From assembly GCA_030609135.1 (NCBI GenBank), contig JAUWCU010000006.1, positions 1-44,135 on the forward strand: DNA of 44,135 nucleotides, in the 5' to 3' direction. The translations under genes and the position numbers were made by a program. The notes below the pieces were generated by a model. The model made no database searches. It was not told where the DNA came from and worked only from the letters and a program-made list of their open reading frames with translations. Shown in pieces: positions 1 through 44,135 of the stretch. This DNA is from Candidatus Stahliibacteriota bacterium. Lineage in GTDB: Bacteria > Hydrothermota > Tepidihabitantia > SM23-42. The number at the start of each line of letters is the position of its first letter. Positions within the stretch are counted from its first letter, which is position 1.

Positions 1-2
1 CA

Positions 3-176
3 GGGAATGACCCCGATATAATAGCTTTGCCATTATACGGGGCAGGCAGTGATGGTATAAAAGACTGGATTCCCTGGTCCCTTCGTCATATAACTCAGGA
101 CTACAGCAAGCTATGGAGAACTATCAAATTAAACTATTTAATGTTCTCCATAATAATTTCCAAAAGAATAAAATAA
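3..176 (+). CDS. Possible C-terminal fragment of an unrecognised protein (open at window start)
   Basis: A plus-strand frame is open from the first bases and stops at 174-176, giving about 57 codons. The translation contains DIIALPLYGAGSDGIKDWIP and later IKLNYLMFSI, which reads like ordinary protein rather than low complexity, but I do not recognise a family. It would converge on the NifU-like gene 10 bp downstream. Its start lies outside the window, so it may be chance. Confidence 0.3.
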   Translation, partial: GNDPDIIALPLYGAGSDGIKDWIPWSLRHITQDYSKLWRTIKLNYLMFSIIISKRIK

Positions 177-185
177 TCTTCTTCA

Positions 186-641
186 TTATTTTCTATATAG
201 TTTTTTCCAGGGGTGGCTTTTGGTCTCCTCGTAGTTTTCTATGGTTGCGTGCAGAGTATTGGCTACTAAAATGGCGCAGTGTATGTTGTCTTCAGGTAGA
301 CCGCCACAGGCGTCAAGCACCGAGGTTTGGGTAATGCTTTTTCCATAGCCAATTGGTTTATTGGTTACCATTTCGGTTATGATACTTGCACAAGCGATCG
401 TCGCGCCGCATCCGTCAGTATCAAAGGTGCATTTTGATATGACTTCGTCAGTGACCTTTATTGAAAACTCCACTGTGTCGCCACAGGGGCCGGTAACTTT
501 ACCATAACCGTCAGCGTTATTCATGATACCCCAGTTTTTCGGATTTTTCCAATGTTCAATGACTTTCTTGGAATAGGTTTTCTCAAGATCCTTCATTATT
601 TGTAATTGAAGGTTCTTGGCAAATTTATCAAGGTTACTCAT
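186..641 (-). CDS. NifU/IscU-like iron-sulfur cluster scaffold protein
   Basis: This 151-residue protein resembles the scaffold domain on which Fe-S clusters are built from cysteine-derived sulfide before transfer to apoproteins. The ligand pattern is visible: GPCGD (Cys53, Asp55), DGCGA (Cys78) and HCA (Cys122). Further cysteines at 71, 84 and 112 are not part of the usual set. A leader of about 25 residues precedes the normal start of the fold near Tyr23-Ser24-Lys25. No cysteine desulfurase gene is in the window, so the sulfur donor must be elsewhere. It ends a minus-strand run after TreT and may be co-transcribed with it, although it is functionally closer to the MinD/Mrp cluster upstream. 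The family call is firm; the exact partner is inferred. Confidence 0.88.
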   Translation of the reverse strand: MSNLDKFAKNLQLQIMKDLEKTYSKKVIEHWKNPKNWGIMNNADGYGKVTGPCGDTVEFSIKVTDEVISKCTFDTDGCGATIACASIITEMVTNKPIGYGKSITQTSVLDACGGLPEDNIHCAILVANTLHATIENYEETKSHPWKKLYRK

Positions 642-660
642 TGCATTTCCATGCTTGCGG

Positions 661-1875
661 CTATCTACAAATTAATTCGTTAACTAATTTTAAATAATCA
701 AGTAATAGCCGTGTGATCAAAAAATTGGCTTTAACATACGCCTTGCCCTTTGGGCCAACCTTCTTTGCGAGTTTGGGGTTTTTTAATATCTCAACGATGA
801 TTTCAGCGAATTCCTTAGTGGCTTTCGGGGGCGCTAAGAAACCACTCTCGCCATTTCGTATCTGGAGCGGTATACCTCCTACATTTGATGCGACGACTGG
901 TTTTTCTTTCCATAAACCTTCAGTGACTGTAAGACCAAAACCCTCTCTTAAGGATTTTTGTATGATGACGGCTGCCTTACGTTGAAGCGCATTTACCAGG
1001 ATATTATTGAGCGATGTGATGAGTATGATATCACCATTCCTGGCGTGATTATTGGCTTTTTTCCGAACCCGTTCGTATGTTTGAGTGCCTTCCGGATCAT
1101 CAGTAGCAGCACTGCCGCAGAGCACCAACCGGCAGTCAATTTTTTCTTTAACGAGTCTGAAGATATCGATGACACCTTCGGGGTCTTTCCATTTATCAAA
1201 ACGTGATATCTGGCAAAGAAAAGGTTTGTCGGTTGGGACCTTGAATTTTTTTAGAGTTTTCTCAATTGTTTTTTCGGAAATCTCCATGTTCTTTGATGAC
1301 AAGGGATCGATTGCTGGATGAATTACCCTTTGTTCAACAGGCATCTCTTTTTTCCGGTATTGTTTATGTGAGACTATTACTAAATCATATCTCAAAATAT
1401 GGTTCTTAAAGAAATCCCAGAGTTTTGCATTTGGATCTGATAGATCGACATGTACACGCCATATCCAGGGTTGCTTTTTCTTGTAGAATTTAATGAGGGG
1501 AAGAGGCTGCGAGTCGTGGACAATAACACAGTCGTGGTCAATATGGGTATAGGTTGAGAAATCTTCATTTGCCTCAATGTAGAGCTTTTTCTTCATTTCA
1601 GTAAGATGGATATCGTCGCCTTGCAGGGCATTGTGGAATTTTTTGGTTATATTGAAAAAGTCAGGAGAACCGCGCAGTTGACGCCAACCTGTTTCTGCAC
1701 CGGCATCATTCAATAGCGGCACAAGAGCACTCAGCATTTCTGCGACACCGCCTCCATAATATGTTGAATTGATATGCACGATAGATTTACCACAGAGCTG
1801 CCGGGCGGCTTTAAAGATTTCAAACATTACTTCTTGATCAACGATCTTTGCGTAATCATCTATTCGGTAAGCCAC
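661..1875 (-). CDS. treT: Trehalose synthase TreT-like glycosyltransferase (GT4)
   Basis: This 404-residue GT-B glycosyltransferase resembles TreT, which joins NDP-glucose and glucose directly (reversibly) to form trehalose. Visible landmarks are the N-terminal YYGGGVAEML loop, HDSQPLPLI in the first Rossmann domain, QISRFDKWKDP at the start of the nucleotide-binding domain, and the donor-site motif EGFGLTVTE near residue 315-325, where two glutamates are seven apart. The start is GTG at 1873-1875, preceded by a strong GGAGG eight bases upstream that lies inside the 3' end of the OtsAB gene. The genes overlap by 20 bp, so translation is probably coupled. Other GT4 specificities cannot be excluded, but the neighbouring trehalose-6-phosphate gene supports this one. 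Confidence 0.85.
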   Translation of the reverse strand: MAYRIDDYAKIVDQEVMFEIFKAARQLCGKSIVHINSTYYGGGVAEMLSALVPLLNDAGAETGWRQLRGSPDFFNITKKFHNALQGDDIHLTEMKKKLYIEANEDFSTYTHIDHDCVIVHDSQPLPLIKFYKKKQPWIWRVHVDLSDPNAKLWDFFKNHILRYDLVIVSHKQYRKKEMPVEQRVIHPAIDPLSSKNMEISEKTIEKTLKKFKVPTDKPFLCQISRFDKWKDPEGVIDIFRLVKEKIDCRLVLCGSAATDDPEGTQTYERVRKKANNHARNGDIILITSLNNILVNALQRKAAVIIQKSLREGFGLTVTEGLWKEKPVVASNVGGIPLQIRNGESGFLAPPKATKEFAEIIVEILKNPKLAKKVGPKGKAYVKANFLITRLLLDYLKLVNELICR

Positions 1876-4063
1876 GGAAATTTCCTCCTTTGATCATTGC
1901 CTTTAAGAGTTTTCTGACTGCTGGCGGGTCGTCAACAGTATAACGCGCTTCTGAAACACCGTATCCAACTTTGATTGAGTAAGCGCCATCCGGCAGTATT
2001 GAAAAAACATCTTCGTCAGTCCAATCATCGCCTATCGCCAATACAAAATCCCACTTTTTGCTTTTAATCCACTTTAATGCTGCACGTCCCTTGTTTATAC
2101 CGGAGTTTTTTATCTCTATTACTTTATTCCCATCGAGAACACCCAAGTTAAGGTTACCAGTATGGTATCTCAGGGTTTCTTTTAGTTCACCGGATCTGAT
2201 CAGTGCCAATTTGGGGTCGGCTTTACGATAATGCCAGACAAGTGAATATTCTTTTTCTTCAATAAACGAACCTGGTGTTCGATCGACAAAAACATCTAAT
2301 ATCGGCTTGATCTGCGCCTTCCATTTATTTTCTAACCGTTCGATGAGTTGCCATTTTTGACTTTGGTCTTTTAACCAGATACCATGTTCGGCAATCAGAT
2401 TAATCTTCTGGGAATTGAACCATTTGTCGAGTGTATCCCGGCGACGTCCGCTTACAATTACCAGTACGTTTCTTTGTTCGCTTGTCAATTTACGTAAGAT
2501 TTTATTGATTTCTGCATCAGGGCGAGCATCATCAGGATTTTCACTGAAAGATGTTAGGGTACCGTCATAATCAAGCAATATTAGTCGATCCTTGCTCTTT
2601 ACGTAATCTCTGATAAGGGTGCGCGTGATGCTGGAAGTCAGTTTGCTAATGTGTGAGTCTGCTTGCACTCGCTTTATATGGTGTAGTCTTTCCATAAAAT
2701 CGTGTGCCCATCGTTCGATGCTGTACCGTTGTAAACGTTTTTGCATTACTGTATTACGACGTATCTGTTCTTCACTTGACATGTCTAACGCCTGCTTGAT
2801 CGCTTCAGCGATTTGCTCTTTGTTATTCGGATTGACAATAAGTGCTTCACCTAATTCTCGAGCAGCTCCAGCCATTTCACTGAGTATCAGAACGCCTGTT
2901 GCATCGGGTTTACTTGCAATATATTCTTTTGCGATTAGGTTCATGCCATCGCGCAATGGTGTGATAAGTGCGATATCTCCAATTGAGTAAAGGGGAACCA
3001 ATCTGTCAAAAGGTATGAGGCGATACAAATACCATATCGGTACCCAGCCTATGTCGCCATACTTACCATTGATTCTACTGATTAGCTCATCAACGTGTTT
3101 TTTTAATGCGGCGTACTGCTCAACACCAGTACGCGATGGTACTGCAACGAGAATGAGGGTTACCTTTTTCTTGTATTCGGGGTTTTTTTCCAAGAAAAGA
3201 TCAAAGGCTTCTAACCTTTCAGCAATACCTTTTGTGTAATCCAAGCGATCGATACTGACGATTATCTTACGATCGCCCAGTCTTTTTCGTATTCTTATTG
3301 TTTCTTTGTGAATGTATGTATTGCCGTTCGCCTGATTAAATCTATTGTAATCTATCCCCATGGGGAAAGCATCGACCATGACCTTACGCTGAACTGTATT
3401 TATTTGTCCTAATGTATATTCATACCCGAGGAGACGACGGGTACTTTCAGCAAAATGATGAACATAATCATGCGTGTGAAATCCAATGAGATCAGCGCCT
3501 AAAAGACCTTGGATTATTTCAGTGCGACAAGGCAGGAGTCGGAAAATCTCGGAGGATGGAAATGGGATGTGTAAAAAGAAACCTATGGTCGCATTAGGGT
3601 TTTTCTGGCGCAAGAGCTTTGGTAACAGCATAAGTTGATAATCATGGATCCAGATTCTATCGCCCGGCTTGGCGATAGCACTTACTGTTTCACAAAACTG
3701 TTCATTGACCCGTTTGTATGCCTTCCAGAATCTTTTTTCGTAGACAGCATGTTCAGTAAAATAGTGGAATAACGGCCAGATAACTTTGTTACAAAAGCCA
3801 TGGTAATAGTTTTCAACATCATAGGGTGATAAGAAGACAGCGTGACAATTTTTGCCAGCCAATTTTCTTTTTACTATTCTTTTCTCCGTTGCATCCTTGC
3901 CAGCGACATAACCTGGCCAACCGATCCACAGGCTCTTGTGTGATTTGTGGAAAGTGTCAAGACCAGTCGCAAGACCGCCAACACTGGACTGTAACTTCAG
4001 ACTGCTTCCCCTTTTAGTTACGGTAACGGGAAGTCTATTTGAGACAATTAGTAGTTTAGCCAT
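1856..4063 (-). CDS. Bifunctional trehalose-6-phosphate synthase/phosphatase (OtsA-OtsB fusion)
   Basis: The 735-residue cytosolic protein fuses two activities. Residues 1 to about 470 are a GT20 synthase that makes trehalose-6-phosphate from NDP-glucose and glucose-6-phosphate: VSNRLPVT at 8-15, GWPG at 48-51, WIHDYQLMLLP at 138-148, IDRLDYTKGI at 271-280 and the donor-binding RDGMNLIAKEY at 371-381. Residues from about 490 are a HAD phosphatase with the nucleophile motif LLDYDGTL at 496-503 and the metal-binding GDDWTDEDVF near 700. All key motifs are intact, so both halves should be active. The arrangement is common in eukaryotes and scattered bacteria. It is followed directly by TreT, so the operon encodes two independent routes to trehalose. 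No clear ribosome site precedes the ATG. Confidence 0.95.
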   Translation of the reverse strand: MAKLLIVSNRLPVTVTKRGSSLKLQSSVGGLATGLDTFHKSHKSLWIGWPGYVAGKDATEKRIVKRKLAGKNCHAVFLSPYDVENYYHGFCNKVIWPLFHYFTEHAVYEKRFWKAYKRVNEQFCETVSAIAKPGDRIWIHDYQLMLLPKLLRQKNPNATIGFFLHIPFPSSEIFRLLPCRTEIIQGLLGADLIGFHTHDYVHHFAESTRRLLGYEYTLGQINTVQRKVMVDAFPMGIDYNRFNQANGNTYIHKETIRIRKRLGDRKIIVSIDRLDYTKGIAERLEAFDLFLEKNPEYKKKVTLILVAVPSRTGVEQYAALKKHVDELISRINGKYGDIGWVPIWYLYRLIPFDRLVPLYSIGDIALITPLRDGMNLIAKEYIASKPDATGVLILSEMAGAARELGEALIVNPNNKEQIAEAIKQALDMSSEEQIRRNTVMQKRLQRYSIERWAHDFMERLHHIKRVQADSHISKLTSSITRTLIRDYVKSKDRLILLDYDGTLTSFSENPDDARPDAEINKILRKLTSEQRNVLVIVSGRRRDTLDKWFNSQKINLIAEHGIWLKDQSQKWQLIERLENKWKAQIKPILDVFVDRTPGSFIEEKEYSLVWHYRKADPKLALIRSGELKETLRYHTGNLNLGVLDGNKVIEIKNSGINKGRAALKWIKSKKWDFVLAIGDDWTDEDVFSILPDGAYSIKVGYGVSEARYTVDDPPAVRKLLKAMIKGGNFRGLPNR

Positions 4064-4081
4064 GATAATATAGTCATTGAA

Positions 4082-4109
4082 ATAATACTCAGTTTATACT
4101 ATTAATCAA
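4082..4109 (-). promoter_or_regulatory. Candidate sigma-70 type promoter for the trehalose operon
   Basis: On the minus strand TTGATT (4104-4109) and TATTAT (4082-4087) are separated by 16 bp, the spacing seen at the other promoters in this window. The OtsAB start codon lies 18 nt beyond the -10 box, giving a leader of roughly 11 nt without a Shine-Dalgarno sequence. Confidence 0.5.
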
Positions 4110-4162
4110 GGAAATCTAACATGCTCCAGTTACTCCAGCTCGCTCCGAGGAGTTATGGTGGT

Positions 4163-5113
4163 CTAATATTCTTTCAATTGCTGCCAGATTTGTTTAAGTA
4201 CCGCCGTTGTATTATTGTCTACATGCATGGTTAGAGGTACACCGGCGACTATTGATTCAATGACTGATTCATCGTATGGTATTTGCCCGAGGATCGGCGT
4301 TTCAGTATTGTGACACAGATCCGAAATTTTTTTAGTGTTGTTCATGTTAATATCGTACTTATTTATTACACAGGCTGCCTTGATACCAAGGCTATTAGCA
4401 AGTTTTAATACCCGTGTCATGTCATGGATCCCTGAGAGAGTTGGTTCAGTAACAATTAATGCAATATCAACGCCCGTGAGTGATGCAATAACTGGACACC
4501 CAATACCGGGTGGTCCGTCAATTATTACATATTCCAGATTGTTTTTTTGCGCGATTGCCTGAGCCTCTTTTCTAACGGTGGTTACGAGCATCCCAGAGTT
4601 GTCTTCAGCAATACCTAATTTAGCATGGACCATGGTACCGAATTGCGTTTCTGAAATAAACCATTGTCCTGCTTCATGTTTGGTCATGAATATGGCACTT
4701 ACTGGACAAACATGTGTGCAGACTGCGCAGCCTTCACATGAAATAGTATCAATAAAAAAGTGGTAAGTAGGAAGTGGGAAGTCAGAAGTGGGAGATTGTA
4801 ACTTTTTGGGTTTAAGCTCTTTATATTCACTTTTACCTTCTACCTTTTCACTTTTAACTTTCAAAACTGCACCGTATCTGCAGGCTTTAACGCACTCGCC
4901 ACAGCTCGTGCATTTCTCCTGATCAATAACTGCTTTTGGTAATCCAGTGAAGATCCGGGTTTGTCTTATTTCGGGGTGGAGCAAGAGGTGGAGGTCAGCT
5001 GCATCAACATCACAGTCTGCAATGACACTTTTATTGGCGAGGACTGCTAAACTTGCGGCGACAACGGTTTTTCCAGTACCACCTTTTCCACTAATCACCA
5101 AGATTTGCTTCAC
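4163..5113 (-). CDS. MinD-family ATPase with internal 2x[4Fe-4S] ferredoxin domain, copy 1
   Basis: A 316-residue SIMIBI-class ATPase with a deviant Walker A motif (SGKGGTGKT, residues 8-16), a ferredoxin insert carrying CTSCGECVKAC (68-78) and CEGCAVCTHVC (126-136), and the switch motif DGPPGIGCP. This architecture is the archaeal/anaerobe nucleotide-binding protein family annotated as (4Fe-4S) MinD-like and linked to metallocluster or cofactor maturation; its exact role is unsettled. The two ferredoxin motifs are pushed apart by a lysine-rich stretch at residues 85-120 that is encoded by two arrays of 7-bp repeats (4758-4792 and 4830-4864), an in-frame insertion. The start ATG overlaps the stop of the paralogue upstream (5110-5113), so the pair is translationally coupled and may act as a heterodimer. 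Confidence 0.88.
   Translation of the reverse strand: MKQILVISGKGGTGKTVVAASLAVLANKSVIADCDVDAADLHLLLHPEIRQTRIFTGLPKAVIDQEKCTSCGECVKACRYGAVLKVKSEKVEGKSEYKELKPKKLQSPTSDFPLPTYHFFIDTISCEGCAVCTHVCPVSAIFMTKHEAGQWFISETQFGTMVHAKLGIAEDNSGMLVTTVRKEAQAIAQKNNLEYVIIDGPPGIGCPVIASLTGVDIALIVTEPTLSGIHDMTRVLKLANSLGIKAACVINKYDINMNNTKKISDLCHNTETPILGQIPYDESVIESIVAGVPLTMHVDNNTTAVLKQIWQQLKEY
4758..4864. repeat. Two heptamer arrays inside a coding sequence
   Basis: Five consecutive 7-bp units of the form AAGTNNN (AAGTGGT, AAGTAGG, AAGTGGG, AAGTCAG, AAGTGGG) fill 4758-4792. A complementary-style array of CTTNNNN heptamers (CTTTTAC, CTTCTAC, CTTTTCA, CTTTTAA, CTTTCAA) fills 4830-4864. Both are in frame and encode the extra Lys/Ser-rich segment of the ATPase. 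They resemble the short-period word-like repeats found between genes in this window. Confidence 0.85.
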
Positions 5114-6072
5114 GCATTGCTCACAATTTGTTCATGAAGTTTTGAGAATGCAATTTTGTATTGTGGGTTGACATGGAGCAGGGGGGTTCCTTTGGAATAG
5201 GCAACGGCAATCTCTCTATCCAAAGGGATGCGCATCAGTATAGGGATGTGTTCTTTTCTGCAATAATCTTCTGTTTTCTTATCGCCGACGCCGTCACGGT
5301 TGATTACGACCCCAAATCGCAGATTCAATACCCGGAGCGTATCAACAGCAAGTATCAAGTCATTTAAGCCAAAAGGTGTTGGTTCAGTTACCAAAACAGT
5401 ATAATCAGAGCCTTTAACTGCCTCGATCACTGGACACGAAGTTCCAGGAGGAACATCTATAATAGTGAATTGGTCAAATAATAACTGGTTATTTGTCTGT
5501 TTATTTATTTCTTCCTGTTTACCAGTTATTTTACATCTTTGTGCTTCTTCTTCAGTTTCTCCATTTCTCCGTTTCACCGTTTCACCGAAAGTTTTTTGTT
5601 TTATTTCTCTGATAAGTGGCGGTGCCATTGGTTCTCCAATGTTCAATTTGCCGTGTATAAATTCAATTGTACCTGCATTTCCTATTTCTAAAACGCCGAT
5701 TTCCTTACTTTTTTCTGATAATGCATTTTCTGGACAAAGGAGTGTACAACCGCCACAACCATGGCACAACTCTTCAAAGATAAGGACCTGTTTTGTATTT
5801 TTAACAACGGCTATTGCGTTGTACACACAGATATCAGCACATTTGCTACAGTATGTGCATTTTTTTGTATCAACTACTGGGATCTGAATACCGACTGATA
5901 TGGTTTTGTTTATTTTCGGCTTCAAGAAAATCGCTGCATTGGGTTCTTCCACATCGCAATCGAGAAATTGAATTGGAGGATGGTTATCTTCGTTAGATAA
6001 CCAAAGCGCATAACTGGTCGCAATTATTGTCTTACCAGTGCCGCCTTTGCCACTCGCAAATGAAATTATCAT
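5110..6072 (-). CDS. MinD-family ATPase with internal 2x[4Fe-4S] ferredoxin domain, copy 2
   Basis: A 320-residue paralogue of the next gene. It has ASGKGGTGKT at the N-terminus, CTYCSKCADIC (72-82) and CHGCGGCTLLC (103-113) as two four-cysteine cluster motifs, and DVPPGTSCP near 206-214. Between the conserved PPLIREIKQ (151-159) and the switch region it carries a charged stretch (about 160-198) encoded partly by four 8-bp repeats. The corresponding part of copy 1 is shorter. It overlaps the MBL gene upstream by 4 bp (6069-6072) and copy 1 downstream by 4 bp, so the three genes form a tightly coupled unit. The expected role is ATP-dependent handling of Fe-S or other metal clusters; the client is unknown. 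Confidence 0.87.
   Translation of the reverse strand: MIISFASGKGGTGKTIIATSYALWLSNEDNHPPIQFLDCDVEEPNAAIFLKPKINKTISVGIQIPVVDTKKCTYCSKCADICVYNAIAVVKNTKQVLIFEELCHGCGGCTLLCPENALSEKSKEIGVLEIGNAGTIEFIHGKLNIGEPMAPPLIREIKQKTFGETVKRRNGETEEEAQRCKITGKQEEINKQTNNQLLFDQFTIIDVPPGTSCPVIEAVKGSDYTVLVTEPTPFGLNDLILAVDTLRVLNLRFGVVINRDGVGDKKTEDYCRKEHIPILMRIPLDREIAVAYSKGTPLLHVNPQYKIAFSKLHEQIVSNA
5555..5586. repeat. Octamer array inside a coding sequence
   Basis: Four adjacent 8-bp units, GTTTCTCC, ATTTCTCC, GTTTCACC and GTTTCACC, lie in frame in the second MinD-like gene and encode part of an extra hydrophilic stretch. Less regular runs (CTTCTTCTTC and similar) continue on its left side. Confidence 0.8.
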
Positions 6073-6776
6073 TCTATCTGAATGATTTTACCAACCCCAA
6101 TATTCAGGAAATTGTCTTTGTACTCATTGGCGAACAGCTCTCGGCAACGGTCGCCACTACAATGACATGGTCCGGCATTTAGAACTTTCAGTCGTCTGAA
6201 TTGGGCAATGATGTTTTTCAAATCAGAGTCTGTATAACCCCCTAAATGAAAGCCGCCAAATACCATATTGATTTCTTGATTAAAGCGCTTTTGTACGCTT
6301 TCGATAATGTTGACAATCCCGGGATGTGCACAGCCAGTAATAATTACCAGCCCTTTCTGAGTTTCGATAATGAGCGATTGTTCTTTTATTGTTGTACCAA
6401 GTGTGCCACTAGTGTGAATGTGAGAACATAGCTTTTCAGCAGTATGGCTTTCAATGAGATGTGCACCTTTTGATCGGGCTATGTCCTTAATGCCATTTGA
6501 GAATGATGGTAACATGTAGACATCGACATTGGATTTTTTTTCTAAGAAGCTTTGCAGACCCCCAGTATGATCCCAGTGGTCGTGTGATATCAGCAGTTTA
6601 TCAATCTTATTGGGATCAATTCCAAGGTATTTCATATTATCAAGCAGTATTTTTCCGTCACCACCAGTATCAAATAGAAGCGTATTTTCAAATCCTTCAA
6701 TAAGACATGAAAATCCCCATTCGGTTTTTAGCTCTGGATTATGAGGATAATTATCAAAAATGATTGTAATCTTCAT
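6069..6776 (-). CDS. Metallo-beta-lactamase fold hydrolase
   Basis: A 235-residue single-domain MBL-fold protein with the metal-binding HDHWDHTGG motif near residues 65-73, a second-site GCAHPGI near 149-155 and a late FGGFHLGG segment. It belongs to the group often annotated as similar to the beta-ribofuranosylaminobenzene 5'-phosphate synthase-related MBL proteins, which commonly lies beside MinD-type ATPases in anaerobes. The substrate is not deducible. The start ATG is at 6774-6776 with GGAG six bases upstream. That ribosome site abuts the inner end of the 6787-6929 repeat element. The 3' end overlaps the downstream ATPase gene by 4 bp. Confidence 0.85.
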   Translation of the reverse strand: MKITIIFDNYPHNPELKTEWGFSCLIEGFENTLLFDTGGDGKILLDNMKYLGIDPNKIDKLLISHDHWDHTGGLQSFLEKKSNVDVYMLPSFSNGIKDIARSKGAHLIESHTAEKLCSHIHTSGTLGTTIKEQSLIIETQKGLVIITGCAHPGIVNIIESVQKRFNQEINMVFGGFHLGGYTDSDLKNIIAQFRRLKVLNAGPCHCSGDRCRELFANEYKDNFLNIGVGKIIQIE

Positions 6777-6786
6777 TTATTACTCC

Positions 6787-6929
6787 GAACATATAATAGT
6801 TTCAATTATGTTGTGGAACTTGTCATTCCGAACTTGTTTCGGAATCTCGATAAAGTGAGACTCTGAAATAAATTCAGAGTGACAATAGTGTAACATGCTA
6901 ACGAAATTCACTGAAACTATTATATGTTC
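6787..6929. repeat. 143-bp element with 18-bp perfect terminal inverted repeats and an internal palindrome doublet
   Basis: GAACATATAATAGTTTCA at 6787-6804 is repeated as its exact reverse complement at 6912-6929. The interior holds two palindromic units in opposite orientation: ATTCCGAACTTGTTTCGGAAT at about 6824-6844, and ACTCTGAA/TTCAGAGT at about 6861-6881. The units are related to each other and to the palindrome inserted in the flavodoxin gene at 26.5 kb. No open reading frame is present, so any movement would need a transposase in trans. It occupies the leader of the MBL/MinD genes. Confidence 0.85.
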
Positions 6930-7031
6930 TCCTTAGTAGATATTACTGAATAGTCTATCAAGCCTCAGGGAAATCCTTTTCACTTTTTGGGGGAGATTAA
7001 CGGGCATAAATGCCTTTTCCAGTTCGATTTA

Positions 7032-7277
7032 TTAACCTCTTTTGCAGATGCCGTCATCTGAGCATGGTGGGGTATCACATCGTTCGGTTCTGCCGCAACA
7101 TGTAGTTCCCTTGGGATGCGAGTTTCCCATTATAACTGCACCGGGTGCTGAAATTTGTTTAGTTAATTTTTTTGAACCACAATGTTCACATACCGGGGTT
7201 TCTTTATGATCTTTGCTCTTTAGTAATACTTCAGTTATTTTATTGCAATCTTTACATTTATATTCGTAAATGGGCAT
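7032..7277 (-). CDS. FmdB-type zinc ribbon protein with extra C-terminal cysteines
   Basis: An 81-residue protein beginning MPIYEYKCKDCNK, the hallmark of FmdB/CxxC_CxxC_SSSS regulatory-type zinc ribbons, with a second knuckle CEHCGSKK at 33-40. The C-terminal quarter adds CC, C and two more cysteines (GTTCCGRTERCD, PPCSDDGICKRG), which is more cysteine than a single zinc site needs and could bind a further metal or cluster. The family has been linked to formamidase and methyltransferase gene regulation, but most members have no proven role. It follows a second FmdB gene 8 bp upstream. Confidence 0.82.
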   Translation of the reverse strand: MPIYEYKCKDCNKITEVLLKSKDHKETPVCEHCGSKKLTKQISAPGAVIMGNSHPKGTTCCGRTERCDTPPCSDDGICKRG

Positions 7278-7285
7278 AAGTTCTC

Positions 7286-7492
7286 CTAATTGTTTGAGAG
7301 TGGACAGGTACCTGTAGGACAGCTTGAGCTATTGCCAGACGAGGATTCACCCATTCTTACGCCAAAGGCTGCAAACTGTTTTTCCAGGTTTTTGCTGCCA
7401 CATTTCTTGCATTTTGGTTTTTCTGATTTGTTCAACATCAGAAAGTCAAAGACTTCACCACAGTCTTTGCACTTATATGTGAATATGGGCAT
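7286..7492 (-). CDS. FmdB-type zinc ribbon protein
   Basis: A 68-residue paralogue of the adjacent gene, beginning MPIFTYKCKDCGE with a second pair CKKCGSKN near residues 28-35, as expected for a four-cysteine zinc ribbon. A serine-rich tail follows, then CPTGTC near the end. The ATG has an AGGAGG-type ribosome site just upstream (rc of 7494-7504). It probably belongs to the same transcript as the NifX/Mrp genes, although word-like repeats separate it from the upstream gene. Confidence 0.8.
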   Translation of the reverse strand: MPIFTYKCKDCGEVFDFLMLNKSEKPKCKKCGSKNLEKQFAAFGVRMGESSSGNSSSCPTGTCPLSNN

Positions 7493-7507
7493 AAGAACCT
7501 CCTTAAA

Positions 7508-7622
7508 ATAAGGATACCAGGCTATCAGGATATCAGGGAATCAGGACATTATTTGATTTTCTTATCCTCATATTCTGGTGTTCTGATAACCACATCCTGA
7601 TAATCTGATTTCCTGATGTCCT
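7508..7622. repeat. Degenerate word-like repeat block, copy 1
   Basis: Short phrases such as ATACCAGG, CTATCAGGATATCAGGG and, in inverted sense, TCTGATTTCCTGAT recur every 8-10 bp. The block is similar along most of its length to 7862-7982. It lies in the gap between two small metal-protein genes and encodes nothing plausible. Confidence 0.75.
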
Positions 7623-7630
7623 TTATTTCA

Positions 7631-7849
7631 TTATTGTCTTGTCATTTTTGCGCCGCATTTAGGACAAGTCATTTGATTACAAGGGGTACCCGCTTGATGG
7701 GGCATAGTTGCACCACATGAAGGGCAAACACAGCTGCCGCCTGGCCCTAATGCGCGACCACCCATTCTGCCACGACCTTTTCCTCGTCCTAAACCTCTGC
7801 CTGTTCCTGGACCCTGTCCGCTAGGACCTGTTCCATCACCTCTTGGCAT
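7631..7849 (-). CDS. Gly/Arg-rich small protein with zinc-ribbon cysteines (DUF5320-like N-terminus)
   Basis: A 72-residue protein starting MPRGDGTGPSGQGPGTGRG, the opening typical of DUF5320-family proteins that accompany NifX/NifB-type genes in anaerobes. The second half carries CVCPSCG (41-47), a lone Cys near 58, and CPKCG (62-66), so a metal-binding domain replaces the coiled coil seen in related family members. The ATG follows a good AAGGAGG site. It lies between two copies of a word-like repeat block. Confidence 0.75.
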   Translation of the reverse strand: MPRGDGTGPSGQGPGTGRGLGRGKGRGRMGGRALGPGGSCVCPSCGATMPHQAGTPCNQMTCPKCGAKMTRQ

Positions 7850-7861
7850 ATATACCTCCTT

Positions 7862-7982
7862 GAAATAGGGATACCAGGCTATCAGGATATTAGGGAATCA
7901 GAGCATTATCTGATTTTTTTGTCCAGATAGTCTGATGTTCTGATATCCACATTCTGATAATCTGATTTCCTGATAGCCTTTT
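7862..7982. repeat. Degenerate word-like repeat block, copy 2
   Basis: This repeats most of 7508-7622 on the other side of the small Gly-rich gene: GGGATACCAGGCTATCAGG is followed by inverted phrases such as TCTGATGTTCTGATATCC. The stretch to 8037 continues with irregular GCCTTTT/GCCTTCT words. An open frame across this block and the adjacent gene edge is a by-product of the repeat. Confidence 0.75.
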
Positions 7983-8037
7983 TTTTCGTAGCCTTTTACT
8001 GCCATCTCGAGCCTTTTTAAACGCCTTCTCATGCCTT

Positions 8038-8397
8038 CTATTCATCATGATGTTCGCATTTACCCAGTGCTCGTTCACAGAGCGATGCACCGCCTTCAAG
8101 TGTACCATTGAGAATTCTTTCTATGACGCCGTTAATATCACCAGTTATTCCAAGTACCTTTTCGATATTATGTTGATCAAAAAGGCCTTGGGCTTTCATG
8201 CCCATACCACCGGCGATTATACACTCAATTCCTTTTTCAGCAAAATATTGTGGAAGAAAACCAGGTGAGTGGCCGGGATTTTCTATGACCTCTTTGTTTT
8301 TAAGCTTGCCATTTTCAAGATCGAGGATTGTAAAATGTGGGCATCGACCAAAATGCGCGGAGACCTGACCTTGGTTAGTTGAAATAACTATTTTCAT
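8038..8397 (-). CDS. NifX/NifB-family dinitrogenase cofactor-type protein
   Basis: A 119-residue single-domain protein of the NifX/NifY/VnfX/NifB-C family (ribonuclease H-like fold). It begins MKIVISTNQGQVSAHFGRCPHF and has the conserved IIAGGMGMKA near residues 60-70. In nitrogen fixers these domains carry NifB-co or FeMo-co; in non-fixing anaerobes the function is unknown and may be Fe-S cargo binding. Here a histidine/cysteine-rich tail (CERALGKCEHHDE) could add a metal site. No nitrogenase gene is in the window. It is 9 bp downstream of Mrp, matching a carrier plus ATPase pairing. Confidence 0.88.
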   Translation of the reverse strand: MKIVISTNQGQVSAHFGRCPHFTILDLENGKLKNKEVIENPGHSPGFLPQYFAEKGIECIIAGGMGMKAQGLFDQHNIEKVLGITGDINGVIERILNGTLEGGASLCERALGKCEHHDE

Positions 8398-8406
8398 TTG
8401 TACTCC

Positions 8407-9219
8407 TTATTTGCTATTGTGCAGAATCTTGTCGACAATTGCAGCAAATGCCTTGGATGCATCAGATTCAGGTTGGTGAATTATGAAGGGTTTGCCGTCA
8501 TCACCCAACTCGACTATTTTGGGGTCTATTGGAATTCTTCCCAAAAAAGGTACGCCAAGTTCTTGTGCTGTTTTTTCTCCGCCACCTTTTTTGAAAAGAT
8601 TTATTTGTCCACCACAGTGGGGGCATACCATGCCGCTCATGTTCTCTATGATTCCGTGTATTTTCAGATTTAGCTTTTTTGCGAAATTCACTGCTTTTCT
8701 GGAGTCAAGAAGAGAAACCTCTTGTGGTGTTGTTACGATTATTGCACCAGTTGCAGGTATCAATTGGGCAATTGAAAGTGGTTCATCTCCAGTCCCTGGC
8801 GGTGAATCGATAACCAACCAGTCAAGATTACCCCAGATTACATCGCCAAGGAATTGCTGGATAACTTTCATTTTTAAAGGTCCGCGCCAAATAACTGGAG
8901 TTGCGGTGTCTTGTAAGAGAAAAGCCATTGATACCAGCGCGAGGTTTTTCGTAATTGCAACTGGTAGTATGCGGTTATTACCGGCAGATTCTAATCGTTT
9001 TTCTTCAACGCCGAGCATCTTTGCTAAGTTTGGACCATGTATGTCAACATCCAATAGACCGATCTTAAGTTGTTTTTCACTGAAAGCAAAAGCAAGGTTT
9101 GCGGCAACAGTGCTCTTTCCGACCCCACCTTTGCCTGAAAAAACGAGTAATCTATTCTTGATGTTGTTCAATGTTTCTGCAATTTTCTTATCATCTTCAG
9201 TCTTTTTTTCCTGTATCAT
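8407..9219 (-). CDS. mrp: Mrp/NBP35-family Fe-S cluster carrier ATPase
   Basis: A 270-residue P-loop ATPase with a deviant Walker A motif ([11 protein letters not shown] near 32-42), the family signature DSPPGTGD around residue 140, and the C-terminal CPHCGG near 209-214, whose CxxC can bridge a [4Fe-4S] cluster across the dimer. It lacks the N-terminal MIP18 domain present in many bacterial Mrp proteins; a free-standing MIP18-like protein is at 19.8 kb. Its position between two NifX-type genes suggests ATP-dependent cluster loading onto those carriers, which is inference. Confidence 0.9.
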
Positions 9220-9244
9220 TTTTCCTTTATCAGATTATACTACT

Positions 9245-9838
9245 TTATTTTTTGTTTTCAAGCTCTTTTATTCTTTTGCTTATGGTTTCGAGTTGCTGTT
9301 TCAGATAATTTGCCTGCTGCTTAAGCATTTGCAATTCCTGCTCTGGGTTTGGCTGGGGAAAACCAGGTTGTGACATTGGTGGTTGCTGCATTGGTTCTGA
9401 TCCATAGTTCATGCTGCCGCGTCCCATTCCGCCACCCATGCCCATTCCAAAACCAGGACCTTGTGAGGTACCATATCCCATTCCATAATGCGACCCTACA
9501 TTTGGTCCAGTTATTGGATTGAGCTGACCTGATTTATAACGCTCTATTGCCTCACTTACTGTTCCTACAACACCGGTGATGACCTTAGTCCCGGCTGCCT
9601 GTAGGGTTTGAAACGCATTTGGACCGCAGCTTCCAGTGAGCACCACTTCAACCCCTTTATTTGCAACCAATTGGGCAGATTGAATCCCTGCACCGCCCAT
9701 AGCATTAACATTAGGGTTTTCAATTGCCTCAAACTGCATTGTATCGGTGTCAACAATCAAAAAATATGGTGTGCGACCAAATCTCGGATCTACATTGGAA
9801 TTTAAATCAGTTCCGGCAGATGTAATGGCTATTTTCAT
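9245..9838 (-). CDS. NifX/NifB-type domain with Gly/Met-rich linker and C-terminal coiled coil
   Basis: Residues 1 to about 115 form a NifX-type domain (MKIAITSAGTDLNSNVDPRFGR start; GAGIQSAQLVANKG and VLTGSCGPNA inside). It is followed by a flexible segment rich in Gly, Met, Gln and Pro (about 118-160) and a heptad-patterned helix at about 165-197 (LQMLKQQANYLKQQLETI). That helix matches in style the C-terminal helix of the next protein upstream, so the two may hetero-oligomerise. The methionine-rich linker might bind a soft metal. This is an extended version of the usual 110-120 residue single-domain protein. Confidence 0.85.
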   Translation of the reverse strand: MKIAITSAGTDLNSNVDPRFGRTPYFLIVDTDTMQFEAIENPNVNAMGGAGIQSAQLVANKGVEVVLTGSCGPNAFQTLQAAGTKVITGVVGTVSEAIERYKSGQLNPITGPNVGSHYGMGYGTSQGPGFGMGMGGGMGRGSMNYGSEPMQQPPMSQPGFPQPNPEQELQMLKQQANYLKQQLETISKRIKELENKK

Positions 9839-9847
9839 GTTATCTCC

Positions 9848-10174
9848 TTATGTTTTATTTGTTTTACTCGATTCTATTTCCTTAATTCTTTTTCTTATGC
9901 CCTCAAGTTCATCCTCTAATATTTCTGTCTGTCCTTTGAGCATGTCCAGTTCATTCACCGGGTATGCATTGGTATCATAATAGGGATTGTCTTGTGGATA
10001 ACCAACAGGATAAGGGGATGCATAATTAGGATAATAGGGGGTAGTTGATGCATACTGATTCGCATTAGGCGTAGCCCACCACCATCTTGGCAACCAGGGG
10101 AAATTCCTGCAATAAGGATAGGGATTACCCCGACCCCAGCCACGTCCAAAACCTCTTCCAGAGCCAAATGGCAT
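9848..10174 (-). CDS. DUF5320-like Gly/Tyr/Pro-rich protein with C-terminal coiled coil
   Basis: A 108-residue protein beginning MPFGSGRGFGRGWGRGNPY, then a Trp/Tyr/Pro/Asn-rich middle without recognisable fold, and a C-terminal helix of about 35 residues (ELDMLKGQTEILEDELEG) with clear heptads. This N-terminal GFGRG pattern with a terminal coiled coil is typical of DUF5320 proteins, whose function is not known. It lies between another family member and the NifX-type protein that has a similar terminal helix, suggesting a shared complex. Confidence 0.72.
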   Translation of the reverse strand: MPFGSGRGFGRGWGRGNPYPYCRNFPWLPRWWWATPNANQYASTTPYYPNYASPYPVGYPQDNPYYDTNAYPVNELDMLKGQTEILEDELEGIRKRIKEIESSKTNKT

Positions 10175-10196
10175 GATTACCTCCTTTTATTGGCTA

Positions 10197-10604
10197 TCAC
10201 CATCCCCAACCACGGAACCGACGACCTCCACCACGGCCACGCCCGAATCCTCTTCCAAACCCATATGGCGGGGCATAGGGGATCCCGGCATAGGGCGTGG
10301 GATACGGTTGTCCATAATTTCCTGAGCCTTGATATGCATAACCATAACCCTGATATGCGTTAGGGTAACCCTGATACGCATTAGGATAACCCTGATACGC
10401 ATTAGGATAACCTTGATACGCATTAGGATAACCTTGATACGCATTAGGATAACCTTGATACGCATTAGGATAAAAACCTCTACCTCGGCCAAATCCAGGA
10501 ATTGGGTTAGCAAATCCTGGAGTCTGATTACCTGCGCAGTATCCTGCTGCGCGTCCAGTCATTGGTCCAAGACCCATTGGACCTGTTCTATCTCCACCTG
10601 GCAT
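10197..10604 (-). CDS. DUF5320-family protein with tandem heptapeptide repeats
   Basis: A 135-residue protein with the family start MPGGDRTGPMGLGPMTGRAA and a single GYCAG cysteine at 23. Residues 45-86 are six identical copies of YPNAYQG followed by a degenerate YGYAYQG (87-93). The remainder is Gly/Arg/Phe-rich (GFGRGFGRGRGGG). There is no signal peptide. It is the first gene after the sigma-54 promoter and has a strong AAAGGAGG ribosome site, preceded by a hairpin. Its role is unknown; the Tyr/Gln/Asn-rich composition is reminiscent of low-complexity, phase-separating segments, which is only a suggestion. Confidence 0.75.
   Translation of the reverse strand: MPGGDRTGPMGLGPMTGRAAGYCAGNQTPGFANPIPGFGRGRGFYPNAYQGYPNAYQGYPNAYQGYPNAYQGYPNAYQGYPNAYQGYGYAYQGSGNYGQPYPTPYAGIPYAPPYGFGRGFGRGRGGGRRFRGWGW
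10326..10472. repeat. 21-bp tandem repeat encoding YPNAYQG
   Basis: Seven 21-bp units lie in frame in the DUF5320-like gene, six nearly identical at DNA level (unit CCCTGATACGCATTAGGATAA with C/T change at the third base) and one diverged. The near identity indicates recent expansion or ongoing gene conversion. Confidence 0.92.
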
Positions 10605-10618
10605 AATAGCCTCCTTTC

Positions 10619-10639
10619 AATTCAGCCAAGGGCTGAATT
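10619..10639 (-). promoter_or_regulatory. Hairpin directly before the ribosome binding site
   Basis: AATTCAGCC and GGCTGAATT form a 9-bp stem with a 3-nt loop, ending next to the GAAAGGAGG ribosome site of the DUF5320 gene. Similar hairpins stand before dfx, rubrerythrin, the 20514 gene and, imperfectly, the first fur gene. Confidence 0.65.
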
Positions 10640-10762
10640 AAGCTGATTCCCGCGGATAAAAACGCGGATTCACACTGAATACTCTTTAACTGTGTATCTA
10701 CTCTCATCTTCTATTGCTACCTATGAACTGATGAGCGTTCTTCTTTTCTCATTATATTTATA

Positions 10763-10778
10763 AGCAATATCCGTGCCA
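10763..10778 (-). promoter_or_regulatory. Sigma-54 (RpoN) -24/-12 promoter
   Basis: The minus strand reads TGGCACGGATATTGCT, an exact match to the consensus TGGCACG-N4-TTGCW. The expected start of transcription is near 10751, about 150 nt before the first DUF5320 gene. I found no other equally good match in the intergenic regions I checked. Confidence 0.85.
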
Positions 10779-10906
10779 GGTAGAGTGCATAGGGCAAAGG
10801 GTATAAAGCATGGGTAATTTCCATGAAAAATAATGAAATTCACATGTTTATTAAAGTATATAGTTAACATCTATTATACTGAGGTTGCTGTAGGCTTGTC
10901 ACATTA

Positions 10907-10995
10907 TTGAAACATAAAAGATTTTACTTGATAAAGTGCTGTAATATCGCAATATATTATGTTTCAAAAAAGTAACATATGTCTTTTATGAAACA
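10907..10995. promoter_or_regulatory. Candidate enhancer sites for a sigma-54 activator
   Basis: TTGAAACATAA (10907-10917) and TTATGTTTCAA (10957-10967) are perfect inverted copies. A related TGTCTTTTATGAAACA at 10980-10995 fits TGT-N10-ACA, the form of NifA-type upstream activator sites. They lie about 130-230 bp upstream of the -24/-12 promoter, the normal distance for enhancer binding. Confidence 0.55.
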
Positions 10996-11035
10996 GCTAC
11001 ATATAAATACCAACTTACCCACGCCTTTAATTTAT

Positions 11036-11095
11036 TGTAGTTACCCAATTTATTGGATTTTGTTGTCAAAATGCCTGATAAATCAGGCAACTACA
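11036..11095. repeat. Palindromic repeat of the TGTAGTT...AACTACA family, copy 1
   Basis: The element starts TGTAGTTACCCAATTTATTG and ends GATAAATCAGGCAACTACA, with internal hairpins (CCAATTTATTGG, GCCTGATAAATCAGGC). Related copies are at 31977-32042 and 32059-32107. Confidence 0.75.
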
Positions 11096-11229
11096 TTTTT
11101 GGGGGGATTACTGATTCCAAGATTTTCTCAAGCAAGGTTATAATTCATAACCTCAAAACTTGCCGTTCATTCTGAATTCAGCCATATCAAACCAGAAACC
11201 GGTATTAGTTATATTGTCATACTCTGAAT

Positions 11230-11604
11230 TTAACTTTTCCACAAACCATGTACATTACAATATTCACGGGCCGTTATATTTTGTGCGTCTATCTTGAACA
11301 TAGCTTCAGGTTTTCCGCCAGGTTTCAAGAACTCACGATATGCCTGTCCATCAGCTATTAGCTCAATCCACTCGATATAATGTTTTTCTTCCATAGGATG
11401 GAGTATACTACCAACTGTTACCTTGATACCATCTGTAGTTTTTTCTATTATCGGGACATGTTTTTCTTTTGCTGCATCAACTGTGTTCTCTTCCATAAGT
11501 TTCATTGGTTGATTACAGCAAATAAGTTCTCCAACACCTTCATGCAGGACCTCTACTATATTTCCACAAACTTCGCATTTATAGATTTGCAATCTTTTAG
11601 TCAT
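11230..11604 (-). CDS. dfx: Desulfoferrodoxin (two-iron superoxide reductase)
   Basis: The 124-residue protein reduces superoxide to hydrogen peroxide without releasing oxygen. The N-terminal rubredoxin-like centre (CEVCGN and the adjacent CC of LICCNQP) and the catalytic iron ligands ([24 protein letters not shown], and YCNVHGLW at the end) are all present, so it is the two-centre type. I place the start at the internal ATG at 11602-11604 because AAGGAG lies seven bases upstream and a hairpin (11618-11634) precedes it; a longer frame to 11646 would read through that hairpin. It is the last gene of the oxygen-defence block. Confidence 0.95.
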
Positions 11605-11617
11605 TTTATATCTCCTT

Positions 11618-11634
11618 TTCAACCTGAGGTTGAA
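11618..11634 (-). promoter_or_regulatory. Hairpin directly before the dfx ribosome binding site
   Basis: TTCAACC-TGA-GGTTGAA is a perfect 7-bp stem that ends right before AAGGAG. It matches in position the hairpins before rubrerythrin and the DUF5320 gene. Confidence 0.6.
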
Positions 11635-11727
11635 TCCATGGTCCACAACAGCAGTAGCAAGCTACTGCACTCCAAAACCCAATCCGCCTCTAGTATGACT
11701 ATCATTGTCTAATCTGTATACCCGCAA

Positions 11728-12201
11728 TTATTCTATTGTCCTTTTGATCTCTGATAATTTCACAAAGTGTCTCCGTTCTTCTTCTATGATACCCTCAATT
11801 ATTTTCCTCTGATTCTCAGAGACAAGATTTTTTATTTCCTGGTAATACAAGATAGAATCCAATTCTGCATTTATTGCATAATCAAGCGCAGCGCTTATAT
11901 CTTTGATATTTGCTATTTCTTCATCGAATTTTTTCTGGGTGAAGATGATATTATCTGCATAGGCACGTAGATAAGCAAAATATTCTCCTGGGAAAGTCTC
12001 AAATGGTTCATATTTTTCAATTTTTGAGACCATTTCTTTATATATTTTCTTATGCTTTATTTCTTCATCCGCGAGAAACGAGAATAATTCTTTTACCTTT
12101 GTTTCATCAAATTTTTGAACCATCTGCCGGTAAAATTTTTCGCCATTTTCTTCTATCCTTATTGCAAACTGAAATACTTCACTTGGTTCAAATAAACTCA
12201 T
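11728..12201 (-). CDS. Ferritin-like/rubrerythrin-like diiron protein without rubredoxin domain
   Basis: A 157-residue four-helix ferritin-like protein. Glutamates and histidines with the expected spacing are seen in IRIEENGEKFY (about 15-25), ADEEIKHKKIY (44-54), NAELDSILYY (about 111-120) and EEERRHFVKL (about 140-149), giving two ExxH-type motifs as in rubrerythrin. There is no C-terminal rubredoxin, unlike the gene at 14.1 kb. A peroxidase or oxygen-reduction role with FprA/rubredoxin partners is likely. It lies 11 bp downstream of FprA. Confidence 0.85.
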   Translation of the reverse strand: MSLFEPSEVFQFAIRIEENGEKFYRQMVQKFDETKVKELFSFLADEEIKHKKIYKEMVSKIEKYEPFETFPGEYFAYLRAYADNIIFTQKKFDEEIANIKDISAALDYAINAELDSILYYQEIKNLVSENQRKIIEGIIEEERRHFVKLSEIKRTIE

Positions 12202-12212
12202 TTTAACCTCCT

Positions 12213-13400
12213 TTATGGAATGATATTTATTCCTTTATGTTTAGCAAGGATTTCATCTGCCAGTTTTTCTAATAATGTAAAGTCATCTTCTTTTGGATAT
12301 CCTTTTACGATTACTGGTGAAATTAATTCTACTTTAAGATTGCCAAGCATACCTGTGATTGTATCGACCATTTTCCCACCCCAACCATAAGAGCCAATTA
12401 TCGATGCAAATTTGGTCTTTGGTCTTAAGGCATTGGCAAGGTATGTTGCGTAAACTGCGGCTGGATGTGGACCGACCAGCACAGTGGGAGAGGCAATGAC
12501 TATGGTAGCAGCGTCAACAAGAGCCTTTGCCAATTCTCCAATATCTGTTTTTGTTAAATTAAATGGTTTTACAGTTATATCTCTTTTTATTAAAGCATCC
12601 ACAAAATATCTTACCATTTTATCAGTACTGCCGTGCATTGAAACATAGGGGATAATTACTTCATTTTTTACGTTGTCAGAAATCCAATCTTTATAAGCAT
12701 CAAGAATAAATTCTGGTTTGTTATGAATGGGACCATGACTCGGTGCGATCATTTCAATCTCGAATTGTTTTAGTTTTTCCATATGTTTCTTAATGTTATT
12801 TCTAAATGGCATCATAATCTCTGCGTAATATCGTTTGGCTGCCTCATATACTCTTGCCTCATCTGTTGCATAGAGATCACTCGTTGCAAGATGTGAGCCG
12901 AAAAAATCGCAAGGAAATAAAATTTTATCTTCCCGTAGATAAGTGAGCATTGTCTCAGGCCAGTGAACCCAGGGTGCCATGATGAACTGGAGAGTTTTAT
13001 TTCCCAGGGATAAAGTGTCGGTATCATTTACTACTACAAATTTATCTTCAGGAATCAATGATAAATCCATTAGCATCCCTTTGCATTTTGCATTTGTTAC
13101 TGCCTTGGCATTTGGAAACGCTTTAAGTATTTTAGGTATAGTACCTGAGTGATCCTGCTCAGCATGGTTAGCTATAACATAATCAATATTATTTACGCCT
13201 AATTTCTTCAAATTATCAAAGAGTTCATTTTCTTTAGGTGGGTCAACCGTATCGATCAGCGCTGTTTTTTCATTACCTTTTATAAAATATGAATTATAGG
13301 TTGTGCCATCAGGCAGGGGTATGAGTTCATCGAACAGTCTTCTGTCCCAATCAATCGACCCCACAGTATACACCCCGGGTTTTATTTGGCGCACGGTCAT
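12213..13400 (-). CDS. fprA: FprA/ROO family A-type flavoprotein (diiron oxygen or NO reductase)
   Basis: A 395-residue protein with an N-terminal MBL-fold diiron domain (ANHAEQDHSGTIP, ligands His79, Glu81, Asp83, His84; later WVHWPETM, FPCDFFGSH and APSHGPIHN) and a C-terminal flavodoxin domain from about residue 255 (PYVSMHGSTDKM). It reduces O2 to water, or NO to N2O, with electrons from rubredoxin. The adjacent gene encodes a flavin-reductase/rubredoxin fusion, the natural electron donor. Start ATG has GGAG 8 bases upstream; spacing to the neighbour is 2 bp. Confidence 0.95.
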   Translation of the reverse strand: MTVRQIKPGVYTVGSIDWDRRLFDELIPLPDGTTYNSYFIKGNEKTALIDTVDPPKENELFDNLKKLGVNNIDYVIANHAEQDHSGTIPKILKAFPNAKAVTNAKCKGMLMDLSLIPEDKFVVVNDTDTLSLGNKTLQFIMAPWVHWPETMLTYLREDKILFPCDFFGSHLATSDLYATDEARVYEAAKRYYAEIMMPFRNNIKKHMEKLKQFEIEMIAPSHGPIHNKPEFILDAYKDWISDNVKNEVIIPYVSMHGSTDKMVRYFVDALIKRDITVKPFNLTKTDIGELAKALVDAATIVIASPTVLVGPHPAAVYATYLANALRPKTKFASIIGSYGWGGKMVDTITGMLGNLKVELISPVIVKGYPKEDDFTLLEKLADEILAKHKGINIIP

Positions 13401-13402
13401 TA

Positions 13403-14098
13403 TTAGATCTCCTTTTCAAACTTATCTTTTCCAACACCACAGATTGGACATACCCAGTCATTTGGTAATTCTTCAAAAGTCGTGCCGGGTTTTATACCTG
13501 AATCCGGATCACCTTTTTCCGGATTATATATATACCCACATACTGTGCATTTGTACTTTACCATTTCCGACTCCTTTTTTTGTTTATCTGGTTCTTCATT
13601 GATGTATGTTGTTGCTGTTTTCGGCGCCCTACCTCTTAATACTTTGTGATAGTATTCATAAGTTAAGGGTTCTTTATCATTGATTATTTCCGCATCCATT
13701 AATTTTCCAACAAATAATGTGTGTGTACCAGTATCCATACTGCCCGTGACTTCGCATTCTAAATATCCTATTGTATTATTCAAAACTATTGGGGCACCTG
13801 TTTTACCGATTTTATAGTTAATATCTTTGAACTTTTCAATATCCCTGCCGCATTTGAATCCGAAAAGTCCGATGAATTTCATCGTGGCTTGGGTGGATAG
13901 AATAGAAACAGTAAAGACTTTACTTTCCTGAATATATTCATGAGTAAGATTATTTTTATTAATACAGACTCCAATTGTTGGTGGTTCTGCAGTCAACTGG
14001 AATACAGTATTCGCAATCTGCCCATTAAACTTGCCATCCTTTTTAGAACTGACAATATAGAGTCCATAACTAATTTTCCAGAGTGCCTTTTTATTCAT
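13403..14098 (-). CDS. Flavin reductase-rubredoxin fusion (high-molecular-weight rubredoxin, Hrb-like)
   Basis: A 231-residue protein: residues 1 to about 155 are an FMN-binding flavin-reductase domain ([38 protein letters not shown]), then a Lys-rich linker and a rubredoxin at about 179-231 with CTVCGY and CPICGVG as iron ligands. In Moorella such a protein passes electrons from NAD(P)H to FprA. Gene order FprA/Hrb/rubrerythrin supports the same chain here. The gene begins 8 bp after the rubrerythrin stop. Confidence 0.93.
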
Positions 14099-14106
14099 CG
14101 ACGAGG

Positions 14107-14682
14107 TTACCAGTTTTCGCCTAACAATTCAAAATATGCCTTGGGATGAGCACAAGCAGGGCATTTATCTGGTGGTTCAGTGCCCTCATGAATATAACCA
14201 CAATTCCTGCAGCGCCATTTTACTACCTTATCGCGCTTGAATACCCTAACTTTTTCTATGTTTTCAGCAAGAGCGAGGTATCTTTTCTCGTGTTGTTTTT
14301 CAGCTACAGCGATTGATGTGAGGACCGACGCTATCTCGCTGAATCCTTCTTCAACAGCTATCTTAGCAAATTCAGGATACATAGTAGTATGCTCATGGTT
14401 TTCACCAGCAGCAGCTGCCTTGAGATTATCTACTGTTTTGCCAATTACTCCGGCAGGGAACGCAGCAGTAACTTCTGCTTCACCGCCCTCCAAGAATTTA
14501 AATAGTCTTTCAGCATGTTCTTTTTCATTATCTGCAGTTTCTGCAAATATTCCAGAGATCTGTTCATAACCTTCTTTTTTTGCCTTTGAGGCAAAAAAAT
14601 TATAGCGATTTCTTGCCTGTGATTCTCCTGCAAATGCAGTTAAAAGGTTTTTTTCTGTTTTTGTGCCTTTCAAGTTTTTCAT
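14107..14682 (-). CDS. Rubrerythrin
   Basis: A 191-residue rubrerythrin. The ferritin-like domain has the paired metal motifs [22 protein letters not shown], and [10 protein letters not shown], and the C-terminal rubredoxin-like domain has CRNCGY and CPACAHP (about 155-180). It acts as an NADH-dependent peroxidase through rubredoxin partners. It has the strongest ribosome site of the block (AAAGGAGG, five bases before ATG) preceded by a hairpin at 14697-14713, and is followed by the Hrb and FprA genes. Confidence 0.95.
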
Positions 14683-14696
14683 GATTACCTCCTTTA

Positions 14697-14845
14697 ATCA
14701 GCCAGAGGCTGATACACTCTTCTATGTGGGAAAGCCCTTCTGGGCTTGATATTCTTTTCTATGTGGGAAAGCCCTTCTGGGCTTGATATTCGCGGGCAGC
14801 CCGCCCCGCTTCGCAAGGCGAGGCCGGGGAAGCCCGCTCCCACTT
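14697..14845. repeat. Leader hairpin plus repeated GGGAAAGCCCTTCTGGGCTT units
   Basis: ATCAGCC-AGA-GGCTGAT (14697-14713) is a hairpin before the rubrerythrin ribosome site. Two direct copies of a unit reading TATGTGGGAAAGCCCTTCTG and on to GATATTC follow (14723-14790). A GC-rich stretch then ends in GGAAGCCCGCTCCCACTT. The same set in the same order, in opposite orientation, occurs at 20408-20495. Confidence 0.8.
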
Positions 14846-14938
14846 TTAATCACTTTGTTTTTTTTCAACGTTATAGCCAGCATTTTGTATCTGTTCTACC
14901 ACAGCTTCCTCATCAATTTCACCGTCGATTTTTACCAA
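14846..14938 (-). CDS. Small ORF resembling the C-terminal half of an HMA (heavy-metal-associated) domain
   Basis: A 30-residue frame starting at TTG (14936-14938), with AGGAG about 9 bases upstream, reads VKIDGEIDEEAVVEQIQNAG and then YNVEKKQSD. The EIDEE..V..QIQ.AGY.VE pattern is like the last strand-helix-strand of an HMA metal chaperone, but the CxxC-bearing first half is missing, so this may be a remnant. A similar 34-residue frame is at 20303-20407, also followed at once by the same repeat. It lies between Nfu and rubrerythrin. Confidence 0.45.
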   Translation of the reverse strand: MVKIDGEIDEEAVVEQIQNAGYNVEKKQSD

Positions 14939-15020
14939 TTTTTCTTTACTCCTTAATCTCCTGATTATCTGATGTGCTGATATTCTTCATCCTGATCCTC
15001 TGATAATCTGGTATCCATTA

Positions 15021-15245
15021 CTAAAATACCTGTTCCACTGCTTTTACTTCAGAAATTTTTTCTTTTAATCTTTTCTCAATAGCCATCTTAAGAGTAACGG
15101 TGCTCATTGGACAACCAGCACACGCACCGGTTAGCTTCACCTTTACAACACCATCCTCGGTAACATCAACTAATTCAACATCACCGCCATCTGTCTGCAA
15201 ACCTGGTCTAATTTCATCCAGGACTTTTTCGACCTTATCTTTCAT
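15021..15245 (-). CDS. Nfu-type (NifU C-terminal domain) Fe-S carrier
   Basis: A 74-residue stand-alone Nfu domain that holds and hands over a [4Fe-4S] cluster. It has the conserved RPGLQTDGGDVELVDV and the cluster-binding CAGCPMS (CxxC at about 42-45). The NifU-like scaffold in this window lacks this domain, so the two could be separate halves of the same system. ATG is preceded by AAGGAGG. It lies between Fur/PerR and rubrerythrin, suggesting repair of Fe-S damage in the oxygen-defence regulon. Confidence 0.93.
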   Translation of the reverse strand: MKDKVEKVLDEIRPGLQTDGGDVELVDVTEDGVVKVKLTGACAGCPMSTVTLKMAIEKRLKEKISEVKAVEQVF

Positions 15246-15563
15246 GTTTCCTCCTTAAAAATATAAAATACCTAAACCCAGCTCGTTTGCAACGGGCTTG
15301 GGTAAATGCCTAAACCCCGTTAGATGTTTACCCCGTTGGAAAATATTGGCCTTTAGGGTATGCGATGTTGAAGAATAAATAAAGCATGGTTTCCTACGGG
15401 GTGTACTATCTAAACGGGGTAAACCCCTAAAAATTTTTACTGGAGTAGAGCCTTCAGGCTCGTAAGACATAACGGGGTAAACACCCTACTCCAGATAATT
15501 AACAAATTCTCCAATTCACCGATTAACCAATTCTCCGACTTAACGGGACTAAAGCCCCTACTT
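15246..15563. repeat. 318-bp gene-free block of nested palindromic repeats
   Basis: This holds a 73-bp element at 15330-15402 with 13-bp ends ACCCCGTTGGAAA and TTTCCTACGGGGT (one mismatch). Next to it is a 55-bp unit at 15440-15494 bounded by CTGGAGTAG/CTACTCCAG with an internal GAGCCTTCAGGCTC hairpin, related to the GAGCCTAAAGGCTC hairpin in the 21.2, 34.7 and 36.1 kb elements. The right end (15497-15540) is word-like: repeated CCAATTCNCC phrases. No gene is visible. Confidence 0.75.
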
Positions 15564-16016
15564 CTATTTATCATCTGTCCTCTTATTTTTTTCGTTCTTA
15601 AGACAATCTTTACAAATACCCTTTATGTACCGGTGAAATTCATCTATTCTGTGTCCGTATATTTGTTTTCTATTGACAATAGGACATTTAATATTAATAT
15701 CAATAATTTTACCACATTTTTTGCATAGAAAATGGTGATGGGGCATAGTAACAAAATCATATCGGACCTCTGTTTCTGTAATAGTCACTTTCGATACAAG
15801 ACCCTTTTTAAGAAAGGCACTTAAGGTATTATAGACAGTCGTCATCGACATTGTTGGTATGTTTTTGGAGAGTGTTTTGTAAATCATTTCTACAGTTGGA
15901 TGGCTGTTTTCATGTTTATCGAGATATTCGAGAATCTTTAAACGCTGGTATGTTGGCTTAAGACCTTTTTCTTTAAGGGTATTTTTTAATCTTTCCATAT
16001 CTGATATTGTTTTCAC
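15564..16016 (-). CDS. Fur-family regulator, PerR-like
   Basis: A metal-dependent repressor of 150 residues: N-terminal winged helix (TYQRLKILEYLDKHENSHPT, MSMTTVYNTLSAFLKKGL) and a dimerisation/metal domain with the HHHFLCKKCGK motif and a second CxxC (ICKDCLK) near the end. I choose the GTG at 16014-16016 because GGAG stands six bases upstream; the frame can extend 4 codons further to 16028, but that would include the ribosome site. Its position at the head of Nfu, rubrerythrin, FprA and dfx suggests it is the peroxide sensor of that block. It may also be reached by read-through from nrdD, 73 bp upstream. Confidence 0.88.
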   Translation of the reverse strand: MKTISDMERLKNTLKEKGLKPTYQRLKILEYLDKHENSHPTVEMIYKTLSKNIPTMSMTTVYNTLSAFLKKGLVSKVTITETEVRYDFVTMPHHHFLCKKCGKIIDINIKCPIVNRKQIYGHRIDEFHRYIKGICKDCLKNEKNKRTDDK

Positions 16017-16089
16017 TATGAACTCCACTTAATCAGCCAAACGACTGGATTAAGGATAAAGGTTGCATACATGTATTAATAACCATAAT

Positions 16090-18177
16090 TTATGTCCTGA
16101 ACGTTTTTCTTAATTTGAACTCCTGTCTTTTGCCATTGTTCCATTGCTTTACTGGTCGGAGGTAGCCTACTACACGCGAGTAAATTTCAGATTCCAAGCC
16201 ACATTTCGGACACTTACTATGTTCTCCGGATAAATAACCATGACTCGGGCAAACACTAAAGGTAGGCGTAAAAGTCAAGTAGGGTAGATGAAAGTTTTCA
16301 CAGACCTTACGGATTAAAACCTTGACTGTATTATAGTCGTTAACTCTTTCACCTGCAAAGATATGCAAGACTACGCCGCCTGTATATTTTGTTTGAATCT
16401 CATCCTGCAATTTAATGGCTTCAAAAATATCATCCGTAAAATTAACCGGCAGCTGCGTGGAATTTGTATAAAAGGGTTCGGCTCCCTTTTCATATTCTTC
16501 TTCATTGGCACATATTATTTGGGGATATTTTTCTTTATCTCTCTTTGCCAACCGATAGGCTGTTCCTTCAGCAGGCGTTGCTTCAAGATTATAATTATTC
16601 CCGGTTTTTTCTTGAAATTCTATTAGTTTTTCTCTCATAAAATCTAAGATCCTTAACGTAAAGGCTTGGGATTCTTTCGTCGCGATATTTTCTCCAAGCA
16701 GGTTCAGGCAAGCCTCATTCATTCCGATTAATCCAATTGTTGAAAAGTGATTTTTCCAATATTCATTGAAATGTTTTTTAACATTTCTTAAGTAGAATTT
16801 TGCATACGGATAGAGATCTTTCTCGGTGAATCTTTCAAGGACTTTTCTTTTTATTTCTAAGCTTTCTTTCGCTACGGTCATTAGTTTATCCAATTTTTCT
16901 ATAAACTCATTTTCATTCTTGGACAAATACCCAAGTCTTGGCATATTGACCGTAACTACACCGATTGATCCGGTTAATGGGTTAGAACCAAAAAGTGAAC
17001 CACCTCTTTTTGTTAGTTCCCTATTGTCTATTCTTAAACGACAGCACATTGATCTTGCGTCTTCTGGTTTCATGTCAGAATTTATGAAATTGGAGAAATA
17101 CGGTATTCCATACTTGGCAGTCATCTGCCATAACCCATTTAGATCAGGATTATCCCAATTGAAATCTTTAGTGATATTATAAGTGGGGATAGGGAAAGTA
17201 AATACTCTCCCCTTAGCATCACCCTCCATCATCACTTCAAAAAGGGCTTTATTGAAGGTGTTCATCTCATGTTGAAAATCGTCATAGGTTTCTTTTTGCA
17301 CTTTGCCACCAATGACAACACCCTGGTCAGCATAGTATTTGGGAGCGGTTAAATCCAATGTAATATTAGTGAATGGAGACTGGAAACCAACTCTGGTAGG
17401 TACATTTACATTGAAAGTAAATTCCTGTAAGGCTTGTTTCACTTCCTTGAAATTTAGTTTATCATATCTTATAAATGGCGCCAGGAGTGTATCCAAATTG
17501 GAAAATGCCTGAGCACCAGCAGCTTCACCCTGTAGAGTGTAGAAAAAATTAACCACTTGTCCTAATGCACTTCTGAAATGTTTAGCTGGTCTACTCTCTA
17601 CCTTTCCTATTACACCCTTGAATCCTTGCACCAATAGGTCATATAAGTCCCATCCAACGCAGTAAACAGATAGGATATTCAGATCATGAAGATGAAGATC
17701 ACCGTTGGTGTCAGCTTCTCTTATTTCCGCAGGATAGATCTTGTTAAGCCAATATACTTTACTGACCTCTGAAGAAATATAATTGTTCAATCCTTGTAAT
17801 GAGAACGTCATATTACTATTCTCATTAACCTGCCAGTCAATTTGTTCTAAATACTGATCTACTATATTAACATTTGCCTTAGCAGCAATGTCTCTGATTC
17901 GGGCATGCTGATCCCGATAAATAATATAAGCCCTGGCAGTATTGCGGTAAGGAGAAGACAATAAAATTTCTTCAACAACATCCTGAATGTCCTCAACTGT
18001 TGGTATCTTGCTGGTAATTGTTTGCTGAGCCAAATTCAGAACCTTGAGAGTGAGTTTTTTTGCAATTTCCGTATCGAATTCATTAGTTGCTTCACCTGCT
18101 TTAGCAATCGCATCGGTGATTTTTTGTGCCTCGAATTTTGCTATTCTACCATCTCTTTTTTTAATCTTTTTGAACAC
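16090..18177 (-). CDS. nrdD: Anaerobic (class III) ribonucleoside-triphosphate reductase
   Basis: A 695-residue glycyl-radical enzyme that makes deoxynucleotides without oxygen. An ATP-cone regulatory domain occupies about residues 1-95 (KKRDGRIAKFEAQKI start). The active-site loop contains MCCRLRIDNRELTKRGG, the zinc site near the end is CPSHGY and CPKCG, and the radical glycine is in SRVVGYLRPVKQWN (Gly671). All expected features are present. The activase NrdG that installs the radical is not in this window. The leader is about 100 nt long with a good promoter and a direct repeat overlapping it. Confidence 0.96.
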   Translation of the reverse strand: MFKKIKKRDGRIAKFEAQKITDAIAKAGEATNEFDTEIAKKLTLKVLNLAQQTITSKIPTVEDIQDVVEEILLSSPYRNTARAYIIYRDQHARIRDIAAKANVNIVDQYLEQIDWQVNENSNMTFSLQGLNNYISSEVSKVYWLNKIYPAEIREADTNGDLHLHDLNILSVYCVGWDLYDLLVQGFKGVIGKVESRPAKHFRSALGQVVNFFYTLQGEAAGAQAFSNLDTLLAPFIRYDKLNFKEVKQALQEFTFNVNVPTRVGFQSPFTNITLDLTAPKYYADQGVVIGGKVQKETYDDFQHEMNTFNKALFEVMMEGDAKGRVFTFPIPTYNITKDFNWDNPDLNGLWQMTAKYGIPYFSNFINSDMKPEDARSMCCRLRIDNRELTKRGGSLFGSNPLTGSIGVVTVNMPRLGYLSKNENEFIEKLDKLMTVAKESLEIKRKVLERFTEKDLYPYAKFYLRNVKKHFNEYWKNHFSTIGLIGMNEACLNLLGENIATKESQAFTLRILDFMREKLIEFQEKTGNNYNLEATPAEGTAYRLAKRDKEKYPQIICANEEEYEKGAEPFYTNSTQLPVNFTDDIFEAIKLQDEIQTKYTGGVVLHIFAGERVNDYNTVKVLIRKVCENFHLPYLTFTPTFSVCPSHGYLSGEHSKCPKCGLESEIYSRVVGYLRPVKQWNNGKRQEFKLRKTFRT

Positions 18178-18259
18178 ACCATCCTCCCTTTATTGATATA
18201 TCTGATAAATTAAAGAAGAATTCCCATTTGTTCATGCCATTTTTTAATACCTTACTTTT

Positions 18260-18311
18260 TGTAATCATTTTAAATATGTAATCATTATAATTAAAAACCA
18301 ACATCTGTCAA
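18260..18311 (-). promoter_or_regulatory. nrdD promoter with overlapping direct-repeat operator
   Basis: On the minus strand TTGACA (18306-18311) and TATAAT (18284-18289) are 16 bp apart, a near-consensus promoter. TGTAATCATT occurs twice as a direct repeat (18260-18269 and 18277-18286, period 17), covering the -10 box and start site, a repressor-like position. It does not resemble a classical NrdR box closely; the binding factor is unknown. Confidence 0.65.
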
Positions 18312-18460
18312 GAGTCAATTTAAGTATAAATAGCAACAATTTACCAGATAGGGAAGAGGAAAAGTTGTCTAAAATTTCAAAAAATTTAATAGCAAGTTTT
18401 CATTTATCCTAAAATAATAGATTTTAATACGCATTATTCGCAATGACATTAAAAAAAGCC

Positions 18461-18488
18461 TTGATTATTTTTAATATTTTGGTATAAT
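18461..18488 (+). promoter_or_regulatory. Candidate promoter before a methyltransferase remnant
   Basis: TTGATT (18461-18466) and TATAAT (18483-18488) are separated by 16 bp on the plus strand. A GTG that opens the 18497-18643 frame follows 8 nt after the -10 box. It could also serve the 18690 gene. Confidence 0.5.
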
Positions 18489-18496
18489 CGGGTAAG

Positions 18497-18643
18497 GTGG
18501 TTTTTTACTTGGAAAAAGCGGGTTTCAATAACTTCAATTATACTCAAACACTTTTCCATAATTTGGCTGAGATAAGAGATATTGAGTCAATAAAGCAAGG
18601 TTATGGCAAAGGATCATTTATCGTGATCAAAGCAATAAAATGA
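18497..18643 (+). pseudogene. C-terminal remnant of a SAM-dependent methyltransferase-like gene
   Basis: A 48-residue frame ends with QTLFHNLAEIRDIESIKQGY and GKGSFIVIKAIK, after an EKAGFNNFNYTQ stretch. This matches the usual end of class I methyltransferases of the type with (EE)AGF.....QTLF and GYG.G.FV.I. The SAM-binding N-terminal part is absent: a stop codon lies just upstream in frame at 18485-18487, and no matching sequence is seen in the other frames. I read it as decayed, though the promoter and GTG might still produce the fragment. Confidence 0.6.
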
Positions 18644-18689
18644 ATAATGAAGGAATATAGCGGTACATCTGGAAAAGGTAGAGTGCTGG

Positions 18690-19661
18690 ATGAATATTGA
18701 GATTTTAGGAGCTGAATCCTTGGGTGTACGAGGCCTTTGTTGTTTTGTGAAAACTGGCGATCGCAGGATTCTAATTGACCCAGGAGTAGCCTTAGGTTAT
18801 ACGAGACACGGTTTGCTTCCCCATCCAGTTCAGGTAGCAATAGATGAGAGAGTACAAAAAAAGATTATACAGAGGTGGTCGCAAGCTACTGATATAGTAA
18901 TCAGCCATTTTCATGGAGACCATGTTCCTTTAGCAAATGCTAATCCTTATCAACTTAACCTTAGAAGAATAATTGGCTTGAATCGAAGGGTGAGGATTTT
19001 GACCAAGAATTTATCTAATTTGTCTGCGATTGAGAAAAAACGAGTAGAGTCATTACCTCAAGGCTTAAAAAAGAGTTTAATTCCAGCCGAAGAAAAAAGA
19101 GAAGGGCCAATGACTTTTTCCAAAGCAGTGCCTCATGGAAAAGCAAAAGATAACTCAGAAACGGTAATGATGACCAAATTGGATGAAGATAAAGATGTGT
19201 TTGTCCATGCTTCTGATATTCAACTTCTCAATGATGAAGCAGTTTCTCAAATTCTATCCTGGGCACCTAACATAGTCTTGGCTGGTGGGCCTCCTCTTTA
19301 TTTATCTAAACTTTCTAAAAACCAAATTAGCAGAGCCTGGATAAATGCCAAAAAACTTGCTTCTAAAGTTGATATTTTAGTTCTTGACCATCATTTAATG
19401 AGAAGTTATGAAGGTCTCGGATGGTTAAAGCGGCTGTCTCTTGGGACAGGGGAAAAGGTTATTTGTGCGGCTGATTTTATGGAAAGACCCAGGATCTTGC
19501 TTGAAGCTAAACGCGAGCAATTATATAAAGATATGCCCGTTCCCGAAAACTGGCATGAGAATTATGCCAAAGGTAATGCCAGTACTAAGCCTTATTGGAA
19601 TTTAGCTAAAAAACTTTACCCATTAAAAATGCTCTCGTTTAATAATAAGGGTTGCCTTTAG
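18690..19661 (+). CDS. MBL-fold metallohydrolase, UPF0282-like
   Basis: A 323-residue protein with the metal-binding ISHFHGDHVPL (His73, His75, Asp77, His78) and further likely ligands in AVPHGKAKDN, VHASDIQLL and VLDHHLM. The overall pattern, beginning with MNIEILGAESLGVRGLCCFV and with DPGVALGYTRHGLLPHP, is that of the UPF0282 family, best known from archaea, of unknown substrate. In a bacterial context this suggests gene transfer. Plus-strand orientation sets it apart from the neighbouring minus-strand operons. A weak GGTAGAG-type site precedes the ATG. Confidence 0.8.
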   Translation: MNIEILGAESLGVRGLCCFVKTGDRRILIDPGVALGYTRHGLLPHPVQVAIDERVQKKIIQRWSQATDIVISHFHGDHVPLANANPYQLNLRRIIGLNRRVRILTKNLSNLSAIEKKRVESLPQGLKKSLIPAEEKREGPMTFSKAVPHGKAKDNSETVMMTKLDEDKDVFVHASDIQLLNDEAVSQILSWAPNIVLAGGPPLYLSKLSKNQISRAWINAKKLASKVDILVLDHHLMRSYEGLGWLKRLSLGTGEKVICAADFMERPRILLEAKREQLYKDMPVPENWHENYAKGNASTKPYWNLAKKLYPLKMLSFNNKGCL

Positions 19662-19730
19662 TAACCTATTTCTAACGGGGTTCACAAAACACATTTCTCT
19701 GTGGGTTAAAAATAAAGGAGGTAAAGAAAA

Positions 19731-19832
19731 ATGCGTATAATTCGTTCACTTGACATCATTAATCATAAGGAGAAGATGATGGAAATATCTAAATGGAAAA
19801 CAAGGCTTGAGCCTAAGCGAGAAAGACTATAA
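19731..19832 (+). CDS. Small ORF, 33 residues, unknown
   Basis: The frame MRIIRSLDIINHKEKMMEIS then KWKTRLEPKRERL is preceded by a strong ribosome site (AAAGGAGG, ten bases before ATG) and ends 12 bp before the next gene, so translation is plausible. It is basic and probably helical. I recognise no family; it might be the N-terminal remnant of a longer gene. Confidence 0.4.
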   Translation: MRIIRSLDIINHKEKMMEISKWKTRLEPKRERL

Positions 19833-19844
19833 AAAGGAGAAATA

Positions 19845-20150
19845 ATGGCTAAAAATATTTCAGAACAAGAGGTTCGTCAAACGCTATCCAAGATAAAGCA
19901 TCCTGCAATCGATCATACCCTGCTTGAGTTGGGAATAATAAAAGCTATAAATGTAGAAAGTGGTAAAGCCACAATCATCTTGGCATTTCCATTCCCAAAT
20001 ATTCCCATCAAAGATCATCTTATAAATAGTGTGCGAGAACCAATAGAGAAGTTGGGTGTAGAAGTGGAGATAAAGGCAACAGTGATGACTCAAGAAAAGC
20101 TTCAAAGATTTTTGGCTATGGAGCAGGATGCTTGGAAAGGTGGTACATAA
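19845..20150 (+). CDS. MIP18 (DUF59) family Fe-S assembly protein
   Basis: A 101-residue protein of the MIP18/SufT/PaaD-like family, also found as the N-terminal domain of Mrp ATPases. Typical elements are VRQTLSKIKHPAIDHTLLELGI near the start and a long helix near the end; the usual DP(E) of the active loop is HPAID here. It probably helps deliver Fe-S clusters, and since the Mrp at 8.4 kb lacks this domain the two may cooperate. AAAAGGAG precedes the ATG. Confidence 0.85.
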   Translation: MAKNISEQEVRQTLSKIKHPAIDHTLLELGIIKAINVESGKATIILAFPFPNIPIKDHLINSVREPIEKLGVEVEIKATVMTQEKLQRFLAMEQDAWKGGT

Positions 20151-20165
20151 ACTAAAGATTGAAAA

Positions 20166-20300
20166 ATGGGGCTGAAGATGTGCATTTATTATCCAGAGTC
20201 AAAGGTTGAAGTCAACGAATTTAACACAAACCATTATGATATGTTACTGATAATACACCGTATCAACCAGGGAAAAAACGAACGCCTGTCCTCATCTTGA
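20166..20300 (+). CDS. Small ORF, 44 residues, unknown (possibly decayed)
   Basis: The frame reads MGLKMCIYYPESKVEVNEFN and then TNHYDMLLIIHRINQGKNER. No strong ribosome site is visible, and the next small frame begins just after its stop with a change of frame, so the two may be pieces of one decayed gene. No family recognised. Confidence 0.3.
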   Translation: MGLKMCIYYPESKVEVNEFNTNHYDMLLIIHRINQGKNERLSSS

Positions 20301-20302
20301 CA

Positions 20303-20407
20303 ATGTTAAATATATTGGTAAAATCAGATCATGAAATTGATGAAAATTTAGTATTAAAACAGATCCAGGATGCTGGCTATTCCGTTGAAAGGGAAAAAGG
20401 TGATTAA
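20303..20407 (+). CDS. Small ORF resembling the C-terminal half of an HMA domain
   Basis: A 34-residue frame reads MLNILVKSDHEIDENLVLKQ and then IQDAGYSVEREKGD. It is alike in sequence and context to the 30-residue frame at 14846-14938: both lack the CxxC half of an HMA domain and both are followed immediately by AAGTGGGAGCGGGCTT. It is either a conserved mini-protein or a duplicated remnant. Confidence 0.4.
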   Translation: MLNILVKSDHEIDENLVLKQIQDAGYSVEREKGD

Positions 20408-20495
20408 AAGTGGGAGCGGGCTTCTGCCCGCGAAAATCAAGCCCAGAAGGGCTTTCCCACAGCACAAGAAAAACGAATTCAGCCTCTGGTTGAAT
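20408..20495. repeat. GGGAGCGGGCTT...AAGCCC...CCCACA repeat plus leader hairpin
   Basis: AAGTGGGAGCGGGCTTCTGC begins the block, followed by GAAAATCAAGCCCAGAAGGG and CTTTCCCACA. The hairpin ATTCAGCC-TCT-GGTTGAAT lies at 20477-20495, next to the AAAAGGAG ribosome site of the following gene. It is the counterpart, in opposite orientation, of 14697-14845. Confidence 0.8.
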
Positions 20496-20513
20496 AAAAG
20501 GAGATGATAACCT

Positions 20514-20735
20514 ATGAAAAATTTTTTAAAAGAAATATTCTCAGGCACAGAATTAGTTGGAACAATAAATTTAGTATGTGGCATAATCATGGCTCTCCTT
20601 TGGTCGTATTTTGCCTTGCAATGGTGGTCTGCAGCCTTTGGATTTCTCGCAGTATTTTTTTTGATTGAAGCAATTTGGCACTATGTACTCACTGATTACT
20701 TACGATACATCCATAAAGATCGACACGGGGAATGA
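20514..20735 (+). CDS. Small two-helix membrane protein, unknown
   Basis: A 73-residue protein with a short amphipathic start, two hydrophobic helices (about 15-35 and 38-58) and a basic tail ending DYLRYIHKDRHGE. The tryptophan-rich second helix (QWWSAAFGFLAVFFLIEAIW) suggests membrane insertion. AAAAGGAG lies nine bases before ATG. It shares its leader cassette with rubrerythrin at 14.7 kb. Function unknown. Confidence 0.65.
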   Translation: MKNFLKEIFSGTELVGTINLVCGIIMALLWSYFALQWWSAAFGFLAVFFLIEAIWHYVLTDYLRYIHKDRHGE

Positions 20736-20833
20736 TGATTGTCCCATCTGATAATTCGAAAAATCAGAGGAGAGGACTGAATATTATTTATGCAAATCAA
20801 TGCCCCTGGTGGGGATATGGGGTCAAATCTTTA

Positions 20834-21001
20834 GGGCATGTTGCCCAAATCAAATTCAGGTCCATACAACCCTAAAATGTCATTACGAGGAGCAAAGCGA
20901 CGAAGTAATCTCATGAAAAACAATGAGATTGCCACGTCCCGCCCGTTATATATTTAGACGGTCGGGACTCGCAATGACAAATAAGGATTTGGGCAACACG
21001 C
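20834..21001. repeat. Family-B inverted-repeat element, copy 1
   Basis: It opens with GGGCATGTTGCCCAAATC and closes with GATTTGGGCAACACG. The interior carries REP-like palindromes of the widespread GTCATTACGAGGAGC / AATCTC type and GTCGGGACTCGCAATGAC. The better-preserved inverted copy is at 35791-35960. Confidence 0.8.
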
Positions 21002-21138
21002 TCTCTACTTTGAACATTGATAGCCAATGATTTACAGCTATACTGCGACGGGGTAGATATTTAATTATTCAGAAACAACAAATAAGAGAGAGATATCTGG
21101 AAATTGAGAGGGTTCCTCAGAAATTATGTTCAAAGTAG

Positions 21139-21260
21139 ACAGGCTGACCGAGAATAAGGAGTAGGGCGTTTACGCCCGTCAAAAACTGCCGAAATTTCAT
21201 GAAATTTAACGAGCCTAAAGGCTCTACTCCAATAAATTTCGGCATTCTCGGTCACCCTGT
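21139..21260. repeat. Family-A inverted-repeat element, short form (empty site)
   Basis: ACAGGCTGACCGAGAAT opens and ATTCTCGGTCACCCTGT closes a 122-bp element (one mismatch in 17). Internal hairpins are GGGCGTTTACGCCC and GAGCCTAAAGGCTC. Here ACGAGC occurs once (21209-21214); in the long forms at 34.6 and 36.0 kb a 104-bp sequence is inserted at exactly this hexamer. Confidence 0.88.
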
Positions 21261-21351
21261 AGAGATTTGACCCCACAGTTCCTTTATTTATCCCGCTTGC
21301 CATGTGTAATCTGTTTTTTTTATTACACTGTGGTGGAATGCGGAGCATATT

Positions 21352-23070
21352 TCACTGGGACGCTTTACGATTTTTTATCTCATATTTCTTCATTTTTCGC
21401 CATAAGGTAATGCGGGAGATTTTTAATATTTTTGCAGTTTTTTCTCGGTCCCAATGATTTCTTTTTAATGCCTCAATGATGACTTCCTTTTCTATTTCAT
21501 CTATGGGGTTTTCTTTTGTTAATAATTTATCTATTAAAGGACTTGATTTTTGTTTAATATCCTCAGGCAGATGTCTTGTTTGGATTATCCTTCCTGTACA
21601 ATGTATAAACGCATGTTCAATTGCATGCTCAAGCTGTCTTATATTACCAGGCCAGGGATAATCTAAGAGCAAATCCATTGCGTCTTGAGATAATTTAGTA
21701 ATTGTTTTATTAAATTTTTTCCCAAATAGATTAAGAAAGTGTTCAATAAGAAGGGGAATATCCTCGGGTCTATCCCGCAGAGGAGGGATGGTTATTGGCA
21801 TGACATTCAATCTGTAATAGAGATCCTCCCTGAACTTCTCTTGTTCTATTGCCTGCTTGAGATCGCGGTTTGTAGCTGCGACAACACGAACATCGACTTT
21901 CACTGTCTTAATGCCACCAAGCGGTTCGAATGCGTGTTCTTCCAATACCCTGAGTAGTTTGGCTTGAATAGATAGAGGGATATTACCTATTTCATCAAGG
22001 AAGATTGTACCAGAATCAGCTAATTCAAATTTACCTGGTTTATCAATCCTGGCATCGGTAAAAGCACCTTTTTTATAGCCGAATAATTCACTTTCCAAAA
22101 GGGTTTCAGGCAGCGAGGTACAATCCACCTTTATAAAAGGTTTATCCTTTCTTGGCGAATTGTGATGGATTGCCCTTGCTACCAAGTCTTTACCAGTTCC
22201 AGTTTCACCCATTATTAAAACAGTTGACGATGTAGGGCTGATTGTTTTCAAAAGACTGTAAATCTCCTGCATCTTTTTATCTTTGCCGATCATATTTGCG
22301 AAACTATATTTCATATTCAATTCTTCGCTTACATTTTTGTAGAAAGAAAGGTCCCTAAAGGTTTCAACCCCGCCAATTATATTGTCTTGCTCATCTATTA
22401 ACAGAGCAGTGTTTACACTAATCGGCACAATTTTACCTTGGGCATTGATGATTTCAATCTCATAGTCGTAAATAGGCATTTTTGTTGCCATTGTTTTTCT
22501 CAAAGGACAATCAGTTTTGCATGTTTTGCTTCTCATTATCTCATGACATTGTTTACCAAGGACATCTTCTACTCGGTTACCAGTGATTATTTCAGCAGCA
22601 GGATTAAAGCTTGTAATGCGCCATTCATTATCAACAGTCAATACTCCATCTGCAATAGAATTGAGAACGGCAATGAGTCGGGTATTTTCCGTGTATAATT
22701 CTGCATGCAGTTTATATATCTCTTCAATGTCACGGAAATTTATAATTACGCCTACTATTTCGCCTTTAACATCTTTAAGTGATGTTGCATTTATTGAAAT
22801 AGTAATTGACTTATTTTCAACATTTCTAATTTTAGTCTTGACATTAGTAATTGATTTGCCATTTTCTAAGACCTCGTCTATAGGTGATCTATGAGCATCC
22901 AGTTCACTGTTGAATACCGCGTTGAAGTTCTTGCCGGTGACATCGATCGCAAGAAAACCGGTGATCCTTTCTGCACCTTTAGAAAAGCTTATTATTTTGA
23001 AGTTCTTATCAATTGCAATAACACCATCAGAAAATGAATCAAGAATATTTTCAATATTATTTAATAACAT
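21352..23070 (-). CDS. Sigma-54-dependent activator with two PAS domains
   Basis: A 572-residue enhancer-binding protein. PAS domains lie at about 5-118 and 130-248, the AAA+ domain at about 255-490 with Walker A GETGTGKD (288-295), the sigma-54 contact loop GAFTDA (335-340, instead of the usual GAFTGA) and Walker B GTIFLDEIG (354-362). A Fis-type helix-turn-helix (KTAKILKISRITLWRKMKKY) closes the protein. The second PAS holds three cysteines (175, 184, 188; TCKTDCPL), a pattern seen in activators from anaerobes that could bind a cluster or sense redox state. It is the only sigma-54 activator here, so it is the best candidate regulator of the 10.77 kb promoter. Confidence 0.95.
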   Translation of the reverse strand: MLLNNIENILDSFSDGVIAIDKNFKIISFSKGAERITGFLAIDVTGKNFNAVFNSELDAHRSPIDEVLENGKSITNVKTKIRNVENKSITISINATSLKDVKGEIVGVIINFRDIEEIYKLHAELYTENTRLIAVLNSIADGVLTVDNEWRITSFNPAAEIITGNRVEDVLGKQCHEIMRSKTCKTDCPLRKTMATKMPIYDYEIEIINAQGKIVPISVNTALLIDEQDNIIGGVETFRDLSFYKNVSEELNMKYSFANMIGKDKKMQEIYSLLKTISPTSSTVLIMGETGTGKDLVARAIHHNSPRKDKPFIKVDCTSLPETLLESELFGYKKGAFTDARIDKPGKFELADSGTIFLDEIGNIPLSIQAKLLRVLEEHAFEPLGGIKTVKVDVRVVAATNRDLKQAIEQEKFREDLYYRLNVMPITIPPLRDRPEDIPLLIEHFLNLFGKKFNKTITKLSQDAMDLLLDYPWPGNIRQLEHAIEHAFIHCTGRIIQTRHLPEDIKQKSSPLIDKLLTKENPIDEIEKEVIIEALKRNHWDREKTAKILKISRITLWRKMKKYEIKNRKASQ

Positions 23071-23085
23071 GTCAGTAGAGAAGGC

Positions 23086-23158
23086 TTAAGAAGGCTGATA
23101 AAGGGCATAAGAGGACGATAAAAGATAAAAGGCTTAAGAGGGTTAAGAAAGGGTTCAT
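23086..23158. repeat. Purine-rich word-like repeat
   Basis: Phrases GGCTTAAGA, GGCTGATAA, GGCATAAGA and GGTTAAGAA recur every 9-12 bp between the activator and the transporter gene. It resembles the word-like blocks at 7.5, 7.9 and 30.5 kb. Confidence 0.6.
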
Positions 23159-23159
23159 A

Positions 23160-24068
23160 TTATAGTGTACTTGTAAAGAGCAGAATTCCAAATAATATGA
23201 TAAGCAGTGCACCAATTATCGAGAGTGCTGTTTGTAAAATCGAACTTACCTTAGTTCGGTTTATAAGAAATCTTGTTACGCCTTTTTTTGCCAGAATGGT
23301 TGAAACGCCAACAAGAGAAATAGTAGTTGCCATTCCTAATGCCATACACAGGGTGCTGATAATACCAATTCCCAGCATGCCCATTGAAATTGAAAACAAT
23401 AGTACAATCACAGCACCAGTACAGGGGATTATGCCAACAGCAATAGCAAAGGGGATTATGCTTTTGGTGGTCTCAATGTTATCGTAGATACTTTTTCTTT
23501 CTCGTTTTCTTTTTTTAATGAGGTCGATGATCGTCTTAGACAATAAAAACAGACCTATAAGCGTAATCAAAGCATAACTTATCAACTTAATTATTCTACT
23601 TAAATCTTCGATCGGCCGTAAAAAAGATTGTTGAATGATAAAATACAAGATGAGCACAAGGATTAGTGCAGATGCAGCATGGAGAAATCCTATTAAAGTA
23701 CCAACCACAATTCCCTTTTTTACTTCGGCACGTTCTGATAAAAAGTACGAAAATGTCACAGTCTTACCGTGTCCAGGTCCTAATGCATGAACCATACCAT
23801 AGATGAATGTAATGAAGAAAATGATAAGAATAGGTTTTGCGGAATTTTTTTCTTTTATTTCTTTAGACAATTCAGTAATCTTTTGATTGAGACTACGTTG
23901 AAGTACAGATATGTGTTTCAGAAATTTATTGACGAAACCCGGATATTGAGTTGTTTTCCCTATTTTCTCCTGAGGTTTTTTGGAAATAAATGGATTATCC
24001 TGTGCAAACAAAAAGGACTGGGTAACTAAAACTGCTATGATAATTATTATTATGCTGTGTTTTTTCAT
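23160..24068 (-). CDS. NicO/RcnA-type nickel-cobalt transporter
   Basis: A 302-residue inner-membrane protein with an N-terminal signal-like helix, a Lys-rich loop, then six or so hydrophobic helices. The family signature HALGPGHGKTVTFSYF is present near residues 94-109, and a second IIPCTGA motif near 214-220. NicO-family members import or export Ni2+/Co2+. The usual histidine-rich loop of RcnA is missing. The gene overlaps the DUF1007 gene by 4 bp, a pairing common in this family, where the periplasmic partner may bind the metal. Confidence 0.88.
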   Translation of the reverse strand: MKKHSIIIIIIAVLVTQSFLFAQDNPFISKKPQEKIGKTTQYPGFVNKFLKHISVLQRSLNQKITELSKEIKEKNSAKPILIIFFITFIYGMVHALGPGHGKTVTFSYFLSERAEVKKGIVVGTLIGFLHAASALILVLILYFIIQQSFLRPIEDLSRIIKLISYALITLIGLFLLSKTIIDLIKKRKRERKSIYDNIETTKSIIPFAIAVGIIPCTGAVIVLLFSISMGMLGIGIISTLCMALGMATTISLVGVSTILAKKGVTRFLINRTKVSSILQTALSIIGALLIILFGILLFTSTL

Positions 24069-24688
24069 TCTATTCCTCTGAATTTTAGGCTAATTGAATA
24101 AGGATAGATTTCACCATAATCCTGGGATTCTTTGGTGTCTTCAAAAACCTTGACTTCATAATCAATGCTTCCTTCGTTAGTGAAGCGAACAGGGTCGTCG
24201 TCCAGCGGCAATAGGTCTACATAGTATGTTTCATCATACATACATATTTCAATTTTTTTGTACGACAGGGTTGTCGGTACAACGCATGGAATAAAAAACC
24301 TATAGATAACTCTGTTATCACGCACATCCACAAAGAAATTCTCAACAGATTTAACTTCAAAGCATTTGCTGTCGATTGTTATATAAACAAAGTAATTATA
24401 ATTTTCAAGGTTTGAAAATGCATCTTGCTTTGTTGTTATTATTTCACTGTTACTGAATCTACCATCTTTATCCACATCATAGTCTTGAATTAACATACTG
24501 CTATACATTTCATCAAAAATCCATTTGGCTTCTATACCGGTAAGTCCATTTTGGTCGAAAACGAAATTTACAGTGTAATCAATAAACACATGTGGGTGAC
24601 TTAATAGAGAACAGGGGATAAGGAAAGCGATTAATGCGAGATAAGGTTTCTTCATCATATATGCTCTGTCACTAATAGTTATTGCCAT
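24065..24688 (-). CDS. DUF1007 periplasmic protein linked to metal transport
   Basis: A 207-residue exported protein with a signal peptide (MMKKPYLALIAFLIPC) and the DUF1007 opening SHPHVFIDYTVNFVFD, followed by a DVDKDGRFSNSE loop that could bind calcium. The longer frame to 24730 reads through the promoter (24696-24723), so I set the start at ATG 24686-24688, seven nt after the -10 box. Translation would be leaderless, or begin at the MM pair 10 codons later. It is coupled to NicO by a 4-bp overlap. Confidence 0.85.
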   Translation of the reverse strand: MAITISDRAYMMKKPYLALIAFLIPCSLLSHPHVFIDYTVNFVFDQNGLTGIEAKWIFDEMYSSMLIQDYDVDKDGRFSNSEIITTKQDAFSNLENYNYFVYITIDSKCFEVKSVENFFVDVRDNRVIYRFFIPCVVPTTLSYKKIEICMYDETYYVDLLPLDDDPVRFTNEGSIDYEVKVFEDTKESQDYGEIYPYSISLKFRGIE

Positions 24689-24695
24689 TTTCTTA

Positions 24696-24723
24696 AGTAT
24701 AAGAATAGAGATTGAAAAGTCAA
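24696..24723 (-). promoter_or_regulatory. Promoter of the DUF1007-NicO operon, leaderless type
   Basis: TTGACT (24718-24723) and TATACT (24696-24701) on the minus strand have a 16-bp spacer. The ATG starts 7 nt after the -10 box, where transcription itself should begin, and no ribosome site is present. Confidence 0.7.
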
Positions 24724-24737
24724 GGACCATTCATTAT

Positions 24738-25520
24738 TTATAAGATAAACAAACTTAACGCCATAATGAACATGCCTAAAACTATACCTGAGACCACTGT
24801 ATGACCGTGTGCATATTGGTGGGCAACAGGTAGTATTTCATCTACAGATATGTAAACCATTACTCCTGCAGTGAACGCTAAAAGGGAAGCGAGGAATTTT
24901 GGTGTTAAAAATGGCATCAATATTAAGAACCCTATTAAAGCGCCGATCGGTTCTGCAATACCAGATAGAAAGGAAACGATAAATGCCTTATTTTTATTTT
25001 TTGTAGCAAAGTAGATAGGCATTGATACTGCGATGCCTTCAGGAATATTGTGGATAGCAATAGCAATCGCAATAATCGCACCAAGCTTAATATCACTAAG
25101 TGCTGTACCAAATGTTGCTAATCCTTCAGGAAAGTTATGAATGCCAATAGCCAATGCAGTAAAAAGACCGGTTCTCAAAAGAGGTTTATCTACCTGAGTC
25201 TTTGCGGTAGTAGAAGTTTTTATGAAATGATGGGGATTTTCTGTTTTAGGTATCACTATATCAATTAGACCGATGAAACCGATTCCGATAAAGAAGGCTA
25301 TAACTCCCCATAATTCTCCCACATTTTTAATTGCCGAAGGTATGAGCTCCATAAAAGATATATAGACCATGACACCGGCAGAAAAACCCAAAGAAAAGGA
25401 AAGATATTGCATCTTCGGTTTCTTAATAAAATAAGCAATAGCGCTTCCTATACCTGTGGAAAGACCAGCTAAGGTTGTAAGAATTAAAGCAGTCCCAACA
25501 TTTTCTAATCCGAGATTCAT
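24738..25520 (-). CDS. ZIP-family metal transporter (ZupT-like)
   Basis: A 260-residue protein with eight predicted hydrophobic helices and the metal path motifs HNFPEGLATF (helix 4, near 127-136) and HNIPEGIAVS (helix 5, near 157-166), which define ZIP transporters for Zn2+, Fe2+ or Mn2+ uptake. The central loop (residues about 90-115) contains a PHH pair. It is encoded next to DUF1007/NicO, adding to a metal-transport locus, with its own position upstream of that promoter. Confidence 0.92.
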   Translation of the reverse strand: MNLGLENVGTALILTTLAGLSTGIGSAIAYFIKKPKMQYLSFSLGFSAGVMVYISFMELIPSAIKNVGELWGVIAFFIGIGFIGLIDIVIPKTENPHHFIKTSTTAKTQVDKPLLRTGLFTALAIGIHNFPEGLATFGTALSDIKLGAIIAIAIAIHNIPEGIAVSMPIYFATKNKNKAFIVSFLSGIAEPIGALIGFLILMPFLTPKFLASLLAFTAGVMVYISVDEILPVAHQYAHGHTVVSGIVLGMFIMALSLFIL

Positions 25521-25645
25521 TTTTTGATTAAAAGTCTATAACTCGTATGATGGTGTTTACCTAATTCAAGATATTTTGTTATTGAGTATTTTATGTTTTT
25601 AACCTCAGGGGGATATTCCCTTTTAACATCTCAATTCCTACTATC

Positions 25646-26065
25646 CTATCCATTTTGTTTTCTGGTTATATGCAGTCTATGTTTTAGCATCAATTCTTTA
25701 TGCATCAAAACAGATAGAATGATCTGTGCAATCGCAAGGCACTCGAATATTAGAAGTATCGTGAATTTCTCCATAGGAAATTGGAATACTGGAATTCCCA
25801 TACGGATTGTCATATGAAAAGGGGAGTAAAGAATGATAATCAATGGACCTATAACAGCCCACCAATGCGCTATAGGCCTGCTTGCTTTTTTATACTCTTT
25901 GAAAGAACCAATTCCAATCAAGATTGTCAAACCCGCAGCAACAAAGCCGAGTATCAATCCGCCAAGACAAACCCAGCCGGGAATATAGTAAATCAACTTG
26001 GATATAAAGTAGAAGAAGCCAAGCAACACGTAGATAAAATATATCTTCTTTTCTATAAACCTCAT
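25646..26065 (-). CDS. Four-helix membrane protein, unknown
   Basis: A 139-residue protein with four hydrophobic helices (about 8-26, 30-52, 66-86 and 102-122) and a basic C-terminal tail (HRLHITRKQNG). The SRPIAHWWAVIGP and SPFHMTIRMGIP loops contain histidines but no recognised motif. It is 13 bp downstream of a flavodoxin gene and has AAGGAGG before its ATG, so it is likely part of the same operon. Function unknown. Confidence 0.6.
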   Translation of the reverse strand: MRFIEKKIYFIYVLLGFFYFISKLIYYIPGWVCLGGLILGFVAAGLTILIGIGSFKEYKKASRPIAHWWAVIGPLIIILYSPFHMTIRMGIPVFQFPMEKFTILLIFECLAIAQIILSVLMHKELMLKHRLHITRKQNG

Positions 26066-26078
26066 GATTGTTCCTCCT

Positions 26079-26603
26079 TTAGATAATTTTCTTTAATTTT
26101 TCCGCAAAATCTATTGCTTTATTTAAATCCTTTCTATTAGGTCTGTTTTTACTTATTCCACCAATAAGTTTAAATGGTCCGACTGTATCCCATCCCCGGC
26201 AATCAAACTCTCCTATAATATTAAAACCTTTTTCTAATAATCCTTTTTTCAGTGGATTATGGAAATGCAATGTTCTGTTCAGAATATTATTAATGATATT
26301 TTGCCAGCTATTCACTCCACTGGTTGAAAAAATGAATGATTTTTTACCTTTAAAGACTGGTAATTTTTCCGCAAGTTTAAATAGACTTTTATGATGTTTC
26401 CCAAAATAAATTCCTGAACCAAAACCAATTAAGTCATATTCAGAAAGGCTATCTATATCTACTTCGCCCCTTTTGTCATTCTGAACTTGTTTCAGAATCT
26501 CATATGATTTAAGCAATTCTGCATTAAGAACCTCAGCCATTGCTTTAGCAATCTTTTCAGTATTCTTATGATGTATTGAAATGTAGATTATTAAGGTCTT
26601 CAT
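26079..26603 (-). CDS. Flavodoxin-family protein with an in-frame repeat insertion
   Basis: A 174-residue FMN-binding-type protein: IIYISIHHKNTEKIAKAMAE forms the phosphate loop, YDLIGFGSGIYFGKHH and FIFSTSGVNSW the other flavin-contact loops. It is related to flavodoxins found in methanogens and clostridia. Residues 36-47 (ILKQVQNDKRGE) are encoded by a REP-like palindrome at 26471-26502 and replace what should be a short loop between strand 2 and the following segment, so the protein tolerates the insert. The ATG has GGAG upstream. Confidence 0.82.
   Translation of the reverse strand: MKTLIIYISIHHKNTEKIAKAMAEVLNAELLKSYEILKQVQNDKRGEVDIDSLSEYDLIGFGSGIYFGKHHKSLFKLAEKLPVFKGKKSFIFSTSGVNSWQNIINNILNRTLHFHNPLKKGLLEKGFNIIGEFDCRGWDTVGPFKLIGGISKNRPNRKDLNKAIDFAEKLKKII
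26471..26502. repeat. REP-like palindrome inside the flavodoxin gene
   Basis: TTGTCATTCTGAACTTGTTT and CAGAATCTCA form a palindrome (ATTCTGAA/TTCAGAAT) nearly identical to the unit at about 6820-6848. In frame it encodes KQVQNDK, a peptide typical of coding insertions of this repeat type. Confidence 0.82.
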
Positions 26604-26660
26604 GTTCTTGGTTCTCCTATATATTTTTATTTTTTTCCTCCTTAGTTTTTTGTATTGTTC

Positions 26661-26789
26661 TTATTCTCTTATCCATCTATAAGATACAACATTCAAGAAG
26701 ATACCAGAAATCAGTACTTTGTTCTTTAAATGCTCTCGCAAGATTTCAAGCTTCTTCTCAGGACTAAACCGCCGCCTTTTTCTGTCCAT
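26661..26789 (-). pseudogene. Transposase N-terminal remnant (IS3-type OrfA-like)
   Basis: The frame MDRKRRRFSPEKKLEILREH then LKNKVLISG matches the start of IS3-type OrfA/helix-turn-helix transposases. After residue 28 the expected second helix is garbled, ending YRWIRE and a stop at 42 residues. GGAG lies upstream of the ATG. No catalytic domain or terminal repeats are nearby, so it is a decayed fragment. Confidence 0.65.
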
Positions 26790-26878
26790 TTCTGCTCCTT
26801 CCTTCCCACCTTATTCAACTATGCCCGTTTGTCAAGTTCCATCTGAAGCAGAACAATGAAGTATTTAGTGGTGGTAAT

Positions 26879-27364
26879 TCATTTTAAAATTCCCTCGGGT
26901 TGTGGCGATTCTGCGATCTTTAATCCCCAATATTCAGCATCTACCATTGCCGGTTCTATATCTCCGTCAACCCTGAGTCCCTCGATGACGATTTGGGCAC
27001 CTCTTTCTTTAAGTTTATTCTCAAGGATGTCCACTGCTCTGCAAAAAGAATCAGGATAGCTCTCTTTATCACCTGACCCAAAGACCGCAGCTTTTTTCCC
27101 TTTTAAAGAGATTTTATTCATTTCACTGTAAAAGTCCTGAAAATCTGGTTGAAGCATTTCTACATCCTTTTGATCTGGTTCTGTTCCCCAGGTAGAGCAG
27201 CCAAGAACAATCAAATCATAATTCGCAAGTTCACTAACATTCGCTTCGGTTACATTTTTTAGCATAACATCTATACCGCCTTTTCTGAGACCTTTAACCA
27301 CACTTTCAGACAGGCTTTCTGTATTTCCTGTGGTTGAACCATAGATTACAATGGCTTTAGTCAT
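26879..27364 (-). CDS. Flavodoxin
   Basis: A 161-residue classical flavodoxin with the phosphate-binding loop YGSTTGNTES (8-17), the LGCSTWGTE loop near 54-62 with a tryptophan stacking on FMN, and FGSGDKESYPDSFC near 95-108 with the tyrosine on the other side. It carries electrons in place of ferredoxin when iron is short. It follows the FmdE-like gene by 2 bp and lies downstream of a Fur box, which supports iron regulation. Confidence 0.95.
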   Translation of the reverse strand: MTKAIVIYGSTTGNTESLSESVVKGLRKGGIDVMLKNVTEANVSELANYDLIVLGCSTWGTEPDQKDVEMLQPDFQDFYSEMNKISLKGKKAAVFGSGDKESYPDSFCRAVDILENKLKERGAQIVIEGLRVDGDIEPAMVDAEYWGLKIAESPQPEGILK

Positions 27365-27366
27365 TT

Positions 27367-28047
27367 TTAAAACCTCCTTTCAAAGCCGAAAAGGTTATCT
27401 GTTTGCCAATCCATAAACCTTTGTTTAAGTTCCTGCTTAGCTGATCTAAATTTTTCTTTCTCTTTTTGGGTTGCAGTTTCATCGAATTTTGCCTTCTTTC
27501 TCAAATTAAAGAACTTTTCAGATCCTTCTGGAAATACTTCTTCTTTCAGCCATATCTTAATCTGTTTTCCTGTAGATTTTCGGATGATTATAAAAACACA
27601 GTTATCCAGAGAAATATTTGCGGCATCTGTTCCTTCTGGTAGTTCAAGTATAAAATCATCTCTCGTCTTTGCTCGTGTGATGAATTCAAATGCGTCTTGA
27701 GAACCTTGACCAGGAAACTTACTGATTATCCTGAAATCTTTCCTTTTTGGTATTTCATCCCCGCCTGCTTCTTCTTCAAGAGGGCGGGCAGGTTTCCACA
27801 GTTGTGATATAGCAAACTGAGTTACCCTAAAGCCAATAACAACACACGGGCATATATCTCCATGATACTTTCCAACATCCTCAAGAGATATTTCCAGTAA
27901 TTCTTCTTCGTCATAGATGAAGATAGGTGAAATTTCATACCCTTGTTCAAGGTTTTGTGAGGCAATAAGTTGTTCGCCATTAAGGTAAAGAAGACCCATA
28001 GTGATTACACCTGTGAGACAAAGTACTCTTTTGGTTGTTTTATTCAT
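27367..28047 (-). CDS. Secreted FmdE-like (formylmethanofuran dehydrogenase subunit E domain) protein
   Basis: A 226-residue protein with an N-terminal signal-like helix (RVLCLTGVITMGLLYLNG) and the FmdE-type motif KYHGDICPCVVIGFRVTQFA, where His and Cys residues bind a metal in the family. The remainder (FPGQGSQDAFEFITRAKTRD) is also as in FmdE. Export is unusual, since FmdE proteins are normally cytosolic; it may be lipid-anchored or periplasmic. No formylmethanofuran genes are present. Its operon with flavodoxin and a membrane protein under a Fur box hints at heme or iron metabolism. Confidence 0.75.
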   Translation of the reverse strand: MNKTTKRVLCLTGVITMGLLYLNGEQLIASQNLEQGYEISPIFIYDEEELLEISLEDVGKYHGDICPCVVIGFRVTQFAISQLWKPARPLEEEAGGDEIPKRKDFRIISKFPGQGSQDAFEFITRAKTRDDFILELPEGTDAANISLDNCVFIIIRKSTGKQIKIWLKEEVFPEGSEKFFNLRKKAKFDETATQKEKEKFRSAKQELKQRFMDWQTDNLFGFERRF

Positions 28048-28094
28048 ATTTTGTTTCCTTTCATGCGCATGGTTTCTTCAAAACTTATTCATTT

Positions 28095-28718
28095 TTATGA
28101 TATAGAATAAGGCCCTGGAATAAGGCGCCATGCCCATACATATTCCAATACAGTCCAGGAAAAAAGCAATAAAACCAGGGGCCATGCCATTTTTTGATCA
28201 ATGGATTTTGCCCGGCGAATTTTTATATATGAAAATAAAGCAACAATACCAATAAATACAGCAGTAGGATAGGTAATCCAGTGGGTTTTTCCCAAGAGTT
28301 CAAACTGGGTTATCATAAGCATGTGTAATGTCCAGATGCCAAGAAAATGTCCAAAGGCAAAGCCGAAACGGACAGGTAAATGTGTTTTTTTAAGGAGAAA
28401 GATTGTAAAAAAGGTCAGTATTAGTAGTGCTGGTAAATAGTGCCATGAAGCAATATCAAGCCAGCCAAGATGCTCTAAGTATTCGCCTAAGAATCCCCAT
28501 AATGCAAGTCCGGAAAGAATTCCCCATTGGTTAGCAAATGCAGGTTTTTCTTTTTGTAATTCGCTCATCACAAATGCGAAAATAGAGAAAACAGCAAGGA
28601 GAGTACCGATTATGTGGTAGTTTGTTTGGCTGTATCGCGAAGAGAAGACTAGAAGGATATAAAGACCACCAAAGCAAATAAGTGTGATCAAAAAAGTTTT
28701 AAACGCAAGATTTTTCAT
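28095..28718 (-). CDS. Integral membrane protein, unknown
   Basis: A 207-residue protein with six or seven hydrophobic helices; histidines in loops and helices (NYHIIG, YLEHLGWLDIASWHYLP, FGHFLGIWTLHMLM) could bind a metal or heme. It is the first gene after the Fur box at 28736-28758 and has GGGAG before its ATG, so it is presumably derepressed in low iron and co-expressed with the FmdE-like and flavodoxin genes. I do not recognise a family. Confidence 0.65.
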   Translation of the reverse strand: MKNLAFKTFLITLICFGGLYILLVFSSRYSQTNYHIIGTLLAVFSIFAFVMSELQKEKPAFANQWGILSGLALWGFLGEYLEHLGWLDIASWHYLPALLILTFFTIFLLKKTHLPVRFGFAFGHFLGIWTLHMLMITQFELLGKTHWITYPTAVFIGIVALFSYIKIRRAKSIDQKMAWPLVLLLFSWTVLEYVWAWRLIPGPYSIS

Positions 28719-28735
28719 AATATTCTCCCTTCATG

Positions 28736-28758
28736 AAAATGAAAATCATTTTCATTTT
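28736..28758 (-). promoter_or_regulatory. Fur box
   Basis: The 23-bp sequence is a perfect inverted repeat of 11 bp around one central base. Its core TGAAAATCATTTTCA fits the 7-1-7 Fur consensus TGATAATNATTATCA closely. It lies 18 bp before the start of the 28095-28718 gene, where a bound repressor would block transcription. Confidence 0.85.
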
Positions 28759-28786
28759 GTGATTAAAAAAATTTACTTGTCATCAA

Positions 28787-30508
28787 TCACAAAATCAGAT
28801 TTAGTAAAGCGCCAACGAGAAATGCTGAGACAACCATGATGACGGCTGCCTTAATCATGTCGAGAATTCCCAGTTCTTTCAAAAGTATGGCAAAGGTCGC
28901 AACACACGGAAAATACATGGTTAAAACCACACTTGCAATAATAAGTTGTTTTAGTGAAAGTCCTAATGGCACAAGCATACCTACAGCAAGGTCTTTTCTT
29001 AAAAATCCGATTATCAAGACGCCCACTGCCTCGAAAGGTAAACCCATAAGCTTTGTAATTATTGGTGCAGCTATTCTTCCAAGAAATTTAATTATCCCCA
29101 GCGAATAGAGAAGATTTACAATAAACACACCTAAGAGAACAAAAGGAATTGCCTCTTTTAAAAACCATTTGATACGCATCCAAACTTTTTTTAGAAGGGC
29201 GCCGAAATAGGGGAGACGGTACGGCGGAATTTCCGTAAATATCTCTGGACTCTCGCCTTTTATGACCAGATTCATCAATATACCAAATACAAACCAGACA
29301 ATAAACAGCGTTCCGAAGACCGGGAATAGCCCTCTTGCTCCATATTTTCCAATCAAACCAAAAATCATTGCAATTTGCGCCATACAGGGAATTGCAATCG
29401 CCATAAGTGTGGCGGCAATAAAGCGTTCTCTTTTCGTTTCCAAAACCCTGGTACCCAATGCACCAGGTACATTACATCCTAAACCTAACATCATTGGAAC
29501 AATTGCCATACCATGTAAGCCAACCGAGTGCATTAATTTGTCGAGTAGAACTGCAAGTCTTGGTAAGTACCCAGAATCCTCAAGAAAGCTCAGAACCAGA
29601 TAGAATGCGATGATATATGGCAAGACTGCAGCAATGGGGACGAATAATCCAGTAGTTAGTAATCCAAATGATTGGCCAAAATCGATTTCTCCCTCGATGA
29701 GCTGTCCAATAAGTATATTGTGAATTATCCCCTGTCCTCCTAAAACACGTGAGAATGCCATCATGACGGGCAGCCAAAGGTTTTCAAATATTGGTTCAAA
29801 TACATAGCCGATTAAACCTTCTCCGATAAACCTGATAATGGTAAAAACTACATACATCACGCCTACAGCGATCGGTATACCGGTCCAGGGGTGAACAGTG
29901 AGATCACTGAGACGTTCAGCAAATGTATGGTGTTTATGTCTGATGATTTGGATTTTTTCGATAATATTACCTATTTCATGCCAGCGTTCCTCATTTTCAT
30001 ACTCATAGGCACCTTGTTTTGCTTCTCCTATTCGGCTTACGAGTTCTTTGATACCTTCACCGGTTATTGCAACGGTAGGTATAACAGTAATACCAAGAAT
30101 TTCTTGAAGTTTTGCAACATCGATTGAGATCCCTATATGTTTTGCCTCATCCCATAGGTTCAATGCAATAATAACGGGTATCTTTTTCTTCATTAGTCGC
30201 AGTGCCAAATTCAGATTCCTTTCTAAGTTCGTGGCATCTATTACGTTTACCACAATACTATCTTTGTCTTTGATTGCCTTATTGAGCATTTCTACGGCAA
30301 CTTTTTCTGCTGGTGATGTGGGATCAAGACTATAGGTACCAGGGACATCAATAACTTCTGTTTTCTTTTCACCTGAACCTATTGAACCTTTGCTGAATTC
30401 CACAGTCGTTCCCGGGTAATTTGAGGCGATTACACTCACACCGGTAAGCCTTGAAAAAATTACGCTCTTGCCAACATTTGGATTACCCATGAGCAATATT
30501 TTCTTCAT
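28787..30508 (-). CDS. feoB: Ferrous iron transporter FeoB
   Basis: A 573-residue Fe(II) transporter. The N-terminal G domain has GNPNVGKS, the switch NYPGTTVE, DVPGTYSL and NLWD; after a helical spacer two Gate repeats follow (LPYIIAFYLVLSFLEDSGYL with conserved MLGLGCNVPG, and the second half near FVLLGVFIVN and LTMYFPCVAT). Typical FeoB is 650-770 residues, so this is a short form lacking some C-terminal helices. I use the ATG at 30506-30508, which has GGAG six bases upstream; an upstream TTG would bury that site. It is separated from feoA by an S23-like gene. Confidence 0.94.
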   Translation of the reverse strand: MKKILLMGNPNVGKSVIFSRLTGVSVIASNYPGTTVEFSKGSIGSGEKKTEVIDVPGTYSLDPTSPAEKVAVEMLNKAIKDKDSIVVNVIDATNLERNLNLALRLMKKKIPVIIALNLWDEAKHIGISIDVAKLQEILGITVIPTVAITGEGIKELVSRIGEAKQGAYEYENEERWHEIGNIIEKIQIIRHKHHTFAERLSDLTVHPWTGIPIAVGVMYVVFTIIRFIGEGLIGYVFEPIFENLWLPVMMAFSRVLGGQGIIHNILIGQLIEGEIDFGQSFGLLTTGLFVPIAAVLPYIIAFYLVLSFLEDSGYLPRLAVLLDKLMHSVGLHGMAIVPMMLGLGCNVPGALGTRVLETKRERFIAATLMAIAIPCMAQIAMIFGLIGKYGARGLFPVFGTLFIVWFVFGILMNLVIKGESPEIFTEIPPYRLPYFGALLKKVWMRIKWFLKEAIPFVLLGVFIVNLLYSLGIIKFLGRIAAPIITKLMGLPFEAVGVLIIGFLRKDLAVGMLVPLGLSLKQLIIASVVLTMYFPCVATFAILLKELGILDMIKAAVIMVVSAFLVGALLNLIL

Positions 30509-30529
30509 CTTGGTCTCCAAGATTCAGAA

Positions 30530-30612
30530 ATAAGTGCACAAGAGACAAGAGCACAGGAACACAAGCGATATGGCCACAAGATACAAGAAGACAGGGGACA
30601 AGAGCACATGTG
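30530..30612. repeat. Word-like ACAAG repeat, left of the S23-like gene
   Basis: ACAAGAGACAAGAGCACAGG is followed by further ACAAG-type words up to about 30605. A matching inverted set (CCTTGTGTTCCTTGTTG and similar) is at 31010-31056 on the other side of the four-helix gene. Confidence 0.7.
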
Positions 30613-30617
30613 TTGCA

Positions 30618-30971
30618 TTATAAAGATTTATAGAATTTCCAGAGTAGCGCACCAGTTTCTTGTCTTAAACTCTGAAGTTTATTATGTTTTGTTTTGGTTA
30701 GATATCCAAGCTTTAAAGAAAAGTCTAAAAGATATTCTGTTTCAGCAAGAGAACCCAGAGCTATGTTTACAAATTGTCGTAATTCCCTGCGTCCCTGTCG
30801 TCCATAACCTTCGACTATATTAGTTGGTACAGACAGTGCTGCTCTCCTTAATTGAGACGTTATTCCATAAATTTCATCTTTTGGGAAATTTTTTGTTGCT
30901 ATATATACTTCAAAGGCAAGTTCGTCCGCTTTACGCCAAACTATCAGTTTTTTATACCCTTTTAATTCCAT
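30618..30971 (-). CDS. Four-helix bundle protein (S23/23S rRNA intervening-sequence family)
   Basis: A 117-residue all-helical protein with the family marks YKKLIVWRKADELAFEVY at the start, FPKDEIYGITSQLRRAALSV in the second helix, NIVEGYGRQGRRELRQFVNI and a final helix with SLRQETGALL. Members are encoded in 23S rRNA intervening sequences or scattered as single genes and can be related to the Avd subunit of diversity-generating retroelements. The function of free copies is unknown. Here it sits between feoA and feoB and is flanked on both sides by word-like ACAAG repeats, which suggests it entered the feo operon as a unit. Confidence 0.92.
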   Translation of the reverse strand: MELKGYKKLIVWRKADELAFEVYIATKNFPKDEIYGITSQLRRAALSVPTNIVEGYGRQGRRELRQFVNIALGSLAETEYLLDFSLKLGYLTKTKHNKLQSLRQETGALLWKFYKSL

Positions 30972-31056
30972 TTTTTCTCTCCTTTTTTCACAAAATTTTC
31001 ATTCTAAATACCTGTTCCTTGCTCCCTTGTGTTCCTTGTTGTTTGCACCTTGTGCC

Positions 31057-31287
31057 TTAAATCTCAACTATTACTCTGCGTGCCATTCCAAATCCAATGG
31101 CAATCTGGGTATTACCAACTCTAACAATAACTGGTCCGCGCATAATTTGCCCACTAACTTTGGTTATCACCACTCCGGGTCTTATACCCAATGCCTCTAA
31201 TTTTGCCGTCATGCCACGACCGCCATGCATTGTAATAACCTTTCCACTCTGTCCCGCGTCCATCTGAGCCAAGTCAATATGAGCCAT
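31057..31287 (-). CDS. feoA: FeoA, SH3-like partner of FeoB
   Basis: A 76-residue SH3-like protein with the FeoA pattern: MDAGQSGKVITMHGGRGMTA, LEALGIRPGVVITKVS, and GNTQIAIGFGMARRVIVE. It supports FeoB-mediated Fe(II) uptake in the cytosol. Its start overlaps the end of the Fur gene by 14 bp, so the two are translationally coupled, an arrangement that ties iron uptake directly to its likely regulator. Confidence 0.94.
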   Translation of the reverse strand: MAHIDLAQMDAGQSGKVITMHGGRGMTAKLEALGIRPGVVITKVSGQIMRGPVIVRVGNTQIAIGFGMARRVIVEI

Positions 31288-31825
31288 ATTGGTTCCCCCT
31301 TCGATTCTTTACCTTTTTTTTCTGGCATTTTTTGCATAATCCATAGATTTGTAATTCATGATTGCTTACCATAAAGTTATGTTTTCTTGCAACATCTTTC
31401 TGGAATTTTTCTATTCCATCATGAGTAAATTCGATTATCCTTCCACATTTTATACAGACGAGGTGGTCATGATGTTGTTCTTTATGGGTAGGCTCAAATC
31501 TCGTTTCGTCTTCGTCAAAATGGTGAACAGCAGCCATTCCGCAGTCTACGAGTAGTCTAAGCGTACGATAGACTGTGGAGTAACTTATGTTCGAATCTGT
31601 TCTCTTAATTTCATTGTAGAGCTGTTCAACTGTATAGTGCCTATCTACATTGATGAAATACTCAATGATCGCCGCCCTCTTTTTGGAGAACTTGAGTCCT
31701 TTTTTCGCTCGACACTTAAGGACTTCATCTAATTCTTTTTCCTTTTGGGGACTTACACTCGTGTAGTTTGACCATCTGTTTTGGGAACCATTAGATCCTT
31801 TTCTGACTTTGACTTTCATTTTCAT
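31274..31825 (-). CDS. fur: Fur-family ferric uptake regulator
   Basis: A 183-residue Fur-like repressor, longer than the usual 140-150 residues because of a basic N-terminal extension of about 40 residues (MKMKVKVRKGSNGSQNRW...). The winged helix (LKFSKKRAAIIEYFINVDRH; SYSTVYRTLRLLVD) is followed by the metal domain with HHFDEDETRFE, HHDHLVCIKCGRI and LCKKCQKK. The position before feoA and the presence of a Fur box at 28.74 kb suggest it is the iron regulator. The ATG starts 5 nt after the -10 box, so the mRNA should be leaderless. Confidence 0.92.
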   Translation of the reverse strand: MKMKVKVRKGSNGSQNRWSNYTSVSPQKEKELDEVLKCRAKKGLKFSKKRAAIIEYFINVDRHYTVEQLYNEIKRTDSNISYSTVYRTLRLLVDCGMAAVHHFDEDETRFEPTHKEQHHDHLVCIKCGRIIEFTHDGIEKFQKDVARKHNFMVSNHELQIYGLCKKCQKKKVKNRRGNQYGSY

Positions 31826-31830
31826 TATAC

Positions 31831-31858
31831 ATTATAATCAAAAATTTGCATTTGTCAA
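31831..31858 (-). promoter_or_regulatory. fur-feoA promoter, leaderless type
   Basis: TTGACA (31853-31858) and TATAAT (31831-31836) are 16 bp apart on the minus strand; both hexamers are perfect consensus. The fur ATG begins 5 nt after the -10 box. The -35 box is 10 bp from the end of an inverted-repeat element. Confidence 0.82.
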
Positions 31859-31868
31859 GGGGGGAAAA

Positions 31869-32286
31869 CAGAAACTTGGACACATCGTTCAACAGATATT
31901 TCGGGGAACCCTCACCCTTTCCCTCTTCCTTAAAAAGGGAGAGGGTGTATTAATTTGGTTACTTTCCTCTCTGCGCTGTAGTTGTCCAATTTATTGGACT
32001 GCCCGATAAATCGCCTGTCTGCCTCAGGCTGAGGCGACTACAATTGGAAACGTGATTTTGTAGTTGTTTGATTTATCAAACATAGCCCGATAAATCGGGC
32101 GACTACAAAAGGGAGAGGATTCACCCTGTGTAATAAAAGAATGATTTTACGCAAAAAGAAATAGAAATAACCGATCTACCTCAAATATTGTGAAACGATA
32201 TCCATAAATTGTATTACACGGGGTAAAGGTGAGGAGCTCATTTGATAAATTCAAAATCAAGGGATAAAGATGTGTCCAAGTTTCTG
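31869..32286. repeat. 418-bp inverted-repeat element between divergent promoters
   Basis: CAGAAACTTGGACACATC (31869-31886) and its exact reverse complement (32269-32286) bound the gap between fur and the EamA gene. Inside are a CCCTCACCC/AAAAGGGAGAGGG stretch, two TGTAGTTG...ACTACA palindromic units (31977-32042, 32059-32107) and one 100-bp unit (32124-32223). No ORF. Each terminus is 10 bp from a -35 box. The same terminal sequence recurs at 43640-43657. This accounts for the whole gene-free interval. Confidence 0.88.
32124..32223. repeat. Single copy of the 100-bp unit that is tandemly amplified at the right edge
   Basis: CCCTGTGTAATAA opens and GTATTACACGGGG closes the unit, in opposite orientation to the array at 43780-44135. 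Sequence similarity covers the whole unit and a little of the flank (CTCACCTTTA before it, in the array's orientation). Confidence 0.88.
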
Positions 32287-32296
32287 GTTAACTCTC

Positions 32297-32324
32297 TTGA
32301 CTTATATTACCTGTTAATTATAAT
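32297..32324 (+). promoter_or_regulatory. Promoter of the EamA-like gene, leaderless type
   Basis: TTGACT (32297-32302) and TATAAT (32319-32324) with a 16-bp spacer. The GTG start codon is 5 nt beyond the -10 box and no Shine-Dalgarno sequence is present. Confidence 0.78.
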
Positions 32325-32329
32325 CACTT

Positions 32330-32731
32330 GTGGATTATGTTAAATATACATTTATCGCTCTTGTTGGTTGGGGGTTTTGGGCAATTGGCAGTAAAATGAT
32401 GACCCGCTATTTCAACACTTCAAGCACCTCATTTTGGATATCTCTATCAGGAATTGTATTTTTGTCGATATACCTGGTTTTTCAAAGGGATTTGATGGTC
32501 AATAAGCATATTCTTTATGCGGTGCCTATCGGACTGGTTTCTTTGGTTGCAATTCTTGGCTTTTATAAAGCGCTGAAAATCGGGCCCACTTCAGTAGTTG
32601 TTCCTTTGACAAACATGTACGTAATATTCCCAGTACTTTATGGATTCATATTCTTAAGAGAAACGATAACTACAACGAGAATATTAGGCATAGTTTTTGC
32701 CATTATAGCGACTATTTTTCTCTCTTTATGA
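32330..32731 (+). CDS. EamA-like half-size drug/metabolite transporter protein
   Basis: A 133-residue membrane protein with four or five hydrophobic helices and the EamA-type features GWGFWAIGSKMMTRYF at the start and LKIGPTSVVVPLTNMYVIFPVLYG then FLRETITTTRILG near the end. Full-length transporters have two such repeats, so this half-size type should dimerise. Substrate unknown. GTG start as it directly follows the promoter; the next methionines are about 22 codons in. It overlaps the following gene by 4 bp. Confidence 0.8.
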   Translation: MDYVKYTFIALVGWGFWAIGSKMMTRYFNTSSTSFWISLSGIVFLSIYLVFQRDLMVNKHILYAVPIGLVSLVAILGFYKALKIGPTSVVVPLTNMYVIFPVLYGFIFLRETITTTRILGIVFAIIATIFLSL

Positions 32732-33888
32732 AAGTAATAATTTACGAAGACAACTTTGAGCAGTTCCAGCCGTTGATCATTTTTTATCCACAATTTTTCC
32801 TTAGGGTTGGCATGAGAACAATCAGCGAAAACACAGCATACTTTTTCAAACGAGCGGAAATAAATTATATAACACGTAAACTATTTGACAATAAAAAGGT
32901 GGGAATTACTGGTCCAGCCCTGTATATTTCAGCTCGAGCCATAATTAGCAAGCGTATTGTTCTTTCGGGCAAAGACATGCGATTCTCAATTGATTCCCAA
33001 CCGATTGGTTTTTTCAAACAAAAACCACCTTATCCAAAAGACTTAAAGGAAATCAAAAAAACTCTTAAAGAAATAAGAACGACGCGGGAAATAGATGGTT
33101 TTCTCGTGGATAAATTGTGGGATTTGATAAAACTAAATAGTGTTATTCTCACCCGTCAGTTCGAATGCGTAAAAGCAAAACATGAAATCCCTAAACATAC
33201 CTATATAATCGGCCCAAAAAGCAAGGTGTTCATTGCGCAAAAAGCTCATATCCATAAGCTTGTTACTATTGACGTTTCCAGGGGTCCTGTATACATTGAT
33301 GACGACGTCATAATCAGACCTTTTTCATTTATCGCAGGTCCTTCGTATATCGGTTCTGGTTCAATCATTGATCGCGCAAAGATTATAGAATCAAGCATCG
33401 GTCCATCATGTCGTATTGGTGGCGAAGTTGAGTCCTGCATATTTCAGGGTTACAGCAATAAGTATCACGAAGGGTTTATCGGGCATTCATTCATCGGAGA
33501 ATGGGTGAATTTGGGTGCTTTGACAACAAATTCTGACCTCAAAAACAATTATGGTTCAGTACGTACCAGGATAGGTACGAGAGAACTCGATTCAGGTATG
33601 AAAAAACTCGGCTGTTTTATCGGAGACCATACAAAAACGGGTATCGGTACCCTAATCCCGACCGGTGCGATTATCGGTTCTTTTGTAAACTTTTTTGGTG
33701 GCGGCATGATGCCTAAATATGTACCGGGTTTCAAGTGGCTAAGCACTACCAAACAAAAGAACTACGACTTGGAAAAAGCCATTGCCTGTGCAAGGATTGT
33801 CATGCCGCGGCGGAACGTCAAGATGTCCAAACATTACGAGGGGTTAATTAGAACATATTACAGATGTGAAGTTCGTTGTAGCGATTGA
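32728..33888 (+). CDS. GlmU-type putative sugar nucleotidyltransferase/acyltransferase with left-handed beta-helix
   Basis: A 386-residue protein. The N-terminal part (VIIYEDNFEQFQPLIIFYPQ, TISENTAYFFKRA) corresponds to the degenerate nucleotidyltransferase half of the GlmU family common in Bacteroidetes and allied phyla. From about residue 155 hexapeptide repeats (KSKVFIAQKAHIHKLVTI; SIIDRAKIIESSIGPSCRIG) form a beta-helix, with GHSFIGEWVNLGALTTNSDL and GDHTKTGIGTLIPTGAIIG as the catalytic region. It probably supplies an activated sugar for the cell envelope. The exact substrate is unproven. Coupled to the genes on both sides by overlaps. Confidence 0.85.
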   Translation: MKVIIYEDNFEQFQPLIIFYPQFFLRVGMRTISENTAYFFKRAEINYITRKLFDNKKVGITGPALYISARAIISKRIVLSGKDMRFSIDSQPIGFFKQKPPYPKDLKEIKKTLKEIRTTREIDGFLVDKLWDLIKLNSVILTRQFECVKAKHEIPKHTYIIGPKSKVFIAQKAHIHKLVTIDVSRGPVYIDDDVIIRPFSFIAGPSYIGSGSIIDRAKIIESSIGPSCRIGGEVESCIFQGYSNKYHEGFIGHSFIGEWVNLGALTTNSDLKNNYGSVRTRIGTRELDSGMKKLGCFIGDHTKTGIGTLIPTGAIIGSFVNFFGGGMMPKYVPGFKWLSTTKQKNYDLEKAIACARIVMPRRNVKMSKHYEGLIRTYYRCEVRCSD

Positions 33889-34558
33889 CGGTGGAGCCGG
33901 TTCAGGTAAGAGCACAACCGCGAAAGCAGTTGCCGAGAGGTTAAATTTTTTCTATCTTGACACCGGTGCAATGTATCGTACGGTTACTCTGAAATACCTA
34001 CAGTGTGGAGGAAACATTAAGAAAATAGATATGTTGCTTATTGAGAAGATAATAAAGAAGACCACGATTGATTTATGCCGGGAAGATCACAAAACCCATG
34101 TGTATCTTGATGAGAAGGATGTTACTCTGGAAATAAGAAAACCGGCGGTTAATAATCTTGTTTCACCTATTTCCGCATTAGCTAAAGTGCGCATCTGGAT
34201 GGTTGACAAACAGCGCGAAGTAGCCAAGGGGAGAGATGTTGTTTGCGAGGGGCGCGATATTGGCACAGTAGTGTTTCCACAGGCTCAAGTTAAAATATTC
34301 ATGCAGGCTGATTTGAAGGAAAGGGCGCGTCGCAGAATTAAAGAGCTGGCTGAAAAGAATATTAATGTTACCTTTGATGAAGTGCTGGACAACCTTAAAT
34401 TCCGTGATGATTTTGATTCAAGACGTGCTCACTCTCCTTTAAAAAAGGCGCAAGATGCAATTGTCGTTGATACAACACATCTTACTATTGATCAAGAGAT
34501 TGACATTGTTGAGAAACTTGTACGTGAGCGGTTAGAAAATCGTACTCGTGTTTCGTAA
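33866..34558 (+). CDS. cmk: Cytidylate kinase
   Basis: A 230-residue CMP/dCMP kinase: P-loop AIDGGAGSGKSTTAKAVA, then LDTGAMYRTVTL, the CMP-binding region and CEGRDIGTVVFPQAQVKIFM, and RAHSPLKKAQDAIVVDTTHL near the end, all characteristic. It makes CDP for nucleic acid and lipid synthesis. Starts at GTG 33866-33868 and overlaps the upstream gene by 23 bp, so it is coupled. It ends just before a family-A element. Confidence 0.95.
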   Translation: MKFVVAIDGGAGSGKSTTAKAVAERLNFFYLDTGAMYRTVTLKYLQCGGNIKKIDMLLIEKIIKKTTIDLCREDHKTHVYLDEKDVTLEIRKPAVNNLVSPISALAKVRIWMVDKQREVAKGRDVVCEGRDIGTVVFPQAQVKIFMQADLKERARRRIKELAEKNINVTFDEVLDNLKFRDDFDSRRAHSPLKKAQDAIVVDTTHLTIDQEIDIVEKLVRERLENRTRVS

Positions 34559-34605
34559 CTCGTATTCGTTATCTAAATGGGGTCTCCGTTACACGAGAGC
34601 AGGCA

Positions 34606-34851
34606 AATCTCGACAGGGTGACCGAGAATAAGGAGTAGGGCGTTTACGCCCGTCAAAATATGTCGAAATTTAATCACATTTAACGAACCCCGTTAAATAA
34701 CTACTTTCTGGTTTGCATTTGAAGTTCCTATTGAAAAACCGCAACGGTTATTTGTATTTCTGATTTTCATAAATATACTCTTATTTAACGGGACGAGCCT
34801 AAAGGCTCTACTCCTACAAATCTCGACATTCTCGGTCACCCTGTCGAGATT
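34606..34851. repeat. Family-A element, long form with nested insertion, copy 2
   Basis: A 246-bp element with 24-bp perfect terminal inverted repeats at 34606-34629 and 34828-34851 (core GACAGGGTGACCGAGAAT). Inside, a 104-bp element (34689-34792) splits the GAGCCTAAAGGCTC arm. It fills the gap between the convergent cmk and miaA genes; nothing else is seen in the interval 34559-34868. Confidence 0.9.
34689..34792. mobile_element. Nested 104-bp inserted element, copy 1
   Basis: CCCGTTAAATAA and TTATTTAACGGG are perfect 12-bp terminal inverted repeats. The host hexamer is duplicated as ACGAAC (34683-34688, one change) and ACGAGC (34793-34798), a 6-bp target duplication. The uninterrupted site is seen at 21209-21214. 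Confidence 0.9.
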
Positions 34852-34868
34852 GGACCCCAAAAGCAAAA

Positions 34869-35777
34869 CTATGTATCCCGCATCTGCTTAGTAATATATT
34901 TAACAATGTCCGGGTCTGTTGAGTCAAACCACTGTAAACCAGAGATTTTATTAAACCAGGTAACCTGCCGTTTGGCAAAGTTCCTTGTTCGCTGTTTTGC
35001 TCGGTGGATTGCCTGTTCAAGAGTCAACTCGTTGTTGAAATATTGGACTATCTCTTTGTAACCGATCGTGCGCATAGCGTTCGATGCCGGGTCAAATCCT
35101 TTATCCAAGAGCATTTTCACTTCATTGACCAAGCCCTGATTTATCATTTTGGCAAAACGTTCATTGATTCTTTGGTACAATTCACGACGGGGAAGGTTCA
35201 GACCAATATAATGAGGTACGTACTTGGCTTTTTTCTTCTTTTTTTTAAGCAGTGCACTTAATGGTTTGCCGGTTATTTCATATACTTCCAAACCACGCAT
35301 AATGCGTTGTTTATCCTTTGGCGTAATTCTTTTTGCCAATGCCGGGTCAATTGATGACAGTTTCTTGTAGAAGTGATCAACACCAAATGTTTCCAGGGCG
35401 GTCTGGAGTTTCTTTTTTATCACGCGGTTAGATTCCGGTAGTGCATGGAGCGGATGGAAAAGCGCTTTGATATACAAGCCAGTACCGCCACAAATGATCG
35501 GTACTTTACCGCGCTCCTTGATTTCTTCAATCTTCGATTCGGCATCACGGGCGAATTGACCACATGAGTAATTGTCATTCGGATGAACAAAATCAATTAG
35601 GTGAAAGCTAGCCATCCTTTTTTGTTCTGGTGTTGGCTTTGCCGTGCCGATATCAAGATATTTGTATATCTGCCGTGAATCAGCAGATATTATTTCACCA
35701 GAGATTTCCCGGGCAATCTTTATCGATAGATTGGTTTTACCTACGGCGGTTGATCCGACTATTGTGAGGATTTTCAT
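34869..35777 (-). CDS. miaA: tRNA dimethylallyltransferase
   Basis: A 302-residue enzyme that adds a dimethylallyl group to A37 of tRNAs reading UNN codons. Motifs are GSTAVGKTNLSIKIA (P-loop), ISADSRQIYKYLDIGTAKP, LIDFVHPNDNYSCGQF, GGTGLYIKALFHPL and the tRNA-contacting RTIGYKEIVQY with the late TKTRNFAKRQVTWF-like stretch (KQRTRNFAKRQVTWF). Complete. A family-B element lies 14 bp before the ATG, so the native promoter is displaced or the element supplies the leader. Confidence 0.96.
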   Translation of the reverse strand: MKILTIVGSTAVGKTNLSIKIAREISGEIISADSRQIYKYLDIGTAKPTPEQKRMASFHLIDFVHPNDNYSCGQFARDAESKIEEIKERGKVPIICGGTGLYIKALFHPLHALPESNRVIKKKLQTALETFGVDHFYKKLSSIDPALAKRITPKDKQRIMRGLEVYEITGKPLSALLKKKKKKAKYVPHYIGLNLPRRELYQRINERFAKMINQGLVNEVKMLLDKGFDPASNAMRTIGYKEIVQYFNNELTLEQAIHRAKQRTRNFAKRQVTWFNKISGLQWFDSTDPDIVKYITKQMRDT

Positions 35778-35790
35778 TGTAAATTGTCAA

Positions 35791-35960
35791 GGGCGTGTTG
35801 CCCAAATCCATATTTGTCATTGCGAGTCCCGACCATTAAGAATTGTAATGGTCGGGGTGTGGCAATCTCATTATTTTTCAGGAGATTACTTCGTCGCTTT
35901 GTTCCTCGTAATGACATTTTAGGGTTATATGAACCTGAATTTGATTTGGGCAACACGCCC
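35791..35960. repeat. Family-B inverted-repeat element, copy 2
   Basis: GGGCGTGTTGCCCAAATC (35791-35808) and GATTTGGGCAACACGCCC (35943-35960) are perfect 18-bp terminal inverted repeats. The interior has REP-like sequences (GTCATTGCGAGTCCCGACCA; CGTCGCTTTGTTCCTCGTAA) in the reverse order of copy 1. Confidence 0.9.
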
Positions 35961-35963
35961 TCA

Positions 35964-36195
35964 ACAGGCTGACCGAGAATAAGGAGTAGGGCGTTTACGC
36001 CCGTCAAAATATGTCGAAATTTAATCACATTTAACGAGCCCCGTTAAATAACTACTTTCTGGTTTGCATTTGAAGTTCCTATTGAAAAACCGCAACGGTT
36101 ATTTGTATTTCTGATTTTCATAAATATACTCTTATTTAACGGGACGAGCCTAAAGGCTCTACTCCTACAAATTTCGACATTCTCGGTCAGCCTGT
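35964..36195. repeat. Family-A element, long form with nested insertion, copy 3
   Basis: ACAGGCTGACCGAGAAT and ATTCTCGGTCAGCCTGT bound a 232-bp element nearly identical to copy 2, including the nested 104-bp insert at 36040-36143 with its duplicated ACGAGC hexamers (36034-36039 and 36144-36149). Confidence 0.9.
36040..36143. mobile_element. Nested 104-bp inserted element, copy 2
   Basis: Same length, ends and interior as 34689-34792. Both copies sit at the same place in a family-A element, so the composite, not just the inner element, was copied. Confidence 0.9.
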
Positions 36196-36220
36196 CAAGA
36201 TTTGACCCCATTTAGTGTTT

Positions 36221-36991
36221 TTATAAATACACACCCAAGAGTGCAAACATCCCGACGACCTGGTTGTGGAAGAGGATAACAACTGCGGCGCCGATGCTCA
36301 AAAATGGACCAAAGGGGATTGGACTTTCTCTACTTTGTTTTGTTGAAACGACAAAAAGTACACCCACGACCGATCCGGATAGCGCGGCAAAAAATATCGC
36401 CACGAGGACAAACGGAAAACCTACAAAGGCTCCAATCATTGCGGTTAGATAAACGTCGCCGAGTCCCATTACCTCTTTTTTATATACCCGACCGCCAATG
36501 ATTCGAATCAAGAAAATCAGACCGCCACCAAAAAATAAACCGACCAACCCCAGTTTAACATTACCACTTAATAACTGGAAGGCAATTCCAATAATAATTC
36601 CCGGCATAGAGATAATGTCCGGGATAATTTGGTGTGAGAAGTCAATTCCTGATATGACGATAAGTGAACAAAAGAAAAACAAATAAAAGAAGAATTCTAC
36701 ACCAAGGTCGAACTTAATAAAGAGACAAAGAAAAATTAGGCCGGTGAATAACTCAACTAGTGGGTATCTTAGAGAAATCGACTTTCGACATCCGGAACAC
36801 TTACCTCTCAATAACAGAAAACTTACGATTGGAATATTTTCGTGCCACTTAATGGGTTTTCTGCAGTGAGGACAAAATGAACCTGGTCTGACAATCGATT
36901 TGCCGATGGGTAGTCGGTAGATTAAAACATTCAAAAAGCTTCCTATAGTTGTACCAAAAAGGAAGGAGAATATGCAGAGCACTATCTTCAA
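36221..36991 (-). CDS. pilD: Prepilin peptidase (type IV leader peptidase/methyltransferase)
   Basis: A 256-residue membrane protease that processes type IV pilin-like precursors. After GSFLNVLIYRLPIGKSIV comes the zinc-type cytosolic domain with CPHC (40-43) and CSGC (65-68), and the two catalytic aspartates are in SGIDFSHQIIPD (Asp117) and GLGD (Asp179). Eight hydrophobic helices are predicted. No pilin or secretion ATPase genes are nearby. It overlaps the upstream HepT-like gene by 4 bp. Confidence 0.95.
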   Translation of the reverse strand: MKIVLCIFSFLFGTTIGSFLNVLIYRLPIGKSIVRPGSFCPHCRKPIKWHENIPIVSFLLLRGKCSGCRKSISLRYPLVELFTGLIFLCLFIKFDLGVEFFFYLFFFCSLIVISGIDFSHQIIPDIISMPGIIIGIAFQLLSGNVKLGLVGLFFGGGLIFLIRIIGGRVYKKEVMGLGDVYLTAMIGAFVGFPFVLVAIFFAALSGSVVGVLFVVSTKQSRESPIPFGPFLSIGAAVVILFHNQVVGMFALLGVYL

Positions 36992-37410
36992 AAGTTTTTG
37001 TCTTTGAGATTAAAGTACACTTCAAATGAATCGAGACATTTGTGTATGTCAACAATACTTTCTGAAATTATATCCAGTACTTCAGAAACAGGATAGTCGT
37101 TGAATCTGGGCAATGCCAAAACTGCTTTCTTAACACCCGGTACAACAGATGACAATATAATATCTTTTTCTGCCAGGCTTATGAAAATGTCGGCTCTATT
37201 CAATGGATCGCGGTAGTCATTTTCAAGGATGATGCTGTGTCCTATGTCAACGGTGGATTTTGTAAGACTGTAGAAGAGGTATTTTAATTTTTCAAGAAGA
37301 TTCCGGTTCGCTGGCGTTTCAAGTTGCTTGGGTGTCTTGATCATTTTTTTGATTTCTTCAATATTATTCTGAAGGTTTTTATACAACGTGGTAAAGGTCG
37401 GGTAATCCAT
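36988..37410 (-). CDS. HepT/DUF86-like all-helical protein lacking the usual active-site motif
   Basis: A 140-residue helical protein whose middle part (VDIGHSIILENDYRDPLNRA then DIFISLAEKDIILSSVVPGV) resembles HepT/DUF86 toxins. The region where HepT has the RNase motif Rx4-6H (R-N-x-x-V-H-x-Y) reads LPRFNDYPVSE, without the histidine, so it is probably not an active nuclease. There is no MNT antitoxin beside it. Translational coupling to pilD suggests a structural or accessory role. Family assignment is tentative. Confidence 0.5.
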   Translation of the reverse strand: MDYPTFTTLYKNLQNNIEEIKKMIKTPKQLETPANRNLLEKLKYLFYSLTKSTVDIGHSIILENDYRDPLNRADIFISLAEKDIILSSVVPGVKKAVLALPRFNDYPVSEVLDIISESIVDIHKCLDSFEVYFNLKDKNF

Positions 37411-37457
37411 AGTGAATTATACAGACCTCGTTTATCTTGTCAATGGTATAGCCTAAA

Positions 37458-37495
37458 AAACAAAGAAGGGGGAGTAAACTCCCCCTTCTTTGTTT
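37458..37495. terminator. Bidirectional intrinsic terminator
   Basis: A 17-bp perfect stem (AAACAAAGAAGGGGGAG pairing with CTCCCCCTTCTTTGTTT) with a TAAA loop is followed by T-runs in both directions. It lies 6 bp downstream of the lysine-rich gene on the minus strand. Confidence 0.92.
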
Positions 37496-37500
37496 TTGAA

Positions 37501-37650
37501 TTATCTCTTTTTCTTGGTTGCCTTCTTTTTTCTTGTTACCTTCTTTTTCTTGGTTACTTTCTTCTTCATTACCTTTTTCTTGGTTACCTTCTTCTTGGTT
37601 ACCTTCTTCTTCGCTTTAGTTTTCTTCTTTCTTGAACCGCTTTTCGGCAT
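37501..37650 (-). CDS. 49-residue lysine-rich, histone H1-like protein
   Basis: The frame MPKSGSRKKKTKAKKKVTKK then KVTKKKVMKKKVTKKKKVTR and KKKATKKKR contains more than half lysine/arginine in KKKVT-type repeats. It resembles the C-terminal tail of histone H1-like bacterial proteins, without any globular domain. It has a near-consensus promoter (37672-37699), a strong AAGGAGG five bases before ATG, and an intrinsic terminator, so it should be an abundant monocistronic product. Likely binds DNA or RNA, by charge alone. The complementary strand shows hydrophobic shadow frames. Confidence 0.8.
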   Translation of the reverse strand: MPKSGSRKKKTKAKKKVTKKKVTKKKVMKKKVTKKKKVTRKKKATKKKR

Positions 37651-37671
37651 TATTACCTCCTTTTATGAAAT

Positions 37672-37699
37672 ATTATAACCATAATTAAATTTTTGTCAA
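37672..37699 (-). promoter_or_regulatory. Promoter of the lysine-rich gene
   Basis: TTGACA (37694-37699) and TATAAT (37672-37677) are separated by 16 bp on the minus strand, both perfect consensus hexamers. The start of transcription near 37665 leaves a short leader with a Shine-Dalgarno site. Confidence 0.85.
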
Positions 37700-37766
37700 G
37701 ACTTAATTTTTTGTATTGCGCGGAAATATCGGTTAATACTTCTATATTCAAGAAAAATTGTGACTC

Positions 37767-37794
37767 TTGACTTATTCTTGTATCTGATTATGAT
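37767..37794 (+). promoter_or_regulatory. Promoter of the NfeD gene, leaderless type
   Basis: TTGACT (37767-37772) and TATGAT (37789-37794) have a 16-bp spacer. The ATG at 37800 starts 5 nt after the -10 box; no ribosome site is present. Confidence 0.75.
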
Positions 37795-37799
37795 TTTAT

Positions 37800-39047
37800 A
37801 TGTTTATTTCAGTGCTGTGTTTCTTGATAGGTCTGAACAGTGTATTGTTAGGTGAAGTAGATGGTGTGATAAGTCCGGCGAGTAGTTCATATTTCCTGCG
37901 GATCATTACTGTTGCCGAGCAAGAAGAAGCGATTTGTTTGATTATAAAACTTGATACTCCTGGTGGTTTAGATGCTTCGATGCGGACGATCACAAAAAGG
38001 ATTCTTAATACAAAGGTTCCGGTCGTGATATATGTAGCACCGAAAGGAGCACGTGCTGCTTCGGCGGGTGTATTTATCTTGTACGCCAGTCATGTTGCCG
38101 CAATGGCGCCCGGCACCAATGTTGGTGCAGCACACCCGGTGAATATGGGTGGCGAAAAACTCGATAGTGTGATGATCGAAAAAGTGACCAACGACGCAGT
38201 GGCATACCTTAAAGCAATTGCTAAAGAGAAAGGCAGGAATGTAGCTTGGGCGGAAAAGGCAATTCGCGAAAGCGCTTCTATTGATGCAGAAACAGCAGTT
38301 AGGAAAAGAGTCTGTGACATAATAGCTGAGAATGTTGATGATTTGATTGCTAAACTGCACGGCCGTATTGTGCAGGTTAACGGCAAAGACGTCGTGCTGA
38401 ACACTGAATCAAAACCCGTTCAGAATATGCCAATGACATTTAAAGAAAGACTATTATTGTTGCTAACAAACCCTACGGTTGCTTATATATTATTGCTGTT
38501 GGGTGTTTATGGACTCTTTTTTGAATTACAGAATCCGGGTACGATTTTCCCCGGTGTGGTTGGTGGCATATGTATTATCCTCGGGTTTTATGCGCTTCAA
38601 CTTCTGCCGGTAAATTACGCCGGTGTGGCATTGATTCTATTATCGGCATTTTTATTCATTTTGGAGATTTACATTACATCACACGGGCTTTTGGCAATTG
38701 GCGGGATAATTTCTTTAATATTTGGTTCATTGATTTTATTCGAAAGTGATGTGCAATTTTTGAGATTATCATGGGAGGTAATTGTGATAGCGGTTATTAT
38801 CGTCGCGGCATTTTTTATTTTTATTGTAAGCATGGGCATCCATGCGCAATTTAGGAAGAGAACAACTGGTAAAGAAGGACTTGTTGGTGAACTCGGGGAG
38901 GCAAAGACAGACATCACTGTTTCAGGAGGGACAGTATTTGTGCATGGTGAATATTGGAATGCAGTAAGTGATGCAACTATCAAGAAAGGAAGTAGTGTAA
39001 AGGTTATGAGCAGTAAAGATATGATTGTAAAGGTAAAAAAAGCATAA
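37800..39047 (+). CDS. nfeD: NfeD-family membrane serine protease (ClpP-class, long form)
   Basis: A 415-residue protein: N-terminal signal helix, a ClpP-type protease domain (LDTPGGLDASMRTITKRIL; GARAASAGVFI with Ser88; Lys138 in the YLKAIAKEKG helix as the likely catalytic dyad, as in the Pyrococcus homologue), four to five hydrophobic helices at about 210-350 and a C-terminal OB-fold NfeD domain (GLVGELGEAKTDITVSGGTV). These proteases act at the membrane, with stomatin/prohibitin partners in many genomes; no stomatin gene follows here. The next gene starts 33 bp downstream. Confidence 0.93.
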   Translation: MFISVLCFLIGLNSVLLGEVDGVISPASSSYFLRIITVAEQEEAICLIIKLDTPGGLDASMRTITKRILNTKVPVVIYVAPKGARAASAGVFILYASHVAAMAPGTNVGAAHPVNMGGEKLDSVMIEKVTNDAVAYLKAIAKEKGRNVAWAEKAIRESASIDAETAVRKRVCDIIAENVDDLIAKLHGRIVQVNGKDVVLNTESKPVQNMPMTFKERLLLLLTNPTVAYILLLLGVYGLFFELQNPGTIFPGVVGGICIILGFYALQLLPVNYAGVALILLSAFLFILEIYITSHGLLAIGGIISLIFGSLILFESDVQFLRLSWEVIVIAVIIVAAFFIFIVSMGIHAQFRKRTTGKEGLVGELGEAKTDITVSGGTVFVHGEYWNAVSDATIKKGSSVKVMSSKDMIVKVKKA

Positions 39048-39080
39048 TTCTGTAGAGCTTCGAACAAACAAATAAAAGAA

Positions 39081-39797
39081 GTGGTTATCATATTAATAAT
39101 TAGTGCGTTTGAAACAACGCTCTTTCCTCAGAGTCTATTTCTTGAGGATTATTTCAATCCGGCATTGGAAGCTCGCGAAGGTTTTCAGCTCGACCTGGGA
39201 ACCGGGTCGAGGTTTGGTCTGCCAGAGTTGCGCACCTATTACGTGTATTCGACGATCAAATCATATCGTTTGAGCGCACATAGTTTTGGTTGTGACCTAT
39301 ACCGGGAGAATATGCTTAGGCTTGGTAGTTGTTTTGGAATACGAAAAGCATGGACCCTTGGTTTTAACGTTGGTTTACTCAATAATTGGGTACGGGATAA
39401 TTTCAATCGATTTGCTTATTCCTTGTGTCTGGGCAGTGTTTTTCAAACTGGCGATGTGAAAATCAGTGGCTGGGTTGATAATATTAACATGCCAAGGTTA
39501 TCGAGTGTTGACTATTTGCCGCCGAGTTATTCTATGAGATTTGATTATATAACAAAAAGCAGACTCGATTTCGCTTTCGCAGTCCGCGGCATGGAGAAAA
39601 ACTTGCCTTTTTTCAATTTTGGCGTTTCTTTATCACCTTATGAAATAATCCTTATCGGTGTCGGGGTTAATACGGATCCGCTTTATCTTGAATATATCTT
39701 GAAATTAAATTTTGGTGATTTTGCGTTATGCTATGCTGGAAGCAATCATCAGTACCTTGGTCTTTCACATGCATTCAGCATCGGGTTTTGTCCATGA
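39081..39797 (+). CDS. Outer-membrane-type beta-barrel protein, unknown (PorV/PorQ-like look)
   Basis: A 238-residue protein with an N-terminal hydrophobic segment (VIILIISAFETTLFPQ) and alternating strands with many aromatic and polar residues, ending HAFSIGFCP, similar to the C-terminal strand of barrel proteins. The strand content and length fit a barrel of 10-14 strands. The start is GTG at 39081-39083. No family recognised with certainty. It is coupled to the next gene by the ATGA overlap (39794-39797), so the two probably form an envelope complex. Confidence 0.6.
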   Translation: MVIILIISAFETTLFPQSLFLEDYFNPALEAREGFQLDLGTGSRFGLPELRTYYVYSTIKSYRLSAHSFGCDLYRENMLRLGSCFGIRKAWTLGFNVGLLNNWVRDNFNRFAYSLCLGSVFQTGDVKISGWVDNINMPRLSSVDYLPPSYSMRFDYITKSRLDFAFAVRGMEKNLPFFNFGVSLSPYEIILIGVGVNTDPLYLEYILKLNFGDFALCYAGSNHQYLGLSHAFSIGFCP

Positions 39798-41524
39798 TTA
39801 TTTTCTTTCTATTATCTGTTTTTTATATTGATGCTGACATTTTTGAAACTGACGAAGGAAAAGATTACGAAATTTTATTAAAGGACTTAGAAATATTGCG
39901 CAATAACCCGATAAACTTGAATTCAGCAAGTTTTGAGGAACTCATCAGAATCCCCTATCTTTCAATGACGGATTGTTTGAAGATTATTGATTATCGTGAA
40001 CAATCCGGTTATTTTGCTTCAGTACGTGATTTGCTCAATATTCCGGGATTTGACCGTTTCCGCCTTGAACAAATAAAACATTTTATCACAGCTAAATCTA
40101 AACCATTCAAAGTAGCTAAGCTAACAACAAGATTGCGTGCGAAAACAGAAATACCCAAGCAACCAGGTTCGGTTGAGTACTTCACTAAATCGCAGTGTAT
40201 TTTTGATGGATACAATGTTTACTTTATTAATGAAAGAGATCCGTACGAGAGTTCTTTGTTTGATTACTGGGCTTCAGGGATTATCTACAAAGACGGGCAC
40301 CGAACCTTTGCTTTTGGAAAATACAACTTAGATATTGGTTCGGGCGTGGCTTTGTCACCGCTCGGTTCGTTTTTTAATGCTGCAGATTTTCGGATATTGA
40401 TCAAAGAACGTGGTATACTACCGTATACTTCAGTACTGGAGAACAGTGGTTTCTTCGGTGCCGCCTTGAGCGATTCGCTATTTATGAATTTCACGTTTTT
40501 CTATTCTAATCAGAACCTTGATGGTCGAATTGATTCATCCGGCTATGGACGTTCGTTTGACGTATCAGGTGAACATACTGACTCGGCTTCTTTGGAACGA
40601 AAAGATAGAATCAATGAAGAAATAATAGGTTATGACTTGCAGTATAGGTTTAGTGATTTGCTTGTAGCTAACCGAACATACTTATGTTCTTACGACCCAG
40701 CATTTGTTTGTTCTGATTCAATGATCAAATTCTATGGTGAGACATTTTGGATCACTAGTGTTGGTGCAAAATACTATAGTGATGCTCTTGTACTTTTTTC
40801 TGAAGTCGTTCGTACTTACAAAGACCGAGTCGGTGGTCTGTTTGGTTGCACGGGTTTTATTCCGCATTTTGACATAAAACTCGCTGGCAAGTATTTCCCA
40901 GCCGGGTTCTATTCACCCAAGGGTGTTGAAGCCAGAAACAACTATTACGGTGGTATTTTAGACATTACCAATCATTGTAAATACTTTAATCTTGGAGTTG
41001 CACTCACCCTTGATTCCAAATTGGATGAAGATACTGTCAAGTATGGTCTACGTGTAAAAGTTGAAAAAAGTCTGGGCATGCTCCATGCCAAATTTCAGGT
41101 GCGCTGTAGATACACGTCGCAAGCGATCGACTTGTCTAGTTCAAGGGTATTCATGCGCCTGAAGCCGATAAAACATCTGTTTTTTGATTTAAGGCTTGAG
41201 GAAAAATATGTCTTTGAACCAGACACGATTGAAAAAGGGATATTCGGTGGTTTTGAAATGGGTATTGAAATCGGCAAAATGCGATTGCGTGCCAGGTATG
41301 GTATGTTCAAAACTGATTCATACGCTTCAAGGCTTTTTGTCTATGAAACAGATTTACCAGGTATTATTACCAACCGCATGCTTTATTACCAGGGTAATTG
41401 CGGGTTCTTATATTTTTCCTTCAAGCCGATAGATTTTTTGAAGCTAACCGGTAAGTATTCAACGATTAAACGAGATACACTCAGGCAGCAGCAAATCGGC
41501 GCTCAGCTTGATTTCAGACTATAA
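39794..41524 (+). CDS. Helix-hairpin-helix plus beta-barrel envelope protein
   Basis: I place the start at ATG 39794, which overlaps the previous stop, and opens a signal peptide (MIIFFLLSVFYIDADIF); a longer frame to 39728 has no signal and no ribosome site. The 576-residue product has two ComEA-like helix-hairpin-helix units in about residues 40-105 (NPINLNSASFEELIRIPYLS; YFASVRDLLNIPGFDRFRLE), then about 450 residues of strand-rich sequence ending IGAQLDFRL, typical of an outer-membrane barrel. The combination suggests a surface protein that could hold DNA, possibly for uptake, but function is unproven. Confidence 0.75.
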   Translation: MIIFFLLSVFYIDADIFETDEGKDYEILLKDLEILRNNPINLNSASFEELIRIPYLSMTDCLKIIDYREQSGYFASVRDLLNIPGFDRFRLEQIKHFITAKSKPFKVAKLTTRLRAKTEIPKQPGSVEYFTKSQCIFDGYNVYFINERDPYESSLFDYWASGIIYKDGHRTFAFGKYNLDIGSGVALSPLGSFFNAADFRILIKERGILPYTSVLENSGFFGAALSDSLFMNFTFFYSNQNLDGRIDSSGYGRSFDVSGEHTDSASLERKDRINEEIIGYDLQYRFSDLLVANRTYLCSYDPAFVCSDSMIKFYGETFWITSVGAKYYSDALVLFSEVVRTYKDRVGGLFGCTGFIPHFDIKLAGKYFPAGFYSPKGVEARNNYYGGILDITNHCKYFNLGVALTLDSKLDEDTVKYGLRVKVEKSLGMLHAKFQVRCRYTSQAIDLSSSRVFMRLKPIKHLFFDLRLEEKYVFEPDTIEKGIFGGFEMGIEIGKMRLRARYGMFKTDSYASRLFVYETDLPGIITNRMLYYQGNCGFLYFSFKPIDFLKLTGKYSTIKRDTLRQQQIGAQLDFRL

Positions 41525-41605
41525 TCAGTAACTCATCTTGACTTCTACGGTGAATATGTCTACGTAGAGCAGCCTGTCTACTCTGTGGGAAAATCAAACA
41601 ACCTG

Positions 41606-41633
41606 TTGACAAATTATCTTACATGGATATACT
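41606..41633 (+). promoter_or_regulatory. Promoter of the toxin-antitoxin operon
   Basis: TTGACA (41606-41611) and TATACT (41628-41633) with a 16-bp spacer. The leader (about 60 nt) contains an inverted repeat (41645-41690, CCCCGTAGGGAA/TTCCAACGGGG) immediately before the AAAGGAG ribosome site, related to the element at 15330-15402. Confidence 0.75.
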
Positions 41634-41704
41634 ATATTGTAGATCCCCGTAGGGAACCCCGCTATAAATGGCGAGATATTCCAACGGGGTAAAGGAGATA
41701 AGTG

Positions 41705-42490
41705 ATGGTTAAAATAGGTAAGAAACTAAAGAAATTGCGGGAGCAATTAGGAATGAGTCAGCAAAAGCTTGCTAGACTATTAGGGCTTTCACGACCAACA
41801 ATTTCGCAAATAGAGCATGGCGAACGAAGAATTTGCGCTGAAGAACTGGTAAAATTATCAGAAATATTCGGGTTTTCAGTTGATAGCTTGTTGAATATAG
41901 AAGAACAACCAGAAGTGATTTTGCACAAAGCTAAGAGAGGGAAAAAAGTAAAACGCCGGATTAGAATCAATGTTCCGCAAAGGAATTTGGAGAAGTTCAA
42001 AGAGGTTTTTCTTTACATTCTCAACAAGGTTGGTTCAAAACCGAATATTGGAGAAACTGTTATCTATAAACTTCTCTATTTTATTGATTTTGATTTCTAT
42101 GAAAAGTATGAGGAACAATTGATTGGAGCTACTTATATCAAGAATCGCTATGGCCCAACACCAATAGAGTTCAAAAAAATAGTGGACAAAATGATTAATG
42201 ACAAAGAGATCGAAAAAGTCAAGAGCGAATATTTCGATTTTCCTCAAACTAAGTATTTACCTCTGAAAAAAGCAGATCTTTCTAAATTGAGAGCTCATGA
42301 GATTGAACTAATTAACAGTGTTTTGAATAGATTGTCTGACAAAGATGCTGCTCAAATAAGCATATATTCTCATAAAGATGTTCCCTGGCTAACAACAGGA
42401 AAGGGGAAAGTTATTGAATATGAATCTGTTTTTTATAGGACTGCGCTATATTCGGTGAGAGAATACAGTGAAGCAATTTCAGAAGATTAG
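41705..42490 (+). CDS. Panacea-type antitoxin with N-terminal HTH (XRE-DUF4065)
   Basis: A 261-residue protein: residues 1-65 are an XRE-type helix-turn-helix (LREQLGMSQQKLARLLGLSR, PTISQIEHGERRI), a basic linker follows, and from about 90 the DUF4065/Panacea domain (IYKLLYFIDFDFYEKYEEQL, ATYIKNRYGPTPIEF, HKDVPWL). Such PanA antitoxins neutralise many unrelated toxins and, through their HTH, probably repress their own operon. I prefer ATG 41705 to GTG 41702 by ribosome-site spacing. It overlaps the toxin gene by 23 bp. Confidence 0.88.
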   Translation: MVKIGKKLKKLREQLGMSQQKLARLLGLSRPTISQIEHGERRICAEELVKLSEIFGFSVDSLLNIEEQPEVILHKAKRGKKVKRRIRINVPQRNLEKFKEVFLYILNKVGSKPNIGETVIYKLLYFIDFDFYEKYEEQLIGATYIKNRYGPTPIEFKKIVDKMINDKEIEKVKSEYFDFPQTKYLPLKKADLSKLRAHEIELINSVLNRLSDKDAAQISIYSHKDVPWLTTGKGKVIEYESVFYRTALYSVREYSEAISED

Positions 42491-42848
42491 TCGCTTACCC
42501 GAGTTTGAAAAGGATATGAAGAGACTTCTTAAAAGGTTCAAAACATTAAAGGGTGACCTGCAAAATTTCATTGAAACCCAGCTGAATCTTTACCATAAGT
42601 TAAAAAAAGACAACAAAGGCATTTTTCAGATTGAACATCTGCAAATTGACTCCCCTGAAATCTATAAAGCTAAAAAGTTCGCCTGCCGTTCTCTTAAGGG
42701 AACAGGAAGTCAATCCGGGATCAGGGTGATCTATGGATATTATGAAAAAGAAGACATAATCGAGTTAGTCGAGATTTATTATAAAGGCGATAAGAAAAAT
42801 GAAGACAAAAATAGAATATTAAGATACTGCAAACGGCTGAAAAAATGA
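42468..42848 (+). CDS. RelE/ParE-like toxin, partner of the Panacea antitoxin
   Basis: A 126-residue basic protein with the RelE-type end KKFACRSLKGTGSQSGIRVI and YGYYEKEDIIELVEIYYKGD, preceded by helices (FEKDMKRLLKRFKTLKGDLQ). The C-terminal strand order and the position overlapping the PanA gene support a ribosome-dependent mRNA interferase or related toxin. The usual catalytic residues cannot be assigned confidently from sequence alone. Ends 51 bp before dedA. Confidence 0.78.
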   Translation: MKQFQKISRLPEFEKDMKRLLKRFKTLKGDLQNFIETQLNLYHKLKKDNKGIFQIEHLQIDSPEIYKAKKFACRSLKGTGSQSGIRVIYGYYEKEDIIELVEIYYKGDKKNEDKNRILRYCKRLKK

Positions 42849-42899
42849 GGTGGTATGATTTCAGATTCTTTTTATGTCAACTTGAAAGGATAATCCAAT

Positions 42900-43511
42900 A
42901 TGTTTGAATGGCTTGCCGGGCGTACGCCGATTCTTGTTTATCTCTTTTTATTATTCAGTTCATGTTTTGAGAGTTTATTCCCACCCTACCCTTCAGATGT
43001 CTTTGTTCTGGTTTTCGCATTCCTTGCTGGGCAGGGATATTTTAATCCATATTTACTTTACGTATTCGTTGTGATTGGTGCGTTTGCTGGTATAATGATA
43101 CTCTATTATATGGGTAAGACCAGAGGTGATGCATTGATCCGGCTTCTGACAAAAACATTTTTGGGTAGGATCTTTCCGTTAAAAATGATTGAAAGAGCAA
43201 AGGCAGAATTTGTCAAACGCGGGGATCTCATTGTTTTACTAAACCGTTTTTTACCAGGTATGAGAGCACCACTTTGTTTTGCCGCCGGGATTGTCAAGAT
43301 CGATAAGAAGAAGTTCTTCTGGTATAGCTTGGTCAGTGTTTTGGTATGGAATTTTTTCCTGGTTATGGTTGGGTTTTATATCGGTTCAACCTGGGATGAA
43401 GCGGCAAATTTTTTGAAAAATTATAACATAATTGTAGGATTGATACTTATCGCATTCTTGGCGATTTTTACGATTGTATACTTTCGGAAAAGAAAAGACA
43501 AGGGATATTAG
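42900..43511 (+). CDS. DedA-family membrane protein (SNARE-associated)
   Basis: A 203-residue inner-membrane protein with the family features FESLFPPYPSDVFVLVFAFLA near the start (Glu and Asp in the first re-entrant region), GKTRGDALIR, and the RFLPGMRAPLCFAAGI signature near 115-130, followed by two helices and a basic tail. DedA/DUF-type proteins act as lipid (undecaprenyl phosphate or phospholipid) translocases. The usual family length is about 200. It has AAAGGA upstream. Confidence 0.93.
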   Translation: MFEWLAGRTPILVYLFLLFSSCFESLFPPYPSDVFVLVFAFLAGQGYFNPYLLYVFVVIGAFAGIMILYYMGKTRGDALIRLLTKTFLGRIFPLKMIERAKAEFVKRGDLIVLLNRFLPGMRAPLCFAAGIVKIDKKKFFWYSLVSVLVWNFFLVMVGFYIGSTWDEAANFLKNYNIIVGLILIAFLAIFTIVYFRKRKDKGY

Positions 43512-43779
43512 CGCACTGTACCCTCTCCCTTTTAAGGGAGAGGGATCACCCTGTGAAATAATACTGATTGAAACTTGATAAATCCATTACTATATTCGCT
43601 ACTGAACTTTCAGTCTTATTACTGTCAACCCTGTTAGATCAGAAACTTGGACACATCTTTAATAACAAATTTGAACTGCATCAACATTAATCCAAACCCA
43701 TCATACTTCCCCTCCCTTGACGGGAGGGGGTAAGGGGGAGGGTGATTTTTTTCATAATTTAATACACCCCTCACCTTTA
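43512..43779. other. Gene-free region leading into a tandem array
   Basis: CTCTCCCTTTTAAGGGAGAG (43511-43530) is a hairpin that may terminate dedA. CACCCTGTGAAATAATA at about 43540 looks like a truncated end of the 100-bp unit. CAGAAACTTGGACACATC (43640-43657) is identical to the terminus of the 31.9 kb element. A GGGAGGGGGTAAGGGGGAGG stretch lies near 43720-43740. No ORF. Confidence 0.75.
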
Positions 43780-44135
43780 CCCCGTGTAATACAATTTATG
43801 AATATCGTTTCACAATATTTAAGGTAGCTCGGTTATTTCTATTTCTTTTTGCGTAAAATCATTCTTTTATTACACAGGGCTTGCCCCGTGTAATACAATT
43901 TATGAATATCGTTTCACAATATTTAAGGTAGCTCGGTTATTTCTATTTCTTTTTGCATAAAATCATTCTTGTATTACACAGGGCCTGCCCCGTGTAATAC
44001 AATTTATGAATATCGTTTCACAATATTTAAGGCAGATCGGTTATTTCTATTTCTTTTTGCGTAAAATCATTCTTTTATTACACAGGGCTTGCCCCGTGTA
44101 ATACAATTTATGAATATCGTTTCACAATAATTAAG
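43780..44135. repeat. Tandem array of a 100-bp inverted-repeat unit (period 104 bp)
   Basis: CCCCGTGTAATAC begins at 43780, 43884, 43988 and 44092, exactly 104 bp apart. Each unit ends TTATTACACAGGG or GTATTACACAGGG 100 bp later, so neighbouring units are separated by CTTG or CCTG. Three full units and part of a fourth are present; the array continues beyond the window. Differences between units are few. There are no variable spacers, so it is not a CRISPR. Confidence 0.93.

Follow-up and report, generated by a model that had tools for sequence, protein, structure and literature searches.

Genes and predicted control elements of the locus

The window (the whole stretch of 44,135 nucleotides that was analysed) corresponds to contig C144 in a metagenome-assembled genome of 2.56 Mb, and the genes of interest are all located on its minus strand. 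From its domain content, the region from 10604 down to about 4163 is a predicted orp-type iron-sulfur/metal-cofactor operon. The features considered here are, in descending order of coordinates:

21352-23070, minus strand: proposed cognate enhancer-binding protein of 572 aa, PAS-PAS-AAA+(GAFTDA)-Fis-type HTH
10978-10995: candidate activator dyad 1 (distal), 11/14 match to TGTTTCA-N4-TGAAACA, containing TGT-N10-ACA
10960-10977: candidate activator dyad 2, 12/14 match to the same consensus
10897-10914: candidate activator dyad 3 (promoter-proximal), 12/14 match, at the same position in six relatives
10763-10778, minus strand: putative sigma-54 promoter (-24 GG / -12 GC), TGGCACGGATATTGCT, exact TGGCAC-N5-TTGCW consensus
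10605-10762, minus strand: leader (5' untranslated region), with hairpin AATTCAGCC-N3-GGCTGAATT at 10619-10639 directly before the Shine-Dalgarno sequence
10197-10604, minus strand: DUF5320 protein of 135 aa, first gene of the operon (PF17253, E=3.6e-14)
9848-10174, minus strand: second DUF5320 protein, 108 aa (PF17253, E=3.9e-7)
9245-9838, minus strand: NifX/ORP domain with a Gly-rich DUF5320 tail, 197 aa (PF02579, E=1.7e-27, and PF17253)
8407-9219, minus strand: Mrp/NBP35-type P-loop Fe-S carrier ATPase, 270 aa (PF10609, E=1.8e-99)
8038-8397, minus strand: stand-alone NifX/ORP domain, 119 aa (PF02579; NF041136 positions 265-365)
7631-7849, minus strand: small DUF5320-like CxxC protein, 72 aa (PF17253, E=7e-4, below the curated cut-off)
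7032-7277, minus strand: zinc-ribbon protein, 81 aa (PF09723)
6069-6776, minus strand: metallo-beta-lactamase-fold protein (PF00753)
5110-6072, minus strand: ferredoxin-MinD ATPase, Orp3/Orp4-like (ParA/CbiA and two 4Fe-4S motifs)
4163-5113, minus strand: ferredoxin-MinD ATPase, Orp3/Orp4-like, last gene of the conserved cluster (CbiA and 4Fe-4S motifs)

The first gene encodes a Gly/Tyr-rich protein with tandem YQGYPNA-type repeats, the length of which varies among close relatives. The protein encoded at 9245-9838 has an orange-protein or IssA-like architecture and matched the solved structures of MTH1175 (1eo1, 2.8e-26), which has been named as an IssA homologue (PMC5524996), and of D. gigas ORP (2wfb, 2.1e-23). 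The Mrp protein matched the MrpORP model NF041136 over positions 1-252 with 373 bits, below the cut-off of 450 bits, and it covers the model jointly with the product of the next NifX gene (265-365). Given that MrpORP is thus present in a split form and not as a fusion, we class the genes as an orp-type cluster rather than as a strict MrpORP cluster; this assignment is based on an ORP/NifX-family protein (9245-9838) and two ferredoxin-MinD ATPases (4163-5113 and 5110-6072). The 72-aa CxxC protein is conserved in orthologous operons.

The sequence-only reading of this DNA had described the downstream genes as DUF5320-like, NifX-type and Mrp rather than nitrogenase genes, and the profile matches bore this out. 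Its label of a metallocofactor-type operon stands with regard to the iron-sulfur/metal-cofactor genes and is made more precise here as an orp-type (orange-protein/Mrp) Fe-S cluster. Regulation of the nitrogenase type was discarded as a candidate, because the operon lacks nif structural genes and its NifX-type domains are of the ORP/MTH1175 kind. Upstream of the operon and beside it (11230-16028) is an oxygen-defence block comprising desulfoferrodoxin, rubrerythrins, FprA, flavin reductase-rubredoxin and a PerR-like Fur-family gene, and a terminator-like hairpin (11072-11089) separates the operon from the desulfoferrodoxin gene.

A putative sigma-54 promoter and its conservation

The site at 10763-10778 was the sole exact match to TGGCAC-N5-TTGCW in the whole window, compared with a mean of 0.01 expected from 100 shuffles, and the predicted transcription start lies at approximately 10752. 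With up to two mismatches allowed, 22 sigma-54-like sites were found in the window versus 19.5 expected. Given the lack of an excess at this looser threshold, we placed weight on the exact match and its conservation alone. Genome-wide, there were six exact matches versus one for a reversed control, and rpoN is present (Sigma54_DBD on contig C99, E=7e-48). The region thus combines what we take to mark a putative sigma-54 promoter, namely the consensus with its GG/GC spacing, rpoN in the genome, and predicted activator sites 80-250 bp upstream.

Loci around Mrp were collected from relatives and scanned for the site, with G015 and L108 being added later. Seven relatives have the site in front of the orthologous operon; it is exact in G002, G003, G016, G015 and L108 and carries one mismatch in G013 and G011. 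G002 is near-identical to the window genome (G000) in the promoter region, so that these two are to be counted once, and L108 is a WOR-3 locus more distant than the family genomes. At the background rate, a site with zero or one mismatch would turn up on the correct strand of a 200-bp stretch with a probability of about 0.002. One further genome, G027, was ambiguous, with a full-length activator ortholog on a different contig and a single sigma-54-like site whose spacing is one base short. A chance match in AT-rich intergenic DNA would agree with the ordinary frequency of sigma-54-like sites at up to two mismatches, but the exact match, its retention in seven relatives and the conserved geometry of the dyads described below speak against it; conservation contradicts this explanation, and we leave it next to no probability. 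Both the exact consensus on the minus strand and its presence before orthologous operons had been put forward or proposed as checks in the sequence-only reading, as had rpoN, and all three held.

At G000:C80:3452-3467 (L006, L079) there is another sigma-54 site, TGGCACGGATCTTGCT, which differs from TGGCACGGATATTGCT in one base. It is close to another activator gene and has no dyads.

Transcription of the sigma-70 type was weighed as an alternative origin of the mRNA, with the sigma-54 match being incidental. A sigma-70-like pair, GTGACA-18-TATAAT, is located on the operon strand at 10902-10873 with an 11/12 match and overlaps dyad 3, and hexamers with a 10/12 match overlap the sigma-54 site itself. 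The number of such matches, however, equals that in shuffled sequence (4 vs 3.7), and on inspection, of G002, G003 and G016, only the near-identical G002 retained GTGACA/TATAAT, while all three retain the sigma-54 site. We therefore consider sigma-70 control highly improbable. In D. vulgaris, the activator DVU2106 is reportedly a repressor of its own overlapping sigma-70 promoter.

The leader is 93% identical at the same place in G003, compared with 78% coding identity (Mrp) between the two genomes, and is not present in G002 although G002 is nearly identical to the window genome. The hairpin adjacent to the Shine-Dalgarno sequence recurs in G016. The overall fold of the leader was not exceptional (z = -1.55), and a known RNA element was rejected as a candidate, with this unexceptional fold and no Rfam match of note.

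Three dyads upstream of the promoter and a linked activator

The upstream element was first recognised from perfect 18-bp palindromes, TGTTTCA-N4-TGAAACA, in G016 and G013. In the window, three dyads of this type lie at -217, -199 and -136 from the start of the sigma-54 site, and three 18-bp dyads are present in all seven family genomes that have the site (window genome included), with spacings of 18-21 and 60-65 bp. Shuffle P values for three matches to the G016/G013 consensus were 0.003 for the window, 0.010 for G003, and 0.013 for both G011 and G015, and none of 3000 shuffles per genome, run for five genomes, gave the three-copy geometry. Across 384 kb of family loci, 15 dyads matched at 12/14 or better, and 12 of them fall inside these promoters; the per-genome counts are partly circular because the consensus was derived from the same family. 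The test on distant loci is not circular: a matrix trained on the family scored highest at a site adjoining the activator gene in five of the 11 loci (L108, L113, L114, L121 and L126), with a binomial P of about 1e-5 to 1e-4 for an expectation of 3-5%. In the Desulfobacterota MrpORP clusters, dyads were mostly unrecognised by the WOR-3 matrix, and the DNA motif is therefore not universal. None of the other five exact sigma-54 sites of the genome has such dyads.

The arrangement accounts for two elements that the sequence-only reading had singled out. The 11-bp inverted repeat (TTGAAACATAA at 10907-10917 and TTATGTTTCAA at 10957-10967) is real but is not one element: read in the direction of the operon, one arm is the right half-site of dyad 2 and the other the left half-site of dyad 3. 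We rejected it as a single operator, given that the arms lie 50 bp apart and are half-sites of two different dyads. Similarly, TGT-N10-ACA is found at 10980-10995 as described but belongs to dyad 1 and is not a separate site. Together, the repeat and TGT-N10-ACA lie 129-217 bp upstream of the promoter.

A regulon extending beyond this operon was also considered and rejected. The dyad matched 40 places in the genome with up to two mismatches, versus 15 in the control; many of the 40 are one repeated palindrome, TGTTTGATAAATCAAACA, and none of the 15 loci checked had a convincing site in the right place. The palindrome itself occurs at 32065-32082 and on many contigs, including four times on contig C17 with a spacing of approximately 61 bp, in the manner of a dispersed or tandem repeat.

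The activator encoded at 21352-23070 is the sole sigma-54 activator in the window and one of seven strong ones in the genome, and its named relatives are from Candidatus Stahlbacteria / candidate division WOR-3. The earlier description of a PAS domain with three closely spaced cysteines was correct, with the addition that there are two PAS domains and that the cysteines (Cys175, Cys184 and Cys188, CX8CX3C) are in the second. This motif is kept in orp-linked activators and not in more distant activators of the same alignment.

The sequence-only reading had connected this activator with the cluster by proximity, and the connection is now founded on comparison. The gene is 10.6 kb from the promoter in the window genome and on a different contig in G002 and G003, whereas in G011, G015 and L108 it ends directly before the promoter and operon; because orthologs sit directly beside both in relatives, we paired the activator with this promoter. 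In other phyla, an activator gene adjoins orp genes at L110, L113, L117 and L126. Of the 20 Desulfobacterota MrpORP loci examined, at least 12 have an adjacent activator with the same cysteine motif. Full-length orthologs were found in G001, G002, G003, G011, G013 and G015; in the 87% complete assembly of G016, which has the promoter and dyads, an intact ortholog was not found. In a phylogenetic tree, the orp-linked activators require one change (support 91), with several unlinked activators inside the group. The loop of the L108 activator is GAFTGA, and GAFTDA is therefore not universal among orp-linked activators.

Control of the promoter by one of the other strong activators, with the protein at 21352-23070 serving something else, would be compatible with the existence of seven strong activators in the genome and with the distance of this gene from the operon in the window genome. 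It is orthologs of this activator, however, and not of the others, that adjoin the operon in relatives, and the genome's remaining sigma-54 activators fall in other parts of the tree. In addition, an ortholog was found in 6 of 7 operon-bearing family genomes of the sigma-54 type and in none of the 5 in which the operon follows a Fur-family gene (Fisher P=0.015, for genomes that are related to each other and assemblies that are incomplete). We judge control by another activator to be improbable. OrpR-type sigma-54 control of the orp-type operon is indicated by the genomic linkage, the GAFTDA loop and the tree grouping. In its main points, the sequence-only reading was thus supported.

Several loci with the same PAS cysteines in their activators (L128-L133, L118 and L124) had no full orp cluster nearby, and the activators of L118 and L124 adjoin respiratory or cytochrome-like genes; this sensor type may therefore serve other targets as well. 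At two Desulfobacterota orp loci (L232 and L241), two different activators flank the divergent halves of the cluster.

Proposed mechanism, sister genera and known systems

We propose that 10763-10995 controls the orp-type operon via sigma-54 and the activator encoded at 21352-23070, which would act on the dyads and probably sense redox state through an Fe-S cluster, and we assign this reading as a whole a probability of about 0.78. In line with established sigma-54 biology, sigma-54 RNA polymerase would be held in a closed complex at 10763-10778. Activator dimers would occupy the three TGTTTCA-N4-TGAAACA dyads about 119-217 bp upstream, of which dyads 1 and 2 are approximately two helical turns apart and dyad 3 is approximately six turns further on. 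The activator would then loop to the promoter with the help of an HU/IHF-type protein, two genes for which are present in the genome, and would open the promoter by ATP hydrolysis. The signal is most likely perceived, by analogy, through an oxygen-labile Fe-S cluster on Cys175, Cys184 and Cys188 of the second PAS domain. As three cysteines provide three ligands, a [4Fe-4S] cluster would need a fourth ligand, or the cluster would be of another type. By homology with D. vulgaris OrpR, the operon may be expressed when the cell is reduced and shut down under oxidative stress. For its products we propose a role in carrying, assembling or storing Fe-S or mixed-metal clusters, which we infer from the transfer of clusters by MrpORP to proteins of the ORP complex (PMC6345978) and from IssA (PMC5524996).

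In sister genera, the operon is preceded by a different regulatory gene. In five genomes, G017 (L054), G006 (L066), G004 (L101), G021 (L102) and G010 (L105), the orthologous DUF5320-ORP-MinD cluster lies directly behind a Fur-family gene, whose product matches Pfam FUR, has Fur/PerR as its nearest NCBIfam models and has a Trp/Gly-rich N-terminus. In four of these five genomes, a Fur box with a match of at least 13/15 stands 33-49 bp ahead of the first gene; that of G017 (TGAAAATCATTTTCA) is perfect, and 384 kb of family loci contained only six boxes at this threshold, those four included. A sigma-54 site before the cluster and a full-length activator ortholog were looked for in the same five genomes, and neither was found. 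We read these observations as a probable exchange of regulators on one conserved operon between closely related genera, which is new as far as the literature searched shows.

Supply of a metal offers another reading of the signal, in which promoter, dyads and activator are as described and the PAS cysteines are either ligands of a metal ion (iron, zinc, molybdenum or copper) or paired in a disulfide. Three cysteines fit a metal site or a thiol switch equally well, the Fur-family gene and Fur boxes of the sister genera suggest iron as the variable, and in the genus of the window the activator gene is near feoA/feoB, ZIP and NicO-type metal transport genes. Against this, the homologous OrpR is said to be redox-responsive with a PAS Fe-S cluster, and oxygen-defence genes lie beside the operon. 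We regard a metal signal as unlikely and retain Fe-S redox sensing as the preferred reading; Fe-S redox sensing by OrpR was reportedly described in a 2021 Molecular Microbiology paper.

Cell division, Fe-S maturation and a Mo-Cu cofactor have been proposed as roles of the orange-protein cluster, and the first proposal, made in Desulfovibrio, is said to have been that of a cell-division system. The exchange of regulators, with a redox-type sigma-54 activator in some genera and Fur in others, provides independent evidence for a place of the cluster in iron/redox homeostasis. Tentatively, and with the balance of our judgement somewhat against it, a sigma-54 activator that senses redox state through a PAS Fe-S cluster and an iron repressor of the Fur type might be interchangeable controllers of the conserved orp/DUF5320 operon. 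If so, the orange-protein system would be an iron-sulfur buffer instead of a cell-division system, possibly with IssA-like storage, and would be tuned by redox state or by iron depending on lineage. The conserved three-dyad enhancer, for its part, allows a precise prediction of the activator's target in uncultured phyla, and the dyad offers a defined motif to which OrpR-like activators of several phyla may bind.

For Desulfovibrio, control of orp clusters by sigma-54 and a cognate activator is established (PMC6345978, PMC3897727). As far as the literature searched shows, OrpR-type control in WOR-3 and the three-dyad architecture are new; a survey of sigma-54 regulons (PMC12316311) makes no mention of orange protein, Mrp, dinitrogenase or WOR-3.

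The D. vulgaris cluster includes Orp3 and Orp4, each bearing two ferredoxin motifs, together with the orange protein Orp8 and Orp9/MrpORP (PMC6345978); it is driven by sigma-54, by DVU2106 bound to palindromes at about -131 and -88, and by IHF (PMC3897727). The orp operons of D. vulgaris Hildenborough (DVU2103-2105 / DVU2107-2109) share with the operon in the window the ferredoxin-MinD ATPases, a NifX/ORP protein, and Mrp with a NifX domain, as well as sigma-54 promoters, upstream activator palindromes and a cognate one-component activator (PMC6345978, PMC3897727). The operon in the window differs in being a single unidirectional unit, whereas that of D. vulgaris is two divergent ones, and in having MrpORP split into two genes, several additional DUF5320 proteins, a zinc ribbon and an MBL-fold protein, an activator gene 10.6 kb away, and three dyads at one promoter. 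OrpR (DVU2106) resembles the activator in being a one-component regulator with an N-terminal sensor, a GAFTDA loop (listed for DVU2106 in PMC4641369) and an orp operon as its target (PMC3897727); the likeness is drawn from descriptions of DVU2106, CX8CX3C having been seen in orp-linked Desulfobacterota activators, and the protein in the window differs in its two PAS domains. IssA, the thioferrate storage protein of P. furiosus (PMC5524996), has in common with the product of 9245-9838 a NifX-type domain followed by a Gly-rich C-terminal tail; compared by sequence alone, the tail is cationic in IssA, whereas in the window it is DUF5320-like and ends in a coiled-coil-like stretch. A further counterpart, the DUF5320-ORP-MinD cluster of the sister genera, is orthologous to that of the window and differs in its upstream Fur-family gene, in the Fur box of four of its five members and in lacking the sigma-54 site.
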